From Clostridia bacterium (GTDB lineage: Bacteria > Bacillota > Clostridia > Lutisporales > Lutisporaceae): a stretch of 64,000 bases of DNA. Shown one piece after another: positions 1 to 64,000 of the stretch. The notes below the pieces were generated by a model, which saw nothing but the letters and a program-made list of their open reading frames with translations, was not told the origin of the DNA and made no database searches. Within the stretch, counting starts at the first letter, position 1, and every line of letters starts with the position of its first letter. The stretch covers positions 1 through 64,000 of the forward strand of contig DASPIR010000030.1 in assembly GCA_035628995.1 (NCBI GenBank). Reading direction: 5' to 3'. A program made the translations under genes and the position numbers.

Positions 1-232
1 TTGTATATCAGCGAACACTTATAAGTCTTTGGGTAACAGAATAGAGCTTGATACGTAGGAAAATCCGTAAGATTTACGTGATGTAAATCTAGCACATACC
101 AACAGGACGTTGGGTTTATGTGCGTTAGGATTTTACAAGTAGCAAGCTCTAATTCTGTCCAAAGCTTATATTGTGTGAGTCGATATACAAAGTTAATGCT
201 CTTATGTTGCTATACATGGCTGTCCTTGTTTT
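1..232. repeat. Right part of a composite palindromic element (copy 1, cut by window start)
   Basis: Bases 1-200 match 9469-9668 with only three differences that I could find (at 65, 129 and 142). The outer right end (209-232) is a more diverged copy of 9677-9701. The segment folds on itself: the outer arms around 1-33 and 165-195 are complementary, inner arms pair ACAGAAT/AGAGCTTG with CAAGCTCT/ATTCTGT, and two terminal hairpins are AGATTTAC/GTAAATCT and GCACATA-CCAAC/GTTGG-TATGTGC. It carries no convincing reading frame. The left half of the element lies outside the window. No transposase or target duplication is visible, so whether it is a MITE or a structured RNA gene is open. Confidence 0.85.
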
Positions 233-316
233 CAACTCTAATGAGCCAAGTTAGACATTCAGACAGCAATCATGTTGTATTTGCTCATGAAAGCATTATG
301 TCAACTATATAGCGAA

Positions 317-345
317 TTGTCTTTTGGTAAATAATCCGATAGAAT
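317..345 (+). promoter_or_regulatory. Candidate sigma-A promoter for sbcDC
   Basis: TTGTCT at 317-322 and TAGAAT at 340-345 are separated by 17 bases. The site lies between repeat copy 1 and the heptad repeat, about 185 bases before sbcD, so the leader transcript would contain the heptad array. Confidence 0.5.
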
Positions 346-399
346 ATAGATATATGCAATATGATTATGAATTTACATTTTAGCCATATATTAGTTGAG

Positions 400-512
400 G
401 AGTACAAGACTGCGAAGGCTTTTCTTGAACCACGCGCAACTCGAAACGCGAAACGAGCAACCAGACCCAATAGGAATACCAAAGATTTGCACGAGCCACG
501 GGGCACGGGCCA
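400..512. repeat. Degenerate 7-base tandem repeat array upstream of sbcD
   Basis: Units such as CGAAACG/CGAAACG (around 440-455) and CACGAGC, CACGGGG, CACGGGC (490-510) recur with a 7-base period. A unit-flanking motif, CCCAATAGGAATACC, sits near 465-480. The same arrangement is seen at 54.3, 58.0 and 59.3 kb. The frame of sbcD stays open through the array, but the resulting Arg/Lys-rich residues are not part of the SbcD fold, so I treat this as non-coding leader. Confidence 0.7.
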
Positions 513-528
513 AATAAGGAGGAAAGCC

Positions 529-1812
529 ATGAGAATACTTCACACATCAGACTGGCATCTGGGCAAGACCCTTGAGAACATAAACAGGATAGAAGAGCAG
601 AGACAGTTTATAGACGAGCTATGTGGAATTGCAGAAAGCGAAGCAGTTGATTTGGTGCTTGTGGCTGGTGATATTTTTGATACATATAACCCGTCTTCTG
701 CGGCTGAGGAATTGTTTTACGATGCAGTGGACAGATTGAATGCCAAGGGTACAAGGGCAGTTGTCGTAATTGCAGGTAATCACGACAGTCCTGACAGGCT
801 GTGCGCAGCCAGCCCTCTGGCATATAAGAACGGAATAGTATTACTGGGATATCCGGGAAGTGATGCTGCAGTATATGGAGCCTATAGCAGGGAAGGTCAC
901 CCCCGATCTTCCGTAATACTGCAAGCAGGTCCGGGATGGCTGGAGCTAAAGCTTGGGGGATTAGAGCACAGCGCTGTTATAATAGCCCTTCCATACCCGT
1001 CTGAAAGCAGGCTTGAGCAGCTTTTGTCAATCGAGTCGCAGGAAGACAAGCTTCAAGAGGCTTATTCTGATAAAATTGCAGAATTGCTGCGCCATTTGAG
1101 CAGCAACTTCAGAGAAGATACAGTGAACCTTGTTGTCAGCCATTTGTACCTCAGAGAGGGTATGACATCAGACTCTGAAAGGCAGCTTGGGGGAGCTTTG
1201 GTTGTAGATCCTTGTTTGCTCCCGGATAATGCTCATTTCATAGCGTTGGGACACCTGCACAGACCGCAGAGGATAAAAAGCTCACCGTCACCTGCATATT
1301 ACTCAGGCTCTCCTATAGCATACAGCTTTTCTGAGACTGATTACAGCAAGCTGGTATACATTGTGGATGCAGTTCCGGGCAAGGTCTCGGAGGTTAAGGA
1401 GGTATACCTCAATTCAGGGAAGCAATTGAAGCAGTGGAAGGCAAAAAACGGAATAGAGGAAGCTTTAAGGTGGTGTGAAGAGGGTAGAGACCCGAATGCC
1501 TGGATAGATCTTGAGATACACACAGACAGGGCACTCACATTGGAGGAGCAGAAAAGGCTTAGGGAGCTCAATCCCGGAATCATAAACATCAGACCGGTTG
1601 TAACGGATGAAAAGGACAGTGTAATAAGCTTTGAAAGCCGGGAAGGAAAAAGAATAGAGGAGCTTTTTAAGGATTATTACAGGTACAAGACAGGTATGGA
1701 GGCAGCTGAGGAAATGCTGGAAACCTTCATTGAAGTAGTTAATGGAGACTTTGAAGGGGAAAATGAAGAAATGCTGCTTGGGGGTGAAGATATTGAGACC
1801 CAGGTATCTTGA
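529..1812 (+). CDS. sbcD: Exonuclease subunit SbcD (Mre11-type nuclease)
   Basis: This is the metallophosphoesterase subunit of the SbcCD complex, which cuts hairpins and DNA ends during repair and replication. The 427-residue protein has the family motifs in order: DWHLGK near residue 8, GDIFD near 47, GNHDS near 82, SHLYL near 205 and GHLH near 240, so the two-metal site looks complete. I place the start at ATG 529 because an AGGAGG-type site lies just upstream and MRILHTSDWHLG is the normal SbcD beginning. The frame is open back to 361, but that part only reads through the heptad repeat. It overlaps sbcC, so the two are translationally coupled. Confidence 0.95.
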   Translation: MRILHTSDWHLGKTLENINRIEEQRQFIDELCGIAESEAVDLVLVAGDIFDTYNPSSAAEELFYDAVDRLNAKGTRAVVVIAGNHDSPDRLCAASPLAYKNGIVLLGYPGSDAAVYGAYSREGHPRSSVILQAGPGWLELKLGGLEHSAVIIALPYPSESRLEQLLSIESQEDKLQEAYSDKIAELLRHLSSNFREDTVNLVVSHLYLREGMTSDSERQLGGALVVDPCLLPDNAHFIALGHLHRPQRIKSSPSPAYYSGSPIAYSFSETDYSKLVYIVDAVPGKVSEVKEVYLNSGKQLKQWKAKNGIEEALRWCEEGRDPNAWIDLEIHTDRALTLEEQKRLRELNPGIINIRPVVTDEKDSVISFESREGKRIEELFKDYYRYKTGMEAAEEMLETFIEVVNGDFEGENEEMLLGGEDIETQVS

Positions 1813-4800
1813 GATAGAGGGGCTGCAAAGCTTCAAAGAGTCACAGACTGTAGATTTTGACAAACTTGGAGAAACAGGTCTGTTTGGCATATTCGGACCC
1901 ACGGGCAGTGGAAAGTCAACAATTCTGGATGCAATAACCCTGGCCTTGTATGGCAACGTGCAAAGGGCAAACAGGGGCACCCAGGGTATAATAAACATGT
2001 CTGCGACAAATATGAGGGTATCCTTTACCTTTGATCTGGTTAAGTCAAATGAGAGAAAGACTTATAAAGTAGAGCGGGTTTATAGAAGAAAGAAGGACTC
2101 GGAAAGCTCCATAGAATCAAGAGTCGCAAGATTGCTTGAGCTTGGAGCTTCCGGTGATGTTGTTATTGCAGATAAACAAGGAGAAGTAAACGAGGCAGTA
2201 ATTGAGCTTATCGGATTGCAGTTCGACGACTTTACCCGTTCTGTTGTGCTGCCGCAGAATAAATTCCAGGAGTTTCTTCTGTCGCCAAAGGCCGAAAAGA
2301 CTAAGATGCTTGAGCGTATATTCTACCTTGAGGAGTATGGCAGAGAGCTAATGGATAAGGTAAACAGGAAGCTCGGAAGGATAAGGAACAAGCTTTCGGG
2401 GATTGAAGGGGCGCTATCCGTATTGGGTGGTATCTCTGAGACTTCACTGAAAGAAGCAGAAGCTGCGTTTGGCGCATCAATAGAGCATAGAAAGGGCATG
2501 GATGACTCCTTAAAAGCTTCTGAAGCAGAATATAGCGAAGCCAAAGAGGTGTGGGAGCTTTCCATAGAATTGCAGGGGGCAGTACTGAAGCAACAGGAGC
2601 TGCAAAGCAAAGCAGCAGAAATTGATTCTATAAGGAGCCGCTGCAAAAGGGCTTTGGCGGCGCAGAGCCTCACTGATACCATAAGTGATCTTAGAAAAAC
2701 AGAAATAGAATTGAAGAGAACGGCAGAAGGACTGGAAAAGCTGGAAACAGGCCTTGCAGAGTTGAGCGGCCAGCTGGAAAAGAGCAAAGGCGAGCTTGAG
2801 AAGGCAAGCGCATTAAGGCAGGAAAGGATTCCTGTGCTTGTAGAGCATAGGACTAAGCTTGCAAAAGCGCTGCAGACAAAAAGTGAGCTTGAGAAAATGG
2901 AGGAAACCCTTCAGAGGCTTAGAAACGAGCACATGCTGCTTAAAAAAAAGGTGGACCATTGGGATGAGATCATAGCAGCGCACAAATCGAAGCTTGAAGA
3001 GGTCCTGGGAAAAGTGGCGGAGAAGAAAGCTCATGCTGAGGCCTTAAAGTTCGATGTAAGTTATAGAGATAAAGTGCAGAAAGGAGCCGCTCTGGAGGAA
3101 GAGCTGGATCGCTCGCAAAAGGCGAAGGAACAACAGAAAAGCCGGTGCGATGAGCTTTCGAATGCTATTGAACGACAAGAGAGTGAGCTTGGAGGCTTAG
3201 AAAAGTCAGGTCTCAAATTATATAGTGAAATGGAAGCGGCGAGAGCTTTATATAATCAGCACAAGGGAATTAAGCGGTGGGACAGGAATGACATACTAAA
3301 AGCTGAGACAAGATATTATGCTATAAAGTCAATCACTGATGCTCTGAAGCTCAAGCACAGAGATGTTGAGCAGTTAGAGCTGAAGCTGTCTGAATATAAT
3401 AAGCAGCTTCAAGCGCTGGAGAGGAAAATGCATGGACTTAGTATCCAGAAGGCGGATAATCAAGGGGAGCTTGACAAGAGTCGAACTTCCCTTGAGGAGA
3501 AGAAGAAGGAGCAGGAGAGGAATACTGCGCTGTTATTGGCGCAGAACCTGAAGGAGAATGAGCCGTGTCCTGTTTGCGGGTCTACGGCACATCCACATCC
3601 GGCTGCTCATTTAGAGGGTGCTGATGCAGCAACAAGCGTAGAGGCAGTCAAAGAACTGAATTCCATGATTGAAAAGCTCGATTTGGAATGCAGAGTTCTG
3701 GAAAATGAAGGCATAAAGCTTTCTGAACAGCATAATAATTTAAGAAATCAAAAAGAAGCCTTGAGGGCTGATGTAATAGCTAAGCAAGATGAGCAAAAGG
3801 AGCTGCAGAACAAGCTCCCTGAAGAATATCAGGAATTGTCCATTACTTTGATAGAGGGCACTCTTGATAAAATGTCGGGAGAGAAGCAGGAAAGGCTCAA
3901 GGCTATCGAAGATTGGGAGAACAAGCTTGTGGATTTGGAAGCAGCACAGAAAAAGGCAGCTGAAGAGTATAACCTTTACCAGGTGGAAAGCAGCGGAAAG
4001 CGCTCGCAGCTTGAAGCAAACAGGAAGCACCTTGAGGAGCTGAGGAAGGTTTATATTGAGGTTGAGAAGGATTGCTGCACTAAGAAGGAAGCCTATGATG
4101 GTATTGTAAGGAGCTTGGGAGTTAGCAGTATGAATGGTGAGCTGCGAAGAATACAGAACAATGACCGTGAGGCGGAGAGCCTTCATAGAGAGATAGAAAG
4201 CCTTGAAAATAGTGTGGCAGGGAAAAGAAAAGAAATAGAGAAAGCTGAAGAGTCGAAAGCACTTGATATGGAGAAGCTTTCTGAAAATACGGCTGAGGGC
4301 AGAGGTTTCAAATACCAGAAGGAGGAGAAGGAGAAAGAAATCCAAGCTCTAATAGGAAATAAGGATATAAAGACAGAAATGGCAAAGACCGAGGAAGAAA
4401 TGGATTCCTTAACCGGGGGGGAACAAAAAGCTCAGGAATACGTCAATATTGTCAGGGAAAGATACGAAAAGACTATTAAGGATAAAAAGGTATTTGAGAA
4501 GCAGAGGGAGATATATGAAGAAAAGCTGAGGAGTGATACTGAGAGGCTGGAAAAGGGGCTTGTGGACAAAGGTTTCATTTCGGTGCAAGCGGTAGAGGAT
4601 GCGTTTATACCGAAGGAAAGCTTGGAACAACAGGAAACCACAGTAAAGGAATACGAAGAGCAAGTGAGCAGCAGACAAGCACACAAAGCGTTAATAGATA
4701 AGAAGCTGTCAGGAAGGAGCATCACAGAAGATCTGTGGAGGGAAATCAGCCTCAGGTATGAGGAGCTGAAGCTCGAAAAGGAAAATAGTATAGCGATATA

Positions 4801-5401
4801 TGAAAGTGCGAAAAACAGGTTTGAAACAATCAAGTCCAATTATGCAAATTGGCTTTCCCTTGGTAAGGAGCTGCAGGAGCACTCCAGAAAAAAAGAGCAT
4901 CTCGAGCAGTTTAAGAATCTTCTTAAAGGCAATGGCTTTATAGAGTATATATCTGAGGAACGTCTAAGGTACATAGCGAAGGAAGCCTCTGAAACATTAG
5001 GCACTCTGACCAGACATAGGTATGGCCTGGAATTGGATATGGAGAATGGGTTTGTTATCAGGGATGACTCTAACGGGGGAATGCGCAGGCTTGTAACCTC
5101 GCTGTCCGGGGGTGAAACATTTTTGGCCTCTCTGGCACTTGCCCTTGCGTTATCATCTCAGATACAGCTCAAAGGACAGAGCCCGCTTGAGTTCTTTTTC
5201 CTTGACGAAGGCTTCGGAACGTTAGACAGCAGTCTTCTCGATACAGTAATAGATGCACTGGAAAGATTGAGCACCCAGAAAAGAGTAATCGGGCTTATCA
5301 GTCATGTGCCGGAAATGAAGAGCAGGATTACAAGGAGACTTGTAGTGGAAGCTCCGGTCATCAATGTTTCAGGAAGCAGGGTTTCTATAGAAAAGGCTTA
5401 A
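1793..5401 (+). CDS. sbcC: Exonuclease subunit SbcC (Rad50-type ATPase)
   Basis: This is the SMC-like ATPase partner of SbcD. The N-terminus carries a Walker A motif (GPTGSGKST) within the first 50 residues. Long coiled-coil arms follow, with a zinc hook CPVCG at about residue 592, and the C-terminal ATPase half has the signature LSGGETF and Walker B FFFLDEGFGTLD. Its length of about 1202 residues is normal for the family. The likely start is TTG 1793 behind GGGGGTGAAG, giving LRPRYLEIEGLQSF. ATG 1742 is an alternative that adds 17 unconserved residues. It overlaps the end of sbcD by 20 bases. Confidence 0.95.
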   Translation: MRPRYLEIEGLQSFKESQTVDFDKLGETGLFGIFGPTGSGKSTILDAITLALYGNVQRANRGTQGIINMSATNMRVSFTFDLVKSNERKTYKVERVYRRKKDSESSIESRVARLLELGASGDVVIADKQGEVNEAVIELIGLQFDDFTRSVVLPQNKFQEFLLSPKAEKTKMLERIFYLEEYGRELMDKVNRKLGRIRNKLSGIEGALSVLGGISETSLKEAEAAFGASIEHRKGMDDSLKASEAEYSEAKEVWELSIELQGAVLKQQELQSKAAEIDSIRSRCKRALAAQSLTDTISDLRKTEIELKRTAEGLEKLETGLAELSGQLEKSKGELEKASALRQERIPVLVEHRTKLAKALQTKSELEKMEETLQRLRNEHMLLKKKVDHWDEIIAAHKSKLEEVLGKVAEKKAHAEALKFDVSYRDKVQKGAALEEELDRSQKAKEQQKSRCDELSNAIERQESELGGLEKSGLKLYSEMEAARALYNQHKGIKRWDRNDILKAETRYYAIKSITDALKLKHRDVEQLELKLSEYNKQLQALERKMHGLSIQKADNQGELDKSRTSLEEKKKEQERNTALLLAQNLKENEPCPVCGSTAHPHPAAHLEGADAATSVEAVKELNSMIEKLDLECRVLENEGIKLSEQHNNLRNQKEALRADVIAKQDEQKELQNKLPEEYQELSITLIEGTLDKMSGEKQERLKAIEDWENKLVDLEAAQKKAAEEYNLYQVESSGKRSQLEANRKHLEELRKVYIEVEKDCCTKKEAYDGIVRSLGVSSMNGELRRIQNNDREAESLHREIESLENSVAGKRKEIEKAEESKALDMEKLSENTAEGRGFKYQKEEKEKEIQALIGNKDIKTEMAKTEEEMDSLTGGEQKAQEYVNIVRERYEKTIKDKKVFEKQREIYEEKLRSDTERLEKGLVDKGFISVQAVEDAFIPKESLEQQETTVKEYEEQVSSRQAHKALIDKKLSGRSITEDLWREISLRYEELKLEKENSIAIYESAKNRFETIKSNYANWLSLGKELQEHSRKKEHLEQFKNLLKGNGFIEYISEERLRYIAKEASETLGTLTRHRYGLELDMENGFVIRDDSNGGMRRLVTSLSGGETFLASLALALALSSQIQLKGQSPLEFFFLDEGFGTLDSSLLDTVIDALERLSTQKRVIGLISHVPEMKSRITRRLVVEAPVINVSGSRVSIEKA

Positions 5402-5481
5402 AAAATATGTCGGAAACTTGTTATTTCCCGGGAAATTTAAGAGAAAATGTTTAACCCGGTATTTATGTAAAGGAGGTAATT

Positions 5482-6222
5482 ATGAATCAGGAAAACAAAA
5501 AATACATTGCTTTAATTTTAGTTGCAGTTATACTCGCTGCAGGCCTTATAGCATCAACATTTATAGTAACTGATGGCTTGGTAGAGATAAAGGGGAACAG
5601 ATCTATAACCGTTGCGGGTTCTGCGAAACAGCAAATAAAGTCAGACCTTATCGTATGGAAAGGAAACTACTCCTGTCAGTCGAACTTGATGGCAGAGGCC
5701 TATGCCAAGCTTAAGGTAGACTCAGAAAAGGTAAGGAAGTATTTGCTGGGCAAAGGTCTCACTGAAAAGGACCTTGTATTCTCATCCATAGATACGAGCC
5801 CGGTATACGAGGTAAACTTCAATGGGCAGTATACTAATAATATCATTGCTTACAGGCTTAACCAGCGGGTAGAGATAAGCTCCAGCGATGTTGACAAGAT
5901 AAGCCAAATCTCAAGGGAAGCTACAGAGCTTATTAACGATGGAGTGGAGTTTCAATCCTATCCTCCTCAGTACTTCTATACCAAAATCGCTGACTTGAAG
6001 GTCAGCATGCTTGCAGAGGCTACCAAGGATGCAAAAAATAGGGCTGAGCAGATAGCTCAGAATACCGGCAGTAAAATAGGCGCCTTAAAATCAGCAAAAA
6101 TGGGTGTGTTCCAGATTACGCCTTTATATTCAACAGAAGTAGCTGATTACGGAATAAATGATACATCTTCACTGGAAAAAGAGATAACTGCTGTAGTAAC
6201 GTGCACCTTCGAAATGAAATAG
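5482..6222 (+). CDS. SIMPL-domain (DUF541) membrane-anchored protein
   Basis: The 246-residue protein has one N-terminal membrane segment (about residues 8-28, YIALILVAVILAAGLIAS) followed by a SIMPL/DUF541 domain that begins ITVAGSAKQQIKSD. Proteins of this family are periplasmic or surface-exposed and form oligomeric beta structures. Their role in Gram-positives is unknown. The start follows AAAGGAGGTAATT with ideal spacing. It lies 80 bases after sbcC and 21 bases before the DJ-1 gene, so it could share their transcript, but I see no functional link. Confidence 0.8.
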   Translation: MNQENKKYIALILVAVILAAGLIASTFIVTDGLVEIKGNRSITVAGSAKQQIKSDLIVWKGNYSCQSNLMAEAYAKLKVDSEKVRKYLLGKGLTEKDLVFSSIDTSPVYEVNFNGQYTNNIIAYRLNQRVEISSSDVDKISQISREATELINDGVEFQSYPPQYFYTKIADLKVSMLAEATKDAKNRAEQIAQNTGSKIGALKSAKMGVFQITPLYSTEVADYGINDTSSLEKEITAVVTCTFEMK

Positions 6223-6243
6223 AGAAAAACAGGGGGTTAACAA

Positions 6244-6816
6244 ATGGGGAAAATACTATGTTTTGTTTACAATGATATGGCGGATTTTGAGCTTACACTG
6301 GCGACTCACTTTGCAGGCCATTATGCAGGCAGAGAGATAGTTCCTATAGCATACGATAAGGCTGCGGTTGCCGCAAAACCCGGACTGCTTTATTTTCCGA
6401 AGGCAACAGTCACGGAAGCTTTACAGCTTGAGGATGTGGATGGTCTGATTATTCCTGGAGGCTGGAACAGCGAGCAAAGACCAGAGCTTACTGAGCTTAT
6501 TAGAAGGCTTGACGGAGAAAACAAGCTATTGGCTGCTATATGTGCTGGACCTCAGTATTTTGCGAGGGCTGGAGTGCTGGGAAACCACAAGTATACTACT
6601 ACTCTTACAACTGAAGAATTGAAGGAAAGCGGGGAAGTGGATTTCTTTCCTAGATATAACTTCCTGGATGAGAAAATAGTGAGAGACAGGAATATGATAA
6701 CAGCAGTAGGTGTTGCATTCGTAGATTTTGCGGTGGAAATCGGTGACTATTTGGGAATATATGAGAAACCAGAAGAAAAGAAAGAATATTCAGATGCATA
6801 TAAGGGACTCTTATAA
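6244..6816 (+). CDS. DJ-1/PfpI family protein
   Basis: The 190-residue protein has the class I glutamine-amidotransferase-like fold of the DJ-1/PfpI group. The nucleophile elbow is LAAICAGPQYFARAG, with the conserved Cys in ICAGP, and an upstream LIIPGGW stretch carries part of the active site. Known relatives are deglycases, chaperones or proteases, and the sequence does not decide between these. A GGGGGTT site precedes the ATG. It is probably co-transcribed with the SIMPL gene. Confidence 0.8.
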   Translation: MGKILCFVYNDMADFELTLATHFAGHYAGREIVPIAYDKAAVAAKPGLLYFPKATVTEALQLEDVDGLIIPGGWNSEQRPELTELIRRLDGENKLLAAICAGPQYFARAGVLGNHKYTTTLTTEELKESGEVDFFPRYNFLDEKIVRDRNMITAVGVAFVDFAVEIGDYLGIYEKPEEKKEYSDAYKGLL

Positions 6817-6907
6817 CTCTAGGGATAGTATTTCGCCTTGCACGTCTTGTCTTGCTTCCAGGCATTTCCAGTGAGGTATGTAATAATTTGTGTTTGGTTA
6901 AAATAAT

Positions 6908-6937
6908 CCAGTAGTTACAATATTAAAATACTACTGG
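6908..6937. promoter_or_regulatory. Inverted repeat overlapping the ribosome site of the ferritin-like gene
   Basis: CCAGTAG (6908-6914) and CTACTGG (6931-6937) are perfect arms around a 16-base AT-rich spacer that contains TACAAT, a possible -10. The right arm runs into the GGAGG of the downstream gene. It could be a repressor operator or an RNA hairpin that hides the ribosome site. Confidence 0.4.
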
Positions 6938-6952
6938 AGGATTGATGCCTGT

Positions 6953-7465
6953 ATGGATAAAGTCAGCGGGATACTTAAGTTTGCAGCCAGGATGGAGAAG
7001 GATGCAAGGGATTTCTATAACTACTACGGGGATAAGGTGAAATCTAAGGAGTTAAGAGAAATATTCAACAAGATGGCTAGTATCGAAGAACTGCACCATG
7101 AGTATTTGACCAAACGGTATGAGGGGCTTATGCAAAAGGAACCGCCTAAGGAGCTGGCATGGAATATAGCCAGCGACCTTGCAATGAAAGACCCCCATAT
7201 TCTTGCGGATACCTCGAACATACTCGGGGAAAACGAGAATGGAATTTCTGACCTTATGGTTATTAGGATGGCATATCTCATCGAGAAGGAATTCGAGGAA
7301 TTCTACAAGAATGCGGTCAAAATTGCAGATGATGAGGTCGCCAAGAAAATTCTGACTGAGCTCTCAGTCTGGGAGGGTCAGCACAAGGATTACTTCGAGA
7401 AGCAGTATGAACAACTTCTTAGTAAGAACTGGGAAGATGCGGCATCTATACTGTTTGCAAAATAA
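6953..7465 (+). CDS. Ferritin-like / rubrerythrin-type diiron protein
   Basis: The 170-residue, all-helical protein has two E...ExxH sets typical of rubrerythrin-like four-helix bundles: E in FAARMEKDARDFY with EELHHEYL, and E in LIEKEFEEFY with WEGQHKDYF. These would bind a diiron centre. No C-terminal rubredoxin CxxC domain is present, so this is the rubredoxin-free type, probably acting in peroxide reduction or iron handling in an anaerobe. The start is ATG 6953 behind GGAGG at 6936-6940. A strong terminator follows, making it a single-gene unit. Confidence 0.8.
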   Translation: MDKVSGILKFAARMEKDARDFYNYYGDKVKSKELREIFNKMASIEELHHEYLTKRYEGLMQKEPPKELAWNIASDLAMKDPHILADTSNILGENENGISDLMVIRMAYLIEKEFEEFYKNAVKIADDEVAKKILTELSVWEGQHKDYFEKQYEQLLSKNWEDAASILFAK

Positions 7466-7472
7466 ACGCGAT

Positions 7473-7502
7473 AAAACGATACTTTTAAGTATCGTTTTTT
7501 TA
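7473..7502 (+). terminator. Rho-independent terminator
   Basis: Arms AAAACGATACTT and AAGTATCGTTTT form a near-perfect hairpin running into a T tract, eight bases after the stop of the ferritin-like gene. Confidence 0.9.
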
Positions 7503-7558
7503 TTGTTAATGGTGCACATATTCCACAACTATAAAATAATACAAGGGTCGAATACATT

Positions 7559-7587
7559 TTGACTTGAAGGAATAAATATAATAGAAT
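7559..7587 (+). promoter_or_regulatory. Candidate sigma-A promoter for the carboxypeptidase gene
   Basis: TTGACT (7559-7564) and TAGAAT (7582-7587) are spaced by 17 bases and lie about 45 bases before the TTG start. Confidence 0.6.
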
Positions 7588-7630
7588 TATAATATCAAAT
7601 TTAAATTCACCTGTAAGGGGAGGTAGTAAA

Positions 7631-9148
7631 TTGATCAAGGATTTGAATGAAATGAGAAATAGCTTTTTAGAGCTGGTGAAGAGGATTAAATACTATAATG
7701 ACGCATTGTCAGTACTTTATTGGGATCTAAGAACAGGAGCCCCAAGAAAAGGCGTACCCCAAAGGGCTGAAGTCATTGGCATGCTGTCAGCAGAAGCCTT
7801 CAAGCTTTCTACCTCGACTGAGATGGAGGAATACCTGGCATACTTTGATGAGCCTGGCAATAAGGTCAGGCTGGACCATATAATGAAAGCCGTAGTAAAG
7901 GAATGCAGGAAGGAATTTGATAAATACAAGAAAATTCCAGCAGATAAATATAAGGAATATGTGATACTGACGTCTGAAGCAGAATCTGTATGGGAGGAAG
8001 CAAAGAACAGCAGCGACTTCGAGTTGTTCAGGCCTTATCTTGAGAAAATAGTTGATTTCAACATGGAGTTCATTGAGCTATGGGGTTATAAGGATAATAA
8101 GTACAACACTCTGCTGGATTTCTATGAGCCAGGAATGACAGTTGACAAACTGGATCTGATATTTGATGAACTGCGAAGCAAGATAGTGCCTTTGGTAGCA
8201 AGGATAAAGGAGTCTCCTAACCAGCCTGAGGAGGAGTTGTTGAAGCAGTATTTTGATATGGCAAAGCAGGAGGAGTTCAGCCTGTATATACTGGAAATGA
8301 TGGGTTATGACTTTGAAGCGGGAAGGCTTGATGAAAGTGAGCATCCCTTCACTATTGGGATAGGTCCTGGAGATGTGAGAATAACCACTCACTACTATTC
8401 CAACGATTGCATCAGCGCCCTTATGAGTGCCTTGCATGAGGGGGGACACGCACTGTACGAGCAAAACATTTCTGATGAGTTAAATGGCACACCGCTTTAC
8501 ACCGGAACCTCCTCAGGAATACATGAGTCACAGTCAAGGTTCTGGGAAAACATAATCGGAAGAAGCCGCAGCTTCTGGGAAAGGTACTACGAGGAGCTTC
8601 AGAATGTATTCCCGGATCAGCTTAAGGATGTAGCTCTTGAGAAGTTCTATAGAGCCATAAACAAGGTGGAGCCCTCCCTTATCAGGGTTGAAGCTGATGA
8701 GGTCACATATAACCTCCACGTCATGATAAGGTATGAAATTGAGAAGGCTCTCATGAACAAGGAAATAAAGGTGTCAGACCTGCCAAGGGTCTGGAATGAG
8801 AAGATGCAGGAATATCTGGGGATAATGCCGCCTAATAATGCCCAAGGCGTCCTGCAGGATGTGCACTGGGCAGGAGGAAGCTTCGGATATTTCCCCTCCT
8901 ATGCCTTGGGCAACATCTATTCAGCACAGCTGTATAATACAGCAAGGAAGGAAATCAAGGATTTTGATGCGCTTGTGGAAAGCGGCGAGCTTATAAAGAT
9001 AAAAGAATGGCTTTCAGAAAAGATACACAAGTATGGCAAACTGCTTGAACCGTCAGAAATATTGAAGGAAGTCACCGGCGAGGAGATCAATCCCAAGTAC
9101 CTGATAGATTATCTGGAGAATAAATACAAGGAAATATATAAGCTCTAA
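7631..9148 (+). CDS. M32 family metallocarboxypeptidase (carboxypeptidase Taq type)
   Basis: This zinc carboxypeptidase removes C-terminal residues from peptides and probably acts in cytosolic peptide turnover. The 505-residue length fits the family. The metal site is HEGGHALYEQ (HExxH), followed by the conserved GIHESQSRFWEN stretch that supplies the third ligand region. Translation starts at TTG 7631 behind GGGGAGGT. It has its own promoter, and a palindromic element starts 39 bases after its stop. Confidence 0.93.
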   Translation: MIKDLNEMRNSFLELVKRIKYYNDALSVLYWDLRTGAPRKGVPQRAEVIGMLSAEAFKLSTSTEMEEYLAYFDEPGNKVRLDHIMKAVVKECRKEFDKYKKIPADKYKEYVILTSEAESVWEEAKNSSDFELFRPYLEKIVDFNMEFIELWGYKDNKYNTLLDFYEPGMTVDKLDLIFDELRSKIVPLVARIKESPNQPEEELLKQYFDMAKQEEFSLYILEMMGYDFEAGRLDESEHPFTIGIGPGDVRITTHYYSNDCISALMSALHEGGHALYEQNISDELNGTPLYTGTSSGIHESQSRFWENIIGRSRSFWERYYEELQNVFPDQLKDVALEKFYRAINKVEPSLIRVEADEVTYNLHVMIRYEIEKALMNKEIKVSDLPRVWNEKMQEYLGIMPPNNAQGVLQDVHWAGGSFGYFPSYALGNIYSAQLYNTARKEIKDFDALVESGELIKIKEWLSEKIHKYGKLLEPSEILKEVTGEEINPKYLIDYLENKYKEIYKL

Positions 9149-9187
9149 AAAATGCTGTCGTGAGTAAAAGCGGTTAATGATAAATCT

Positions 9188-9703
9188 CCAAAATAAGAAC
9201 AGCCATGTCAATAGCCACATATGAGTATACAGAAATTGATGGCACTAATTCACTCCGCCTAAGAAAAGTCTAACGCCTTCCAATATCCAGACCTGGACGT
9301 GGAAGGCTTGCTTCGGCGTCCTGCCTCGCATACGACTTTTCTAAGGCTCCGCTTCTAAGTGCCATTAACAATTTCTGTATAGACATACTTAGGCTATTGA
9401 TATGGCTGTTCTACCAATTAGTTACTAAGTAGATGAAAGCTATGTAACGATATATGGAAGCATTAGCTTTGTATATCAGCGAACACTTATAAGTCTTTGG
9501 GTAACAGAATAGAGCTTGATACGTAGGAAAATTCGTAAGATTTACGTGATGTAAATCTAGCACATACCAACAGGACGTTGGGTTTATGTGCGTTAGAATT
9601 TTACAAGTATCAAGCTCTAATTCTGTCCAAAGCTTATATTGTGTGAGTCGATATACAAAGTTAATGCTTCTATGTTGCTATGACATGGCTGTTCTTATTT
9701 TGG
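9188..9703. repeat. Complete 516-bp composite palindromic element (copy 2)
   Basis: The ends are a 27-29-base inverted repeat: CCAAAATAAGAACAGCCATG at 9188 and its complement CATGGCTGTTCTTATTTTGG ending at 9703. The left half (9188-9412) is a second imperfect palindrome, with inner arms GCCTAAGAAAAGTC/GACTTTTCTAAGGC and a CCTTCCA...TGGAAGG hairpin. The right half (about 9442-9680) is a cloverleaf-like fold shared with copy 1. There is no coding potential. It is probably a non-autonomous mobile element or a large structured RNA. I saw no target duplication. Confidence 0.85.
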
Positions 9704-9719
9704 TGGTCTGTCGACTATT

Positions 9720-11084
9720 TCATAACATCGAAGTATTGATATGCTTTTCAGCCTCTTCTACAGGAAGAGGTTTACTTATATAAAAGCCTTGAAGCTCGTC
9801 ACAATCCAATTGCTGCAGCAGCAATAGCTGTTCCCTGGTTTCCACCCCTTCAGCGATTACTTTAAGATTCAAGGTATGAGCCACGTCTATTATAGCTTTT
9901 ACGATAGCATAGGTGTTCTTGTCCTCAAGGATATCAGCTACGAAGCTCTGATCAATTTTCAAGAAATTTATAGGGAAATGCTTCAAATAGTTAAGAGATG
10001 AATAGCCTGTCCCAAAATCATCAATGGATATACTGACACCCATATTGATGAGCTTGCCCAGAGTATTTACAGTAAACTTAAGGTTTTCCATCGCGGCCGT
10101 TTCTGTTATCTCAAGCTCGAGACATGAGGAATCAAGTCCCTTCTCACTAAGTACATTCATAATAATCTCAGGAAGGTGCTGTTCTTTGAACTGCCAAGCA
10201 GAAAGGTTGACTGCAAGGCGAAGATTGGTAAATCCAAGCTCGCGCCAAGTCTTAAGCTGGGTGCAGGCGCTATTAAGCACCCATTCGTCCACATACTTGA
10301 TGAGGCCTGTTTCCTCTGCCATAGGTATAAAATCAGCAGGATAAAGAAGTCCCTTTTCCGGATGCTGCCATCTGACAAGGGCTTCCATACCCGCCAGCTC
10401 ACCAGTTTTGCCATCTACCTTAGGTTGGTAATGAAGCACCAGTTCACCATTATCTATAGCATGGCGTAGGCCTTTTAACAGGTTGTACTTTTCCAGGGTA
10501 TTATGATTTATGTCATTCGAGTATACCTGATAATTGTTCCTGCCACTTTCTTTTACACGATACATTGCTGAAGCTGCATTTCTGAGTATTACATGGGTTT
10601 CGATGCCATGGTCAGGATATGCCGCTATTCCTATGCTGGGTGAAATAAACAGCTCATGACTTTGTATTATGAAAGCCTCGCTGAATGCATCCAATATGTT
10701 CATAGCGCAGAGTACAGCATCATGAGTACTGCCAATTCCGCTAAGCAGTACCGCAAATTCGTCACCGCCCATTCTGGCTAAAAAGGAGGTCTCGGGTACT
10801 GTTTTTGCAAGTCTGCCGGCTGCGCTCTGAAGGAGCTTGTCACCTATATTATGTCCGAGTGTATCGTTTATGTTCTTAAACATGTCCAAATCGAGGAACA
10901 ATACTGCCGCAGGGGTACTTACTTCTGAGGCACCTTCAAAAGCTTCGTTAAGCCGATCATAGAAAAGCTTACGATTCGGTAGAAGTGTCAGCGTATCATA
11001 ATGGATCTTGTCTTTAACTTTCTCTTCCATGTTTATCGTACCTGAATATAAAAATTTCCTTTTACTGCCAAATCTAAAAACCAA
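9720..11084 (-). CDS. GGDEF-EAL c-di-GMP turnover protein
   Basis: The 454-residue cytosolic protein has a GGDEF domain (about residues 25-190) and an EAL domain (about 200-450). The cyclase motif GGDEF is intact (RMGGDEF), but the product-inhibition RxxD site upstream is absent (PETS at that position). The EAL half has EALVRW, NLSAWQF, LEITETA and IDDFGTGYSSL, so phosphodiesterase activity is plausible. There is no N-terminal sensor or membrane segment. The start is TTG 11084 behind GGGAGGTG, with ATG 19 codons in as an alternative. The stop is 16 bases from the palindromic element. Confidence 0.9.
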   Translation of the reverse strand: MVFRFGSKRKFLYSGTINMEEKVKDKIHYDTLTLLPNRKLFYDRLNEAFEGASEVSTPAAVLFLDLDMFKNINDTLGHNIGDKLLQSAAGRLAKTVPETSFLARMGGDEFAVLLSGIGSTHDAVLCAMNILDAFSEAFIIQSHELFISPSIGIAAYPDHGIETHVILRNAASAMYRVKESGRNNYQVYSNDINHNTLEKYNLLKGLRHAIDNGELVLHYQPKVDGKTGELAGMEALVRWQHPEKGLLYPADFIPMAEETGLIKYVDEWVLNSACTQLKTWRELGFTNLRLAVNLSAWQFKEQHLPEIIMNVLSEKGLDSSCLELEITETAAMENLKFTVNTLGKLINMGVSISIDDFGTGYSSLNYLKHFPINFLKIDQSFVADILEDKNTYAIVKAIIDVAHTLNLKVIAEGVETREQLLLLQQLDCDELQGFYISKPLPVEEAEKHINTSML

Positions 11085-11210
11085 AACGACACACCTCCCG
11101 ATAGCTTTTGAGTTTTTTGTCCCTACATATATATTTCGGCATTATCATTCTGAATTTTAAGTTAATTCATAAGAATTCAATAAATAGTATTATTATACTT
11201 AACTATAGTA

Positions 11211-11240
11211 TTGACAACAAGGCGTATTCTGTATTATATT
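11211..11240 (+). promoter_or_regulatory. Sigma-A promoter of the his operon
   Basis: TTGACA at 11211-11216 is followed, at 17-18 bases, by TTATAT/TATATT (11234-11240). It lies about 45 bases before the leader peptide and about 290 bases before hisZ. Confidence 0.7.
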
Positions 11241-11281
11241 AAGTGAAAACCAACTTTAAACATAATTATGGAGCTGATTTT

Positions 11282-11338
11282 ATGAATACCATTAATTGTA
11301 TGACAAATAGAATGCATCATCATAGGCAGAGCGCTTAA
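11282..11338 (+). CDS. his operon leader peptide (His-His-His)
   Basis: An 18-codon frame starts at ATG 11282, eight bases after a GGAG site (11270-11273), and ends at TAA 11336-11338. Codons 12-14 are three successive CAT (His) codons at 11315-11323. Nothing else in this leader looks like a T-box. The position, between a consensus promoter and a terminator ahead of hisZ, is that of an attenuation leader peptide. The His codons abut strand 1 of the leader fold, so a ribosome stalled there would mask it. Confidence 0.8.
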   Translation: MNTINCMTNRMHHHRQSA

Positions 11339-11417
11339 GCCTTTTTGGAAATTTTCCATGGGCATGAGTGCTGTTTGCGCTTGTGCCTATGGGATGCGAT
11401 ATTAAAAACCCCGTAGG
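11321..11417 (+). promoter_or_regulatory. his attenuator: mutually exclusive leader hairpins
   Basis: Strand 1 is CATAGGCA-GAGCGC (11321-11334) and pairs with strand 2, GCGCTT...TGCCTATG (11377-11391). Strand 2 contains CCTATGGG (11386-11393), which can instead pair with CCCGTAGG (11410-11417), the left arm of the terminator. Strands 3 and 4 form the terminator. Stalling on scarce histidyl-tRNA would cover strand 1, favour 2:3 and give read-through. With enough histidine, 1:2 and 3:4 form and transcription stops. Confidence 0.75.
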
Positions 11418-11446
11418 TTAATTAAACCTACGGGGTTTTGTTTTTT
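11404..11446 (+). terminator. Attenuator terminator before hisZ
   Basis: AAAACCCCGTAGGTT and AACCTACGGGGTTTT are perfect arms around a short loop, followed by GTTTTTT. It lies inside the his leader, upstream of the first gene, so it must be conditional. Confidence 0.93.
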
Positions 11447-11463
11447 AGAAAATTTCAATAGTT

Positions 11464-11490
11464 GTAGGGGCGAACACTGTTCGCCCGTAC
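11464..11490. repeat. REP-like palindrome (GTAGGGGCGA type)
   Basis: GTAGGGGCGAACA and TGTTCGCCCGTAC form an inverted repeat between the attenuator and hisZ. Related copies are at 53054-53079 and 55500-55528. This type of palindrome is widely dispersed in many bacterial genomes. Confidence 0.7.
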
Positions 11491-11527
11491 ATTTTAATTT
11501 AAATGAGAACAAGGAGAGGGATTAACT

Positions 11528-12697
11528 ATGCAAAGTTTTGGAATTCCTCAGGGTATGAGGGATATTCTTACTGATGAAAGCAGCAAAAGAACTATATTGC
11601 AGGAGAGGCTGCTGCATTATATGCAGTCCTGCGGATTTTGCCGTATAGAAACACCGCTGTTTGAGTATTATGAGCTATTTTCCGGTGATATATCACCGGT
11701 TGATGATGAAAGTATCATAAAAACAATAGACAGTGACGGGAAGGTAGTGGTTCTAAGGCCTGACATGACAATTCCAACAGTAAGGGTTGTTGCCACAAAG
11801 CTGAAGGGGCAGCAAAAGCCTTTAAAGCTGTTTTATGTGGGAAATGTATACAGGGCAGATAAGAAAAACCGAGGGACAGGGAGAGAATTTTGCCAGGTTG
11901 GGGCGGAGATATACGGATGTTCCGGTAAGTGGTTGGATTTAGAAATCATAGGGATGGCAAAGGAAAGCTTCAGAGAAGCCTCAGTAACAAACTACAAGAT
12001 TGATATAGGACATGTAGGAATAATCAAAGGTATTTTCGAAGAGCTAGCCATAGCAGAAGAAAAGAAAGTCTATATTATAGACCTGATTGGCAAAAAGAAT
12101 CTGGTAGAACTTGAAAAAGAGGTATCCACCCTTTCAATTAGCAGCAGGCATAAGGAAATAATCTGTAAGCTGCCGCGTTTTTTTGGGAGACCCGAGGACA
12201 TTTTCAAAAGTATTGATGAAATTATAATCAATGATACTGTGAGGGAATCAGCTGACCATCTTTTTGAAGTATGTGAGAAAAGCAGAGAAATGGGTTTGGA
12301 GGCCAATCTTATAATAGACGTTGGGATGACAGGGAATATGAAGTATTATACCGGGTTGATTTTTAAGGCATATGCCCAGGGAACCGGCGATGTGGTGATT
12401 TCGGGAGGCAGATATGATGATTTGCTTGGGAAACTGGGTTTAAATACAACTGCAGCAGGGTTTGCAATATATGTTGACAGTATGATTGAAGCAGCAGCAG
12501 TGGAGAACATGAAGCAGCAGAGGGAACACAAGATATTAGCCATCTTTAGTGACAACAGCTTCATTGAAGCTTTGAGGTATTCTGAAAGCCGCAGAAAAGA
12601 CGGAATAACCGTAAACCTGATAAACTGTCTGGACATATCCGATCCTGAGCAATACTGCAGGCAATACGGTTATGATGAGATATTAAATTTTAAGTAG
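11528..12697 (+). CDS. hisZ: ATP phosphoribosyltransferase regulatory subunit HisZ
   Basis: HisZ is a catalytically inactive histidyl-tRNA-synthetase-like protein that binds short-form HisG and gives it activity and histidine feedback. The 389-residue protein begins FGIPQGMRDILTDES and has class II synthetase-like motifs (VVLRPDMTIPTVR, GTGREFCQVGAEIYG, SGGRYDDLLGKLG). It lacks the C-terminal anticodon-binding domain of true HisRS. The start is ATG 11528 behind AAGGAGAGG. It is the first gene of the operon, directly after the attenuator, and next to hisG as expected. Confidence 0.95.
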   Translation: MQSFGIPQGMRDILTDESSKRTILQERLLHYMQSCGFCRIETPLFEYYELFSGDISPVDDESIIKTIDSDGKVVVLRPDMTIPTVRVVATKLKGQQKPLKLFYVGNVYRADKKNRGTGREFCQVGAEIYGCSGKWLDLEIIGMAKESFREASVTNYKIDIGHVGIIKGIFEELAIAEEKKVYIIDLIGKKNLVELEKEVSTLSISSRHKEIICKLPRFFGRPEDIFKSIDEIIINDTVRESADHLFEVCEKSREMGLEANLIIDVGMTGNMKYYTGLIFKAYAQGTGDVVISGGRYDDLLGKLGLNTTAAGFAIYVDSMIEAAAVENMKQQREHKILAIFSDNSFIEALRYSESRRKDGITVNLINCLDISDPEQYCRQYGYDEILNFK

Positions 12698-12712
12698 AAG
12701 GGAGTGATGGAA

Positions 12713-13369
12713 ATGCTGAAGGTAGCTATCGCAAAAGGCAGAGTGGCTGAAAAGGTAAGTGAGCTTCTGCTTGATACAAGTGACTACGGAAATATAATTG
12801 ATTTAAACTCCAGAAAGCTAGTTTTTATCAATAAGGATAACGAAATAGAATTTTTTATGGTAAAGCCTTCTGACATTCCTGTATATGTAGGAAGTGGGGC
12901 GGCAGATATAGGCATTGTAGGGAAAGATGTACTTATGGAGACTCAAAACCAGGTATATGAAATACTGGACTTGAAAACCTGCAGCTGCAGGATGGTCTTG
13001 GCAGGCCCTTCTGAGAAGCAGCAGGTGAGACCTATAGTTAGAAAAATCGCTACCAAATATCCTAGAATAGCGGCGGAATATTTTAACAGCAAATCAGAGC
13101 CTGTAGAGATAATAAAGCTGGACGGCTCAATAGAACTTGCTCCCATTGTCGGATTATCGGATGCAATAGTTGATATTGTTGAAAGCGGAAAGACCTTGAA
13201 GGAAAACGGACTGGTAGTTTATGAGAAAATTTGTGATATAACTGCGAGAATGATAGTGAATAGGGTCAGCTACAAGATGAAAAACAAAAGTATAAGCACC
13301 TTTGTAGCAGCTATAAGTACGGCCATTGAAGGAGGTGAGACCCGTGCTGAGAATATTGTCATGGGATGA
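12713..13369 (+). CDS. hisG: ATP phosphoribosyltransferase, short form HisG
   Basis: HisG catalyses the first step of histidine synthesis, ATP + PRPP to phosphoribosyl-ATP. At 218 residues it is the short form that needs HisZ and lacks the C-terminal regulatory domain. The sequence KVAIAKGRVAEK near the start and VGSGAADIGIVGKD near 65 are typical. The start ATG 12713 has the best distance from GGAG (12700-12703). GTG 12704 and ATG 12707 are alternatives. Its end overlaps hisD by 26 bases, which indicates coupled translation. Confidence 0.95.
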   Translation: MLKVAIAKGRVAEKVSELLLDTSDYGNIIDLNSRKLVFINKDNEIEFFMVKPSDIPVYVGSGAADIGIVGKDVLMETQNQVYEILDLKTCSCRMVLAGPSEKQQVRPIVRKIATKYPRIAAEYFNSKSEPVEIIKLDGSIELAPIVGLSDAIVDIVESGKTLKENGLVVYEKICDITARMIVNRVSYKMKNKSISTFVAAISTAIEGGETRAENIVMG

Positions 13370-14639
13370 CAAAAGCAGTATGGAGAGCTTTTTAGGACAA
13401 AAGAGCTATAGCTTCATACCTGAAGAAGTGACTGCTGCAGTAAAAAAAATAGTACAAGATGTCAGGGACAGAGGGGACAAGGCAGTCCTTGAGTACAGCA
13501 GAAGGTTTGATAATGTGAAGGATATAGAGGATTTCAGGGTTAGTGCCAATGCCTTGGGGGCTGCTGCAAGGGAAGTAGATAAAAGCTTCATAGTAGCTAT
13601 CAGTAAGAGTATAGCTAATGTGAAAAGATTTCACAAAGAGATGGGCGACAAGGATTTCAACATAGTGACGGATAACGGCAGCGTGCTGGGCAGCAGGGTT
13701 ACTGCCATAGACAAGGCTGCAATATACGTACCCGGCGGAAAAGCCTCATACCCTTCAACTGTGGTAATGTGCGCAGTGCCAGCCATAATTGCAGGAGTCA
13801 GAGAAATAATCATATTGACCCCTCCTTCTGAGGATGGTGATATCAATCCATATGTAGCAGTGACAGCAAAGCTTCTTGGGATTGACAAGGTCTTTCGGAT
13901 AGGCGGGGCTCAAGCGGTGGCAGCAGCAGCTTTTGGCACCAAGACTGTGCCAAAGGTCGACAAGATTGTAGGGCCGGGGAATGCATACGTAGCAGCTGCA
14001 AAGAGAGAAGTATACGGATTTGTAGATATTGACATGATAGCGGGGCCCAGCGAAATTGCGGTAGTAGCAGACAGCAGCGCTAATGCACGCTGGGTTGCAG
14101 CTGATGTTCTATCTCAGGCAGAGCATGATGAAATGGCCAGATGTTTTCTGGTTACTGACTCTGAAGCTTTTGCAGTCAGGGTAAATGCTGAAATAGAAAG
14201 ACAGCTTGCAGGTATGAAAAGACAGAGCATAATTAGCCATGCACTGGCAAATAATTCGGCAGCTATTGTGGTTGATAACATAGAGAAGTCCGCGGATATA
14301 ATAAATAAAATTGCTCCGGAACATTTGGAAATAATAACGGAAAACCCCTTCAGAATATTGAAGGATATCAAAAACGCAGGAGCTATTTTCCTTGGAGGTT
14401 ATTCCACAGAGCCCATAGGTGATTACATCGCAGGTCCCAATCATGTCCTGCCTACCTATGGTACCGCAGCTTTCTTTTCACCCCTTTCAACCAGGGATTT
14501 TCAGAAAAGATCAAGCTTAATATATTACAGCAAAGAGGACTTGGAGGCCTTTGGGCCTGCTGCTATGAAAATTGCTGAAGCGGAAGGCTTGGAAGCCCAT
14601 GCAAACGCATTGAAAGTGAGGCTTCAAAATGATAGATAA
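13344..14639 (+). CDS. hisD: Histidinol dehydrogenase HisD
   Basis: This zinc enzyme oxidises histidinol to histidine with two NAD in the last two steps of the pathway. The 431-residue protein contains [21 protein letters not shown] and [14 protein letters not shown], the family substrate and metal regions. The start is GTG 13344 behind GGAGGTGAGACC, giving VLRILSWDD. An ATG at 13326 in the same frame lies inside the ribosome-site region and is less likely. It overlaps both hisG and hisC. Confidence 0.95.
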
Positions 14640-15693
14640 GTTAGTGTCAAAAAGAGCGCTTGAGCTTGAATGCTATAAGGTGGAATCAAAGACACAGGGC
14701 ATAGCTCTTGATAAAAACGAAATACCTTGGAGTTTGAGTAATAAAGTGGAGGAAGCTCTCATTAAAAAGATTAAAACAATGGAGTTCAACCGATACCCGG
14801 ATAGTGACTGTACAGACCTCAAAACAGCGATTTCAAGGTATACAGGCATTGGTGCTGAATCAATAAGCGTAGGCAACGGCTCTGACGAACTTATACATAT
14901 GGTGCTTCAGGCCTTTATAGACCCGGGTGACACTATAGCTGTCCATAATCCTACCTTCTCAATGTATAAGATATATGGAACAATCTGCGGCGCCAGAATA
15001 TGGGAGTATAACATGGACAGCGATTTTGAAATCAAGCTTGATGAATTTATCGATTGCCTTGAAAAAGAAAAACCTAAGGTTGTCTTTGTATGCAACCCCA
15101 ACAATCCTACCGGCAGAAGGCTTGAATTATCAGAGATAGAACAGATATTGAGGAAGGTCAATGGTATTGTACTTGTGGATGAGGCATACTTTGAGTTTTC
15201 AGGCTTGACTGCTGCAGGACTTCTTTCCAGATATGACAACCTCATAATACTGAGGACATTCTCTAAGGCTCTTGGATTAGCAGCATTAAGAGTAGGATAT
15301 ATGCTAGCCTGCCCATCGGTCATAAGCTATATTGACAGAGTTCGTTCACCATTCAATGTAAATACGTTTGCACAAGCTGCAGCAGTAGAGGTTTTGGAAA
15401 ACCTCGATACAGTGACAGAAAGAATTGAAATATTAAAAATTGAGAGAAAAAGACTTGCTGAACTGCTTACATCTCTTGAAAACCTTCAGTGCTTTGAATC
15501 CTGGAGTAATTTCATTCTGATACGCTCCCCATATGCGGTCGAAATATATAGGAGACTTCAAGCAGCAGAGATTCATATTAAAAGTTTTCCCAACTCTATA
15601 CTTAAAGACTGTCTGCGGGTTACAATCGGCAGCCGCTTAGAAAATGACAAGTTCTATGAAATTGTTAAGGAGGTGCTGTATGAAGGAGCCTAA
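14629..15693 (+). CDS. hisC: Histidinol-phosphate aminotransferase HisC
   Basis: This PLP-dependent class I/II aminotransferase converts imidazole-acetol phosphate and glutamate to histidinol phosphate. The 354-residue protein has VGNGSDELIHM (PLP phosphate region), CNPNNPTGR, DEAYFEF and the Schiff-base lysine in TFSKALGLAALRVGY. The start ATG 14629 overlaps the end of hisD by 11 bases. The C-terminal Arg stretch LRVTIGS is present. Confidence 0.95.
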   Translation: MIDKLVSKRALELECYKVESKTQGIALDKNEIPWSLSNKVEEALIKKIKTMEFNRYPDSDCTDLKTAISRYTGIGAESISVGNGSDELIHMVLQAFIDPGDTIAVHNPTFSMYKIYGTICGARIWEYNMDSDFEIKLDEFIDCLEKEKPKVVFVCNPNNPTGRRLELSEIEQILRKVNGIVLVDEAYFEFSGLTAAGLLSRYDNLIILRTFSKALGLAALRVGYMLACPSVISYIDRVRSPFNVNTFAQAAAVEVLENLDTVTERIEILKIERKRLAELLTSLENLQCFESWSNFILIRSPYAVEIYRRLQAAEIHIKSFPNSILKDCLRVTIGSRLENDKFYEIVKEVLYEGA

Positions 15694-16279
15694 TGAAGAA
15701 AGGACTGCGGAATTATCCAGAAAGACAAATGAGACTGAGGTTTATATAAATATAAACCTGGATGGAAGCGGAAAGTATGATATAGATACAGGTGCTCCTT
15801 TTTTCGACCACATGCTGGAGCAGCTGAGCCTGCACAGCGGTTTTGACCTTGTTGTCAAGGCAAAGGGGGATATAAAGGTAGATTTGCACCATACTGTGGA
15901 GGATGTGGGAATAGTTTTGGGAAAGCTGCTGTATGAATGCACCAGGGATAAGGTCAGTATTGCAAGGTATGGCAGTATAATGCTTCCCATGGATGACTCT
16001 CTTTGTACGACAGCGGTGGATTTTTGCGGGAGGGCAAATCTTGTATACAACTGCAGTACACTGCAAGGCTGTATAGGGGATTTTGACACAGAGAATGTTA
16101 AAGAATTTTTCAAAGCACTTGTAAGTAATTCTTTCATTACCTTGCATATAAACCTGCTGTACGGAGAAAATCTCCACCACAATGCTGAATGCATTTTTAA
16201 GTCGGTGGCAAGAGCTTTAAAAGAGGCGGCGGGCAGGAGCCCTTCGATTGGTGTACCCTCTACAAAGGGGTGTGTATAG
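15680..16279 (+). CDS. hisB: Imidazoleglycerol-phosphate dehydratase HisB
   Basis: This manganese enzyme dehydrates imidazole glycerol phosphate. The 199-residue, single-function form has no histidinol-phosphatase domain. Metal-binding motifs FFDHMLEQLSLHSG and DLHHTVEDVGI are intact, with a second histidine set in LHINLLYGENLHHNAEC. The start ATG 15680 follows AAGGAGGTGCT and lies inside the end of hisC, so the genes are coupled. The histidinol-phosphate phosphatase step must be encoded elsewhere. Confidence 0.95.
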   Translation: MKEPNEERTAELSRKTNETEVYININLDGSGKYDIDTGAPFFDHMLEQLSLHSGFDLVVKAKGDIKVDLHHTVEDVGIVLGKLLYECTRDKVSIARYGSIMLPMDDSLCTTAVDFCGRANLVYNCSTLQGCIGDFDTENVKEFFKALVSNSFITLHINLLYGENLHHNAECIFKSVARALKEAAGRSPSIGVPSTKGCV

Positions 16280-16282
16280 GCT

Positions 16283-16891
16283 ATGAAGCTGGGAATTGTT
16301 GATTATGGTGTTGGTAATATATACAGCCTGAAAAAGGCATTTGAGTATATAGGTGTTGATGCAGTTGTATCAAAGGATGCAAAAGTGCTTGACAGCTGTG
16401 CGGGAATCGTTTTGCCGGGAGTCGGAGCTTTTAGCGATGCTTGCGCTAATATATCAGAAAATGGCTTGGAGGATATAATTCTAGGCCAGGTCGCTAAAGG
16501 AAAATTGATAATGGGAATTTGCCTAGGAATGCAGCTACTGTTTGATTACAGTACAGAAGGGGCTGTGACCAAAGGATTGGGGCTCCTTAAAGGCTGGGTA
16601 GACAGAATTCCCGGCAGCGTTAAGGTTCCTCATATGGGCTGGAATACCCTGCAAAATAAAAATGAATGTAAGGTGCTTTCGGGGATTAAGGATGGAGCCT
16701 ATGTATACTACGTACATTCCTACTATGCAAGAGCAGAGGATAGCGCCAATATATGCGCTGTCAGCAGCTATGGAGACGATATACCCGCAGTTGTGAAAAA
16801 GGACAATATTTTAGGTATGCAGTTTCACCCCGAAAAAAGTGGTGAGACTGGGTTAACTATATTGAATAATATTAAGGAGATGTTGATATGA
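16283..16891 (+). CDS. hisH: Imidazole glycerol phosphate synthase subunit HisH
   Basis: HisH is the glutaminase subunit that feeds ammonia to HisF. The 202-residue protein has the class I amidotransferase triad: Cys80 in MGICLGMQLLF, and His and Glu in MQFHPEKSG. The oxyanion strand LPGVGAF is present. It starts three bases after hisB and overlaps hisA by four bases. Confidence 0.95.
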   Translation: MKLGIVDYGVGNIYSLKKAFEYIGVDAVVSKDAKVLDSCAGIVLPGVGAFSDACANISENGLEDIILGQVAKGKLIMGICLGMQLLFDYSTEGAVTKGLGLLKGWVDRIPGSVKVPHMGWNTLQNKNECKVLSGIKDGAYVYYVHSYYARAEDSANICAVSSYGDDIPAVVKKDNILGMQFHPEKSGETGLTILNNIKEMLI

Positions 16892-17604
16892 GAATTTATC
16901 CGGCAGTTGATATTTATGATGGGAAATGTGTGAGACTTAAAGAGGGAAGTCTTGAAAAGAAGGAAATATTTTATGAAAACCCGGTAGATGCAGCAAAAAT
17001 GTGGGAGCAGAAGGGTGCTGCGGCTTTGCACATTATTGACCTGAATGGTGCTTTCAGCGGGAAAACGGGAAATAGAGCTGCAGTTGAGAAAATAATAAAT
17101 TCAGTAAGAATTCCCGTACAAATCGGAGGAGGACTTAGGAGCATTGCAGACTTAACAGAGGCTTTGAATATAGGAGCAGCAAAAGTCATTATAGGTACCG
17201 GTGCGGTATTGGATGAAGAACTTCTGGAAAATGGCATTGAGAGATATCTGGATAAGATTGCAGTCAGCATTGATGCCGTAGATGGCTTTGTTGCTATAAA
17301 AGGCTGGGTGAATGTGAGCGAATTCAGTGCTTATAACTTCGCAAGCAAAATTGTCGGCAAAGGCTGCAAGAATATAATATACACTGATATTTCCAGGGAT
17401 GGAACAATGAGCGGACCTAACCTTGATGGTATAGAGAAAATGTGCAATGTTGAGGGAGCAAGAATAACCGCCTCCGGAGGGGTAAGGAGTATAGACGACC
17501 TTCTGGCAATTAAGCGTACAGGCGCAGAGGGAGCAATAATAGGCAAAGCCTTGTATGCCGGAGTCATAAAGCTAGAGGATGCCCTTAAGGCTGTGGAGGG
17601 GTAA
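16888..17604 (+). CDS. hisA: Phosphoribosylformimino-AICAR-P isomerase HisA
   Basis: HisA is a (beta/alpha)8-barrel isomerase that converts ProFAR to PRFAR. The 238-residue protein begins [17 protein letters not shown], with the first catalytic Asp in AVDIYDG and the second in [14 protein letters not shown]. Phosphate-binding loops IQIGGGLRS and ITASGGVRS are both present. It sits directly before its paralogue hisF. Confidence 0.96.
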
Positions 17605-17605
17605 T

Positions 17606-18367
17606 ATGCTGGCTAAAAGGATTATACCTTGCCTTGATGTAAAGAACGGAAGGGTAGTCAAAGGTGTTGGGTTTAATAACCTCAGAGAAGCAGGAGATCC
17701 TGTTGAAGCAGCAAGAATGTATAATGCTGCAGGAGCGGATGAGCTTGTTTTTCTGGACATCACTGCCTCTATAGAGAGTAGAAGTACTATGCTTGATGTG
17801 GTGAAGGCAACTGCAAGGGATGTATTCATACCCCTCACGGTAGGGGGAGGTATAGGCAGCCTTGGTGACATTGAGGCACTTCTGCACGCCGGCGCAGATA
17901 AGATATCCCTAAACAGCGCTGCGGTAAAGCAGCCTGAACTGATTGAAGAAGCGGCAAAGAGATATGGAAGCCAGTGTATTGTTGTTGCGGTTGATGCAAA
18001 GCTTAGGGAAGGAGCAGCCGGGTGGGAGGTATATATTCACGGGGGCAGAACCAACATGGGCATTGATGTGCTGGAATGGTGCAAAGTTGTTTATGAACTG
18101 GGAGCCGGAGAGATACTTCTTACCAGCATAGATGCCGACGGTTCTAAGGAAGGCTATGATATCTCCTTAACCTCCAAGGTTGCAGAAACGGTCAATATAC
18201 CGGTCATAGCTTCGGGGGGAGCAGGCAGCAAAGGGGACTTTTATCAGGTGCTTACAACAGGCAAGGCGGATGCCGCGCTGGCAGCTTCACTGTTTCACTA
18301 TGGTCATCTGGCTATAAGAGATTTAAAGGCTTATCTGTCTTTAGCGGGAGTAAGCGTAAGAATATAA
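17606..18367 (+). CDS. hisF: Imidazole glycerol phosphate synthase subunit HisF
   Basis: HisF is the cyclase subunit that uses HisH-derived ammonia to make imidazole glycerol phosphate and AICAR. The 253-residue barrel begins [20 protein letters not shown], with catalytic Asp in CLDVK and in [12 protein letters not shown]. Phosphate loops LTVGGGIGS and VIASGGAGS are intact. The start ATG 17606 follows GGAGGGGTAAT one base after the hisA stop. Confidence 0.96.
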
Positions 18368-18385
18368 TTGATTGGAGAAGTTCAT

Positions 18386-19012
18386 ATGTTTATTGATGAT
18401 ATAAAATTCAACGAGAAAGGCTTGGTGCCTGCGATAGTACAGGACTATAAAACAGGTGAAGTGCTGATGCAGGCATACATGAGCAAGGAAAGCCTGGAAA
18501 AAACATTAGAATCAGGGCGTTCATGGTTTTACAGCAGAAGCAGGGATGAACTATGGCAAAAAGGGGCAACCTCAGGAAACACTCAGGAGGTTAAGGAGAT
18601 ATTACTTGACTGTGACGGAGATTGCCTGCTTATAAAGGTGAAGCAGAAGGGCGCAGCCTGCCATACGGGAAATAAAAGCTGCTTTTACAGAAGCATATTG
18701 GTGGCTGACGAAAGTACAGGAGCTGCAAATATTGGAGCGGTCCTTGAAGAACTGTATAGGAAGGTAGGGGAGAGGCAGGAAAATCCGATACCGAACTCAT
18801 ATACCTGCTATCTTTTTGATAAAGGCATTGATAAGATATTGAAGAAAGTGGGAGAGGAAAGTACAGAGGTAGTGATAGCGGCAAAGAATGAAAACAAGAA
18901 AGAAATCATTTATGAAATATCCGATTTGCTTTATCATTTAACTGTATTAATGAAATATATGGATGTATGTCTTGAGGATATTGCGGGTGAACTTTATAAG
19001 AGATTCAAGTAA
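18386..19012 (+). CDS. hisIE: Bifunctional phosphoribosyl-AMP cyclohydrolase / phosphoribosyl-ATP pyrophosphatase HisIE
   Basis: The 208-residue fusion carries out steps two and three of the pathway. The N-terminal cyclohydrolase (about residues 1-110) has [25 protein letters not shown] and [10 protein letters not shown], with its zinc Cys and Mg Asp ligands. The C-terminal pyrophosphatase (about 115-208) has [16 protein letters not shown] and [10 protein letters not shown]. The start ATG 18386 lies after GGAGAAG; TTG 18368 in the same frame is less likely. It ends the his operon proper. Confidence 0.95.
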
Positions 19013-19080
19013 ATAGTTTCCGACAGTTCACTAATAGCACCGCTCCGCATAATATAGTTATTACGGAGGAAGGTGTGATT

Positions 19081-20157
19081 ATGAACTATGTTGTGATAAT
19101 GTGCGGAGGTTCGGGGAGCAGGTTCTGGCCTAAAAGCAGAAAAATGTATCCCAAGCAGTTCTTGAATACTGTAGGAGAAAGGACAATGATCCAGCTTACT
19201 GTGGACAGGATCAGTAAGTTCATTCCCCTGGAGAATATATATATGGTGACAAACAAATGCCATGTAAACACTATAAAGGAACAAGTGCCGCAAATACTTG
19301 AGGAAAATCTCATAATCGAACCCATGATAAAAGAGACAGCCGCCTGCATAGGTTATTCGGCTGTGAAGCTATTGAAAAATGACCCTGAAGCGGTTATGAT
19401 TGTACTTCCTTCTGACCACTATATAGAGGATGAAGTGAAATTCATGGAAACCCTGAAGCAGGGGTTGGATATAGCATGTCGGGACAGCTGCCTTGTAACT
19501 ATGGGAATAAGGCCTACCAGGCCGGAAACGGCTTATGGCTATATTGAAACGGGGAAAAGCATAGAAGGTATTTTGAAAATACCGACTTATAAAATAAAAA
19601 GATTTACAGAAAAGCCAAATAGGGAAAAAGCACAGGAGTTCATTGATAAAGGAACTTATCTCTGGAACAGCGGGATGTTCATTTGGAAAGCGGCTGTGCT
19701 GCTTAAACAGTATAAAAAGTTCCTTCCGGATATGTATCAATGCCTGAAGCGAATGGGTGAGTATATAGGCACCCCTGAGGAAGCCGAGATAGTTGAAGAA
19801 GAATATCACAAGATTGATGGTATATCAATTGACTATGGAATATTGGAGAAGACATGGGATGTATATGTTATGGAGAGCAGCTTTTCCTGGGACGATATAG
19901 GCAATTGGACTGCTCTTGAAAGATATATGTATAAGGATGAGAACGGCAATTCAATTAAGGGTGAGCACACGGTATTGGATACCCACAACTGCATATTGTA
20001 TGGCGAAAAGCGGCTTATCGCCGCATTGGGGGTTGAGGATCTTATAATTGTAGAAACGGAAGATGTGATCCTGGTATGCAAAAAGGACAGAGATCAGGAC
20101 ATCAAGCTTTTAATCAAAGAGCTTCAAAAAGATAAGGAAAATATTAAATATGTATAA
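19081..20157 (+). CDS. manC: Mannose-1-phosphate guanylyltransferase
   Basis: This enzyme makes GDP-mannose from mannose-1-phosphate and GTP for surface or spore polysaccharides. The 358-residue protein has the nucleotidyltransferase signature CGGSGSRFWPKSRKMYPKQF, VLPSDHYIED and RFTEKPN. It is the short, single-domain form without the C-terminal isomerase cupin. The ATG follows GGAGGAAGG (GTG 19075 is also possible). It lies 68 bases after hisIE with no terminator between, so read-through from the his operon is possible. The symbol is by analogy. Confidence 0.88.
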   Translation: MNYVVIMCGGSGSRFWPKSRKMYPKQFLNTVGERTMIQLTVDRISKFIPLENIYMVTNKCHVNTIKEQVPQILEENLIIEPMIKETAACIGYSAVKLLKNDPEAVMIVLPSDHYIEDEVKFMETLKQGLDIACRDSCLVTMGIRPTRPETAYGYIETGKSIEGILKIPTYKIKRFTEKPNREKAQEFIDKGTYLWNSGMFIWKAAVLLKQYKKFLPDMYQCLKRMGEYIGTPEEAEIVEEEYHKIDGISIDYGILEKTWDVYVMESSFSWDDIGNWTALERYMYKDENGNSIKGEHTVLDTHNCILYGEKRLIAALGVEDLIIVETEDVILVCKKDRDQDIKLLIKELQKDKENIKYV

Positions 20158-20163
20158 ACATAT

Positions 20164-20212
20164 AAAATGGGGATGTAATGAAGCTTAAAGTTTCGTTACA
20201 TCCCCATTTTAT
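20164..20212 (+). terminator. Rho-independent terminator
   Basis: AAAATGGGGATGTAA and TTACATCCCCATTTT are perfect 15-base arms just after the guanylyltransferase stop. The stem would terminate transcripts arriving from the his side. Confidence 0.85.
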
Positions 20213-20262
20213 GAATATCTTTTATTTCATACTTTTCGCATATGTGTCAGGTTTATGAATTA

Positions 20263-20291
20263 TTGACATTATGTAAAATGCGAGGTACAAT
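20263..20291 (+). promoter_or_regulatory. Sigma-A promoter of the IclR-dgoK-eda operon
   Basis: TTGACA (20263-20268) and TACAAT (20286-20291) are spaced by exactly 17 bases. Downstream, CGTTC-ACATATGC-GAACG (20314-20332) is an inverted repeat in the transcribed leader and could be an autoregulatory operator. Confidence 0.75.
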
Positions 20292-20347
20292 TATGAAAAT
20301 GGTATACCGAACAGCGTTCACATATGCGAACGGAATAGGGGGAGAGT

Positions 20348-21130
20348 ATTATAAAAATAAACAAATCTGCCTCAAGAGCAATAGACATAATTGATTTTAT
20401 TGCAAAGCAGGATAGCTCCGTGACTATAACAGAGATAAGCCATAAGCTTGGCATACCTAAGAGCAGTACGTTTGAGCTATTATATACTCTGCTGGAAAAA
20501 GGCTACTTACAAATTGAGGACGAGAACCTTAAGACATTCAAATTAGGGATAAAACTTTTTCAATCAGGAACAGCTTATCTGAAAAAAATGGATTTAAACA
20601 GAGAGGCACGTCCCTTACTGGAAGATATGATGAAGAATTCGGGTGAAACTGTATTTTTAGCGGTAGAGGTTAATGGAATGACAGTGTACCTGGACAAAGT
20701 GGAAGGTTCTTCATCAACCAGGACTACCTCCGTGCTGGGCTCCAGCAACCCAATGTATTGTACAGGCCTTGGGAAGGCCTTGCTAGCCGCTTACTCAGAC
20801 AATAGGATAAAAGAGATAACAGGGGGAAGCGAGCTTCCTTTAATAACCGAATATACAATAAAGTCTTATGATGAATTAATAGTTGATTTAAAAGGCATAC
20901 GCAGTAGGGGATATGCAATAGACGACAGGGAAAATGAAGAAGATGTGTTTTGCGTTGCAGCACCTATTTATGATAGGTCGGGTAAACCTATTGCTGCTAT
21001 AAGTATTGCAAGTCTGGCTTCGAAGATTAACAGCGACAGATTGGAGCAATTTGGTAAGTTAGTATCGGATACGGCTTTAGATATTTCTAAAAGGCTGGGA
21101 TATGCAAGGGATAAGTTATATTTTTATTAA
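20348..21130 (+). CDS. IclR-family transcription regulator (non-ATG/GTG/TTG start likely)
   Basis: The protein has an N-terminal winged helix (SRAIDIIDFIAKQD...TITEISHKLGIPKSSTF) and a C-terminal IclR effector domain (about residues 85-255, with YCTGLGKALLAAY and GYAIDDRENEEDVFCVAAPI). The family homology begins about 22 codons before the first conventional start (GTG 20420), and no ATG, GTG or TTG exists in that stretch after the in-frame TAG at 20336. ATT 20348, just behind GGGGGAGAG, is the best start, giving 260 residues. It probably controls the adjacent dgoK-eda genes. Confidence 0.8.
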   Translation: MIKINKSASRAIDIIDFIAKQDSSVTITEISHKLGIPKSSTFELLYTLLEKGYLQIEDENLKTFKLGIKLFQSGTAYLKKMDLNREARPLLEDMMKNSGETVFLAVEVNGMTVYLDKVEGSSSTRTTSVLGSSNPMYCTGLGKALLAAYSDNRIKEITGGSELPLITEYTIKSYDELIVDLKGIRSRGYAIDDRENEEDVFCVAAPIYDRSGKPIAAISIASLASKINSDRLEQFGKLVSDTALDISKRLGYARDKLYFY

Positions 21131-21170
21131 ACATGGTTTTAGGTGAATATTGCAAGAAGGTGATGGTTAC

Positions 21171-22178
21171 ATGTATATTGCCACTATTGATACAGGAACG
21201 TCAAACACCAGGGTAAAGATATGGTATCAAGGTAAAGTTATATCAAGATCATTTGTTGAGGTAGGAGTTAGAGATACTGCGATTACCGGAAGCAAGACAA
21301 AATTATACCAAGGAGTAAAAAACGCAATAAAGATAGCGCTAGAGCAGAAGAACATGGAAGCTTCAGAGGTAGACTTATTCCTGGCTTCAGGGATGATTAC
21401 TTCAAATGTTGGTTTATATGAGGTACCCCATGTTTGGGCACCTGCAGGGGTTGAAAAATTAGCAAAGTGCATGGTATCAGCTCAAATAGATGAGGTAATT
21501 GATAAACCTATATGGTTTGTTCCTGGAGTTAAAAATTGCTTGAAGAATATAGACCTAAAGAGTTGTGAAGAAATGGATATAATGAGGGGCGAAGAGGTAG
21601 AGACATTTGGAATCATAGAAAGCTTGAAAATAGAAGAAGCAGCTGTTGTCATTCTTCCCGGTTCCCATTCAAAATTTGTAAGAGTAACTAAGGACAAGCA
21701 GATTGCAGGATGTGTTACAACGTTGGCAGGGGAGCTATTATCAGCTTTAACAAATAATACAATTCTTGCTAATGCCCTTAATAATTCATTTGTTGAAAAG
21801 ATAAATGAAGAATTAATTATTGCTGGAGCTAACTATTCAAGAAATGTGGGATTAAACAGAGCATGTTTTACAATCCGGATACTGGACCAGTTTACAACTT
21901 ATTCAATTAACGATAAGGCTAACTTCTTACTAGGTGCAGTGCTGGAGAATGATTTATTTGCAGTTAAAAACAGTCATGCTTTAGAGATAAACCCAGAAGA
22001 GTCTGTAATAATAGGCGGCAGCGAGGTTTTAAAGAGAGCATTTGGGATATTAGTAAAAAATGATAGTTATTTTAATGGCAAGGTACATATGGTAGATGAC
22101 GAATTAATGAAGGATATGGCTGGACTTGGTTCAATTGTGGTAGCAAAGGCCAGAGGACTTGTAAGGAGGGGTGAATAA
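21171..22178 (+). CDS. dgoK: 2-dehydro-3-deoxygalactonokinase (DgoK family)
   Basis: DgoK phosphorylates 2-keto-3-deoxy-galactonate to KDPGal in the De Ley-Doudoroff route. The 335-residue protein begins YIATIDTGTSNTRVKIW, the ASKHA-type phosphate loop, and contains VILPGSHSKFVRV, GELLSALT and IIGGSEVLKRA as in the DGOK family. The start ATG 21171 follows AAGGTGAT. It lies between an IclR regulator and an Eda-type aldolase, which supports the sugar-acid role. The exact stereo-isomer used cannot be read from sequence. Confidence 0.85.
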   Translation: MYIATIDTGTSNTRVKIWYQGKVISRSFVEVGVRDTAITGSKTKLYQGVKNAIKIALEQKNMEASEVDLFLASGMITSNVGLYEVPHVWAPAGVEKLAKCMVSAQIDEVIDKPIWFVPGVKNCLKNIDLKSCEEMDIMRGEEVETFGIIESLKIEEAAVVILPGSHSKFVRVTKDKQIAGCVTTLAGELLSALTNNTILANALNNSFVEKINEELIIAGANYSRNVGLNRACFTIRILDQFTTYSINDKANFLLGAVLENDLFAVKNSHALEINPEESVIIGGSEVLKRAFGILVKNDSYFNGKVHMVDDELMKDMAGLGSIVVAKARGLVRRGE

Positions 22179-22820
22179 GTGAGAAGCTCGGATGTATTTG
22201 GATTAATAAAAGATACAGGTATAGTAGCAATACTTAGAGGTATCGGAGAAGAGGAAGCGCTTCGTACGGTTGAAGCCCTCTGCAAGGCTGGAGTAAAGGC
22301 AATCGAGGTGACATTTAATACTCCTGGGGTTGATAAAATAATTTTATCTCTGCTTAGAAGCTTTAGCGGAGAAATAATTGTTGGGGCTGGCACTGTCACG
22401 AATCCTGCAAGTGCTGTAAGAGCTATAGAATGCGGTGCGGAGTTTGTACTTGCACCAAATACAGATGCTGAGGTCATAGCAATAGTTAAAAGGTATGGGA
22501 AAATCATGGTTCCTGGTGCTTATACAGCAACTGAAGTCTTAAAATGTTATGATTTTGGCGCCGATATAGTGAAGATTTTTCCGGCGTCGTCTGTAGGTCC
22601 GAAATATATAAGAGACTTAAGAGGGCCTTATGACTACATAGATATGATGCCTGTGGGTGGAGTAGATGTCGACAATGTGGGGGAATTCATTAAGGCAGGG
22701 TCAATAGCAGTAGGGGTTGGTGGAAGTTTAATTAGAAAAGACTTGCTGGCCAAAGAAAATTACAAGGCTATAGAGGAACTTGCTAAAAAATTCATTGATG
22801 AGATCAGCAAAGCTAGATAA
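22179..22820 (+). CDS. KDPG/KDPGal-type aldolase (Eda family), copy 1
   Basis: This class I aldolase cleaves 2-keto-3-deoxy-6-phospho-sugar acids to pyruvate and glyceraldehyde-3-phosphate. The 213-residue protein has VAILRGIGEEEA, VGAGTVTNP and the Schiff-base lysine in DIVKIFPASSVGPKYI. The start is GTG 22179, behind AAGGAGGGG and directly adjoining the dgoK stop, so the two form a kinase-aldolase pair. A second Eda copy is at 38 kb. Confidence 0.9.
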   Translation: MRSSDVFGLIKDTGIVAILRGIGEEEALRTVEALCKAGVKAIEVTFNTPGVDKIILSLLRSFSGEIIVGAGTVTNPASAVRAIECGAEFVLAPNTDAEVIAIVKRYGKIMVPGAYTATEVLKCYDFGADIVKIFPASSVGPKYIRDLRGPYDYIDMMPVGGVDVDNVGEFIKAGSIAVGVGGSLIRKDLLAKENYKAIEELAKKFIDEISKAR

Positions 22821-22893
22821 AATATGCTGCAGGTCAGTTGAAGCGAGTCTCTTTTAGTAGGTCGTTTTTATTCCGCTAAGTTTAAAAATGAAA

Positions 22894-22907
22894 TTTCATA
22901 TTATGAA
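22894..22907. promoter_or_regulatory. Weak operator-like palindrome
   Basis: TTTCATATTATGAA resembles the perfect operator at 22972-22992. It lies upstream of the promoter of the Liv operon and may be an auxiliary site. Confidence 0.4.
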
Positions 22908-22928
22908 TTGCAGTTTTATAATTTTATC

Positions 22929-22957
22929 TTGCAGAATTTTGTAAATGGTAGTAAAAT
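22929..22957 (+). promoter_or_regulatory. Candidate sigma-A promoter of the Liv-type operon
   Basis: TTGCAG (22929-22934) and TAAAAT (22952-22957) are spaced by 17 bases. The start point would fall a few bases before the operator at 22972. The remaining leader to 23256 is AT-rich with nothing else I can name. Confidence 0.55.
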
Positions 22958-22971
22958 AAATATATGAAATA

Positions 22972-22992
22972 ATATTTCACATTGTGAAATAT
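22972..22992. promoter_or_regulatory. Perfect operator palindrome upstream of the Liv-type operon
   Basis: ATTTCACATTGTGAAAT has 9-base arms (ATATTTCAC/GTGAAATAT) around a 3-base centre. It lies just downstream of a -10 box, as expected for repression. Sites of the same form are at 38692, 38923 and 39113. The likely binder is one of the two IclR-family regulators. Confidence 0.7.
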
Positions 22993-23255
22993 ACGATATA
23001 ACCTCATATACATCATATATGTAATAAGCCTTACCATTATATATATCTCAGCAAATATGGCAAATGCTAAATGATAAATAGTAAAACCGAAAGCATATAT
23101 CAATTTATGAAAATATCTTATAGCTTAAATAAGAAGCATTCCTGTGATGAAACAAATTTGGAGATTAGATGGGAGGTGAACTTGCCGGTCTTTAGCAAAT
23201 AGTTTCCAGGTACCTTGGTGTATTAAAATTATTTTATCAAAGGGAGGAAGAAAAG

Positions 23256-24419
23256 ATGAAAAAAGTATTAAGTATTCTATTGGTTCTTATTATGACTCTA
23301 TCTTTATTTGGATGCGGCTCAGCAGCGACAAGTGGTAACCCGAAAGAAATTAAAATAGGTGTTGTTAGTCCTATTTCAGGACAGTCAGCTATAGCCGGTG
23401 AGTACATAAAGAATGGTATCGAGCTTATTGCTGACCAATTGGCAAAAGATGGGGGACTTGATGTTAAAGGTACAAAAATACCTGTTAAGTTCTTATATGA
23501 AGACAATGAAGCAAAACCAGATGCAACTGCTAATGTATTTAGAAAGCTTATTGACCAGGACAAGGTTATTGCAATAGTTGGTCCTGACATGAGCAAATGC
23601 ATACTTGCAGGCGGACCGATTGCCCAAGCTTCAAAGATTCCTGCCATCGGTACATTTACAACAAATGAAAAAGTAACTCAGATAGGGGATTTCCTTTTCA
23701 GAGCATGCTTTATAGATCCTTTCCAGGGAAAAGTTATGGCTCAGTATGCAGCAGATACAATTGGCGCTAAGACAGCAGCAATTTTATACAACAATGCTGA
23801 TGACTATAGTAAAGGACTTATGGAGAATTTCAAAAAGGCCTTTGAGGAAAAAGGCGGAAAAGTTGTTGAGGCTCAGGCATATGGCGGAGCTGATGTAAAA
23901 GACTTTAACGCACAGCTTACAAAGATAAAAGCCGCAAACCCGGAAGTACTCTTTATGCCGAACCAGTTTGGTGAAGTACCGCTTCAGATGAAGCAGGCAA
24001 GGCAAATGGGAATAACTGCTCAGTTCCTGGGCGGAGATTCATGGGACAGCCCAGACGTACCAAATATCGCTGGAGTAGATATAGTTGAAGGTTCAGCATT
24101 TGACGCAGCTTTCTCTCCTGATGATCCAAGCCCGATTTGTAAGGATTTCGTAAAAAGATATAAAGATAAATATGGTAAGAACCCGAATTCAAATGCTGTT
24201 TTAGCATATGAAGCTGCTATGGTAGTACTGGAAGGCATAAAGAATGCTGAAACATTGGATGGACAGGGTGTAAGAGATGCTATGGCCAAGATAGAAAATC
24301 TTGAAGTGCCATCAGGAACAATAACATTCGATGCAAATAGAAACCCTGTTAAAGGTGCTGTCGTAAATGTATATAAGGGTGGAGTACCTTCTTACGTAAC
24401 AACAATTAATCCAAATTAA
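23256..24419 (+). CDS. Liv-type ABC transporter, substrate-binding lipoprotein
   Basis: The 387-residue protein has a lipoprotein signal (MKKVLSILLVLIMTLSLFGC, lipobox LFGC) and a type I periplasmic-binding fold of the LivJ/LivK/AmiC group (IKIGVVSPISGQSA, AIVGPDMSK, GGDSWDSPDV). It captures the substrate outside the membrane for the permease encoded downstream. The family is best known for branched-chain amino acids but also binds aromatic acids, amides and other carboxylates. The sugar-acid surroundings suggest a non-amino-acid ligand. The start follows GGGAGGAAGAAAAG. Confidence 0.9.
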   Translation: MKKVLSILLVLIMTLSLFGCGSAATSGNPKEIKIGVVSPISGQSAIAGEYIKNGIELIADQLAKDGGLDVKGTKIPVKFLYEDNEAKPDATANVFRKLIDQDKVIAIVGPDMSKCILAGGPIAQASKIPAIGTFTTNEKVTQIGDFLFRACFIDPFQGKVMAQYAADTIGAKTAAILYNNADDYSKGLMENFKKAFEEKGGKVVEAQAYGGADVKDFNAQLTKIKAANPEVLFMPNQFGEVPLQMKQARQMGITAQFLGGDSWDSPDVPNIAGVDIVEGSAFDAAFSPDDPSPICKDFVKRYKDKYGKNPNSNAVLAYEAAMVVLEGIKNAETLDGQGVRDAMAKIENLEVPSGTITFDANRNPVKGAVVNVYKGGVPSYVTTINPN

Positions 24420-24506
24420 AGGATAATAATTCAAAGAATCGGTGGTAAGGAACCCTTACTGCCGATTCTATAATAAAAATCAGTTTATCTAAAGGGGAGG
24501 ATATAT

Positions 24507-25406
24507 TTGACTACCATACTTCAATTGACTATGTACGGTCTTCAACTGGGAAGTATTTACGCCCTTATAGCACTTGGATACACAATGGTATATGGAATTA
24601 TAGGACTTATAAACTTTGCTCATGGTGACTTTTTGATGGTTGGCGCATTTATAGTGTTTTTTCTTGTCCAAGCATTGGGTGGGGGGCACATACCATATAT
24701 CCTTGTTGCTGCTGTAATTATCATTGGAATGGTTCTCACCGGTCTTTTGGGTGTAGCAACCGAGAGGATTGCATATAAACCTCTTAGGAAAAAACCGAGA
24801 CTTTCAGCACTTATAACAGCAATAGGCGTTTCGATGTTTCTTGAAAATTTTCCAAGGGCTTTACCTTTTATAGGACCTGCACCAAGACCTTTTCCAGAAT
24901 TATTCCCGATGCGTGATTTTAATATTGGAGGAGTTGGGACAAACAGTGTTCAGCTTTTAATGATAGCTTTCTCCATCATATTAATGATTGGATTGCATTA
25001 CATTACTACAAGAACAAAAGTTGGCAGCCAGATGAGAGCTGTGCAATTTGATAAAGATGCAGCAGCACTTATGGGCATTAATGTTAATAATGTTATCTCG
25101 ATTACTTTCTTTATAGGTGCAGCACTAGCTGCAGCAGGTGGTGTTTTTTACTCAAGTATATATCCTATGATTGATGTATATATGGGAATCTGGCTTGGCA
25201 CAAAAGCTTTTGTAGCCGCAGTTTTAGGCGGTATTGGCGATATACGCGGAGCTATGATAGGCGGATTCATAATGGGAGTAGCTGAGGTTTTAGCAACAGC
25301 AGTAAACTCAGATTTAGGATATGGTGCCGGCTTTGTAATATTGATACTTATATTGTTATTTAAACCAGCGGGAATTATGGGTAAATTCACCATAGAGAAA
25401 GTGTAG
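24507..25406 (+). CDS. Liv-type ABC transporter permease LivH
   Basis: The 299-residue integral membrane protein has about eight hydrophobic helices and the conserved YALIALGYTMVYGIIGLINF opening of LivH permeases. The coupling stretch is near MRAVQFDKDAAALMGIN. It starts at TTG 24507 behind GGGGAGG. It pairs with the next gene as the two-permease core. Confidence 0.9.
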   Translation: MTTILQLTMYGLQLGSIYALIALGYTMVYGIIGLINFAHGDFLMVGAFIVFFLVQALGGGHIPYILVAAVIIIGMVLTGLLGVATERIAYKPLRKKPRLSALITAIGVSMFLENFPRALPFIGPAPRPFPELFPMRDFNIGGVGTNSVQLLMIAFSIILMIGLHYITTRTKVGSQMRAVQFDKDAAALMGINVNNVISITFFIGAALAAAGGVFYSSIYPMIDVYMGIWLGTKAFVAAVLGGIGDIRGAMIGGFIMGVAEVLATAVNSDLGYGAGFVILILILLFKPAGIMGKFTIEKV

Positions 25407-25415
25407 GTGACTGAG

Positions 25416-26411
25416 ATGAATTACTTGAAAGATAAAAAGGCAATTTTGATCATAATTCTAAGTTATATCATTATTCTTACTTTAAACAAGCTTGATATAA
25501 TTAATTCCTATCTTCTGCAGATTATAATGCTAGCTGGAATTAACATAATAATGACAGTAAGCTTAAACATCGTCAATGGATTTACCGGACAGTTCTCTAT
25601 AGGTCAGGCTGGATTTATGGCAATAGGTGGATATGCATCTGCGGTGATAACAACGCTCCTTTTTAATACTTCAAGCTGGCCAGTGTATGCGCAGACACCA
25701 ATCTTTATTTTATCCCTTATTTTTGGAGGGCTCGTAGCAGGTTTTGTGGGATTATTGATTGGATTACCTACATTAAGATTAAAAGGAGACTATCTGGCAA
25801 TAGTAACCTTGGCATTTGGTGAAGTAGTAAGAGCAACGATAAGGCTCATAAACTATGTTGGAGGGCCAAGAGGGCTGGCAGGCATCCCAAGGTATACTAA
25901 TCTCTTCTGGGTATTTGTATTTACACTTCTTGCAATATACGGAGCAAGGAACTTTGTAAACTCATCCTTCGGAAGGGCGTGTATATCCATAAGAGAGAAT
26001 GAGGTTGCTGCAGAGACAATGGGTATAAATTCTACCAAGTATAAGGTATTGTCTTTTACGTTTGCGGCATTTATGGCCGGAGTGGCTGGCGGGTTATTTG
26101 GTCATCTTCTTATGTTCTTACAGCCTGATACCTTTAGCTTCCTAAAATCTAACGATTACCTTGTATTCTTGTATGCAGGCGGAGCAGGAAGTATAAGCGG
26201 ATCAATATTAAGTGCGATAGTGCTTACAGTAGTACCGGAGTTCCTAAGATTCTTAGCAAATTGGCGTATAGTCATATATGCACTTTTGCTTGTAGTATTG
26301 ATGATTAAAAAGCCGGAAGGTTTCTATGGCGGCAAAGAGTTCGGATTCTTGAAGTTAAAGAAGCGAAATGTTACCAGAGAGGTCAGCCAAGACCCAGCTC
26401 CAATAAAATAA
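25416..26411 (+). CDS. Liv-type ABC transporter permease LivM
   Basis: The 331-residue membrane protein has many hydrophobic segments and the LivM hallmarks NIVNGFTGQFSIGQAGFMAI and IRENEVAAETMGINSTKYK (the EAA-like loop contacting the ATPases). The start ATG 25416 has an AGGTGA site; GTG 25407, next to the livH stop, is an alternative. The C-terminus is charged and cytosolic. Confidence 0.9.
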   Translation: MNYLKDKKAILIIILSYIIILTLNKLDIINSYLLQIIMLAGINIIMTVSLNIVNGFTGQFSIGQAGFMAIGGYASAVITTLLFNTSSWPVYAQTPIFILSLIFGGLVAGFVGLLIGLPTLRLKGDYLAIVTLAFGEVVRATIRLINYVGGPRGLAGIPRYTNLFWVFVFTLLAIYGARNFVNSSFGRACISIRENEVAAETMGINSTKYKVLSFTFAAFMAGVAGGLFGHLLMFLQPDTFSFLKSNDYLVFLYAGGAGSISGSILSAIVLTVVPEFLRFLANWRIVIYALLLVVLMIKKPEGFYGGKEFGFLKLKKRNVTREVSQDPAPIK

Positions 26412-26432
26412 GTTAAGAGGAGGTAAACACTA

Positions 26433-27203
26433 ATGGCATTGCTTGATGTAGAAAATCTCTCCATACAATTTGGTGGGCTAAAAGCGGTAAACAATTTCAA
26501 CCTTTCTCTTGAACATGGGGAACTGGTGGCGATAATCGGACCAAATGGAGCAGGTAAAACTACAGTATTTAATATGCTTACAGGATTATATAAACCTACG
26601 GAAGGCGATATTCGTCTTGATGGGAAGAGTATTGTAGGGCTAAAGCCCCATGATTTCACTGAGAGAGGAATAGCCAGGACATTTCAAAATATAAGATTAT
26701 TTAGTAATGTCAGTGTACTTGATAATATAAAGATTGCATATACACTTCAAATGAAATATGGCTTTGGAGAAGCACTTTTTAGGACAAAGAAATTTAACGC
26801 TACTGAAGATGAATTTGAAAGAAAATCATTGGATATTCTCGAAATATTCAAATTGGATAAAAAGGCTGATTTATTAGCGAAGAATCTGCCATATGGGGAA
26901 CAAAGACGGCTTGAAATAGCAAGAGCTCTTGCAACAAACCCAAAGATTCTGCTTCTGGATGAACCGGTTGCAGGTATGAACCCCAATGAGATGGAAGACC
27001 TTGTGAACTTGGTAAGGGACATCAAGGTAAGGTTTAATCTGACTATACTTTTGATTGAGCATCATATGAGTGTTGTTATGAATATAGCAGACAGGATAAA
27101 GGTGTTGGATTTTGGTGAAACAATAGCCGAAGGGAAGCCTGCTGAGATACAAAATAACCCTAAGGTTATTGAGGCATACCTGGGAGGGGGGCATAAAGAA
27201 TGA
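26433..27203 (+). CDS. Liv-type ABC transporter ATP-binding protein LivG
   Basis: The 256-residue ATPase has Walker A IGPNGAGKTT, Walker B ILLLDEPVAG and the H-loop IEHHMSV. The ABC signature reads LPYGEQRRLEIARAL, the usual LivG variant. It overlaps livF by four bases. It contains the LivG-specific C-terminal segment ending EAYLGGG. Confidence 0.92.
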   Translation: MALLDVENLSIQFGGLKAVNNFNLSLEHGELVAIIGPNGAGKTTVFNMLTGLYKPTEGDIRLDGKSIVGLKPHDFTERGIARTFQNIRLFSNVSVLDNIKIAYTLQMKYGFGEALFRTKKFNATEDEFERKSLDILEIFKLDKKADLLAKNLPYGEQRRLEIARALATNPKILLLDEPVAGMNPNEMEDLVNLVRDIKVRFNLTILLIEHHMSVVMNIADRIKVLDFGETIAEGKPAEIQNNPKVIEAYLGGGHKE

Positions 27204-27907
27204 TTTTAGAAATTAAAGATTTACATGTTTCATATGGAGCAATAAAAGCGGTAAAAGGTATTTCTTTTGAAGTAGAAGAAGGAGAAATTGTTACTCTGAT
27301 AGGGGCTAATGGAGCTGGAAAATCGACTACACTCAGGACAATATCAGGGCTTGAGACTGCAGCTAGTGGCTCTATAAAGTTCTTGGGAACTGAGATAACA
27401 AAAATGCCTCCCCATGATATTGTAAAACTGGGTATATCCCATTCACCAGAAGGAAGAAGAATATTTGCAAACCTAAGTGTTGTAGAAAATTTGAAACTTG
27501 GTGCAAATCTCAGGAAAGACATTGATGGCATAAAAAAGGATATAAAAAGGGTATTTGAGCTGTTCCCAAGACTTGAAGAGAGACAAAACCAGTCTGCCGG
27601 TACACTAAGCGGCGGTGAACAGCAGATGCTTGCTGTAGGAAGAGCGCTAATGACAAAGGGCAAACTAATGCTTTTGGATGAGCCTTCGATGGGTCTTGCA
27701 CCTATAGTGGTTGAAGAGATTTTTAAAATCATTAAAGAGATAAACAATCAGGGGACTACAATACTCCTAATCGAGCAAAATGCTTATATGGCACTCGGAA
27801 TTGCAAACAGAGCGTATGTGCTCGAAACGGGAAATATAGTACTGCAAGGGCCAGCTCACGAGCTTGCTAACAATGAAGATGTCAAGAAGGCTTATCTTGG
27901 TGCATAA
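27200..27907 (+). CDS. Liv-type ABC transporter ATP-binding protein LivF
   Basis: The 235-residue second ATPase has Walker A IGANGAGKST, signature LSGGEQQMLAVGRAL, Walker B LMLLDEPSMGLAP and the H-loop replaced by Q in LLIEQNAYMAL, which is usual for LivF. It completes a five-gene transporter and lies 15 bases before the aminotransferase. Confidence 0.92.
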   Translation: MILEIKDLHVSYGAIKAVKGISFEVEEGEIVTLIGANGAGKSTTLRTISGLETAASGSIKFLGTEITKMPPHDIVKLGISHSPEGRRIFANLSVVENLKLGANLRKDIDGIKKDIKRVFELFPRLEERQNQSAGTLSGGEQQMLAVGRALMTKGKLMLLDEPSMGLAPIVVEEIFKIIKEINNQGTTILLIEQNAYMALGIANRAYVLETGNIVLQGPAHELANNEDVKKAYLGA

Positions 27908-27922
27908 TAGGAGGTTATATAT

Positions 27923-29086
27923 ATGATACAGGTATCAAAAATAGCCCGGGAGATTCAGGGTTCTACAATAAGAAAAATGTTTAATATGGCAAGCGGAATG
28001 ACTGATACGGTTAGCTTTGCTCTTGGAGAACCTGATTTTGTCACTTCGAAGAATATTATAGATGCTGCATGCAAGGCTCTTCAGGATGGACAGACTCACT
28101 ATACGCCGAATGCCGGCATCCTACCTTTAAGGCAAGCCATAGCCAAAAAACTCAAAACAAAAAATAATGTTGAAATAGATCCTGAAACTGAAATTATGAT
28201 AACTGCAGGGGGCATGGAAGCACTGATGCTCAGCATGATGGTGATACTAGATCCGGGAGATGAGTTCATAGTCACCGATCCATTCTGGACAAACCATCCT
28301 TCACAGGTTTTGATGTGTGGAGCAGTACCGAGATTTGTAAAAGTATATGAAGAAGACGGATTTGTATATAACCCTGATAATGTCAGAAAAGCAATCAATA
28401 AAAAAACTAAAGCAATACTTATCAATTCTCCGGCAAATCCAACCGGTGGCGTTGCTGGAAGAGAAGTACTGGAAGAGATTGCTAAAATTGCAATAGAAAA
28501 TGATTTGATAGTAATTACCGACGAAGTATACCAACATCTTATATATGACGATGCAGAGTTCATAAGCATTGCATCATTACCCGGCATGAAGGAGCGAACA
28601 GTTATAATAGACAGCTTCTCAAAGTCTTATGCAATGACTGGTTGGAGAATAGGTTATGCTGCAGGATGCAGAGAAATATTACAGGATATGATAAAGCTCC
28701 ATGAAAACGTAGTATCCTGCATAAACACATCTTCCCAGTATGGTGCAATAGAGGCTATAGAAGGCCCTCAGGATTATCTCAAATACATGATTGATAAGTA
28801 TGCAATAAGAAGAAAACTAATTGTTGAGGGCATAAATAGTATAGAAAAACTATCATGTATAAGCCCGAAGGGTGCATTCTATGCATTCCCCAATATTACA
28901 AAAACTGGCCTCAAATCAGAGGAATTCGCTGTTCAGCTTCTAAAGAAAACTGGTGTTGTAGTTGTGCCGGGATCAGGATTCGGAGAAGCTGGAGAAGGCT
29001 TCATCAGGATATCTTATGCTACTTCCGAAGAGAAGATAAAAGAGGGATTGAGAAGAATAAAAGCTTTTGTTGAGGGCTTGAAATAG
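27923..29086 (+). CDS. Class I PLP aminotransferase (AspC-like)
   Basis: The 387-residue fold-type I aminotransferase has INSPANPTGG, the ITDEVYQHLIYDD stretch with the PLP Asp and Tyr, the Schiff-base lysine in DSFSKSYAMTGWRIGY, and a C-terminal Arg in GFIRISYATSEEKI. It belongs to the broad aspartate/aromatic/alanine group, and the substrate cannot be read. It is tightly linked to the transporter, so it may deaminate the imported compound or interconvert a 2-oxo acid. Its place in a sugar-acid operon is unexpected. Confidence 0.88.
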   Translation: MIQVSKIAREIQGSTIRKMFNMASGMTDTVSFALGEPDFVTSKNIIDAACKALQDGQTHYTPNAGILPLRQAIAKKLKTKNNVEIDPETEIMITAGGMEALMLSMMVILDPGDEFIVTDPFWTNHPSQVLMCGAVPRFVKVYEEDGFVYNPDNVRKAINKKTKAILINSPANPTGGVAGREVLEEIAKIAIENDLIVITDEVYQHLIYDDAEFISIASLPGMKERTVIIDSFSKSYAMTGWRIGYAAGCREILQDMIKLHENVVSCINTSSQYGAIEAIEGPQDYLKYMIDKYAIRRKLIVEGINSIEKLSCISPKGAFYAFPNITKTGLKSEEFAVQLLKKTGVVVVPGSGFGEAGEGFIRISYATSEEKIKEGLRRIKAFVEGLK

Positions 29087-29122
29087 AAACATCATTAATT
29101 TTTGACTAGAGGGGAGATCAGT

Positions 29123-30145
29123 ATGAAAGCAGCAGTTTTAAAGAAATGGAAAGAGCTTGAAATAATGGAGGTAGAGAAGCCTTCGATAAAGCCTGGAGAG
29201 TGCTTGATAAAAGTGATTTATGGAGGTGTATGCGGTTCTGATGTACATATCTATAATGGACATCATGCAACAGCAAAGGCTCCGATGGTTATGTGCCATG
29301 AAATAGCAGGAGAAATTGCAGAAATAAACGGAGAGGGTTCAAACCTTAAAGTTGGAGATAAAGTCACAGTGGAGCCACTTCTGAGCTGCGGCAAATGTGT
29401 AGCATGCAGAAATGGTAACTGGCATGTATGCAGTAATTTAAAATTGCTTGGTATCCATGTTGACGGTGGATTTGCAGAATATGTTAAAGTGAATATCGAC
29501 AAAGTGGTTAAGCTTGATGATATACCAATGGATATTGCAGTGTTAACGGAACCATTGGCAGTTGGGCTGCATGTTGTGAGAAGATCGGAATTAAAAGTAG
29601 GCCAGACAGCTTTGATAGTAGGGGGAGGTCCAATAGGGTTGGTTGTAGCTCTGATGGCAAAGTTGGCAGGAGCATCAAAGGTTGTTGTATCCGAAGGAAA
29701 TAAGAAAAGAATTATACTTGCTGAAGAATTTGGGTTTGATACAATAAATGCATTTGAAGAAAATATGCCTGAGAAAGTTAAAGAATTCACAGATGGTGAT
29801 GGATTTGACGTTGTATATGAGGTCACAGGCTCAAAGGCAGGGGTTGCATCAGCACTTGCTGCATGTAAGATAAGAGGAACTATGGTTCATGTAGGCTTCT
29901 GCAGCGGAAATTATGAATATAACCATATGCCTATAATATTCAAGGAACTGAAAGTAATAGGCTGCAGGGTATATTCAATGCAAGACTTTATAGATACTGT
30001 TGAAGTGGAAAAGAGCATCATAAAGAATAATACATTCGATTTGAAGAGACTTATAAGCGATGTTATGACTTTGGAGGAAATACCCGAAGCTGTTGATATG
30101 ATGACAAGTGGAGTTAACCTATCTAAGATAGTAATAAAACTATAG
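29123..30145 (+). CDS. Zinc-dependent medium-chain dehydrogenase
   Basis: The 340-residue protein belongs to the sorbitol/threonine dehydrogenase group. Catalytic zinc ligands are in GGVCGSDVH and MCHEIAGE (CHE instead of the common GHE). The structural zinc lobe is CGKCVACRNGNWHVC and the Rossmann motif is VGGGPIGLVV. It could oxidise a sugar acid such as a galactonate or gulonate, or reduce an aldehyde. The start ATG 29123 follows GAGGGGAGAT. It is followed by kduD. Confidence 0.88.
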   Translation: MKAAVLKKWKELEIMEVEKPSIKPGECLIKVIYGGVCGSDVHIYNGHHATAKAPMVMCHEIAGEIAEINGEGSNLKVGDKVTVEPLLSCGKCVACRNGNWHVCSNLKLLGIHVDGGFAEYVKVNIDKVVKLDDIPMDIAVLTEPLAVGLHVVRRSELKVGQTALIVGGGPIGLVVALMAKLAGASKVVVSEGNKKRIILAEEFGFDTINAFEENMPEKVKEFTDGDGFDVVYEVTGSKAGVASALAACKIRGTMVHVGFCSGNYEYNHMPIIFKELKVIGCRVYSMQDFIDTVEVEKSIIKNNTFDLKRLISDVMTLEEIPEAVDMMTSGVNLSKIVIKL

Positions 30146-30163
30146 TTTGGGGAGGGACAATTT

Positions 30164-30925
30164 ATGATACTCGATTTATTTAAACTTGATGGCAAAGTAG
30201 CCATAGTAACAGGTGCCAACACAGGTTTAGGCCAGGGGATATCGGTTGGACTTGCTGAAGCCGGTGCAGATATAGTTGGAGTAGGCAGAAGCGATATGAG
30301 TGAAACAAAGAAGATGGTGGAAGCTGCAGGCAAAAAGTTCTTACCTATTTCGGCTGATTTAATGACACTTGAAGCAATAGATAGAATAGTAGAGGAATCC
30401 GTGAAGGAATATGGGCATATTGATATACTTGTAAATAATGCTGGAATAATTAGAAGAACAAAGGCAATAGATTATTCTGAAAAAGACTGGGACGATGTAA
30501 TGAATACAAATCTAAAGACATTGTTCTTTCTAAGCCAGGCTGTTGCAAGACAGTTTATAAAGCAGGGTAATGGCGGCAAGGTAATTAATATTGCCTCTTT
30601 GTTATCTTATCAGGGCGGTATTATTGTACCTGCATACACCTCAAGCAAAAGCGGCGTCATGGGTTTGACCAGAGCTCTTGCCAATGAGTGGATTACAGAT
30701 AACATTAACGTAAATGCAATAGCCCCTGGATATATGGTTACTAACAATACAAAGGCTCTGAGAGCTGACGAGGATAGAAGTACATCAATTCTAGCAAGAA
30801 TACCTGCAGGAAGGTGGGGTACTCCTTCAGACATTGAGGGTGCTGCAGTGTTCTTGGCTTCAGATGCATCTTCTTATGTAAATGGCTTCACATTAGCTGT
30901 TGACGGTGGATGGTTAGGAAGATAA
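30164..30925 (+). CDS. kduD: 2-dehydro-3-deoxy-D-gluconate 5-dehydrogenase KduD
   Basis: This short-chain dehydrogenase interconverts 2-keto-3-deoxygluconate and 2,5-diketo-3-deoxygluconate in uronate/pectin catabolism. The 253-residue protein has the N-terminus MILDLFKLDGKVAIVTGANT, the glycine-rich loop TGANTGLGQG, NNAG, catalytic YTSSK and the KduD-like stretch NINVNAIAPGYMVTNNT. Overall resemblance to enteric KduD is high by recall. It implies that KDG is an intermediate of this locus. Confidence 0.88.
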   Translation: MILDLFKLDGKVAIVTGANTGLGQGISVGLAEAGADIVGVGRSDMSETKKMVEAAGKKFLPISADLMTLEAIDRIVEESVKEYGHIDILVNNAGIIRRTKAIDYSEKDWDDVMNTNLKTLFFLSQAVARQFIKQGNGGKVINIASLLSYQGGIIVPAYTSSKSGVMGLTRALANEWITDNINVNAIAPGYMVTNNTKALRADEDRSTSILARIPAGRWGTPSDIEGAAVFLASDASSYVNGFTLAVDGGWLGR

Positions 30926-30962
30926 TTATTAATAAATGAAAAAACGGGATTTGTACTATAAA

Positions 30963-31003
30963 GAGTGAGTATATGGAGATAAAATCCATTTACTCATTTT
31001 TAC
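30963..31003 (+). terminator. Possible hairpin terminator or processing site
   Basis: GAGTGAGTATATGGA and TCCATTTACTCATTT form a long stem with a GATAAAA loop, followed by a short T run. It may partly separate the transporter operon from the DapA-DhaKL genes. Confidence 0.45.
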
Positions 31004-31090
31004 TTAGGATTACAAATATAGAATGGTTCTTGGATAATATGGAATATAAATGACCACAAAAAGTAAAATTCAGAAAGGGAGAGATGAGAT

Positions 31091-31990
31091 ATGAAAAACC
31101 CTTACGGCATAATGCCAGCTGCGTTAACCATTTGGAACGAGGATGAAACATTTGATGAAAAAGGAATGGAACGCTATTTAAGATGGTTATTGGACAATGG
31201 TGCTCACTCGATCTCCGCTTGCGGAAGTACTGGCGAGAATATTACCATGCTTATGGAAGAACAGAAGAGAATAATTGAACTTACTGTAAAGACTGTTGCA
31301 GGAGAGGTACCGGTATATGTAGGAACCGGCAGATACACTACCAGTGCTACAATTGAGCTTAGCAAATATGCTGAGGCTGTTGGAGCTGATGGAGTAATGG
31401 TCATATTACCATACTATCTGAAGCCTTATAAGGAGGCTGCGATGAATCATTATAGAGCTTTATCCGAGGTTATAAATATACCTATAATGGTTTACAATAA
31501 TCCATGGTTTGCAGGTTATGAATTAAATGCTAAAGATGTAAAACAGCTTGTTGATGAAGGTGTAGTAAGTTCAATAAAATCTGCCAATGGTGATCCGGCA
31601 AGAGTGCATGAACTAAAATTTGAATGCGGCGATAAATTAAAAGTATTTTATGGACACGACTATGCAGGTTTTGAGGGTATCGCTGCAGGAGCTGATGGCT
31701 GGTTATCAGGAATATTGAGTGCTTTACCCAAACAGTGCAGAGAAATTTATGATGCCGTTGCAGTTGAACATAACATTGAAAAAGGCAGAGCAGTAATGAA
31801 TAAACTTATGCCATTCGTTAATTATCTTACATATGAGAAGGTAAATGAAAAACCCCATTGGCTTGAGATATTTAAGGCGGCTGTTAATATGCAGGGAGTG
31901 CCTGCCGGCAAGCCGAGAAGACCCCTTGGAGAACTAGACAATGAGAATATTGAGAGGTTAAAGAAAGTGCTGGAGATTGCATTAAGTTAG
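31091..31990 (+). CDS. DapA/NanA-family lyase (2-keto-3-deoxy sugar acid aldolase or dehydratase)
   Basis: The 299-residue class I aldolase-fold protein has the CGSTGEN pyruvate-binding motif near residue 43, the YNNP tyrosine region (MVYNNPWF) and a Schiff-base lysine in SSIKSANGDP. True DapA is unlikely in this context. Family members with sugar-acid roles include KDG aldolase, 2-keto-3-deoxy-pentonate dehydratase and 5-dehydro-4-deoxyglucarate dehydratase; the last two give 2,5-dioxopentanoate. The sequence alone does not decide. It is followed by dhaK-dhaL. Confidence 0.85.
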   Translation: MKNPYGIMPAALTIWNEDETFDEKGMERYLRWLLDNGAHSISACGSTGENITMLMEEQKRIIELTVKTVAGEVPVYVGTGRYTTSATIELSKYAEAVGADGVMVILPYYLKPYKEAAMNHYRALSEVINIPIMVYNNPWFAGYELNAKDVKQLVDEGVVSSIKSANGDPARVHELKFECGDKLKVFYGHDYAGFEGIAAGADGWLSGILSALPKQCREIYDAVAVEHNIEKGRAVMNKLMPFVNYLTYEKVNEKPHWLEIFKAAVNMQGVPAGKPRRPLGELDNENIERLKKVLEIALS

Positions 31991-32018
31991 TCAAAAATAA
32001 TAAATAAGGGGTGCTAAG

Positions 32019-33020
32019 ATGAAAAAATTTATTAACAATCCAAAGGACTTTGTGGATGAAATGATAGAAGGCATACTTTATGCACATCCTGAAAAGCTGA
32101 AATATGTAAATAACGACTTAAGGTGTCTTGTCAGAGCAGATAAGACTAGAAAAGATAAAGTAGGTATTATGACCGGCGGGGGTTCGGGTCATCTACCTTT
32201 ATTTTTAGGTTATGTCGGTAATAAATTAATAGATGGTGCAGCAGTAGGCGGCGTATTTCAATCTCCAAGCTCAGAACAAATATATGAGGTCACAAAGAAA
32301 GTAAATCAAGGCAGTGGAGTTCTTTATTTATATGGAAATTATACAGGAGATATAATTAACTTTGATATGGCCTCGGAAATGGCAGACATGGACGGAATAA
32401 AGACTATTCAGGTTCTTGGAAATGACGATGCTGCTTCTTCGATAAAAGGTGAAGAGAATAAAAGAAGGGGAGTTGCAGGGTTGGTATTTGCCTTTAAGAC
32501 AGCTGGAGCTTGCGCAGATGAAGGATCATCGCTTAAAGAAGTTGCAAGAATTGCACAGAAGACAGTGGATAATACTCGAACGATGGGTGTAGCATTAACT
32601 CCATGTATAATCCCTGAAGTTGGACATTCAACATTCACAATAGGTGATGATGAAATGGAAATTGGAATGGGTATACATGGTGAGCCTGGAATTAACAGAG
32701 GAAAGCTTATGACGGCTGATGAAACCGTTAATGTAATGCTTGATCATATATTCAGCGACTTCGAGTATAAAAGCGGAGATGAAGTAGCTGTAATAATTAA
32801 TGGCTTAGGGGCTACTCCTCTTGAAGAATTATATATTATATACAGAAAAGTTTATCTCACATTAAAAGATAAAGGAATAGAAGTACACAGGGTTTATGTT
32901 GGCGAATTTGCATCTTCGATGGAAATGGCAGGTATGTCCATATCTCTTCTTAAATTGGATGATGAACTCAAAAGATTTATAGATGTGCCTTGTGATTCAC
33001 CTTTCTTCAAGCAACTATAA
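32019..33020 (+). CDS. dhaK: Dihydroxyacetone kinase subunit DhaK-like
   Basis: The 333-residue protein is the substrate-binding subunit of a two-component Dha-type kinase. It contains GGGSGHLPLFLGYVG near residue 52 and the histidine that binds the ketose covalently in GMGIHGEPGINRG. The substrate may be dihydroxyacetone, glyceraldehyde, or another short ketose or ketose-phosphate precursor, as family members vary. No PTS-type DhaM is nearby. It lies 14 bases before dhaL. Confidence 0.88.
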   Translation: MKKFINNPKDFVDEMIEGILYAHPEKLKYVNNDLRCLVRADKTRKDKVGIMTGGGSGHLPLFLGYVGNKLIDGAAVGGVFQSPSSEQIYEVTKKVNQGSGVLYLYGNYTGDIINFDMASEMADMDGIKTIQVLGNDDAASSIKGEENKRRGVAGLVFAFKTAGACADEGSSLKEVARIAQKTVDNTRTMGVALTPCIIPEVGHSTFTIGDDEMEIGMGIHGEPGINRGKLMTADETVNVMLDHIFSDFEYKSGDEVAVIINGLGATPLEELYIIYRKVYLTLKDKGIEVHRVYVGEFASSMEMAGMSISLLKLDDELKRFIDVPCDSPFFKQL

Positions 33021-33034
33021 CGGAGGAATAAACT

Positions 33035-33673
33035 ATGGATTGTATTAAGAAGAACGATTTAATTGAGATATTCTATGGGATTAGGAATGAAATTGTGAAG
33101 CAGAAAGGTGAGCTGTTGAGTCTTGATTCTGCAATGGGAGATGGAGACTTAGGCCTGACAATGACAGCGGGATTTGAAAAAATATGTGAAAATTTCAGTA
33201 AGCTTGAGTCGGAAAGTGATATTGGCGTTTTCCTCAAAAAGTCAGGATTTGCCATGGCAGCAGCTGCACCTTCTACCATGGGAACACTTATAGCAACGGG
33301 CATAATAAAATCTGGTGATGCAGTGAAAGGCAAGCAGTGCATTGATAAATATGATATTCCTATAATGATAAAAAGTGCAATTGAAGGAATAGAACAAAGG
33401 GGTAAAGCCAAAAGAGGCGAGAAGACAATACTGGACTCTTTATATCCCGCTTATGAAGGCTGTGAACGTGCTGTTAGCGAGGGTAAGTCTTTATTGGATA
33501 TATTCTGCATGACCTATGAAGGAGCAAAGAAAGGCGTGGAGGACACAAAAGCCATGCAAGCAGTTCATGGAAAGGCAGCAGTATACAGAGAAAAGACTAT
33601 AGGAAGGCAGGATCCGGGAGCAACTGCTGGCATGCATATTTTCAAAGGCATATATGACTATTTTTTAAAGTGA
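33035..33673 (+). CDS. dhaL: Dihydroxyacetone kinase subunit DhaL-like
   Basis: The 212-residue nucleotide-binding subunit has the Mg-binding aspartates in LDSAMGDGDLGLTM and the lid region AAAPSTMGTLIATG. The C-terminal RQDPGATAGMHIF stretch is typical. With no DhaM phosphodonor in the locus, it may use ATP directly or rely on a distant PTS component. It forms a unit with dhaK and the DapA-family lyase. Confidence 0.88.
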   Translation: MDCIKKNDLIEIFYGIRNEIVKQKGELLSLDSAMGDGDLGLTMTAGFEKICENFSKLESESDIGVFLKKSGFAMAAAAPSTMGTLIATGIIKSGDAVKGKQCIDKYDIPIMIKSAIEGIEQRGKAKRGEKTILDSLYPAYEGCERAVSEGKSLLDIFCMTYEGAKKGVEDTKAMQAVHGKAAVYREKTIGRQDPGATAGMHIFKGIYDYFLK

Positions 33674-33734
33674 TATTAGCAAAAATATTATAAGTATATA
33701 ACTTATAAAAATTATATATTTTAGGTGGTGTAAT

Positions 33735-35525
33735 ATGAAAATTAAATTTAGAAAAATCAAGTCAGAAAAAATTAAGCCCCCAAAAGTCAAGCCCATAAAG
33801 GTAAAGTCCGAAAAAGTAAAGTTTAAAAAGATTAAATTAACTATAGGAAAAAAAATAGTTCTAGGGTTCCTGGCAGTTGTAATTATTTTTTCGATGGCTA
33901 CATTTTATACATATAGTACAATTAAAAGTTTAAATCTGGGATATGAAAAGCTTATTAATGAAACAACAGAGAGCGTAATAATGGCTGAAAGCATGAAGTC
34001 AGATGCACTTAAAAAGGTGTTAGCCCTTAATAAATTTATTATAGGCGGTGACAAAAAGAATCTGGACATGATAGCCGAGTATGACAATTCTTTCAATGAA
34101 AGTAAGTATTACCTTGAAAAGCTGCTTGTTTCAGATGAAAGTAAAAATGCTCTAAAGGAACTGTCAAATGCAAATTCTGAATATAACAGCCTAGTTGATG
34201 AAATAAAGGCACTGCTGGAAAACAAAGAAGATGATAAGGTAATTGAAGTCCTAAATGGCAAGGGGGCCCAGACATTGGAGGATATTGGCCTAAGTGCTGA
34301 TACGATTGTGAGACTGGCAGAAGGCTTATTGGATAAGGGAAATGCAGAGCAAACTGCCAATGGGCAATCCATTATTAAAAATCTGTTATTTTTAACTCTT
34401 ATCACAATTATAGTATCGATACTAATGGCATTATATATTTCAAAAGTAATATCAAAACCTGTAGTTAAATTGTCAAAAGGTGCAGAAAAAATTGCTGAAG
34501 GGGATTTGACTGTAGAGGAAATAAATGTTAAGAATAGGGACGAGATAGGCGACTTGGCAATATCATTTAGTAAAATGCTCGGCAATCTTAAGAGAGTTGT
34601 AGAAAAAACAATGGGAAGCTCAAATGAGGTGGCCGCTTCTGCACAGGAACTCATGGCAGGAAGTGAGGCTGCATCTTCTACTTCGGAGGAGATACTGGCT
34701 TCCATACAGAATGTTTCAATGGGTATTCAAAACCAGAAATTTAGCATAGATAGCATATCAAGTGCCATGGAAGAAACTTCGGCAGAAATAGAGCAGATCG
34801 CTGCTAATATGCAATTTGTCAATAATAATGCACAGGAACTGAGCAACTTATCCAATAAAGGGTATAAGGATCTTGCAGATGTAATCAATCAAATGGAGAA
34901 GATCAATGTAAGTTCAAAGAATTCGGTAGATGCAGTAAAATCACTTGAGGGAATGTCCCAAAAAGTACAGGCTATATTAAGCATGATAACTGACGTTTCA
35001 AGTCAAACCAACCTTTTGGCGCTTAATGCAGCTATCGAGGCGGCAAGGGCGGGAGAACAGGGGAGAGGGTTTGCTGTTGTAGCAGATGAGGTCAGAAAGC
35101 TTGCTGAGCAGTCAAATTCTGCTGCACACGAAATATCTGATACAATAAAGGCTATGAATGATCAAATCAAGATGATAGTTAACATAATTGAAGGCGAAGC
35201 ATCAGAAGTATATGCGGGGACAAAGGTTGTAAGCCAAGCTAGTTCATCTTTTGATGAAATATCAAAGGGCGTTGGAAGTATAATATCTCAGGTGCAGGAG
35301 GTAAGTTCAGCTGTCCAACAGATAACCGCAGGGATAGAACAGGTAGTTTCAGCAACCGGAGAAATACTGGAATCTGCTGCAAACAGCTCTTCAAGCGTGC
35401 AGGAGGTTTCTTTGGCGATAGAAGAACAAGCTGCAAGCTTGGAGAAAATATCAAACAAGGCATCTGTTCTTGCAACACTTGCAGCTGAACTTGATACAAC
35501 CGTTTCTATCTTCAAGATTAAATAG
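33735..35525 (+). CDS. Methyl-accepting chemotaxis protein with Lys-rich N-terminus
   Basis: The 596-residue chemoreceptor has a very basic cytosolic lead (residues 1-37, repeated KIK/KVK/SEK units), a first membrane helix (about 44-64), an extracellular four-helix-bundle-type sensor (about 65-215), a second membrane helix (about 216-236), a HAMP domain ([18 protein letters not shown]) and a long signalling domain with the hairpin tip [20 protein letters not shown]. It is the last gene after dhaL and may sense the sugar acid used here. The start follows AGGTGGTG. Confidence 0.92.
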
Positions 35526-35576
35526 CAGAGTAATTATGCTGTATAACCTACTTACTTCTCTTTGGTAAATCTATAC

Positions 35577-35614
35577 AAAAAGGCTGTTGACATATTAGGT
35601 CAACAGCCTTTTTG
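35577..35614. terminator. Bidirectional terminator
   Basis: AAAAAGGCTGTTGAC and GTCAACAGCCTTTTT are perfect arms with a 7-base loop between the convergent chemoreceptor and IclR genes. Confidence 0.93.
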
Positions 35615-35636
35615 TGCTACTTTCGATAAAATTTGA

Positions 35637-36425
35637 TTATTTCCTGAATCCCAATTCCTTTGATATCTTTTCAGTAGTTTCAATGACCATCTGTTTATAT
35701 TTGTCTTCAATAGTTTCAAGGGTTATAGCAGAAGATATACCTGATAAGCTTATGGATGCAATAATCTTTTTCCTGTAGTCATATATAGGTGCAGCAACAC
35801 ATCTCACCCCGGGCTCATTCTCAAGATTATCGATGGCATAGCCCTCTTCTCTTACTTTTCTTACTTCATTTAAATATGTCTCGACATCAGTTATAGTTGA
35901 ATCAGTGTGTGTAGGCATACCCGAGGCTGCTAACATGCTTTTTATTCTTTCGTCGCTATAAGCAGAAACCAAAACCTTGCCATTGGCAGTTGAGTGAATA
36001 CTGTTTCTGGAGCCTATCCCTGCAGCTAGCTTTATATTACCTTTACTGTCTATCTTATCTATATACATAACTTGGTCATTTATTTCATCAAGTATTGCTA
36101 GATATATGGTTTCCTTGGTTGAGTCACCCAGTTCTTCCAGGAACTGATGTGCTACATTTCGTATGCCTATGTTTTCTTTAGCTATATTGCCTAATGTGAT
36201 TAGTTCATAACCAAGGGTGTATATACCACCTTCGCCTTCCTTCACGTAGTTCCATGAAATTAAGTTCTGAAGTATTCTGTAAACCGTACTTATATGGAGC
36301 TTAGTCTGGTTTGAGATGGTTGTAAGGGTCAATCCCGCATCACTAGATTTACCAATCACATCAACAATAGTCAGCGCTCTGTTAATTGATTGTATATAGA
36401 ACTTGTCCTCAGTAGATATCTTCAC
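35637..36425 (-). CDS. IclR-family regulator, KdgR-like
   Basis: The 262-residue protein has a winged helix (about residues 15-75, INRALTIVDVIGKS...HISTVYRILQNL) and an IclR effector domain (about 85-260, STANGKVLVSAY, GYAIDNLENEPGVRCVAAPI). It heads the minus-strand block containing VOC, KdgK and Eda genes but lies downstream of them. The start is probably GTG 36425, nine bases after GGGAG; TTG 36434 is an alternative. A half-site TTCACATTA overlaps the start. It is the best candidate to bind the TTTCACATTRTGAAA operators here. Confidence 0.88.
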   Translation of the reverse strand: MKISTEDKFYIQSINRALTIVDVIGKSSDAGLTLTTISNQTKLHISTVYRILQNLISWNYVKEGEGGIYTLGYELITLGNIAKENIGIRNVAHQFLEELGDSTKETIYLAILDEINDQVMYIDKIDSKGNIKLAAGIGSRNSIHSTANGKVLVSAYSDERIKSMLAASGMPTHTDSTITDVETYLNEVRKVREEGYAIDNLENEPGVRCVAAPIYDYRKKIIASISLSGISSAITLETIEDKYKQMVIETTEKISKELGFRK

Positions 36426-36554
36426 ATTACTCAACTCCCAAAAGAATTAGGATATATTCTAAAACGTATTGAACAGATAATATTATAAATGATTATATAA
36501 AATTAAACAATATATACTTTTACTAATTTATTACAAATCCATCTCTAATATTGT

Positions 36555-36950
36555 CTATGGAGCAAGAGGGTTCGGCCTATCAATCAAATGGAGAACATTG
36601 TTTTCTATGTCTCTAAAGAATATAGTCTTAACTCCTGATGCTGAAACTTTTGCCTCTTCTATTATTTCCACACAATTATCCTTTAAAGTCTCACACATTT
36701 CTTCAAAGTTATCGGCTATTAAAGCTATGTGTCTTATGCCTTTAATCTTGTTACTGGAGATTTTTGAATCCTCACTGGCAGGGTAAATCTCTATCATGCT
36801 GCCGTCATTTATATATAATATGTAGGATTTAGGAGTCTTATTGTTTTCGTATACCACTTTAAACCCAAAAAGCTTTACATACCAGTCTTTCAAAGAGCTG
36901 GTATCTTCTGCACAAATTCCAATATGCTCAATACCTTTTATCATACTCAT
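36555..36950 (-). CDS. VOC/glyoxalase superfamily protein
   Basis: The 131-residue protein has two beta-alpha-beta-beta-beta modules of the vicinal-oxygen-chelate fold, with ligands probably in IEHIGICAED, MIEIYP and IRHIALIAD. The fourth usual position reads NVLHLIDR (His rather than Glu). It may be a lactoylglutathione lyase-like or an epimerase-like enzyme; the function is unknown. It begins four bases after the kdgK stop, so it belongs to that operon. ATG 36944 is an alternative start. Confidence 0.78.
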   Translation of the reverse strand: MSMIKGIEHIGICAEDTSSLKDWYVKLFGFKVVYENNKTPKSYILYINDGSMIEIYPASEDSKISSNKIKGIRHIALIADNFEEMCETLKDNCVEIIEEAKVSASGVKTIFFRDIENNVLHLIDRPNPLAP

Positions 36951-36954
36951 ACCC

Positions 36955-37977
36955 CTACCTCTGCACCCTGCCTGATGCGTCTCCTTCCATAAGGGATTCA
37001 ACCTCGCTTATAGACACATGATTGGCATCTCCTTCTATGGTATGCTTTAAACAGGATGCTGCAACTGCAAACTCCAAGGACTTTTGCATATCATACCCCG
37101 AAGTCAAACCATATATGAGTCCTGCCCCAAAGGAGTCGCCGCCGCCCACTCTATCGACAATGTGGATGGAGTATTTCTTGGATTTATAGAAATTAGTCCC
37201 GTCGTATAACATCGCAGACCAATTGTTTTCCGATGCACTTATGCTCTCCCTTAATGTTATGGCAGCACATTTTAAACCAAATCTTGAAACGAGTTCGGCA
37301 GAAACTTTTTTGTAACCTTCGTCACTTAAGGTTCCTCCTGTTATATCTGTGCCTTCTGCTTTTATTCCGAATACCTTTTCTGCATCTTCCTCATTTGCTA
37401 TCACTACATCACAATGTTTTACGAGCTCTTCCATAACCTTGCCCGCTTTTTCTGTAGACCATAGTTTTTTCCTGTAATTTAAGTCAACGCTGACTGTAGC
37501 TCCGGCTTTTTTTGCTGCAAGTATGGCGTCCATTGTAATCGCGGCCATATTGTCGCTAAGGGCAGGGGTAATTCCTGTAAAGTGGAACCACTCCACATTC
37601 TCCATGATCATCTCCCAATTAAAGTCTTCTTTTTTTGCTTCGGAAATGGCAGAACAAGCTCTGTCATATATTACTTTCGAAGGCCTCTGAGATGCTCCCT
37701 TTTCACAGAAGTATATGCCAACTCTATCTCCGCCTCGGGTAATATACTGGGTATCTACTCCGTAGCGCCTAAGCTCGTTTACTGCAGCCTGCCCAATCTC
37801 ATGTTTTGGAAGCTTGGTTACAAAGTAAGTATTTTTCCCGTAGTTTGCAAGAGATACAGCAACATTTGCCTCTCCCCCACCGTATACAGCTCCAAATTCT
37901 TTCGCCTGCACGAACCTATCATATCCAACAGGTGCAAGGCGCAGCATCATCTCTCCAAAGGTCACTATTTTCTTCAT
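36955..37977 (-). CDS. kdgK: 2-dehydro-3-deoxygluconokinase KdgK (PfkB family)
   Basis: KdgK phosphorylates 2-keto-3-deoxygluconate to KDPG. The 340-residue PfkB-family kinase has the N-terminal GEMMLRLAP, the GGGEANVAVSLANYG motif and the C-terminal DRVGGGDSFGAGLIYG with the catalytic Asp (GGGD in place of GAGD). It lies directly downstream of an Eda-type aldolase on the same strand, giving a complete KDG to pyruvate route. Confidence 0.9.
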   Translation of the reverse strand: MKKIVTFGEMMLRLAPVGYDRFVQAKEFGAVYGGGEANVAVSLANYGKNTYFVTKLPKHEIGQAAVNELRRYGVDTQYITRGGDRVGIYFCEKGASQRPSKVIYDRACSAISEAKKEDFNWEMIMENVEWFHFTGITPALSDNMAAITMDAILAAKKAGATVSVDLNYRKKLWSTEKAGKVMEELVKHCDVVIANEEDAEKVFGIKAEGTDITGGTLSDEGYKKVSAELVSRFGLKCAAITLRESISASENNWSAMLYDGTNFYKSKKYSIHIVDRVGGGDSFGAGLIYGLTSGYDMQKSLEFAVAASCLKHTIEGDANHVSISEVESLMEGDASGRVQR

Positions 37978-37989
37978 TAAAAATTCCCC

Positions 37990-38637
37990 CTATCTATTTA
38001 GCCTTGCAGATTTTACAGCTTCAACAAATGCATTTGCAGTCTGGGTGACAAGAGCATAGTCTCCGGTCTTAGCACCTTTCGTCAAATCTCCACCTGTACC
38101 TACTGCAATAGCTCCAGCCTTTATCCAATCCTTTACATTTGAGAGATTTACACCACCTGTAGGCATGAAATTACCCTGAGGTAGAGGTCCCTTAAATGCC
38201 TTAATGATATCAGGACCAAATGCGCTTCCGGGGAATATTTTTAAAATTTCTGCTCCAAGTTCCAAAGCTTCAATAGCTTCCTTTACGGTCATTATGCCTG
38301 GCATCACGGGTATCCTGTATCTGTTACAGAGTTTTATTGTCTCAGGATTTATGCTGGGACTTACTATATATTTAGCTCCAGCCAGGATGCAGGCTCTTGC
38401 AGTTTCAGGATCAAGTACTGTACCCGCACCGATTATTACATCTTCATTTTTGTAGTATTCAGTTATTTCCTTAATAATATCTATAGCACCGGGTACAGTC
38501 ATCGTAACTTCAAGGGTCTTTATGCCGCCTTGTTTGACTGCATCGACTATTTTAAGTCCCTGATCCTTGGATTCTGCCCTTATAACCGCTACTATGCCTT
38601 CGTTAGCTATCCTCATGATTGTATTAATTCTTTCCAT
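37990..38637 (-). CDS. KDPG aldolase (Eda family), copy 2
   Basis: The 215-residue aldolase has VAVIRAESKDQ, IGAGTVLDPETA and the Schiff-base lysine in EILKIFPGSAFGP. It is first in the minus-strand operon eda-kdgK-VOC. It differs clearly from the copy at 22.2 kb, so the two may serve different epimers (gluco versus galacto) or 4-hydroxy-2-oxoglutarate. Confidence 0.9.
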   Translation of the reverse strand: MERINTIMRIANEGIVAVIRAESKDQGLKIVDAVKQGGIKTLEVTMTVPGAIDIIKEITEYYKNEDVIIGAGTVLDPETARACILAGAKYIVSPSINPETIKLCNRYRIPVMPGIMTVKEAIEALELGAEILKIFPGSAFGPDIIKAFKGPLPQGNFMPTGGVNLSNVKDWIKAGAIAVGTGGDLTKGAKTGDYALVTQTANAFVEAVKSARLNR

Positions 38638-38691
38638 AGTATCACCTCATTATTTTTATTTATATTAATTATATTGAAAACAGTAGGAAAC

Positions 38692-38713
38692 ATATTTGCA
38701 CATTATGAAAAAT
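38692..38713. promoter_or_regulatory. Operator-like palindrome before the eda-kdgK operon
   Basis: TTTGCACATTATGAAAA matches the consensus TTTCACATTRTGAAA with one base changed in each region. It lies 55 bases upstream of the eda start on the minus strand. Confidence 0.55.
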
Positions 38714-38922
38714 GATTTCATACGTTATCATATTACCCGAGATGCTTAGATTAAATCCCAGAGATTTAATGCTTAATAGCTACTATAATATAGCACATTT
38801 TTAATATTTTTGATAAATGAAATAGAATAAGCTCAGATAATATGAAATACTGCCCTTAAGTATAATTACACTTATGCATATAATTATCTCATAAAATTGG
38901 AATAATAGCAATAATAAAAGCA

Positions 38923-38940
38923 ATTGTCACGATGTGAAAA
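38923..38940. promoter_or_regulatory. Operator-like palindrome in the divergent region
   Basis: TTGTCACGATGTGAAAA keeps both half-sites, TCAC and GTGA, of the consensus. It lies midway between the divergent eda and oxidoreductase operons. The 590-base region (38638-39227) holds three such sites and one clear promoter, and I see no gene in it. Confidence 0.5.
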
Positions 38941-39076
38941 CGGCTCATACTTTTATAGCATTTTACTTAATGCACCAAATGGCTTAAACCCTAAATGTGA
39001 CATAGGATATGCACAGAACTATGGGATTTAACGGGAAATATATTAATACTCAGTTGTATTTTGGGAGCAAATTTCG

Positions 39077-39105
39077 TTGACATATTTATTAAAAATTGAT
39101 AAAAT
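39077..39105 (+). promoter_or_regulatory. Sigma-A promoter of the oxidoreductase-dehydratase operon
   Basis: TTGACA (39077-39082) and TAAAAT (39100-39105) have a 17-base spacer. It lies 123 bases before the first gene and just upstream of the operator at 39113. Confidence 0.75.
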
Positions 39106-39112
39106 AAAAACA

Positions 39113-39131
39113 GATATCATAATGTGAAAGT
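39113..39131. promoter_or_regulatory. Operator-like palindrome downstream of the -10 box
   Basis: ATATCATAATGTGAAAG is a variant of the shared operator read on the opposite strand as CTTTCACATTATGAT. Its place, 8 bases after the -10, is the same as at the Liv operon. Confidence 0.55.
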
Positions 39132-39227
39132 TGGGTGGCGGCTTTAATGATAAAACATAGATATAGGTCGAGTAAATATGAAAACTATTTTCTAAATATT
39201 ATTAAGGTTATAAAGGAGGTAATATGA

Positions 39228-39776
39228 TTGATTGAAGTAAGATGGCATGCAAGAGGTGGACAAGGCGGCTTTACGGCTGCTAAATTATTGGGACTAGCAG
39301 CATCAGTTTTTGGTGATAACTATGCGCAGGCATTTCCTTCTTTTGGTCCAGAGAGAAGAGGAGCACCTGTACTCGGTTTTACCAGAGTTGATAATAAACC
39401 AATAGGTGACCACAGCCAGGTATATGAGTGTGACTATGTAGTTGTACTGGATGAAACACTCATGGAGGTCGTAAATGTTACAAGCGGTTTAAAAGAGGGT
39501 GGCATACTTCTCATCAATTCAAAGTCAAGTCCGGAAAGCTTTGGCTTTAAAGAAAACTTTAAGGTTATAACGTTGAATGCGACGGATATTGCAGAGGAAG
39601 AGCTAAAAGCTCCAATTACCAACACTACTATGATGGGTGCACTGGCGGCAGTTGCAGACTTTGTTAGTATCGAATCAGTATTAAAGGCTATTGATAAGGG
39701 AATGTCGGAGAATCTGAGAGAGAAGAATAAAAGAGCTGTACTACGAGCCTATAATACACTGCGGGGGGTGAAATAG
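39228..39776 (+). CDS. porC: 2-oxoacid:ferredoxin oxidoreductase, gamma subunit
   Basis: The 182-residue gamma subunit has the typical opening EVRWHARGGQGGFTAAKLL and FPSFGPERRGAPV. It is part of a four-subunit enzyme that oxidatively decarboxylates a 2-oxo acid to an acyl-CoA, reducing ferredoxin. The likely start is TTG 39228 behind AAAGGAGGT; a tiny ATG frame (ATGATTGATTGA) overlaps it. It is the first of 13 co-directional genes. The por symbols are by analogy only, as the substrate is not proven to be pyruvate. Confidence 0.9.
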   Translation: MIEVRWHARGGQGGFTAAKLLGLAASVFGDNYAQAFPSFGPERRGAPVLGFTRVDNKPIGDHSQVYECDYVVVLDETLMEVVNVTSGLKEGGILLINSKSSPESFGFKENFKVITLNATDIAEEELKAPITNTTMMGALAAVADFVSIESVLKAIDKGMSENLREKNKRAVLRAYNTLRGVK

Positions 39777-40076
39777 ATGGCAAAGCCTCAAATAGTCAAG
39801 TACAAAATGCCGGAATGCAAAGACGATATGCCTTTTGGACCAAGCTCAGAATCAGGTGTCATTATAGAGCCCAATGCAGGATGGCGGGTGGAGAGACCTA
39901 TTCTTGACAACTCCAAATGCATAATGTGCTTAAGGTGCTGGCTTTTATGCCCGGACGGCGTCATTGACAAGGAAAAAGGGTCTCTTGAGATAGATTATAA
40001 TTTCTGTAAAGGCTGTGGAATATGTGCATATGAATGTCCCAAAAATGCAATAACCATGGTTAAGGAGGGCGAATAG
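39777..40076 (+). CDS. porD: 2-oxoacid:ferredoxin oxidoreductase, delta (ferredoxin) subunit
   Basis: The 99-residue subunit has two 4Fe-4S motifs: CIMCLRCWLLCP and CKGCGICAYECP. It passes electrons from the beta subunit to external ferredoxin. It starts at ATG 39777 immediately after the gamma stop. Confidence 0.92.
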   Translation: MAKPQIVKYKMPECKDDMPFGPSSESGVIIEPNAGWRVERPILDNSKCIMCLRCWLLCPDGVIDKEKGSLEIDYNFCKGCGICAYECPKNAITMVKEGE

Positions 40077-40077
40077 T

Positions 40078-41271
40078 ATGTCGAGCATAACAAAAAGTTC
40101 AAACCTTGAATTCTTGAATGGTGATGAAGCAGTCGCCTATGGTGCCAGGTTGTGCAGACCTAAAGTAGTATCTGTATATCCAATTACTCCCCAGACTATA
40201 GTGGTTGAGAAAATTTCTGAATTTGTGGCAAATAACCTTATGGATTGTGAGTATGTACATGTAGAAAGTGAACACAGTGCAATGGCTGCTGCAATGGGAG
40301 CCTCTCTTGTTGGTGCCAGAGCATTTACAGCGACTTCGTCACAAGGACTCGCATATATGCATGAGATGCTTCATTATGTAAGCGGGAGCAGGTTCCCCAT
40401 AGTAATGATGAATGCTAATAGGACTCTGGCTGCACCTTGGAATATATTCGGCGACCAGAGAGACTCCATAGCCCAGAGAGATACAGGCTGGATTCAGGTT
40501 TATGTAGAAAATGGACAAGAAGCTTTGGATATGATAATCCAGGCTTACAGGCTTGCAGAACATAAAGATATTTATATTCCGGTTATGGTAAACCTCGATG
40601 GGTTTGTAAACACACATACTTACGAACTTGTTGACATACCACCACAGGAGGAAGTAGATGAATTCCTGCCGGCCTTTGTTTCAAAAAATGCAATGGATTT
40701 TAATAACCCAAGAAGCTATTGTATGAGTGCTTCAACTGAATGGAATATGGAATTCAGATATCAGCAGCATGAATCCATGATGAATGCGAAGAAAGTCATT
40801 GAAGATATCAGCAGAGAGTTTGGAGAAAAGTTTGGAAGATATCATGGGGGCATGATTGAAGAATATAGATGCGATGATGCGGAAGTAGTAATGGTTACAA
40901 CAGGAAGCGTTACGGGTACATCAAGGATAGTAGTTGATCTTATGAGAGATAAAGGATTAAAAGTTGGACTTGTTAAGTTAAGGTTCTATAGACCATTTCC
41001 CAGAGAGTATTTTAAAGAACTGAAATCAAGGGTTAAGGCTGTAGGAATAATAGACAGGAATTTATCCTTTGGGTATGAGGGTGCAGTTGGCTCTGAGGTT
41101 AAGTCTGCAATGTACGATTCATGCAAGAGCCCTAAGGTGATAGATTTTATTGCCGGGATAGCTGGAAGAGATATTAGAAAAGAAGATATAGAGCTAATGT
41201 ACAATAAACTATTAAACCTTTCAAATGGTATGGACGAAGAGGAATTACAATTTATAGGATTGAGGTGGTAA
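40078..41271 (+). CDS. porA: 2-oxoacid:ferredoxin oxidoreductase, alpha subunit
   Basis: The 397-residue alpha subunit has the YPITPQT motif near residue 37, VESEHSAMAAAMGAS and ATSSQGLAYMHEML, as in pyruvate and 2-ketoisovalerate oxidoreductases of the four-subunit type. The closest recalled pattern is PorA of archaeal-type pyruvate oxidoreductase, but substrate residues cannot be judged by eye. Confidence 0.92.
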   Translation: MSSITKSSNLEFLNGDEAVAYGARLCRPKVVSVYPITPQTIVVEKISEFVANNLMDCEYVHVESEHSAMAAAMGASLVGARAFTATSSQGLAYMHEMLHYVSGSRFPIVMMNANRTLAAPWNIFGDQRDSIAQRDTGWIQVYVENGQEALDMIIQAYRLAEHKDIYIPVMVNLDGFVNTHTYELVDIPPQEEVDEFLPAFVSKNAMDFNNPRSYCMSASTEWNMEFRYQQHESMMNAKKVIEDISREFGEKFGRYHGGMIEEYRCDDAEVVMVTTGSVTGTSRIVVDLMRDKGLKVGLVKLRFYRPFPREYFKELKSRVKAVGIIDRNLSFGYEGAVGSEVKSAMYDSCKSPKVIDFIAGIAGRDIRKEDIELMYNKLLNLSNGMDEEELQFIGLRW

Positions 41272-41273
41272 GA

Positions 41274-42161
41274 ATGTTAAGTGTAAAAGACCTCACAGAC
41301 AAAGAGTATTTGTATGGACATAAAGCCTGCCCGGGATGCGGAATGGGAATAGTGGGGAGACTGGCTACAAAAATTTTGGGTGAGAAAACTGTTATAGCCC
41401 TTCCGGCAAGTTGTATGTCAACAGTTACAACTCAATACCCCCAGATGAATTATTCAATGCCGTCACTTACAATGGCCTTTCCTGGAACTGGTGCAGTGCT
41501 GTCCGGAATGGCAGCAGGTTTAAAGGCTCTTGGAATAAAGGATGTAAATGTTGTTGGTATTGCAGGTGACGGAGGTACTGCTGACATCGGCATACAGGCA
41601 TTGTCCGGCGCTGTTGAGCGAGGTGACGATATCATCTATATATGCTATGACAACGAAGCATATATGAATACCGGAGTACAGCGAAGCGGGATGACTCCTT
41701 ATGGTGCTACGACGACAACCACTCCATCAGGTAGTGTTTCAATTGGAGAAAAGCATCCTAAAAAGAATATGTTCGAAATAATGATTGCTCATAGGATTCC
41801 ATATGCTGCAACTGCATGCTCTTCATATCCGATGGATTTTATGAATAAGGTAGAAAAAGCTAAAAACACAAGAGGTCCTGCCTATATACATGTGATAGCT
41901 CCTTGCCCTACAGGATGGGGATTTCCGTCGGAATTGACAGTTGAGATAGGAAAAATGCTAGTAGAGTGTGGATTATGGTATCTTGCTGAATATGAGAATG
42001 GAAAGGTTAAAATGAATATGGTGCCCAAAACACTGAAACCCGTAAAAGAGTACCTGATAAAACAAAAAAGGTTCAAACATTTAAAAGATGATGATATAAG
42101 AGCCATTGAAGAGTATAGGAACAAGGAATGGGAGTTAATTAGGGAAAACTGGTTGAAATAG
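41274..42161 (+). CDS. porB: 2-oxoacid:ferredoxin oxidoreductase, beta (TPP) subunit
   Basis: The 295-residue beta subunit binds TPP and one 4Fe-4S cluster. GHKACPGCGMG supplies two Cys ligands, with a later Cys in APCPTGWG. The TPP-Mg motif is GIAGDGGTADIG...CYDNEAYMNTG. The likely start is ATG 41274 behind GAGGTGG; GTG 41265 in frame overlaps the alpha gene. Confidence 0.92.
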   Translation: MLSVKDLTDKEYLYGHKACPGCGMGIVGRLATKILGEKTVIALPASCMSTVTTQYPQMNYSMPSLTMAFPGTGAVLSGMAAGLKALGIKDVNVVGIAGDGGTADIGIQALSGAVERGDDIIYICYDNEAYMNTGVQRSGMTPYGATTTTTPSGSVSIGEKHPKKNMFEIMIAHRIPYAATACSSYPMDFMNKVEKAKNTRGPAYIHVIAPCPTGWGFPSELTVEIGKMLVECGLWYLAEYENGKVKMNMVPKTLKPVKEYLIKQKRFKHLKDDDIRAIEEYRNKEWELIRENWLK

Positions 42162-42196
42162 CATAGCAAAAGTGGAAGATGATGGGGGAATCAGAA

Positions 42197-42922
42197 ATGC
42201 GTTTACTCATATTTCAGGGTAGTTTCAGACAGGGTAAAGGGATTACAGGGATGGTAGTTGATAGATTTATTAAGGGTATGAAAAGGGCTGATCCCTCAAT
42301 TGAGATATGTATGGAATACCTCGCGGGTAAAAACATAGAGAATTGCAAGGGTTGCTTTAATTGCTGGATTAAAACTCCTGGGATTTGTTGCATCAAAGAC
42401 GATATGGAAAGAATAATTGAGGAGTATAGAAGCTCTGATGTAATAATAGCTGCAACTCCGGTTTACATAGACACGATGTCTTCCTACATCAAAAAGGTTT
42501 GGGAGAGGCTCTTGCCTGTCATGGAGCCATATTTTGAATATGATGATATTGGGGTCAAGCACAAAATAAGGGACGAGAAGCCAAAGTCCTTGTTTGTCAT
42601 AAGCACCTGCGCGATGCCTGAGCTAGAGCAGTTTGATGCACTAATCCAAACCTTCCGCAGAATATCCCGTAACTTCAATATCAATTTAACAGGCCAGTTG
42701 CTGAGACCTGAATCCCACTCACTCACATATGTTAAAAAATATGAAGATAAGATAAACGATGTGCTGGATGGAATTGAGAGATGTGGTGAGGAATTTATAA
42801 AAAATCTCTCAATATCTCCGGAAACATTGTCAAAAGCACAACAGAGAATTATGGACGGACCTTTGGATTTTGTGAAAACAAACAATAAGATGTGGGATGG
42901 GATAATAGGTAAAATAGTGTAG
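42197..42922 (+). CDS. NADPH-dependent FMN reductase-like flavoprotein
   Basis: The 241-residue protein has the flavodoxin-like fold of the FMN-reductase/iron-sulfur flavoprotein group: RLLIFQGSFRQGKGITGMV at the start, a Cys-rich CKGCFNCWIKTPGICC loop and IIAATPVYIDTMSSYIKKVWERLL. The compact Cys set could bind a cluster as in Isf proteins, or form disulfides. It is embedded between the oxidoreductase and the dehydratase and may be an electron carrier. The start ATG 42197 follows GGGGGAA. Confidence 0.8.
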   Translation: MRLLIFQGSFRQGKGITGMVVDRFIKGMKRADPSIEICMEYLAGKNIENCKGCFNCWIKTPGICCIKDDMERIIEEYRSSDVIIAATPVYIDTMSSYIKKVWERLLPVMEPYFEYDDIGVKHKIRDEKPKSLFVISTCAMPELEQFDALIQTFRRISRNFNINLTGQLLRPESHSLTYVKKYEDKINDVLDGIERCGEEFIKNLSISPETLSKAQQRIMDGPLDFVKTNNKMWDGIIGKIV

Positions 42923-42954
42923 GTCTGCGATATTTGGAGTTAAAAGGTGAGAGT

Positions 42955-43224
42955 ATGGATATTAAAGTAAGGGTCAAGTATTGTGGAGGATGTAACCCGA
43001 ACTATGACAGGAAGGGAATTGTAAATGTCATAGATAAGAAGCTGGACATTAATCTAGCAGCTTACGATGAAAATGAAATTCCCGATGTAACCCTTGTAAT
43101 ATGTGGGTGTAGTTCCGACTGTATAAAAATAGACGAGTATAAGAGTAAATATGGAACGATGCTGATAAGCAGCCCTGAACAGATTGAAGAGGTAATAAAG
43201 TATATCAAGTCTGTAAAGCTATAA
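42955..43224 (+). CDS. Small CGGCNPxYDR-motif protein
   Basis: The 89-residue protein has a Cys pair in YCGGCNPNYDR near residue 9 and a second set in ICGCSSDCIKID near 51. The fold looks like a small alpha-beta protein of the CGGC type, possibly metal- or cluster-binding. I do not know a function. The start is ATG 42955 behind AAGGTGAG. Its position next to an iron-sulfur radical-type dehydratase suggests an accessory role. Confidence 0.7.
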   Translation: MDIKVRVKYCGGCNPNYDRKGIVNVIDKKLDINLAAYDENEIPDVTLVICGCSSDCIKIDEYKSKYGTMLISSPEQIEEVIKYIKSVKL

Positions 43225-43265
43225 GATAACTAATTCTAATCAAACGTTAAATAGGAGGTAGTATT

Positions 43266-44702
43266 TTGAAGACAAAAGAACAATATTTAGAAAGCTTAAG
43301 ACAGCTTCATCCGGTAATATACTGCAATGGGGAGAAAATTGAAAGTGTTGTTGATCATCCGATGACAAAACCCCATGTTAATTCTGCAGCTATGACGTAT
43401 GAGCTTGCATTTGATCCCGAGTATGAAGATTTAATGGTGACAACATCGCATCTTACGGGAAAGAGAATTAACAGGTTTACATCGGTTCATCAAAGTACGG
43501 AAGACTTAATAAAAAAGGTCAAGATGCTTAGGATGATAGGGCAAAAAACCGGGACATGCTTCCAGCGATGTGTTGGTTTTGATGCAATGAACTCTACATT
43601 CATTACAACTTATAAGGTTGACCAGGAATATGGGACTAATTACCATGAAAGGTTTATAAAATATCTTGAGTATGTTCAGGAAAACGATCTTATGCTTGCA
43701 GGCTCCATGACGGACCCAAAGGGTGACAGGAGTAAAAAACCAGGACAGCAGGCCGACCCGGATCTTTATGTTCACATTGTTGAAAGAAGAGAGGATGGCA
43801 TAGTGGTAAGGGGCGCAAAAGCTCACCAGACAGGCATGGTCAATTCTCACGAAATGTTAATACTTCCAACCACCAATCTGGGAGCAGATGACAAGGACTA
43901 TGCAGTTGCTGCAGCTATACCTGTTGATGCCCCAGGAGTAGTTCATATTTTTGGAAGGCAGACCAATGATCAGAGAAGGCTTACTGGAGATATAGACACA
44001 GGAAACTCTGAATATGCAATAGTTGGTGGAGAAACCCTTACAGTTCTCAATGATGTTTTTGTCCCCTGGGATAGAGTATTTATGTGTGGCGAATACCAGT
44101 ATGCGCAGGAATATGTAGAAACCTTTGCTGCTTATCATAGACAGAACTATGGTGGATGCAAGGTTGGAGTTGCAGACGTAATAATAGGAGCAGCTGCTAC
44201 TATGGCAGAATACAACGGGGTACCAAATGTTTCACATATAAAAGATAAATTAATAGAAATGATAAACCTGTCAGAGACAATGTACAATTGTTCAATTGCA
44301 TGCTCATGTGAAGGATGCAAGACATCGGCAGGTTCATATTATGTAAATACTTTACTGGCAAATACGGTTAAGTTAAATTGTACAAGAACTATGTACGAAA
44401 TATCAAGACTTGCTCATGACATCGCAGGCGGATTTATTGCAACACTTCCTTATGAAGCAGACTATAAGAACCCGGAGACAAGAGGTTATATTGATAAATA
44501 CTTAAAGGCAAACCCGGATATCCCGACTGAGCACAGAATAAGGCTGGCAAGGCTGATTGAGAACATGACAGGCGGTACTGCATTGGCTGAATCGATGCAT
44601 GGCGCAGGTTCTCCGCAGGCAATGAGGATAATGCTTTATAGGGAATCCAATATGGAGCATAAAAAGAAACTGGCAAAGAAATTGGCTAAGATAGAAGAAT
44701 AG
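43266..44702 (+). CDS. abfD: 4-hydroxybutyryl-CoA dehydratase / vinylacetyl-CoA isomerase family protein
   Basis: The 478-residue flavoprotein closely follows AbfD of Clostridium aminobutyricum by recall (opening EQYLESLRQL, VDHPM, KVKMLRMIGQKT). AbfD converts 4-hydroxybutyryl-CoA to crotonyl-CoA via a ketyl radical using FAD and a 4Fe-4S cluster. The four cluster ligands are conserved: Cys98 and Cys102 (CFQRC), His291 and Cys298 (YHRQNYGGCK). It starts at TTG 43266 behind AGGAGGT. No 4-hydroxybutyrate dehydrogenase or CoA-transferase lies in the operon. Confidence 0.93.
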   Translation: MKTKEQYLESLRQLHPVIYCNGEKIESVVDHPMTKPHVNSAAMTYELAFDPEYEDLMVTTSHLTGKRINRFTSVHQSTEDLIKKVKMLRMIGQKTGTCFQRCVGFDAMNSTFITTYKVDQEYGTNYHERFIKYLEYVQENDLMLAGSMTDPKGDRSKKPGQQADPDLYVHIVERREDGIVVRGAKAHQTGMVNSHEMLILPTTNLGADDKDYAVAAAIPVDAPGVVHIFGRQTNDQRRLTGDIDTGNSEYAIVGGETLTVLNDVFVPWDRVFMCGEYQYAQEYVETFAAYHRQNYGGCKVGVADVIIGAAATMAEYNGVPNVSHIKDKLIEMINLSETMYNCSIACSCEGCKTSAGSYYVNTLLANTVKLNCTRTMYEISRLAHDIAGGFIATLPYEADYKNPETRGYIDKYLKANPDIPTEHRIRLARLIENMTGGTALAESMHGAGSPQAMRIMLYRESNMEHKKKLAKKLAKIEE

Positions 44703-44737
44703 ATAAGGTTCTTTTTCAAGCAGAGGAGGAGCAAATT

Positions 44738-45922
44738 ATGAATGAAGTTGTAATTATCAGCGGAGCAAGGACTGCTACAGGCAAATTCGGAGGCACACTC
44801 AGCGGCATATCCGCCCCGGAACTTGGGGCAATTGCCCTTAAAGAGGCTATAAAGCGCTCGGGCATACAGGGAGATATGATTGATGAGGTTATAATAGGCA
44901 CTCACTTTCAGGCCGGAATAAAGGCTAATTCTGCAAGGCAGGCAGCTATATATGCCGGATTGCCTGTTGAAATTCCTGCATTTACTCCGAATAAAAACTG
45001 TGGGACAGGCCTTAAGGCAATAAGCCTTGCAGCACAATCAATTCAGGTTGGCGACAATGAGATAGTTGCTGCAGGTGGATGTGAAACAATGAGTAAAATC
45101 CCTTATATACAAAATAATGCAAGATTTGGTTATAAGATGGGGAATGCGGAACTGTTGGACGGAATGCTCTATGATGGACTGGTTGACCCCTTTATGAATT
45201 ACCATATGGGTATCACTGCGGAGAATGTAGCTCAAAAATGCAGCGTTACAAGGGAGATGCAGGATGAATTCGCTTTAAGAAGCCATTTGCTTGCTGCTAA
45301 AGCATGGGAAGACGGAAAATTTAATGCAGATATAGTTCCTGTGTCTGTACCCCAAAGGAAAGGGGACCCAATAGTCTTTGACAAGGATGAAACATTCAGG
45401 GAGAATGCAAAAATAGAGGACTTCAAGAAATTGAAGGCAGCTTTTAAGGCTGATGGTACTGTTACAGCGGGGAATGCTTCCGGAATAAACGATGCAGCTG
45501 CCGCAGTTATAATGATGTCCAAGGATAAAGCAAAGAAGCTTAACTTACAGCCTTTAGCAAAGTATGTAGCTTCTGCTTCAGCAGGGGTTGACCCGGCAAT
45601 CATGGGATACGCGCCTGTATATGCGATACAGAAACTCTTAAATAAAGCAAACCTCAAAAAAGAAGATATAGGGTTGTTCGAAATAAATGAGGCATTTGCA
45701 GCACAGTCCGTTGCCTGCGTCAAGGATTTGGAATTGAATCCTGATATAGTAAATGTTAATGGGGGAGCCATAGCCCTGGGACATCCGGTAGGATGCACGG
45801 GAGCAAGGCTTACTATTACTCTTATAAGCGAAATGCGAAGAAGAGGAGTTAAGTATGGAATTGTCAGCTTGTGTATTGGCGGGGGACAGGGTATAGCTAC
45901 TTTATATGAACTCTGCGAATAA
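44738..45922 (+). CDS. thlA: Acetyl-CoA acetyltransferase (thiolase)
   Basis: The 394-residue thiolase condenses two acetyl-CoA to acetoacetyl-CoA or does the reverse. The acylated Cys88 is in [12 protein letters not shown], the base His in [16 protein letters not shown] and the second Cys in CIGGGQGIA. The PNKNCGTG variant differs slightly from the usual VNKVCGSG. It lies between the dehydratase and the 3-hydroxyacyl-CoA dehydrogenase. The symbol is by analogy. Confidence 0.93.
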
Positions 45923-45956
45923 TTTCGTGTCTATATATAATGAAGGGAGTGTTAAT

Positions 45957-46808
45957 ATGGGAGCTAAAAATATATTCATAGTTGGTGCAGGGCAAATGGG
46001 TTCTGGAATTGCCCAGACAGCAGTCATATCTGGCTATAATGTGACCATGCACGATATATCTGATGCCTTTGTAAAAAAAGGAGCTGACAAGATAGATAAA
46101 AATCTTGCCAGACTAGTAGATAAGGGCAAAATAACATTGGAAGATAAGAATGCAGCGATGGCTAGGCTGAAAACTACCACAAGCCTAAATGATGCAGCGT
46201 TCTGTGACTTTGCAATTGAAGCAGCAAGTGAAAACATAGAGATTAAAAAGAACATATTTAAAAGCCTTGATGAAATATGTGAAAAAACTACAATAATCGC
46301 AAGTAATACATCGTCTATTTCAATTACCGAACTGGCAGCAGCTACTAAAAGAGCTGACAGAGTTATAGGTATGCATTATTTCAATCCTGTACCTGTCATG
46401 AAGCTTCTTGAAATAACAGTAGGGTATGACACGTCGGATGCCACCTTAAATGCTGCAAAAGAAATTGGGGAAAAGATGGGAAAGGTCACTGTTGTGTCAA
46501 AGGATAAGGCGGGCTTTATTGTAAACAGACTGCTTGACCCTATGCTAAATGAGGCAATATACCTTTTAGATGAAGGTATTGCAACTGTCGAAGACATAGA
46601 CAAAGCTTTGGTGAACGGCTGCAACCATCCCATGGGACCACTTGCTCTCACAGACCTTATCGGCCTTGACGTGCTGCTTGCAGTCATGGAGGTCCTACAC
46701 AGCGAGTATGGAGACCCAAAGTTCAGACCGTGTCCTCTTCTGAAAAAGATGGTTAGAGCAGGATATTTAGGTAGAAAGACCGGAAAGGGATTCTATGAAT
46801 ATAAATAG
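45957..46808 (+). CDS. hbd: 3-hydroxybutyryl-CoA dehydrogenase
   Basis: The 283-residue NAD(P)-dependent enzyme interconverts acetoacetyl-CoA and 3-hydroxybutyryl-CoA. It has the Rossmann motif [26 protein letters not shown], the active [13 protein letters not shown] stretch with the catalytic His, and LTDLIGLDV. The start ATG 45957 follows GAAGGGAG. Confidence 0.94.
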
Positions 46809-46824
46809 AAACGGGAGGGTTATA

Positions 46825-47607
46825 ATGGAAGAGTACAATAATATTTTATACAAGGTTGAAGAGAATATTGCGTTTATTACTCTGAATAGGCCAAAAGCCC
46901 TTAATGCGTTGAACACTGAAACCCTCGACGATCTGGGCTGGGCAGTTCTTAGAGCTGGTAAGGAAAAGGAAGTTAAGGCTGTAATAATTACGGGTGAGGG
47001 CAGGGCATTTGTAGCAGGTGCCGATATAGCAGAGATGCGAGGTTTGACAATTCAAGAGGGCAGAGATATGACAATACTCGGACAGGAAGTATTTAACAGA
47101 ATTGAGAACCTTGATAAACCTGTCATTGCAGCTGTAAACGGTTTTGCTTTAGGCGGAGGATGCGAGCTTGCCATGGCCTGTGATATAAGAGTTGCATCTG
47201 ATAAGGCTAAATTCGGACAGCCGGAGGTAAATCTCGGAATAATACCGGGATTTGGTGGAACCCAAAGACTTCCAAGGCTGGTGGGCAAAGGTGCTGCAAA
47301 GTATTTGATATTTACTGGGGAGATGATATCAGCTGAAGAAGCGTTCAGGCTGGGACTTGTTGATAAGGTAGTACCTGGTGAAGAGCTTTTGAGCACAGCG
47401 GTTTCTATAGCAAAAGTAATTATGTCCAAAGCCCCTGTTGCTATAAAGATGGCAAAGCACGCCATAAAGAATGGAATGAATGTTGATTTGAAATCAGGAA
47501 TAGCTTATGAAGCTGAGGCTTATACGACATCCTTTGGCACAGAGGACAGAATTGAAGGAATGAGCGCATTTGTAGAAAAAAGGTCAGCAGAATTCAAAAA
47601 CAAATAA
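46825..47607 (+). CDS. crt: Enoyl-CoA hydratase (crotonase)
   Basis: The 260-residue crotonase has the oxyanion-hole segments FVAGADIAEM and ALGGGCELAMACDI, and the two catalytic acids in GQPEVNLGIIPGFGGTQRL. It hydrates crotonyl-CoA to 3-hydroxybutyryl-CoA or the reverse. The start ATG 46825 follows GGGAGGG 16 bases after hbd. The product connects the dehydratase output with the thiolase arm. Confidence 0.93.
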   Translation: MEEYNNILYKVEENIAFITLNRPKALNALNTETLDDLGWAVLRAGKEKEVKAVIITGEGRAFVAGADIAEMRGLTIQEGRDMTILGQEVFNRIENLDKPVIAAVNGFALGGGCELAMACDIRVASDKAKFGQPEVNLGIIPGFGGTQRLPRLVGKGAAKYLIFTGEMISAEEAFRLGLVDKVVPGEELLSTAVSIAKVIMSKAPVAIKMAKHAIKNGMNVDLKSGIAYEAEAYTTSFGTEDRIEGMSAFVEKRSAEFKNK

Positions 47608-47635
47608 TAGAGCATATATTGAAGGAGGTATATAC

Positions 47636-48790
47636 ATGCAGTTTTTTCAATTTACAGAGGAACAGGACATGTTACGCAAAGCAGTAAGGGAGTTTGTAGA
47701 GGCTGAAATTGCTCCTAAAGCTGCTGAATGGGACGATCAGGATTATTTCCCGATAGAGCTCTTCCCGGCAATGGGTGAGATGGGTATTGCCGGAATATTC
47801 GTTCCTGAAGAATTTGGCGGAGCCGGGATGGGACACGTAGAAAGAGCTATTTGTATAGAGGAGATCGCCAGACATTCTGGTGGATTAGCCATTGCTATGA
47901 TGACTCATCATCTTGGCATAGCAGCCATTTTGGATTTTGGCAGTGAAGATCAGAAGAAGAAGTATTTACCGGAGCTTTGTGCCGGCACTAAGTTAGGTGG
48001 ATTAGCCGTTACAGAGCCTGGTGGAGGTTCCGACTTTTCCGGTCAGAAAACTACCGCTGAACTGTTAGATGGACAATGGGTGCTAAACGGCCGCAAATGC
48101 TTTATTACTAATCATAATGCAGATGTAAATATAATAACCACTGTAACGGGCAAAGATGAAAAGGGACGCAATCAATTAAGTGCTTTCATTGTAGAGAAAG
48201 GCACACCCGGATTTGCTGCAGGCCGTAAGGAGCACAAGATGGGGTTGAGGGGTTCTGTTACAGGCGATGTAATTCTCAATGATGTGAAGGTTCCTGAAGA
48301 AAACCTGATAGGTAAAGCTGGTGCAGGTGCAAAGATTGGTATGACCGCTATTGGCGAAGTGGGCAGGGCAGGAATGAGCGCAATATGTGTAGGTATACTC
48401 AGAGGCTGTGTAGAAGAAGCTGTTAAGTTTGCAAATGAGAGAGTACTTTATGGAAAGCCAATTGCTAAGCTGCAGGCTATTCAGCTTGAAGTTGCCAATA
48501 TTCGTACGGATTATGAAGCTGCTAAACTGTTATTATACTTCGCTGCCGGCAAAAAGGATGCAAAACAGCCAGCGACACCGGATTTTGCTCTGGCAAAGTA
48601 CTATTCCTCAGAGGCGGCTGTTCGCTCTTCCAAGCGTACTATGGATCTCATGGGAGGCTATGGCGTTATCAACGAATACCCCGTAGGCCGTTTCCTGAGA
48701 GATGCTTTGGCGTCTATCCCATCTGGTGGAACTTCCCATATTCAGCAGTTGATTATTGCAGGGAATACTCTATCAGACTTTAAAGCATAA
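47636..48790 (+). CDS. Acyl-CoA dehydrogenase, Etf-linked, lacking the usual catalytic Glu
   Basis: The 384-residue flavoenzyme has LAVTEPGGGSDFSGQKTTA, GRKCFITN and the C-terminal MGGYGVINEYPVGRFLRDA of the acyl-CoA dehydrogenase family. At the standard base position, where butyryl-CoA dehydrogenases have YEGT, this protein has SGGT with Gly364. It is followed by etfB-etfA, so it probably reduces an enoyl-CoA (crotonyl-CoA, or acrylyl-CoA as in AcrC-type enzymes) with Etf. Arginine codon use (8 of 16 CGN) differs from the genes upstream. Confidence 0.9.
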   Translation: MQFFQFTEEQDMLRKAVREFVEAEIAPKAAEWDDQDYFPIELFPAMGEMGIAGIFVPEEFGGAGMGHVERAICIEEIARHSGGLAIAMMTHHLGIAAILDFGSEDQKKKYLPELCAGTKLGGLAVTEPGGGSDFSGQKTTAELLDGQWVLNGRKCFITNHNADVNIITTVTGKDEKGRNQLSAFIVEKGTPGFAAGRKEHKMGLRGSVTGDVILNDVKVPEENLIGKAGAGAKIGMTAIGEVGRAGMSAICVGILRGCVEEAVKFANERVLYGKPIAKLQAIQLEVANIRTDYEAAKLLLYFAAGKKDAKQPATPDFALAKYYSSEAAVRSSKRTMDLMGGYGVINEYPVGRFLRDALASIPSGGTSHIQQLIIAGNTLSDFKA

Positions 48791-48808
48791 GAAGGAAGGA
48801 GAACAATG

Positions 48809-49657
48809 ATGGCTTTAAGAATAGTTGTTTGTATCAAGCCGGTTCCCGATCCTCAATACTATGATAAGGTCAGTATTGATCCTAAAACCAAGCGTATCAC
48901 TCGTGAAGGAATTCCAACTATCATAAACCCAGTAGATAAAAATGGGATTGAAGCAGCTCTGCAGCTCAAGAAGATTTATGGGGGCAAGGTAACGGTAATT
49001 ACTATGGCCCCGCCTAATGCGGTAGAGAATTTGCGGGAGGCCCTTGCCATGGGTGCTGATGAAGCGGTATTGCTGTCCGACAGAGCTTTTGGAGGTGCCG
49101 ATACTCTGGCAACCTCCTATACTCTGGCTAAAGGGATTGAAAAGTTGGATGGATTTGATATTGTTTTCTGCGGTGCAGAAAGCGCTGACGGAGCAACAGC
49201 TCAGGTTTCCTCCCAGTTGGGGGAATGGCTGAAAGTACCCCATTTATGGAATGTTTTCAGTTTGGAAACGCAGGATGAGAGATCCCTCAGAGTGAAAACA
49301 AAAGTAGAGAACGGCTCCATGGAATGGGAGGTTAAGCTGCCTTGCCTTTTAGGCGTAGCGAGGGAGTTGAATAAGCCCCGCTTCATTTCAGCAATGGGAA
49401 TCATCAAGTCTAAAAATAAACCAGTCCTTGTATGGGGCAAATCCGATTTGGTCGTGGAGGATGAAAGGCTAGGACTCGCTGGTTCTCCTACGAAAGCCGG
49501 AGCCATATTTACTCCGGATATGAAGAGGAAGAGCGAAATGCTTACCGGCTCTGTTGAAGAAATAGTGGACACAGTTATTGAAAGACTGAGAGCCGGCGGA
49601 GTTAATGTCCCTGCTGACAGCTACAGTTGTAGTTGTGAAGGAGGAGGCCGAAAATGA
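48809..49657 (+). CDS. etfB: Electron transfer flavoprotein beta subunit
   Basis: The 282-residue EtfB begins LRIVVCIKPVPDP, with the nucleotide/FAD stretch VFCGAESADGATAQVSSQLGE near 125. It forms a heterodimer with EtfA and, with the dehydrogenase, could carry out NADH-driven bifurcating reduction of crotonyl-CoA and ferredoxin. The Ser/Cys-containing C-terminal tail (YSCSCEGGG) is unusual. ATG 48806 is an alternative start. It overlaps etfA by four bases. Confidence 0.92.
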   Translation: MALRIVVCIKPVPDPQYYDKVSIDPKTKRITREGIPTIINPVDKNGIEAALQLKKIYGGKVTVITMAPPNAVENLREALAMGADEAVLLSDRAFGGADTLATSYTLAKGIEKLDGFDIVFCGAESADGATAQVSSQLGEWLKVPHLWNVFSLETQDERSLRVKTKVENGSMEWEVKLPCLLGVARELNKPRFISAMGIIKSKNKPVLVWGKSDLVVEDERLGLAGSPTKAGAIFTPDMKRKSEMLTGSVEEIVDTVIERLRAGGVNVPADSYSCSCEGGGRK

Positions 49658-50640
49658 AGAAGAAGATATGGGTGTTTGCTGAGCAGGTAAATTGCACCTT
49701 AGACCGAGTAACTTTAGAACTGCTGACCAAGGCAAAAGAGCTGGCTGCTGCGATATCAGGGGAAACAGAAATCGGTGCTGTACTATTGGGGCGGAATGTA
49801 AAAAACCTATGCGGGATTCTGGCCAATTATGGAGCAGAAACGATTTACCTTGCAGAGTCAGAGGAATTGGGGCTTTATAATCATATGCTCTATGCTCCGC
49901 TTATTTCAGAGCTGATAAAGCAGGAAGACCCGGAGATTGTACTCTTTGGCGCAACAGCAATTGGTTCTGAATTAGGGCCTACAGTTGCCGCCCAGTTAAA
50001 AACTGGCGTTGCCGCCCACTGTGTAGATATGCGCATTGATGAAAATGAACATTTAGTAGCTGCGGTACCTTCCTTTGGCGGCAAGATTCTCGGTGAAATC
50101 CTCTGCCCTGATACAAGACCTCAGATGGCCAGTGTTAAGCCCGGTATTTTTGTACAGGGTGAAGCAGAGCAGCGAGAGCCCAATATAATAATGATTGATG
50201 TTAGTAAAATTAAAGCTGATAATATTCCTTTAAAGGCGGTTAAGCTGGATAAAAAAGAAATTGAGGGTGTACCTCTGGATAGCGCGGAAGTAGTATTATG
50301 CGGAGGCTATGGCCTGGGTAATAAAGCAAATTGGGACAAGTTAGAAAAGTTAGCAGCCTTATTAAGCGGTGCCGCAGCTTGTACCCGTCCTGTAGTTGAT
50401 GAGGGCTGGGCTCCGGGTGAACACGTCATGGTAGGCACAAGCGGCAAATCAATCCGTCCCAAGGCTTATATCGGTTTCGGAATTTCCGGGGCAACTCACC
50501 ACGTTTGTGGTATGAAGGATTCTGGATTGGTAATCAACGTGAATCGGGATGAAAAAACAGCAATGTTTGAGGTCTCGGATATAGGAATCGCAGCAGATTT
50601 AAACGAAATTCTGGATCAATTATTAACTAAGCTTTCATAA
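49654..50640 (+). CDS. etfA: Electron transfer flavoprotein alpha subunit
   Basis: The 328-residue EtfA has the C-terminal FAD domain with GEHVMVGTSGKSIRPKAYIGF, GISGATHH and INVNRDEKTAMFEVSDIGIA. It lacks the N-terminal ferredoxin domain found in some Clostridial EtfA. Seven of its eight arginine codons are CGN, in contrast to neighbouring operon genes. It ends the 13-gene operon at a strong terminator. Confidence 0.93.
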   Translation: MKKKIWVFAEQVNCTLDRVTLELLTKAKELAAAISGETEIGAVLLGRNVKNLCGILANYGAETIYLAESEELGLYNHMLYAPLISELIKQEDPEIVLFGATAIGSELGPTVAAQLKTGVAAHCVDMRIDENEHLVAAVPSFGGKILGEILCPDTRPQMASVKPGIFVQGEAEQREPNIIMIDVSKIKADNIPLKAVKLDKKEIEGVPLDSAEVVLCGGYGLGNKANWDKLEKLAALLSGAAACTRPVVDEGWAPGEHVMVGTSGKSIRPKAYIGFGISGATHHVCGMKDSGLVINVNRDEKTAMFEVSDIGIAADLNEILDQLLTKLS

Positions 50641-50674
50641 AATAAGCCACTGCTAAGAGCAGTGGCTTATTTTA
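50640..50674. terminator. Bidirectional terminator
   Basis: AAATAAGCCACTGCT and AGCAGTGGCTTATTT are perfect arms around AAG. The right arm overlaps the stop codon of the convergent lipoprotein gene. Confidence 0.93.
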
Positions 50675-53006
50675 TGAAGTCCGGTGCATCTACTATATCA
50701 AGCTTTTTATTATATACAAAATCCTTGTTGAATGCAGCATAAATATCATCATCTATGAAGTTCTTAATGGTATTATATCTGCAGTCAAGGTATTTCCATT
50801 GGTCTTCCTCTTTGAAAACCAGATAGGAGCTGTTCTCACCCAAGGCTATGTAGGTATTTTCGGTGCTGCCAGTGAGCTGACTATATAGTCCGAAGGCAAG
50901 CAAGGCTTTATCCCAATGGCTTCCTGTCTTATTTACAATGCAATAATCCGGGAAGAAGAACATATCTGGACTTCTCTCCTCGTCGGCGATATCTCCTAGG
51001 ATATCTACAATTTTCTGAGTCTTTGCCGCTGTATCGGACAGCAGGTTGGAAATTCCACCGCTTAAGGCTTTCAACTGTCTGGAATTTTCAGAAGCCTCTG
51101 CATAAGCATTCGGATGCTCCACATTTATCAGGCCGGCAGCATAGCGTGCATAGTCAAATTGGCTTACTGGATACCTTAAGGCTGTATTGACGATATATCT
51201 TGTGCATTTTACAGCAAGCAGGCTGCCCATTGCGGACCTGAGCTTATCCCGGGCTTCATCAAGTGTAGAGAAACGGCAGGGGGTATCATCTATTATAAAG
51301 GTATTTCTCAGCAGGCTGTATATATCCTCTGAATCATCAGGCATATCAAGCTTTTCCGTAAGCTCTGACTTTCTGAAGGGTACCTTTGCCGGAGCTTTCC
51401 TGGGAGGGCGGCCGGGAAGATAAAATACAGTACTTGCTTTATCACTTATCGTTGTCGTCTCCTCCGCATCAAGATTTGAATCATTGTTTTCATAGCTTAG
51501 GAATCCGGCTTCATTATAAAAAGATTGAAGCTCACCCAAGTTAAGCTGCAGCTCGGGAGTATATATTACCGAACTTCCCGGACTTGCAGCATAGCCGGCA
51601 TCGATATTGAAGAATATGGCATTGCCTTTAGCTGCAGTTATATTGTATACTTCTGCTGCAGAAAAGCCTGCAAGTCTCATGACCGCGGTGCCTAAAACAG
51701 AAACTTCAAGCTCGTTTCCGGAATCTTCTATTTCATGAGCTGTGCGAGTATGAACCACATTGTCTCCCAGCAAAAACCCATTGTCATCATGCGTATTATC
51801 TGAGAAAACACTTATATTGCGACTGGCATAGTCAGCATAAGCATATGCTGTACCGCTGCTGTTTCCGTATGGGAGCTTAAACACTGATGTGCAAAGGCGG
51901 CTGTCAGTATAATTGGCATTTATAAGCACCATGCTGTCATATAAAGATTGCTCAGGGTAGAACTCATATCTCGAAAAGGCTTTGGAATAATCCTCGCTAT
52001 ACCTGTTATCGATATATCTCTGCTCTCTTAGAAGCTGTTCCTTCTCGGACTGAAGCTCTTCCTCCATAACTTCCAGGTTCGCCTCCATATGCTTCTGAAC
52101 CTCTCTCAAACGCTGGGAAGTCTTATCAATATCAAGAGTAACCAAGGTGGTCAGCTCCAGCGGTGCGGCATTTCTCAACCTATCCTCGTCGATGAAATAT
52201 ACTCCGGGGTTAAGATATGGGTTATCCTTCATGTACTCTGTCATAAAGCGTATGGAGCTTTCTGCCGTCTTTAAACTGCTGCCCTGGATTATTACCACAT
52301 GCCGATAGCTTTCTACGTTGGACAATACCTGGACAATCCCTACGTTATTGCCTGGATAATCATCGGTTACCTTTACTGAGGTAAGCCCCTTTTCTTCAAG
52401 GTCAAGTATCGATGCATTATCATAGGGGGTACCGACCAATATGATATCTCCATAGGACTGCAGGTGTTCTGTATCGGTGCGCAGCTGTGAAGCCAGCATG
52501 TCACTCATCGTATAGGCAGTATCATATAATACGCTTTCGCTCCCCACAATTACTGTAGGATTCATGTAGGGATAGTAATTGTAATCACCAATACTCCAAG
52601 AGGTCTTTTCAAATATAAAATAGATGTCCCTAATGGACTGAATACTTATGTTTTTGTTGTCAACAGTACCCTCATAGCTTATTTTGACTGTGCATACAAC
52701 TCCATCCTTGAGTCTTTTTGCATTAAGGACAGTTTGCGAATAACTCTTTAGCTTTGTAGTGTCCATAAGCTTTCTTAGGTTGTCCAGCTCCAGCTGACGT
52801 CGGGGACAGCCTTCCGAAAAGCTGCTGGCAATTCTGTCCGCATTGTTTTCCATTACCGCAGCGGATATGTCATTCAGCACCTTTTGCATTTTTTCCACCT
52901 CAGGAATATCAAAGCTCTTCTTAGCCCCCTGGTCTTTAGAACAGCCAGTAAGCAGCACTGAAAAAGCAAAAACCAATATAATTAAAAGCAAATAATTCCT
53001 TCTCAT
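50667..53006 (-). CDS. Large lipoprotein of unknown function
   Basis: The 779-residue protein has a lipoprotein signal (MRRNYLLLIILVFAFSVLLTGC). It contains no domain I can name with confidence. Features are a NTF2-like N-terminal part (about residues 35-150), a possible ligand- or peptidase-like mid region with a coiled coil (MEANLEVMEEELQSEKEQLL) and a C-terminal part resembling transglutaminase-like or gluzincin folds without a clear active site. The start ATG 53006 follows GGAGGAATACTT. It lies between the butyrate operon and a glycosyltransferase. Confidence 0.75.
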   Translation of the reverse strand: MRRNYLLLIILVFAFSVLLTGCSKDQGAKKSFDIPEVEKMQKVLNDISAAVMENNADRIASSFSEGCPRRQLELDNLRKLMDTTKLKSYSQTVLNAKRLKDGVVCTVKISYEGTVDNKNISIQSIRDIYFIFEKTSWSIGDYNYYPYMNPTVIVGSESVLYDTAYTMSDMLASQLRTDTEHLQSYGDIILVGTPYDNASILDLEEKGLTSVKVTDDYPGNNVGIVQVLSNVESYRHVVIIQGSSLKTAESSIRFMTEYMKDNPYLNPGVYFIDEDRLRNAAPLELTTLVTLDIDKTSQRLREVQKHMEANLEVMEEELQSEKEQLLREQRYIDNRYSEDYSKAFSRYEFYPEQSLYDSMVLINANYTDSRLCTSVFKLPYGNSSGTAYAYADYASRNISVFSDNTHDDNGFLLGDNVVHTRTAHEIEDSGNELEVSVLGTAVMRLAGFSAAEVYNITAAKGNAIFFNIDAGYAASPGSSVIYTPELQLNLGELQSFYNEAGFLSYENNDSNLDAEETTTISDKASTVFYLPGRPPRKAPAKVPFRKSELTEKLDMPDDSEDIYSLLRNTFIIDDTPCRFSTLDEARDKLRSAMGSLLAVKCTRYIVNTALRYPVSQFDYARYAAGLINVEHPNAYAEASENSRQLKALSGGISNLLSDTAAKTQKIVDILGDIADEERSPDMFFFPDYCIVNKTGSHWDKALLAFGLYSQLTGSTENTYIALGENSSYLVFKEEDQWKYLDCRYNTIKNFIDDDIYAAFNKDFVYNKKLDIVDAPDFIK

Positions 53007-53051
53007 AAGTATTCCTCCAAAGAAAATTGCATCTATATTATAGCACAAACT

Positions 53052-53106
53052 GCGGGCGAACGGTGTTCGCCCCTACCTTCCCCGAAACCCCGAAACCCCG
53101 AAACCC
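53052..53106. repeat. REP-like palindrome plus CGAAACCC tandem repeat
   Basis: GGGCGAACGGTGTTCGCCC (53055-53073) is the GTAGGGGCGA-type palindrome in the opposite orientation. It is followed by three to four copies of an 8-base unit CCGAAACC (53080-53106). It lies between the lipoprotein and glycosyltransferase genes. Confidence 0.75.
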
Positions 53107-53111
53107 CGTAC

Positions 53112-54236
53112 CTATCTATTATTATACACTTCTTCGTAAACCTTTATAGTCTCAATTACTGTTTTCTTCCAGGAGAAGCTGTAAGCCCTTCTTAGAGCTT
53201 TGACAGATAGAGCCTCCCTGAACTCAGCGTCTGATATGGTTTTGTAAATCTTATCTGAAAGCTCATCCGTATCGTAGGGGTCTGCCAATAAAGCCCCGTC
53301 CCCCACCACTTCCGGGATTGAGGTCACATTTGTGGTAATAGTGGGAGTTCCACAGGTCATTGCTTCGAGTGGAGGAAGGCCAAAGCCCTCGTAAAGTGAG
53401 GGATATACGAATAAGGAAGCACAATTATAAAAATAGGGCAGATGCTCGTATGGGACATAACCGACGAATACCACTCTATCTTGCAGACCCATAGCAGCGA
53501 CCTTCTTTTTAAGCTCATAGTGGTTATCTTTTGAGGCTCCCAGCAGCACCAGATCATAATACCCCGGCAGCTCCTTGTACAGCCTCCTATATGACTCAAG
53601 CAAACCGTCCACATTCTTTCGAGGGCTAAAACCACCCAGGTATAGTATGAAATCGTTTGAATAGTTGTATTCCATCCTAAGGAAGTCCCAGGCCTTTTCT
53701 TTATCAATAAGCCTGAACCTGCTGTCTGCTGCCAGGTATGCCACTCTGATCTTATCCTCAGGCAGGTTGAAGTACTTGATGATATCCTGCTTGGAATAGT
53801 TGGAGACGGTGATTACCTTATCACACTCTTCGAGTATATAGGGCATCTCTTCAAGAAATTTATCCACATAACTTTTACCGCAAGTTTCCGGCATTACATA
53901 GGGTATTAAATCATGCACAGTAGCAACATAGGAGCAGTATTTTGATTTTGGAAGCCCCAGTCCGTTCTGCGGCAGGTGGAAGATGTCACAACTGTTCTTT
54001 TTTAACTGAGCAGGGAGAAATATCTCATCCCAGAAACGTTTGTTCTTTTCCCCAAACAAGGTGAGATTGATGTTGCTCTTGCCCAATAAAAGGTCATAGC
54101 CGTCATTTGGCCAGAAAAAGCTATAGTTGTTTTTAACGTCAATATCCATGATGTTTTCCATTAATCTTGCAGTATAAGTACCAATTCCGGTTCCGGCATA
54201 AAGTTTGGCTCCCCTTGTATCTATGCATATATGCAT
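53112..54236 (-). CDS. Glycosyltransferase family 4-type protein
   Basis: The 374-residue GT-B enzyme has an N-terminal acceptor domain (MHICIDTRGAKLYAGTGIGT) and the C-terminal donor domain with LYLGGFSPRKNVDGLL and the EX7E motif in PSLYEGFGLPPLEAMTCG. It transfers a nucleotide-activated sugar, possibly GDP-mannose, to a polysaccharide. The start ATG 54236 follows CAGGAG; GTG 54245 is too near it. It is divergent from a CotS-kinase cluster, recalling the cotSA-cotS pair of Bacillus spore coats. Confidence 0.88.
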   Translation of the reverse strand: MHICIDTRGAKLYAGTGIGTYTARLMENIMDIDVKNNYSFFWPNDGYDLLLGKSNINLTLFGEKNKRFWDEIFLPAQLKKNSCDIFHLPQNGLGLPKSKYCSYVATVHDLIPYVMPETCGKSYVDKFLEEMPYILEECDKVITVSNYSKQDIIKYFNLPEDKIRVAYLAADSRFRLIDKEKAWDFLRMEYNYSNDFILYLGGFSPRKNVDGLLESYRRLYKELPGYYDLVLLGASKDNHYELKKKVAAMGLQDRVVFVGYVPYEHLPYFYNCASLFVYPSLYEGFGLPPLEAMTCGTPTITTNVTSIPEVVGDGALLADPYDTDELSDKIYKTISDAEFREALSVKALRRAYSFSWKKTVIETIKVYEEVYNNR

Positions 54237-54258
54237 ATAATTCACTCCTGTTTATATC

Positions 54259-54366
54259 TGTTTCGCGTTTCGCGTTTCGGGTTACGCGGTTCAGCTAGTT
54301 CGTCGAAGCTTTTCCCAAACACTCGCAACTCGCAACTCGTAACCAATTCTCCCATAGGAATCCCCT
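54259..54366. repeat. Heptad repeat element, copy A (left of CotS cluster)
   Basis: Left part: GTTTCGC units on the minus sense (TTTCGCGTTTCGCGTTTCGG). Centre: CAGCTAGTTCGTCGAAGC. Right part: plus-sense units ACTCGCA, ACTCGCA, ACTCGTA, then a CCATAGGAATCCCC end. The reverse complement of 59232-59345 aligns with it along most of its length. Confidence 0.8.
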
Positions 54367-54478
54367 ATAGATACCATTATATTTAACAGTACTTGTACCT
54401 GTGACTGAATAGACCTGTAACACAATTTCCTTGGCATCATATAATGATATAAATGCTGTAAAAATGAGGGAAATTTTT

Positions 54479-55465
54479 ATGGATATTAAGCTGATAGAAG
54501 AGTCTTACGGTTTTAAAATCAAAGATGTCAAAAGCATAAAGAATATTTGCAGAATAGAAACAGATTGTGGCGTGAAGTGTTTCAAAAGGGCACACATGAG
54601 TCCGTCTTTTTTCCTCTTTATATACACAGCTGTAAATTACCTGAAGGAAAAGGGGTATGAAGGGGTAATCCCATACAGCACCACTATTGATGGAAGCATA
54701 TGCATTCCTGATGAAGATCACGTCTACTATGTGGTGGATTGGATTGAAGCCAGGGAATGCAAGTTTAAGAGGGAGGAAGAGCTGAGGAAGGCCATAAGAG
54801 CAGCGGCAGAGCTTCACAAGGCATCTATTGGCTATGTACCCCCAAAAGGTGCAAAGCCCAGGATATTCTACAGCAAATGGGTGGAGAAGTGTGATAAGAA
54901 AAGTGCGGAATTGCTGGAATTCAGTAAGGCCATAGAAGATAAGGAATATATAGATGATTTTGATGAGATTTTTTCCAAGAACCTCCTGTATTACTGGCAG
55001 CAAGCCAAGCAAAGCACAGGCATGATAAATGAGAGTCCTTACTGGGAAATATCTGAGGCCAGTGAGAAAAGGGGGGAGTTCTGTCATCACGATATGGCAA
55101 ACCATAACTTCCTGATATCGGATGATGGAATGGTGTATCTGATTGATTTCGATTACTGCATTATGGACACAAGACTTCACGATCTTTGCAGCCTTATAAT
55201 ACGGAATATGAGATATGGGGTATGGGATATTGACAAAGCATATTTTGTGCTAAATGAATATGACAAGGTATATTCCATTGAACAAAAGGAGCTGGAAGTA
55301 ATAAAAGCATTTATGACCTTCCCGCAGGATTTCTGGCAGGTAGGTTTGCAGTACTATGTGGAGAAGCAGCCCTGGACCATGGAATACTTCCTTATGAGAC
55401 TGAACAGAATCGTAGATGACAGGGAAATCAGAGATAGCTTTTTAAAGGAATTCTTAAAGTTATAA
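54479..55465 (+). CDS. CotS-family spore coat kinase-like protein 1
   Basis: The 328-residue protein belongs to the CotS/YtaA group with an aminoglycoside-phosphotransferase fold. The catalytic motif is CHHDMANHNFL (HxDxxxxN) and the Mg-binding motif is YLIDFDYCIMD. It contains FYSKWVEKCDKK as in CotS proteins. Such proteins are made in the mother cell and associate with the spore coat; their substrate is unknown. The start ATG 54479 follows GAGGGAA. It is the first of four paralogues in a row. Confidence 0.85.
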   Translation: MDIKLIEESYGFKIKDVKSIKNICRIETDCGVKCFKRAHMSPSFFLFIYTAVNYLKEKGYEGVIPYSTTIDGSICIPDEDHVYYVVDWIEARECKFKREEELRKAIRAAAELHKASIGYVPPKGAKPRIFYSKWVEKCDKKSAELLEFSKAIEDKEYIDDFDEIFSKNLLYYWQQAKQSTGMINESPYWEISEASEKRGEFCHHDMANHNFLISDDGMVYLIDFDYCIMDTRLHDLCSLIIRNMRYGVWDIDKAYFVLNEYDKVYSIEQKELEVIKAFMTFPQDFWQVGLQYYVEKQPWTMEYFLMRLNRIVDDREIRDSFLKEFLKL

Positions 55466-55466
55466 A

Positions 55467-55585
55467 GGTCACGAGGTTTCGGGGTTTCGAGGTTACGAGG
55501 GGTAGGGGCGATTCATGAATCGCCCGTACAGACTTCTAAGAATAAGCATAAACCACGAGCCATGAGGCACGAAGCACGAGGCAAT
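55467..55585. repeat. Heptad repeat arrays around a REP-like palindrome
   Basis: GAGGTTTCGGGGTTTCGAGG (about 55473-55492) carries minus-sense units. GTAGGGGCGATTCATGAATC (55500 on) is the dispersed palindrome. CACGAGC, CATGAGG, CACGAAG, CACGAGG (55553-55582) is a plus-sense array with a strict 7-base period. Confidence 0.75.
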
Positions 55586-55605
55586 TTATGTGAGGAGATG
55601 TGTTT

Positions 55606-55827
55606 ATGAGTGATAGGAAGCATGAAGAAAATGAAATATTCAAGGTAGAAAAGGCTTTATGCCCTGAAGAACAGGTAGTAAAGCTGGAAAGCTTTATTAA
55701 GGACATGAAGGATGAAATAAAGCAGCTGAAGAAGATAGGCAAGCGCAAGGAGAAGATAGAAAAGCTCGAGAGAGAAAAGAAGAAGATAATAAGCAAAAAG
55801 CTTACGAAACATCATAGACACCATTAA
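55606..55827 (+). CDS. Small charged coiled-coil protein
   Basis: The 73-residue, very Lys/Glu-rich protein is predicted to be one long helix (about residues 22-65) with a His-rich tail, HHRHH. It has one Cys (ALCPEEQ). I do not recognise a family. Its place between two CotS-like genes, behind a GAGGAG site, suggests a small spore-coat or basic spore protein. The coding potential is supported by the ribosome site and tight spacing. Confidence 0.65.
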   Translation: MSDRKHEENEIFKVEKALCPEEQVVKLESFIKDMKDEIKQLKKIGKRKEKIEKLEREKKKIISKKLTKHHRHH

Positions 55828-55860
55828 ACTATCCTGCCACAAGAAGGGGTGATGTTATTT

Positions 55861-56874
55861 ATGTCCGGCGGATATGGAAAGTTGAAAAGGCATGACTTGA
55901 AGCTTCTGATTGAAAGTCTGTATGGCTTGGAAGTAAAGAACATGCAGGAGGGTGACAGGGGCATACTTGTATATACGGACAGAGGGATAAAGAGGCTGAA
56001 GGAAACCAAGAGTGATGAAGCAAAGATACTTTTTGCGGCATCCGCTTATGAGCATATCTACAATAACGGCTTCAGGCAAATAAGCTGCATAAACAGAAAC
56101 TTAAGCGGCAGCTATCAAATGAGGTATGACAAGGACAACTATATACTCCAGGACTTTAACAAGGGCAAGGTATATGAGATAGGGGGCAAAGCAGCTGCAG
56201 CAACGGTGGGAAAAGCGCTGGCGGAGCTCCATAAAGCAGGAGAACATTTTATCCCGGCTCCGGGAAGCCGCGCTCGAGTGGATTGGGGAAAATGGATGGA
56301 GAAGTTCAAGGCGAATTCCATCAGCTTGAAGAAATTTAAGGAAATTGTATGTCTGAAGGAAAAGAGCAACGGGTTTGACAAGCTCTTTATTGAGAATGTT
56401 GACGGATTTCTTGACAATATGTACTGCTCATATACACTGCTGAAGGAGAATGGATATCTTGACAAGGTCAGGCAGGCAATGGCTTGCAACCAGATTACCC
56501 ACAACGAATTCAAAAAGCATGCAATACTGGAGGAAGAGGCAGGGGAAGTGTTCATAACCAACCTTGAAGAATGCAGTTATGACATATGCGAATTTGATGT
56601 AGCGACACTTTTTGAGAGCTTCTCGGGGAGGAACAAGATTGAGCTTATAAATGCAGCGGCGGAGGCATATTCCAGCATAAAGCCCTTGGATAGGTGTTCA
56701 ATAAAAATAATAACAGCATTCCTCTTATGCCCAAAAAGGTTTTACAAGGTAGTTGAAAGCGCTTACGGAAAAAGAAAGAACTACAATGAGGCTGAACTGG
56801 AGCTAAAGCTTGGGAGAAGCATAAGGCGGGAGAGAAAAAAAGAAGTGCTGGTCAAGCTTCTGGATTCCTTTTGA
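55861..56874 (+). CDS. CotS-family protein 2, probable pseudokinase
   Basis: The 337-residue protein shares the CotS frame (VDWGKWMEKFK, ALAELHKAGEHFIPAPGS, LLCPKRFYKVVESAYGKRK). The catalytic HxD reads THNEFKKHA (His214, Asn215, Glu216) and the Mg-binding IDFDY is replaced by ITNLEEC (Asn234-Glu236). Both catalytic aspartates are thus lost, while the three other paralogues keep them. It may act as a structural coat protein. The start ATG 55861 follows AAGGGG. Confidence 0.82.
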   Translation: MSGGYGKLKRHDLKLLIESLYGLEVKNMQEGDRGILVYTDRGIKRLKETKSDEAKILFAASAYEHIYNNGFRQISCINRNLSGSYQMRYDKDNYILQDFNKGKVYEIGGKAAAATVGKALAELHKAGEHFIPAPGSRARVDWGKWMEKFKANSISLKKFKEIVCLKEKSNGFDKLFIENVDGFLDNMYCSYTLLKENGYLDKVRQAMACNQITHNEFKKHAILEEEAGEVFITNLEECSYDICEFDVATLFESFSGRNKIELINAAAEAYSSIKPLDRCSIKIITAFLLCPKRFYKVVESAYGKRKNYNEAELELKLGRSIRRERKKEVLVKLLDSF

Positions 56875-56929
56875 TACATCGGGAGAGAAGCATGAAGGAT
56901 GTGATTAATCAGTGAGGATGGAGCTTTTT

Positions 56930-57964
56930 ATGGTTGAAAACAGACAGTTGGAAAGAGAGTTTCTCAGTGAGTATAATCTGGATGCCAATATTTTTGAGGC
57001 AATGGGGTTTAAGGTTAAGCAAATTATCCCGGTAAGAAGCGTGTACAGGATAGTTACTGACAAAGGGTTCTTCTGTCTTAAGAAGCTGAGATTTCCCATG
57101 GAGGATATGGATTTTATATTTGAAGCGGTGGATCATCTTAAGGAAAAGGGCTTTGTCAATATCTTCAATGTAATTAAGCAGAAGAATGGAGGCAGCTTTA
57201 TCGAGTTTAAAGGCGAAAAGTACTTCCTTACTGAATGGATAGACGGCAGAGAATGTGACTTCCTGAACCCAATAGATCTGGATGCTGCAATAGAGGCGCT
57301 TGCAAGCCTGCATGATGCGTCTATGGGCTATGCACCTGCTGCATGTCCCCTAGACAGGTGTTACTATGGAAAATGGCCTGAAAACTTTAGCAGAAGAATT
57401 GATGAGATGAAGCTAATGAAGGAGCGGGTATTGGAAAAACCGGATAAAAGCGATATTGACAAAATATATCTTGATTATGTGGATATGTGTATAAATGATG
57501 GAGAGGCAGCTCTTCGGCTTTTAGATAAAAGTGATTATAGGGAGCTTTCTTTAGATGCAGCACAGAAAGGAAGCTTTATACACCATGACTTTGCCCATCA
57601 CAACATATTGCATACCTTTGATGGGAGAACGTATGTAGTTGATTTTGACTATTGCATAATGGACATCAGGATACATGACATAGGAAGTTTGATATTAAGG
57701 AATATGAAAAAGTCAAACTGGGATGTGGATAAAGCCATGAATATATTGGAAAGCTACGACCGCAGAAGCCCGGTGAGCAGCAAGGAGCTAAAAGTGCTCG
57801 CCCCCTTCTTTCTTTTTCCTCAGGACTTCTGGATGATATCCAGACAGTACTATATTGAAAGAAAGGATTGGGATGAGGAGGATTATGTGGATAAGATGAA
57901 CACAAAATCCGAGTACACACTGATGCGTAGGAAATTTATAGAGGAATATGGGGATAGAGTGTAA
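56930..57964 (+). CDS. CotS-family spore coat kinase-like protein 3
   Basis: The 344-residue paralogue has IHHDFAHHNIL and YVVDFDYCIMDIRIHD, so catalytic and metal residues are intact. It is the closest of the set to protein 1 (both have FDYCIMD and FPQDFW). Conserved YGKWPENFSRR matches the CotS lysine-tryptophan segment. The start ATG 56930 follows GGAG; GTG 56912 and ATG 56918 are possible. Confidence 0.85.
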   Translation: MVENRQLEREFLSEYNLDANIFEAMGFKVKQIIPVRSVYRIVTDKGFFCLKKLRFPMEDMDFIFEAVDHLKEKGFVNIFNVIKQKNGGSFIEFKGEKYFLTEWIDGRECDFLNPIDLDAAIEALASLHDASMGYAPAACPLDRCYYGKWPENFSRRIDEMKLMKERVLEKPDKSDIDKIYLDYVDMCINDGEAALRLLDKSDYRELSLDAAQKGSFIHHDFAHHNILHTFDGRTYVVDFDYCIMDIRIHDIGSLILRNMKKSNWDVDKAMNILESYDRRSPVSSKELKVLAPFFLFPQDFWMISRQYYIERKDWDEEDYVDKMNTKSEYTLMRRKFIEEYGDRV

Positions 57965-57974
57965 TAAAGAATGT

Positions 57975-58112
57975 AGGGTATTCCTAATGGGTCTGGTTGC
58001 GCGTTACGCGTTACGAGATTCGCGCAGTAGGGCTTGTCTTTGAAGTTTTAGAATGAGACTCCAGAGGCTTGACTAAATAGCGCGCAACTCGAAACGCGTA
58101 ACGCGTAACTAT
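57975..58112. repeat. Heptad repeat element, copy C
   Basis: It starts with GGGTATTCCTAATGGGTCTG, the reverse complement of the end motif at 460-480. It continues with GCGTTAC units on the minus sense and ends with plus-sense CAACTCG, AAACGCG, TAACGCG, TAACT (58083-58110). It separates CotS-like genes 3 and 4. Confidence 0.78.
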
Positions 58113-58237
58113 TCTGTGAGGAGATGCTAGATGATATCGCAATTCCTATTATCATCGGTCTATATAAGTTAATGCTCTCATATATTCTATTAGAACCCCG
58201 CCGGGGGAAATATTATGTATGCTTTGAGGTGTTGCCG

Positions 58238-59227
58238 ATGAATATAGATGTTATTGCTAAGGAGTTCGGGTGCAGAATAATATACAGCAAGCCCTTGAGG
58301 GCTGTGAGTCTTGCTCAGACAGACAAAGGAATGGTGATAATAAAGGAGACCTATAGGGACCCGGATAAGATACTTTACATACACGGCTTAAAGGAGTATC
58401 TCTATGAAAATGGCTTTACAGGGCTTGACAGATATATGCTCTCAAAATACCAGCTGCCCTTTGCAATATATGATAACAGGGTTTTCGTTATGGAAGAATA
58501 TATTGGAGGAAGAGAATCCAGCTTCACCAACCCCTATGACAGGGAAGCAATAGTAAAGGCACTTGCACAGCTGCACAATGCGGGCAGGGGCTATACGCCT
58601 CCTACCGGAGCCGCCAGCAGAAACAGCATTGGCAAGTGGGAAAAGTCTTACAGGAATAAAATCGGGGATTTATTAGAATTCAAAGAGCTTGCCAGGGGAA
58701 AAAGGAAGAAAAGCAAGCTTGACAATATGTTCCTTGAGGATGTGGACTTTTACATAGAGATGTGCTGGAGAGGCTTTGACACCTTGAAGGACTCCAACTA
58801 TGATGAGATATGCAAAAAAGCAAAGAACGACAAGGTTATATGCCATCATGATTATACATATCACAATCTGATTATCGGACCGGTGGGAGAAGTCAATGTA
58901 ATAGATTTCGACTACAGCTGCCATGAGCTTCCGGTATATGATCTTGCCTCGCTCATACAAAAAATATTGAGGCGCTATAGTTATGATGTTGATATGGCAT
59001 TGAAGGTGATAGAGGATTACTGCAGCATAACTGATCTCGGCAGGGATGACTTTGAGCTGATGCTTTCGCTTTTCGAATTCCCACAGAAGTTCTGGAGAAT
59101 AGCAGAGAGATATTATAAAGAAAAAACTGCCTGGGATGAAAAGACTTTCTTAAGTAAATACAACGATATAGTCATAATGAAGGAATTCGTCCTGGACTTT
59201 ATAGAGGGCTTCAGGCGATACATATAA
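58238..59227 (+). CDS. CotS-family spore coat kinase-like protein 4
   Basis: The 329-residue paralogue has ICHHDYTYHNLI and VIDFDYSCHELPVYD, with catalytic motifs complete, and the CotS segment SIGKWEKSYRNK. The ATG at 58238 follows GAGGTG; the frame is open back to 58124, but that part contains hydrophobic residues without family similarity. A terminator lies downstream. Confidence 0.85.
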   Translation: MNIDVIAKEFGCRIIYSKPLRAVSLAQTDKGMVIIKETYRDPDKILYIHGLKEYLYENGFTGLDRYMLSKYQLPFAIYDNRVFVMEEYIGGRESSFTNPYDREAIVKALAQLHNAGRGYTPPTGAASRNSIGKWEKSYRNKIGDLLEFKELARGKRKKSKLDNMFLEDVDFYIEMCWRGFDTLKDSNYDEICKKAKNDKVICHHDYTYHNLIIGPVGEVNVIDFDYSCHELPVYDLASLIQKILRRYSYDVDMALKVIEDYCSITDLGRDDFELMLSLFEFPQKFWRIAERYYKEKTAWDEKTFLSKYNDIVIMKEFVLDFIEGFRRYI

Positions 59228-59231
59228 TGGA

Positions 59232-59345
59232 CGGTCACGGGTTACGAGTTGCGAGTTGCGTGTATCTGGGAAAGACTTCGAAGAACTAGCTGAACCGCGA
59301 AACGCGTAACGCGAAACGCGAAACTATACCCAATAGGAATACCCA
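59232..59345. repeat. Heptad repeat element, copy B (right of CotS cluster, inverted to copy A)
   Basis: GGGTTACGAGTTGCGAGTTG, then AGACTTCGAAGAACTAGCTG, then units GAAACGC, GTAACGC, GAAACGC, GAAAC, and the end CCCAATAGGAATACCC. It is the inverted homologue of 54259-54366. Confidence 0.8.
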
Positions 59346-59350
59346 GAGTA

Positions 59351-59380
59351 GCATTAACTAAGGTTAATGCTGTTTTTTTG
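59351..59380 (+). terminator. Rho-independent terminator after the CotS cluster
   Basis: GCATTAAC and GTTAATGC form a stem followed by TGTTTTTTTG. Confidence 0.75.
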
Positions 59381-59394
59381 TTTTACAAGTACTC

Positions 59395-59421
59395 ACCTTG
59401 TCAGCATGAACAACATACTAT
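59395..59421 (+). promoter_or_regulatory. Possible mother-cell sigma (SigK/SigE type) promoter before yabG
   Basis: AC (59395) and CATACTAT (59414-59421), 17 bases apart, resemble the AC / CATANNNTA pattern of SigK promoters. SigK control would fit known yabG biology, but the match is short. Confidence 0.35.
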
Positions 59422-59481
59422 GTATTATACGGGCTGTCATTATAGGGTCTGTAAGTCTTACACATTAGGGGGTCGCAATAT

Positions 59482-60354
59482 ATGGATATAAAGGTGGGAG
59501 ATATTGTCGCCAGAAAGTCCTATGACTATGACATACTCTTCAAAGTTCATGATATAGTTGTCAGAAATGACGGCAGCAGGATCATATGCCTTAAAGGGTT
59601 GAATTATAGACTTTTTGCTGACGCACCTGAGTCTGACATTATAAAAATGCCTATGAATAAAATCAACGAGGAAATGCATAAGTTCGAGAAAAGGCTGAGC
59701 AAGTTAGCAAAACCCGGCATATTCAGATCTGCAGCTATGGCGGGAAAGCTAATCCCTTCCAGAGAGGAATACAGCAGATATGAGCTGCCTGGGAGAGTTC
59801 TTCATATTGATGGCGACAACGATTATTTGAGCATGTGTATGAAGTACTATAAAGAACAGGGTATCAATGCTATAGGAAAGCTTGTGCCTGAAGCAGACCA
59901 GCCCGGGCTCATAAAATCACTGCTGCAGGCAAATAACCCGGATATAGTTATCATCACAGGGCATGACAGTATGCTAAAGCAGGAAGGTAAAGGTACAGGT
60001 ACAGATTCGATAGATAAATACAGGAATTCAAAGTATTTCATCGAGGCAGTCAAGGAAGCGAGAAAATATCAGCAGTCACTGGATGAACTTGTGATTATAG
60101 CGGGAGCGTGCCAGTCATATTATGAAGGCATATTAGCCGCAGGTGCAAATTTTGCAAGTTCACCTGCCAGAATACTGATACATGCCCTGGATCCGGGCAT
60201 GCTGAGCAAACAGATTGCATTCACCTCTATTGACAGAATAGCACCTATAGAGGAAGTGCTGAGGGGAACTATGACCGGGGTTAAAGGGATTGGCGGAGTA
60301 CAGACAAGAGGAAAGTTAAGGGCGGGGATGCCTAAATCTCCCTATACTCCATAA
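59482..60354 (+). CDS. yabG: Sporulation-specific protease YabG
   Basis: YabG is a mother-cell cysteine-type protease that processes spore-coat proteins. The 290-residue protein has the family pattern DIKVGDIVARKSYDYDILF, VLHIDGDNDYL, IITGHDSM, IAGACQSYYEGI and the conserved GGVQTRGKLR end. The start ATG follows GGGGG. In Bacillus, yabG is next to veg; here one gene separates them, so synteny is partly kept. Confidence 0.93.
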   Translation: MDIKVGDIVARKSYDYDILFKVHDIVVRNDGSRIICLKGLNYRLFADAPESDIIKMPMNKINEEMHKFEKRLSKLAKPGIFRSAAMAGKLIPSREEYSRYELPGRVLHIDGDNDYLSMCMKYYKEQGINAIGKLVPEADQPGLIKSLLQANNPDIVIITGHDSMLKQEGKGTGTDSIDKYRNSKYFIEAVKEARKYQQSLDELVIIAGACQSYYEGILAAGANFASSPARILIHALDPGMLSKQIAFTSIDRIAPIEEVLRGTMTGVKGIGGVQTRGKLRAGMPKSPYTP

Positions 60355-60370
60355 CAAGGGAGGAAATAAA

Positions 60371-61771
60371 ATGTTGTCTATGGTATATGATTGTGAAAAA
60401 AATGTTGGTCTGAGTATGGAATTAAACGAGTTGATAGCCAGAATTACTGGATACAATACTGTCGGAGAGCATGAACCGGAGCTTCTAAAGGCTTTCGCTG
60501 TTATGGCAAGGACGGAGCTGGCTAGAAGAACCTTTATATACAGCGGAAAGGGCTGTGAGAACCATAAGGGCTGTGATATATGCACCGAGCCCGGGCACTG
60601 CTTGGAATACGGCCTTGCTGATGTAGAGGTGCCACAGGCTGTCTATGAAGCTGTTGCTGAAACAGACAGGGAAATAATGCTTTTTGAAGGGCGTCCGATA
60701 AAACCGTATTTTCATTACAGGTGCGGGGGAGCAACGGAAAACTCTGAAAATGTTCTGGGAAACAGAATAACCTATCTTAGGAGGGTGCTCTGTTCCTTTT
60801 GCAAGGATAGCAGCGACAGCAGAAGCGACATGTATTTTACATTGCTCGAGCTGGAGGAATTGCTAAAAACAAGAGTCAATAAGCCTGAGGGAATTTACTA
60901 TAATATTCAGGGGATGTTTGAGGATATTGAGGTAGATGATCAAGGAAAAATCAACAGAATAAAGATTGGCAGCAAGACTTTCAAAGGAACCGAAGTGAGA
61001 GAGCTGCTAAAACTCAATTCAACCAGATTTGACTATATACCAGTGAAATTCCTGGTTAAGTGCATCGGAACAGGGCATGGACTTGGCTTGTGCCAGTGCG
61101 GGGCAAATGAAATGGCAAGGTCAGGGAGAAGCTATCAGGAGATACTGAAATATTATTATACAGGTGTAAACTTTGTACAAATGGAGATTCCGGACATTAG
61201 CAAACCTTTAAAGGGTGTCAGAGTTGTGTTGGATGCAGCTCACGGCGGAAATGACTGTGATGACAATAAGGGCTCTACTGGTATCAGGGAAAAGGATGTC
61301 AATCTTGAAATTGTGCTGAAGCTAAAAGATTTACTTGAAGACCAAGGAGCTGAATTATACCTGACAAGAGACCGTGATGTCGGCATGGCACTTTCTGACA
61401 GAGCCGCACTGTCTAATGGGAAAAGGCCGGATTTTTTTTTATCGGTTGGACAAAACAGTTTTCCCAATTGCACTGCTTCTGGTACGGAGATATATTACTA
61501 CAGGGGCGACAGTCATGGAGAAAAGTTAGCAAGACTAATAATTGAAGAGCTGAGCGGATCTCTTGGACTTAAGAACAGAGGGGTGAAAACCGCTGAATAC
61601 TACTTGCTCCGAGAGGTCAAAGCATCTGCTGTGATTATCCAGATGCTTTATATAAGCAATCCTCAGGACGAAAAGCTTTTATGCGATAAAAGCTTCAGGG
61701 AGGCTGCATCAACAGCAATATTCAGAGCGATCAAGGCATATTACAATATGCTGGAAAATAGCTGCACCTAA
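60371..61771 (+). CDS. SpoIID-domain protein fused to a degenerate amidase_3 domain
   Basis: The 466-residue protein has a SpoIID/LytB-like lytic transglycosylase part (about 1-270): candidate acid Glu37 in EPELLKAFAVMART, Cys-rich CENHKGCDICTEPGHC, YRCGGATENSENV, and GTGHGLGLCQCGANEMA. An N-acetylmuramoyl-L-alanine-amidase-type part follows (about 282-460). In the amidase half the first zinc His (DAAHGG, His291) and Glu307 remain, but the third ligand His is Gly360 (FLSVGQNS) and the catalytic Glu is Gln424 (VIIQMLYISN). No signal peptide or membrane helix is visible. Confidence 0.88.
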   Translation: MLSMVYDCEKNVGLSMELNELIARITGYNTVGEHEPELLKAFAVMARTELARRTFIYSGKGCENHKGCDICTEPGHCLEYGLADVEVPQAVYEAVAETDREIMLFEGRPIKPYFHYRCGGATENSENVLGNRITYLRRVLCSFCKDSSDSRSDMYFTLLELEELLKTRVNKPEGIYYNIQGMFEDIEVDDQGKINRIKIGSKTFKGTEVRELLKLNSTRFDYIPVKFLVKCIGTGHGLGLCQCGANEMARSGRSYQEILKYYYTGVNFVQMEIPDISKPLKGVRVVLDAAHGGNDCDDNKGSTGIREKDVNLEIVLKLKDLLEDQGAELYLTRDRDVGMALSDRAALSNGKRPDFFLSVGQNSFPNCTASGTEIYYYRGDSHGEKLARLIIEELSGSLGLKNRGVKTAEYYLLREVKASAVIIQMLYISNPQDEKLLCDKSFREAASTAIFRAIKAYYNMLENSCT

Positions 61772-61773
61772 AT

Positions 61774-62003
61774 ATTTCGCACTTAATCCTTTGAAATAAA
61801 ATCATATAAGTGCGAAATGTTACAATTAAAAACCGTAAGGCACTATATTGAACGCACGAGAGCATTAACATTGGGTAGAGTGCGAATTCAATGCCAAATA
61901 AGGAAACTTTTTGCGAGATCTGATTGAACAATACAAAAGATATCTCGCAAAACGTATTAGTGTCTTTTTGATGAAAACGCATACGCCAATCTAGTATGCG
62001 TTT
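61774..62003. other. Four consecutive stem-loops between the SpoIID fusion and veg
   Basis: Hairpin 1: ATTTCGCACTTA/TAAGTGCGAAAT (61774-61818). Hairpin 2: ATTGAACGCAC/GTGCGAATTCAAT (about 61847-61893). Hairpin 3: TGCGAGAT/ATCTCGCA (61910-61951). Hairpin 4: AAACGCATAC/GTATGCGTTT (61975-62003), which could terminate. No gene is visible in this 470-base gap. The arms share TTTCGCA/TTTGCGA cores. Confidence 0.6.
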
Positions 62004-62141
62004 ATTAATGCTAAAGAACTAATTGCCTTACATATAATAGGGTGCAGTTTGTTTTTTCTCGTGTTATTCGAAGAAAGCAAGGTGAAGTTGAATAAAAGCT
62101 CAAATTTCATATATAATAGCTGTAAATTACTAAAAAAAAAT

Positions 62142-62170
62142 TTGACTAATAAAGTATTAGTTGATATAAT
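62142..62170 (+). promoter_or_regulatory. Upstream veg promoter
   Basis: TTGACT (62142-62147) and TATAAT (62165-62170) have a 17-base spacer. Confidence 0.75.
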
Positions 62171-62182
62171 ATTTTGTTTTAA

Positions 62183-62211
62183 TTGACATATAATATAGGT
62201 TATGATAAAAT
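62183..62211 (+). promoter_or_regulatory. Downstream veg promoter
   Basis: TTGACA (62183-62188) and TAAAAT (62206-62211) have a 17-base spacer and lie 30 bases before veg. Together with the first promoter this predicts strong vegetative expression, as known for veg in Bacillus. Confidence 0.75.
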
Positions 62212-62241
62212 TTAAGATGTTGGGAAGGAAGGTGATTTTTT

Positions 62242-62514
62242 ATGGCTTCAAAAAATACCCTAACCCTCATCAAAAGTAATATAGACAACTATGTTGGGGA
62301 AAGAGTCGTGCTCAGAGCCAATAAAGGCAGAAAAAAGATAAGCATAAAGCAAGGTGTAATTGAGAAGACGTACCCCAGTATATTTTTAGTACGGATTGAA
62401 GGCGAAGTGCCTGAAGATTTCGGGCGAACCGTTTCATTCAGCTATTCAGATATACTGACAAAGTCTATCGAATTATTCGCATGTAAAGATAATGTAAAGA
62501 TAGGCTGCATGTAA
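62242..62514 (+). CDS. veg: Veg protein homologue
   Basis: The 90-residue protein has the Veg pattern TLTLIKSNIDNYVGERVVL, KANKGR-like RANKGRKK and GVIEKTYPSIFLVRI, followed by VSFSYSDILT. Veg is abundant in growing Bacillus cells and influences biofilm and spore-related processes; the exact activity is unclear. The start follows GGAAGGTGAT behind two consensus promoters. A yabG-veg neighbourhood is typical of spore formers. Confidence 0.92.
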   Translation: MASKNTLTLIKSNIDNYVGERVVLRANKGRKKISIKQGVIEKTYPSIFLVRIEGEVPEDFGRTVSFSYSDILTKSIELFACKDNVKIGCM

Positions 62515-62633
62515 TAGTTTCATATCATCTAAACATCAAAGCCTTTTCGCAGTATTATATGTTGAAGTGTAAGCAGCAGTTATCGTCTGTGGGGCGAAGT
62601 TATATACTATGGATACAACCTTGTGAGGCAAAA

Positions 62634-62668
62634 AATTGAGACCCGTATAGGGTTCTTAATTTTTTTTG
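62634..62668 (+). terminator. Rho-independent terminator, possibly of a small RNA
   Basis: AATTGAGACCC and GGGTTCTTAATT form a stem with a T8 tail, 120 bases after veg. The intervening sequence could be the veg 3-prime region or a small RNA. I recognise no known RNA family. The rest of the gap to 63035 holds an imperfect hairpin (62752-62818) and an ARG-box-like site. Confidence 0.7.
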
Positions 62669-62818
62669 CTCTTTTTTGCATAATAATTTTTTATTCCTGC
62701 TGCTAAATTATTATGCATACAATGCATAAATACAGCAAAGCCTATTTATTAAGTGTAAAGCGGTTGGAATGAAAAAATGCCGGCTTTATTCCGCTGATTT
62801 ATATTTATTCACTTTATA

Positions 62819-62836
62819 GGTGAATTAATATGCAAG
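62819..62836 (+). promoter_or_regulatory. Candidate ArgR box upstream of the arginine deiminase gene
   Basis: GGTGAATTAATATGCAAG fits 14 of 18 positions of the Bacillus-type ARG box CATGAATAAAAATKCAAK as I recall it. It lies about 200 bases before the gene start. Confidence 0.4.
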
Positions 62837-63035
62837 CATATGGTATAAAATGTAAACAGCTCCTTGAACGCTACATCCCAGCTACTTGTGTAATAATTAT
62901 TAGTTGTATATACTAAAGTAGTTAAAAATGTATAGGAAACATCAATAGAAGAACTATAAGGTATAATAGAATATGTTTAGGGAGTTGCCACGATATTAAG
63001 AGGGCAAGACTACATTTTATAAGGGAGGATAACAA

Positions 63036-64000
63036 ATGTTTGATGCAGACAGAAAGCCTTTTCTGAATGTTACATCTGAAATAGGCAAATTGAAAGCTGT
63101 CCTGCTGCATAAACCGGGTAAGGAGCTGGAAAGGCTTACACCCGATTATCTTAAAGAGCTTTTGTTCGATGACATCCCATGGCTCAGGAAAATGAGGGAT
63201 GAGCATGATGAATTCGCAGAAGTTCTTAGGCAGAGGGGAACCAAGGTTTATTATGTTGAGGATTTGCTGGCTGAGGTTTTAGAGAACGTAGACGTAAAAA
63301 GAAACCTTATAAATGATATACTGCTTCACTGTCAAATAGAAAACCTTGAACTCCATGAAATGATATTTTCCTACTTATTTGAAAAAAGCCCTGCAGAAGT
63401 AGCGGAAATTGCCATAGCAGGTTTGAATAAGAGTGATATACCTGATATGGAGAGGGAGTATAGTCTCTCAGATTATGTAAGGAAGGATTATCCTTTATAC
63501 ATAAATCCAATACCTAATTTATATTTCATGAGAGACCCGCTGGCTATAATCGGAAGCGGAATATCCATCAACTCAATGCATACAGATGCAAGAAGAAGAG
63601 AGCCAATGATAATCAAATACATATATGACTTTAATCCTCTATTCAAGAAGGATTATTCTCAAATATGGTATAACTATACAATACCCCACAGCATAGAGGG
63701 CGGAGACATACTTGTGCTTAGCAAAGAAGCAGTGGCTGTTGGCTGCAGTGAAAGAACTTCTGCTAATGGGATTGAAATACTTGCAAGAAATCTTTTCGCA
63801 GGAAATGAGAACCTGAAAGAGGTTCTGGCAGTACAGATACCACCACTCAGGGCATTTATGCATCTTGATACGGTATTTACAATGGTTGATAGGGATAAGT
63901 TCACAGTTTATCCTGGAATATTGGACAGGGTTTCAGTTTATAAGCTCACCCGCGGAAGCAGGAATGGAATAAAGGTTACTGTAGAAAATGACCTTGTTGA
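63036..64000 (+). CDS. arcA: Arginine deiminase, 3-prime part outside the window
   Basis: This enzyme hydrolyses arginine to citrulline and ammonia, the first step of the ATP-yielding arginine deiminase pathway. The visible 321 residues start MFDADRKPFLNVTSEIGKLK and contain LFDDIPWLRKMRDEHDEF, the substrate motif FMRDPLAI, SIEGGDILVLS and HLDTVFTMVD with the catalytic His. The Cys near the C-terminus lies beyond the window end. The start ATG 63036 follows GGGAGGATAAC. It is open at the window edge and not interrupted. Confidence 0.93.
   Translation, partial: MFDADRKPFLNVTSEIGKLKAVLLHKPGKELERLTPDYLKELLFDDIPWLRKMRDEHDEFAEVLRQRGTKVYYVEDLLAEVLENVDVKRNLINDILLHCQIENLELHEMIFSYLFEKSPAEVAEIAIAGLNKSDIPDMEREYSLSDYVRKDYPLYINPIPNLYFMRDPLAIIGSGISINSMHTDARRREPMIIKYIYDFNPLFKKDYSQIWYNYTIPHSIEGGDILVLSKEAVAVGCSERTSANGIEILARNLFAGNENLKEVLAVQIPPLRAFMHLDTVFTMVDRDKFTVYPGILDRVSVYKLTRGSRNGIKVTVENDLV

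Follow-up and report, generated by a model that had tools for sequence, protein, structure and literature searches.

A probable histidine-codon transcription attenuator before a Clostridial his operon, and its likely relatives with exchanged regulatory codons

Ribosome-mediated attenuators are usually seen as gene-by-gene inventions, and T-boxes as the modular tRNA-level sensors of the Firmicutes. Histidine leader peptides preceding hisZ and a copy of hisS, where they replace a T-box, have been reported in bacilli (Naville and Gautheret 2010; PMC2965389), and Ashniev et al. 2022 (PMC9413887) describe His leaders before the his operons of 17 Firmicutes, including Lutispora and C. difficile. The same study also lists Peptostreptococcaceae, the B. 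cereus group and Erysipelotrichales among the taxa, and reports that no RF00514 match was found in Firmicutes. C. difficile hisZ is mentioned by the group of Lyubetsky (in PMC4833913), and Phe/Tyr uORFs lie before shikimate genes in a set of genomes that includes C. novyi (Stav et al.; PMC6429828). Taken alone, the his leader described here is a further case of the Firmicute His-leader attenuators already reported.

Here, we compare this leader with related RNAs across the phylum. The window (the whole stretch of DNA analyzed, 64,000 nucleotides) holds nine his genes preceded by a leader region, with the following features.

11211..11240, + strand: sigma-70-type promoter, TTGACA at 11211-11216 and TATATT at 11235-11240 with a spacer of 18; 11/12 consensus bases
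11270..11273, + strand: Shine-Dalgarno GGAG, separated from the leader ATG by 8 nt, read from sequence; GGAGCTGAT is kept across the genus
11282..11338, + strand: leader peptide ORF MNTINCMTNRMHHHRQSA, 18 codons followed by the stop codon TAA at 11336-11338
11314..11328, + strand: strand A, which holds the His codons; its possible pairing with C would close a fold of RNA that is not being translated; weaker family support, 71% of cells paired
11315..11323, + strand: regulatory codons CAT CAT CAT, read from sequence; Pro, Tyr/Phe, Leu or Asn stand instead where the downstream gene differs
11330..11342, + strand: strand A2, overlapping the 3′ end of the ORF, stop codon included, and pairing with B; duplex of -18.0 kcal/mol, covariation
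11354..11372, + strand: strand B, partner of A2 or C; B:C has 18 pairs and about -30 kcal/mol, covariation
11377..11397, + strand: strand C, partner of A, B or D (antiterminator); C:D covariation
11405..11419, + strand: strand D, the 5′ terminator arm, partner of C or E; folding, covariation
11425..11446, + strand: strand E (11425-11439) and the U tract of the intrinsic terminator; sequence, covariation
11528..12697, + strand: hisZ, ATP phosphoribosyltransferase regulatory subunit (TIGR00443, 288.7 bits against a cut-off of 271.65)
12704..19012, + strand: hisG, hisD, hisC, hisB, hisH, hisA, hisF and hisIE in this order, the remainder of the operon (NCBIfam models)

The original prediction placed a promoter, an 18-codon frame with three CAT codons and a terminator before hisZ, and every one of these elements is present in the sequence, although the promoter call is a consensus match only, with no transcript data. 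The leader has what an attenuator calls for at its 5′ side, namely a translatable short ORF with a Shine-Dalgarno sequence, in which codons for the regulated amino acid are clustered. The terminator stem joins 11405-11419 to 11425-11439 in 15 pairs, is followed by GTTTTTT, and ends 81 bases before hisZ; the leader as a whole folds far more stably than shuffled sequences (z = -6.1, with 0/200 shuffles as stable). Between the terminator and hisZ, at 11464-11490, lies a palindrome, GTAGGGGCGAACACTGTTCGCCCG, which recurs in the window at 53053-53076. It is a dispersed repeat with 46 genome sites at no more than one mismatch (20 forward, 26 reverse), and its reversed control has no genome site at the same tolerance.

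The same RNA precedes hisZ in three genomes of the genus (G001, G004, G005) and three others of the family (G006, G008, G009), all of which share the leader ORF frame with its in-frame HHH, the pairing strands and the terminator, with promoter and Shine-Dalgarno sequence also kept in the three leaders of the same genus. Relatives that keep the terminator without the His codons would have told against the original prediction, but every hisZ relative found with this RNA has His codons. The contig of G002 begins at hisZ, so that the leader region falls outside the sequence, and a hisZ of this kind was not found in G003. Judged by this comparison, the arrangement of codons, hairpins and terminator is more than chance.

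The pairing pattern is more elaborate than predicted. Exclusive hairpins and a terminator are indeed found, but the 1:2, 2:3, 3:4 scheme does not hold, because it lacks one strand: comparison reveals five pairing strands after strand A (A2, B, C, D and E), not four. A simple four-strand scheme was rejected, as B:C would form whether the ribosome stood at the His codons or at the stop codon, and it is strand A2 that resolves this problem. The possible helices are A:C (-25.5 kcal/mol), A2:B, B:C, C:D (-16.0 kcal/mol) and D:E (-26.2 kcal/mol), and A2:B, B:C, C:D and A:C partly exclude one another, which provides mutually exclusive helices that include an intrinsic terminator, as expected of an attenuator. 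Among 100 aligned members, A2:B with C:D is 87% paired with a covariation score of 0.389 (shuffles score 0.252 and slid partners no higher than 0.134), and B:C with D:E scores 0.475, well above its shuffled and slid controls; the alignment used a model built on B:C and D:E, and leans towards these two helices. Joint covariation of helices that are unable to coexist points to a switch.

Compared by pairwise duplex energies, B:C is no more stable than A2:B with C:D in 89% of members, and in 96% A2:B with C:D is no more stable than B:C with D:E. When the window RNA is refolded with the ribosome-covered part removed, B:C and the terminator form at every position of the ribosome edge, and the equilibrium fold alone therefore fails to predict readthrough. 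Before E exists, the whole-structure energies of the window RNA are -28.5 kcal/mol for A2:B with C:D and -29.7 kcal/mol for B:C, and as these are nearly equal, the choice of readthrough must rest on the order of folding during transcription rather than on equilibrium. That the folding choice is made during transcription is generally accepted for the trp and his attenuators.

We consider it highly probable that the window holds a His-codon ribosome-mediated transcription attenuator. When histidyl-tRNA is scarce, the leading ribosome would stall on the His codons with its 3′ edge just short of A2, leaving A2 free to pair with B and C free to pair with D; D:E would be blocked and the his operon transcribed. 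When histidine is plentiful, the ribosome would reach the stop codon and cover A2, B:C would form, and D, left free, would pair with E to end transcription. With no ribosome, A:C could close around A2:B, C would be occupied, and D:E would form again. Measured in 89 leaders, the distance from the first regulatory codon to A2 downstream of it has a median of 16 nt (range 13-42), and the stop codon stands a median of 1 nt upstream of A2 (range -7 to +21). The leading edge of a ribosome is roughly 12 nt past the first base of the A-site codon, so A2 would stay exposed with a ribosome at the first regulatory codon and be masked by a ribosome at the stop codon; the spacing thus meets the expectation that stalled and terminating ribosomes mask different strands, with the footprint size taken from general knowledge. 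The anatomy and its conservation, the covariation of the four helices in competition, the agreement between codons and genes, and the fixed spacing all come directly from comparison; translation of the leader, ribosome stalling, the argument from the footprint and the sign of the response are inferred, without expression, toeprint or termination data.

A covariance model built from seven his leaders only (R1) and two later extended models (R2 and R3) recover about 100 related RNAs; these come from nine families, of which eight belong to the class of the window. In the family of the window, R1 already matches other genes, including hisS, a short hisZ, a stand-alone HGTP anticodon-binding domain and prolyl-tRNA synthetase (proS), the last with leaders such as MINVNKTQLNSCPGPS. 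Some R1 scores are weak (30-35 bits), as low as antisense matches, and gene identity, position and codons were also weighed. Matches to the models are present in 31/391 genomes sampled from the class, in 52/147 genomes of one family (f40) and in 4/398 genomes of the phylum; of the last, one (G135) is chance-like and one (G824, before hisS) lies outside the class, and the class matches in G135 and G197 are also chance-like. Antisense matches to R1-R3 were excluded as a product of the palindromic terminator, and eight loci (L063, L085, L155, L158, L164, L255, L260 and L261) were judged chance or doubtful on inspection. The window leader scores 106.3 bits against R3 (E = 4.4e-18) and has the A2:B, B:C, C:D and D:E helices and the ORF ending at A2 that define the family. 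The window sequence sits in the R3 training set, however, and independent support comes from the first R1 search and the held-out matches. An Rfam search of 15 family loci gave no family match at these elements.

The regulatory codons follow the gene behind them. Family members precede hisZ, hisS, a probable histidine ABC transporter, proS, aspS, and NSS, BrnQ and ABC transporters, with downstream genes assigned by similarity to representatives (several checked with Pfam) and leader ORFs chosen by Shine-Dalgarno sequence and a stop-position rule that five matches failed to satisfy with any ORF. With hisS, hisZ, the anticodon-binding fragment and the probable His ABC transporter counted as His genes, all of their leaders (55/55) have runs of His codons and none of the remaining leaders does (0/39); restricted to held-out matches outside the R3 training set, the counts are 37/37 and 0/33 (p about 1e-20). 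The models include His-codon columns and so favour His matches, though not the identity of the gene behind. Pro-x-Pro occurs in 6/6 proS leaders and 0/88 others. Leaders of NSS transporters carry YYxxYY or FFFxFF, with LLLL in a third NSS group; those of BrnQ are Tyr/Phe, those of one ABC permease group Phe, and those of aspS have three Asn codons.

Several members show further local features. The attenuator with an Asn-rich leader, MLNFQFIKLNNGYNI, precedes aspS at L092, L093 and L250 (G253, G214 and G370); at L092 a T-box (90 bits, gathering score 93) lies between attenuator and gene, giving two sensors in tandem, and a T-box-like sequence is also visible at L250. For hisS, a T-box in the genome of the window (L262) stands against leader-peptide attenuators in the same family (L046, L048, L049 and L077), a contrast read from the sequences as one sensor having taken the place of the other. 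A stand-alone HGTP anticodon-binding domain of 67 residues (PF03129) lies behind a His-codon attenuator at L059:1655-1855 and L047:1278-1478, and is possibly a remnant of, or a regulator related to, histidyl-tRNA synthetase. At L251 and L252 (G358 and G391) the HHH leader MKIYKLNGNKHHHKI is followed by a probable amino-acid ABC substrate-binding protein, which suggests a histidine transporter. A second terminator-like hairpin follows directly on the first in NSS loci with Leu leaders and in a BrnQ locus with a Tyr leader (L127, L145, L152, L159 and L253), each with a CCTAGG-like stretch in front. In a single case (L137, G436:C4) a member precedes a GNAT acetyltransferase gene and its leader ends SSSS (TCA TCC TCA TCA), codons that amount to the CAT repeat in another frame. 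Shortly past the terminator of an aromatic-leader member (L149, G519:C6), the sequence resembles by eye the start of a group II intron.

These observations bear on four other explanations of the leader. One is a T-box, or some other riboswitch that senses a ligand or tRNA, with an incidental ORF; this has some plausibility, since T-boxes are common on Firmicute amino-acid genes and 23 T-box matches lie elsewhere in the genome of the window, including one immediately upstream of hisS. However, no Rfam family, T-box included, reaches threshold anywhere in the window, and even the permissive Rfam matches at the leader include no T-box (RF00230) match with specifier and AGGGUGGNACCGCG box, as the original prediction had anticipated; a sub-threshold match to the trpB motif (41.3 bits, gathering score 59) was set aside as hairpin-plus-terminator likeness, with the reverse strand scoring 33.5. 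Codon identity that tracks the gene across amino acids and a nearly fixed spacing from codons to A2 are likewise unexpected for an incidental ORF, and we regard a riboswitch as highly improbable. The prediction had also supposed that Firmicute his operons are usually under T-box control, but for Clostridia the HisR repressor is described as the usual and main his regulator (PMC9413887), which would allow a HisR/TrpR-family repressor to control the operon with the leader a vestige. This is scarcely credible given the strong conservation of the leader and the failure to find a PF01371 (TrpR/HisR family) protein, as a HisR regulon would require, in a genome that is 99% complete, with E. coli and B. 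subtilis as positive controls.

It might instead be that what is conserved in CATCATCAT is the RNA strand alone, through pairing of A with C, in a terminator-antiterminator without amino-acid sensing. A:C does pair at 13-14/14 positions in most his-operon members, but it is degraded in the proS, transporter and aspS members, which have their matching codons at the same place, and it is just 71% paired across the family; the His codons themselves vary synonymously (CAT 152, CAC 32). A role for the strand alone is very unlikely, and with its poor support outside His members A:C is best kept as a feature of that group, perhaps serving untranslated RNA. Finally, the his attenuator could be an ordinary one of local origin, its likeness to the proS, transporter and aspS leaders reflecting convergence from terminator/antiterminator pairing rather than common descent. 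Repeated origin of attenuators has been argued (PMC2965389), and R1 members at 30-40 bits do overlap chance and antisense matches. Yet pairing rules leave the bases free, and B and C nonetheless share CATAGGTGCAAG / CTTGTACCTATG across genes and families; KLNN-like residues recur upstream in His, Phe, Leu and Asn leaders; and R2/R3 matches reach 40-115 bits, compared with no R3 match and no HHH leader in 374 kb around 80 hisZ loci of named genomes (near relatives left out). Convergence is thus an unlikely explanation. We think it likely, with less assurance than for the his leader itself, that these RNAs form one homologous family of ribosome-read attenuators, inferred to span at least nine families of the phylum and to have been put to new use before biosynthesis, synthetase and transport genes through codon swaps (His, Pro, Phe/Tyr, Leu, Asn); in this it would parallel the T-box, at times standing in tandem with one or taking its place.

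If true, a homologous attenuator family with exchanged codons would be a second modular system for Clostridia, and would make both codon exchange and sensor replacement (hisS with a T-box here and an attenuator in relatives) directly testable. The leader codons alone offer evidence for the substrates of unannotated amino-acid transporters. The suggestion that this may be an independent or little-described case fails for His-peptide attenuation, which was already published for Firmicutes (PMC2965389, PMC9413887). Of the family with exchangeable codons, no description was found in the open-access literature (subscription papers and supplements were outside the search); a single RNA that joins each of these codon sets (His, Pro, Tyr/Phe, Leu, Asn) to its matching genes could already be described elsewhere.

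Among known systems, the Clostridial cases of Ashniev et al. are very probably the same thing as the window leader: as far as the available portions of that paper go, they have a His-rich leader (3-5 His codons) and attenuator and terminator hairpins before his operons without HisR and T-box, and differ in being confined to his operons, with neither a common RNA family nor any link to transporters, hisS, proS or aspS in evidence there (PMC9413887). The Bacillus leaders of Naville and Gautheret likewise have a leader peptide with His codons ahead of hisZ and of a paralogue of hisS (hisS*), but concern bacilli and His only (PMC2965389). The proteobacterial His_leader, RF00514, shares the His codons, competing hairpins and terminator; the strands of the window leader differ from it in number and sequence, and its score of 28.2 bits falls below the gathering score of 49. 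The uORF attenuator motifs of C. novyi and others similarly place Phe/Tyr, Cys or branched-chain leader codons before amino-acid genes but are presented as separate motifs (PMC6429828, PMC8632094, PMC11109978), and the shikimate-gene uORFs may or may not be relatives of this family (PMC6429828). The T-box (RF00230) fills the same role, with one RNA architecture whose sensing element is swapped to fit synthetase, biosynthesis and transport genes; it senses tRNA binding, whereas the family described here, whose window leader has no T-box sequence or structure, would sense the progress of a ribosome on codons.
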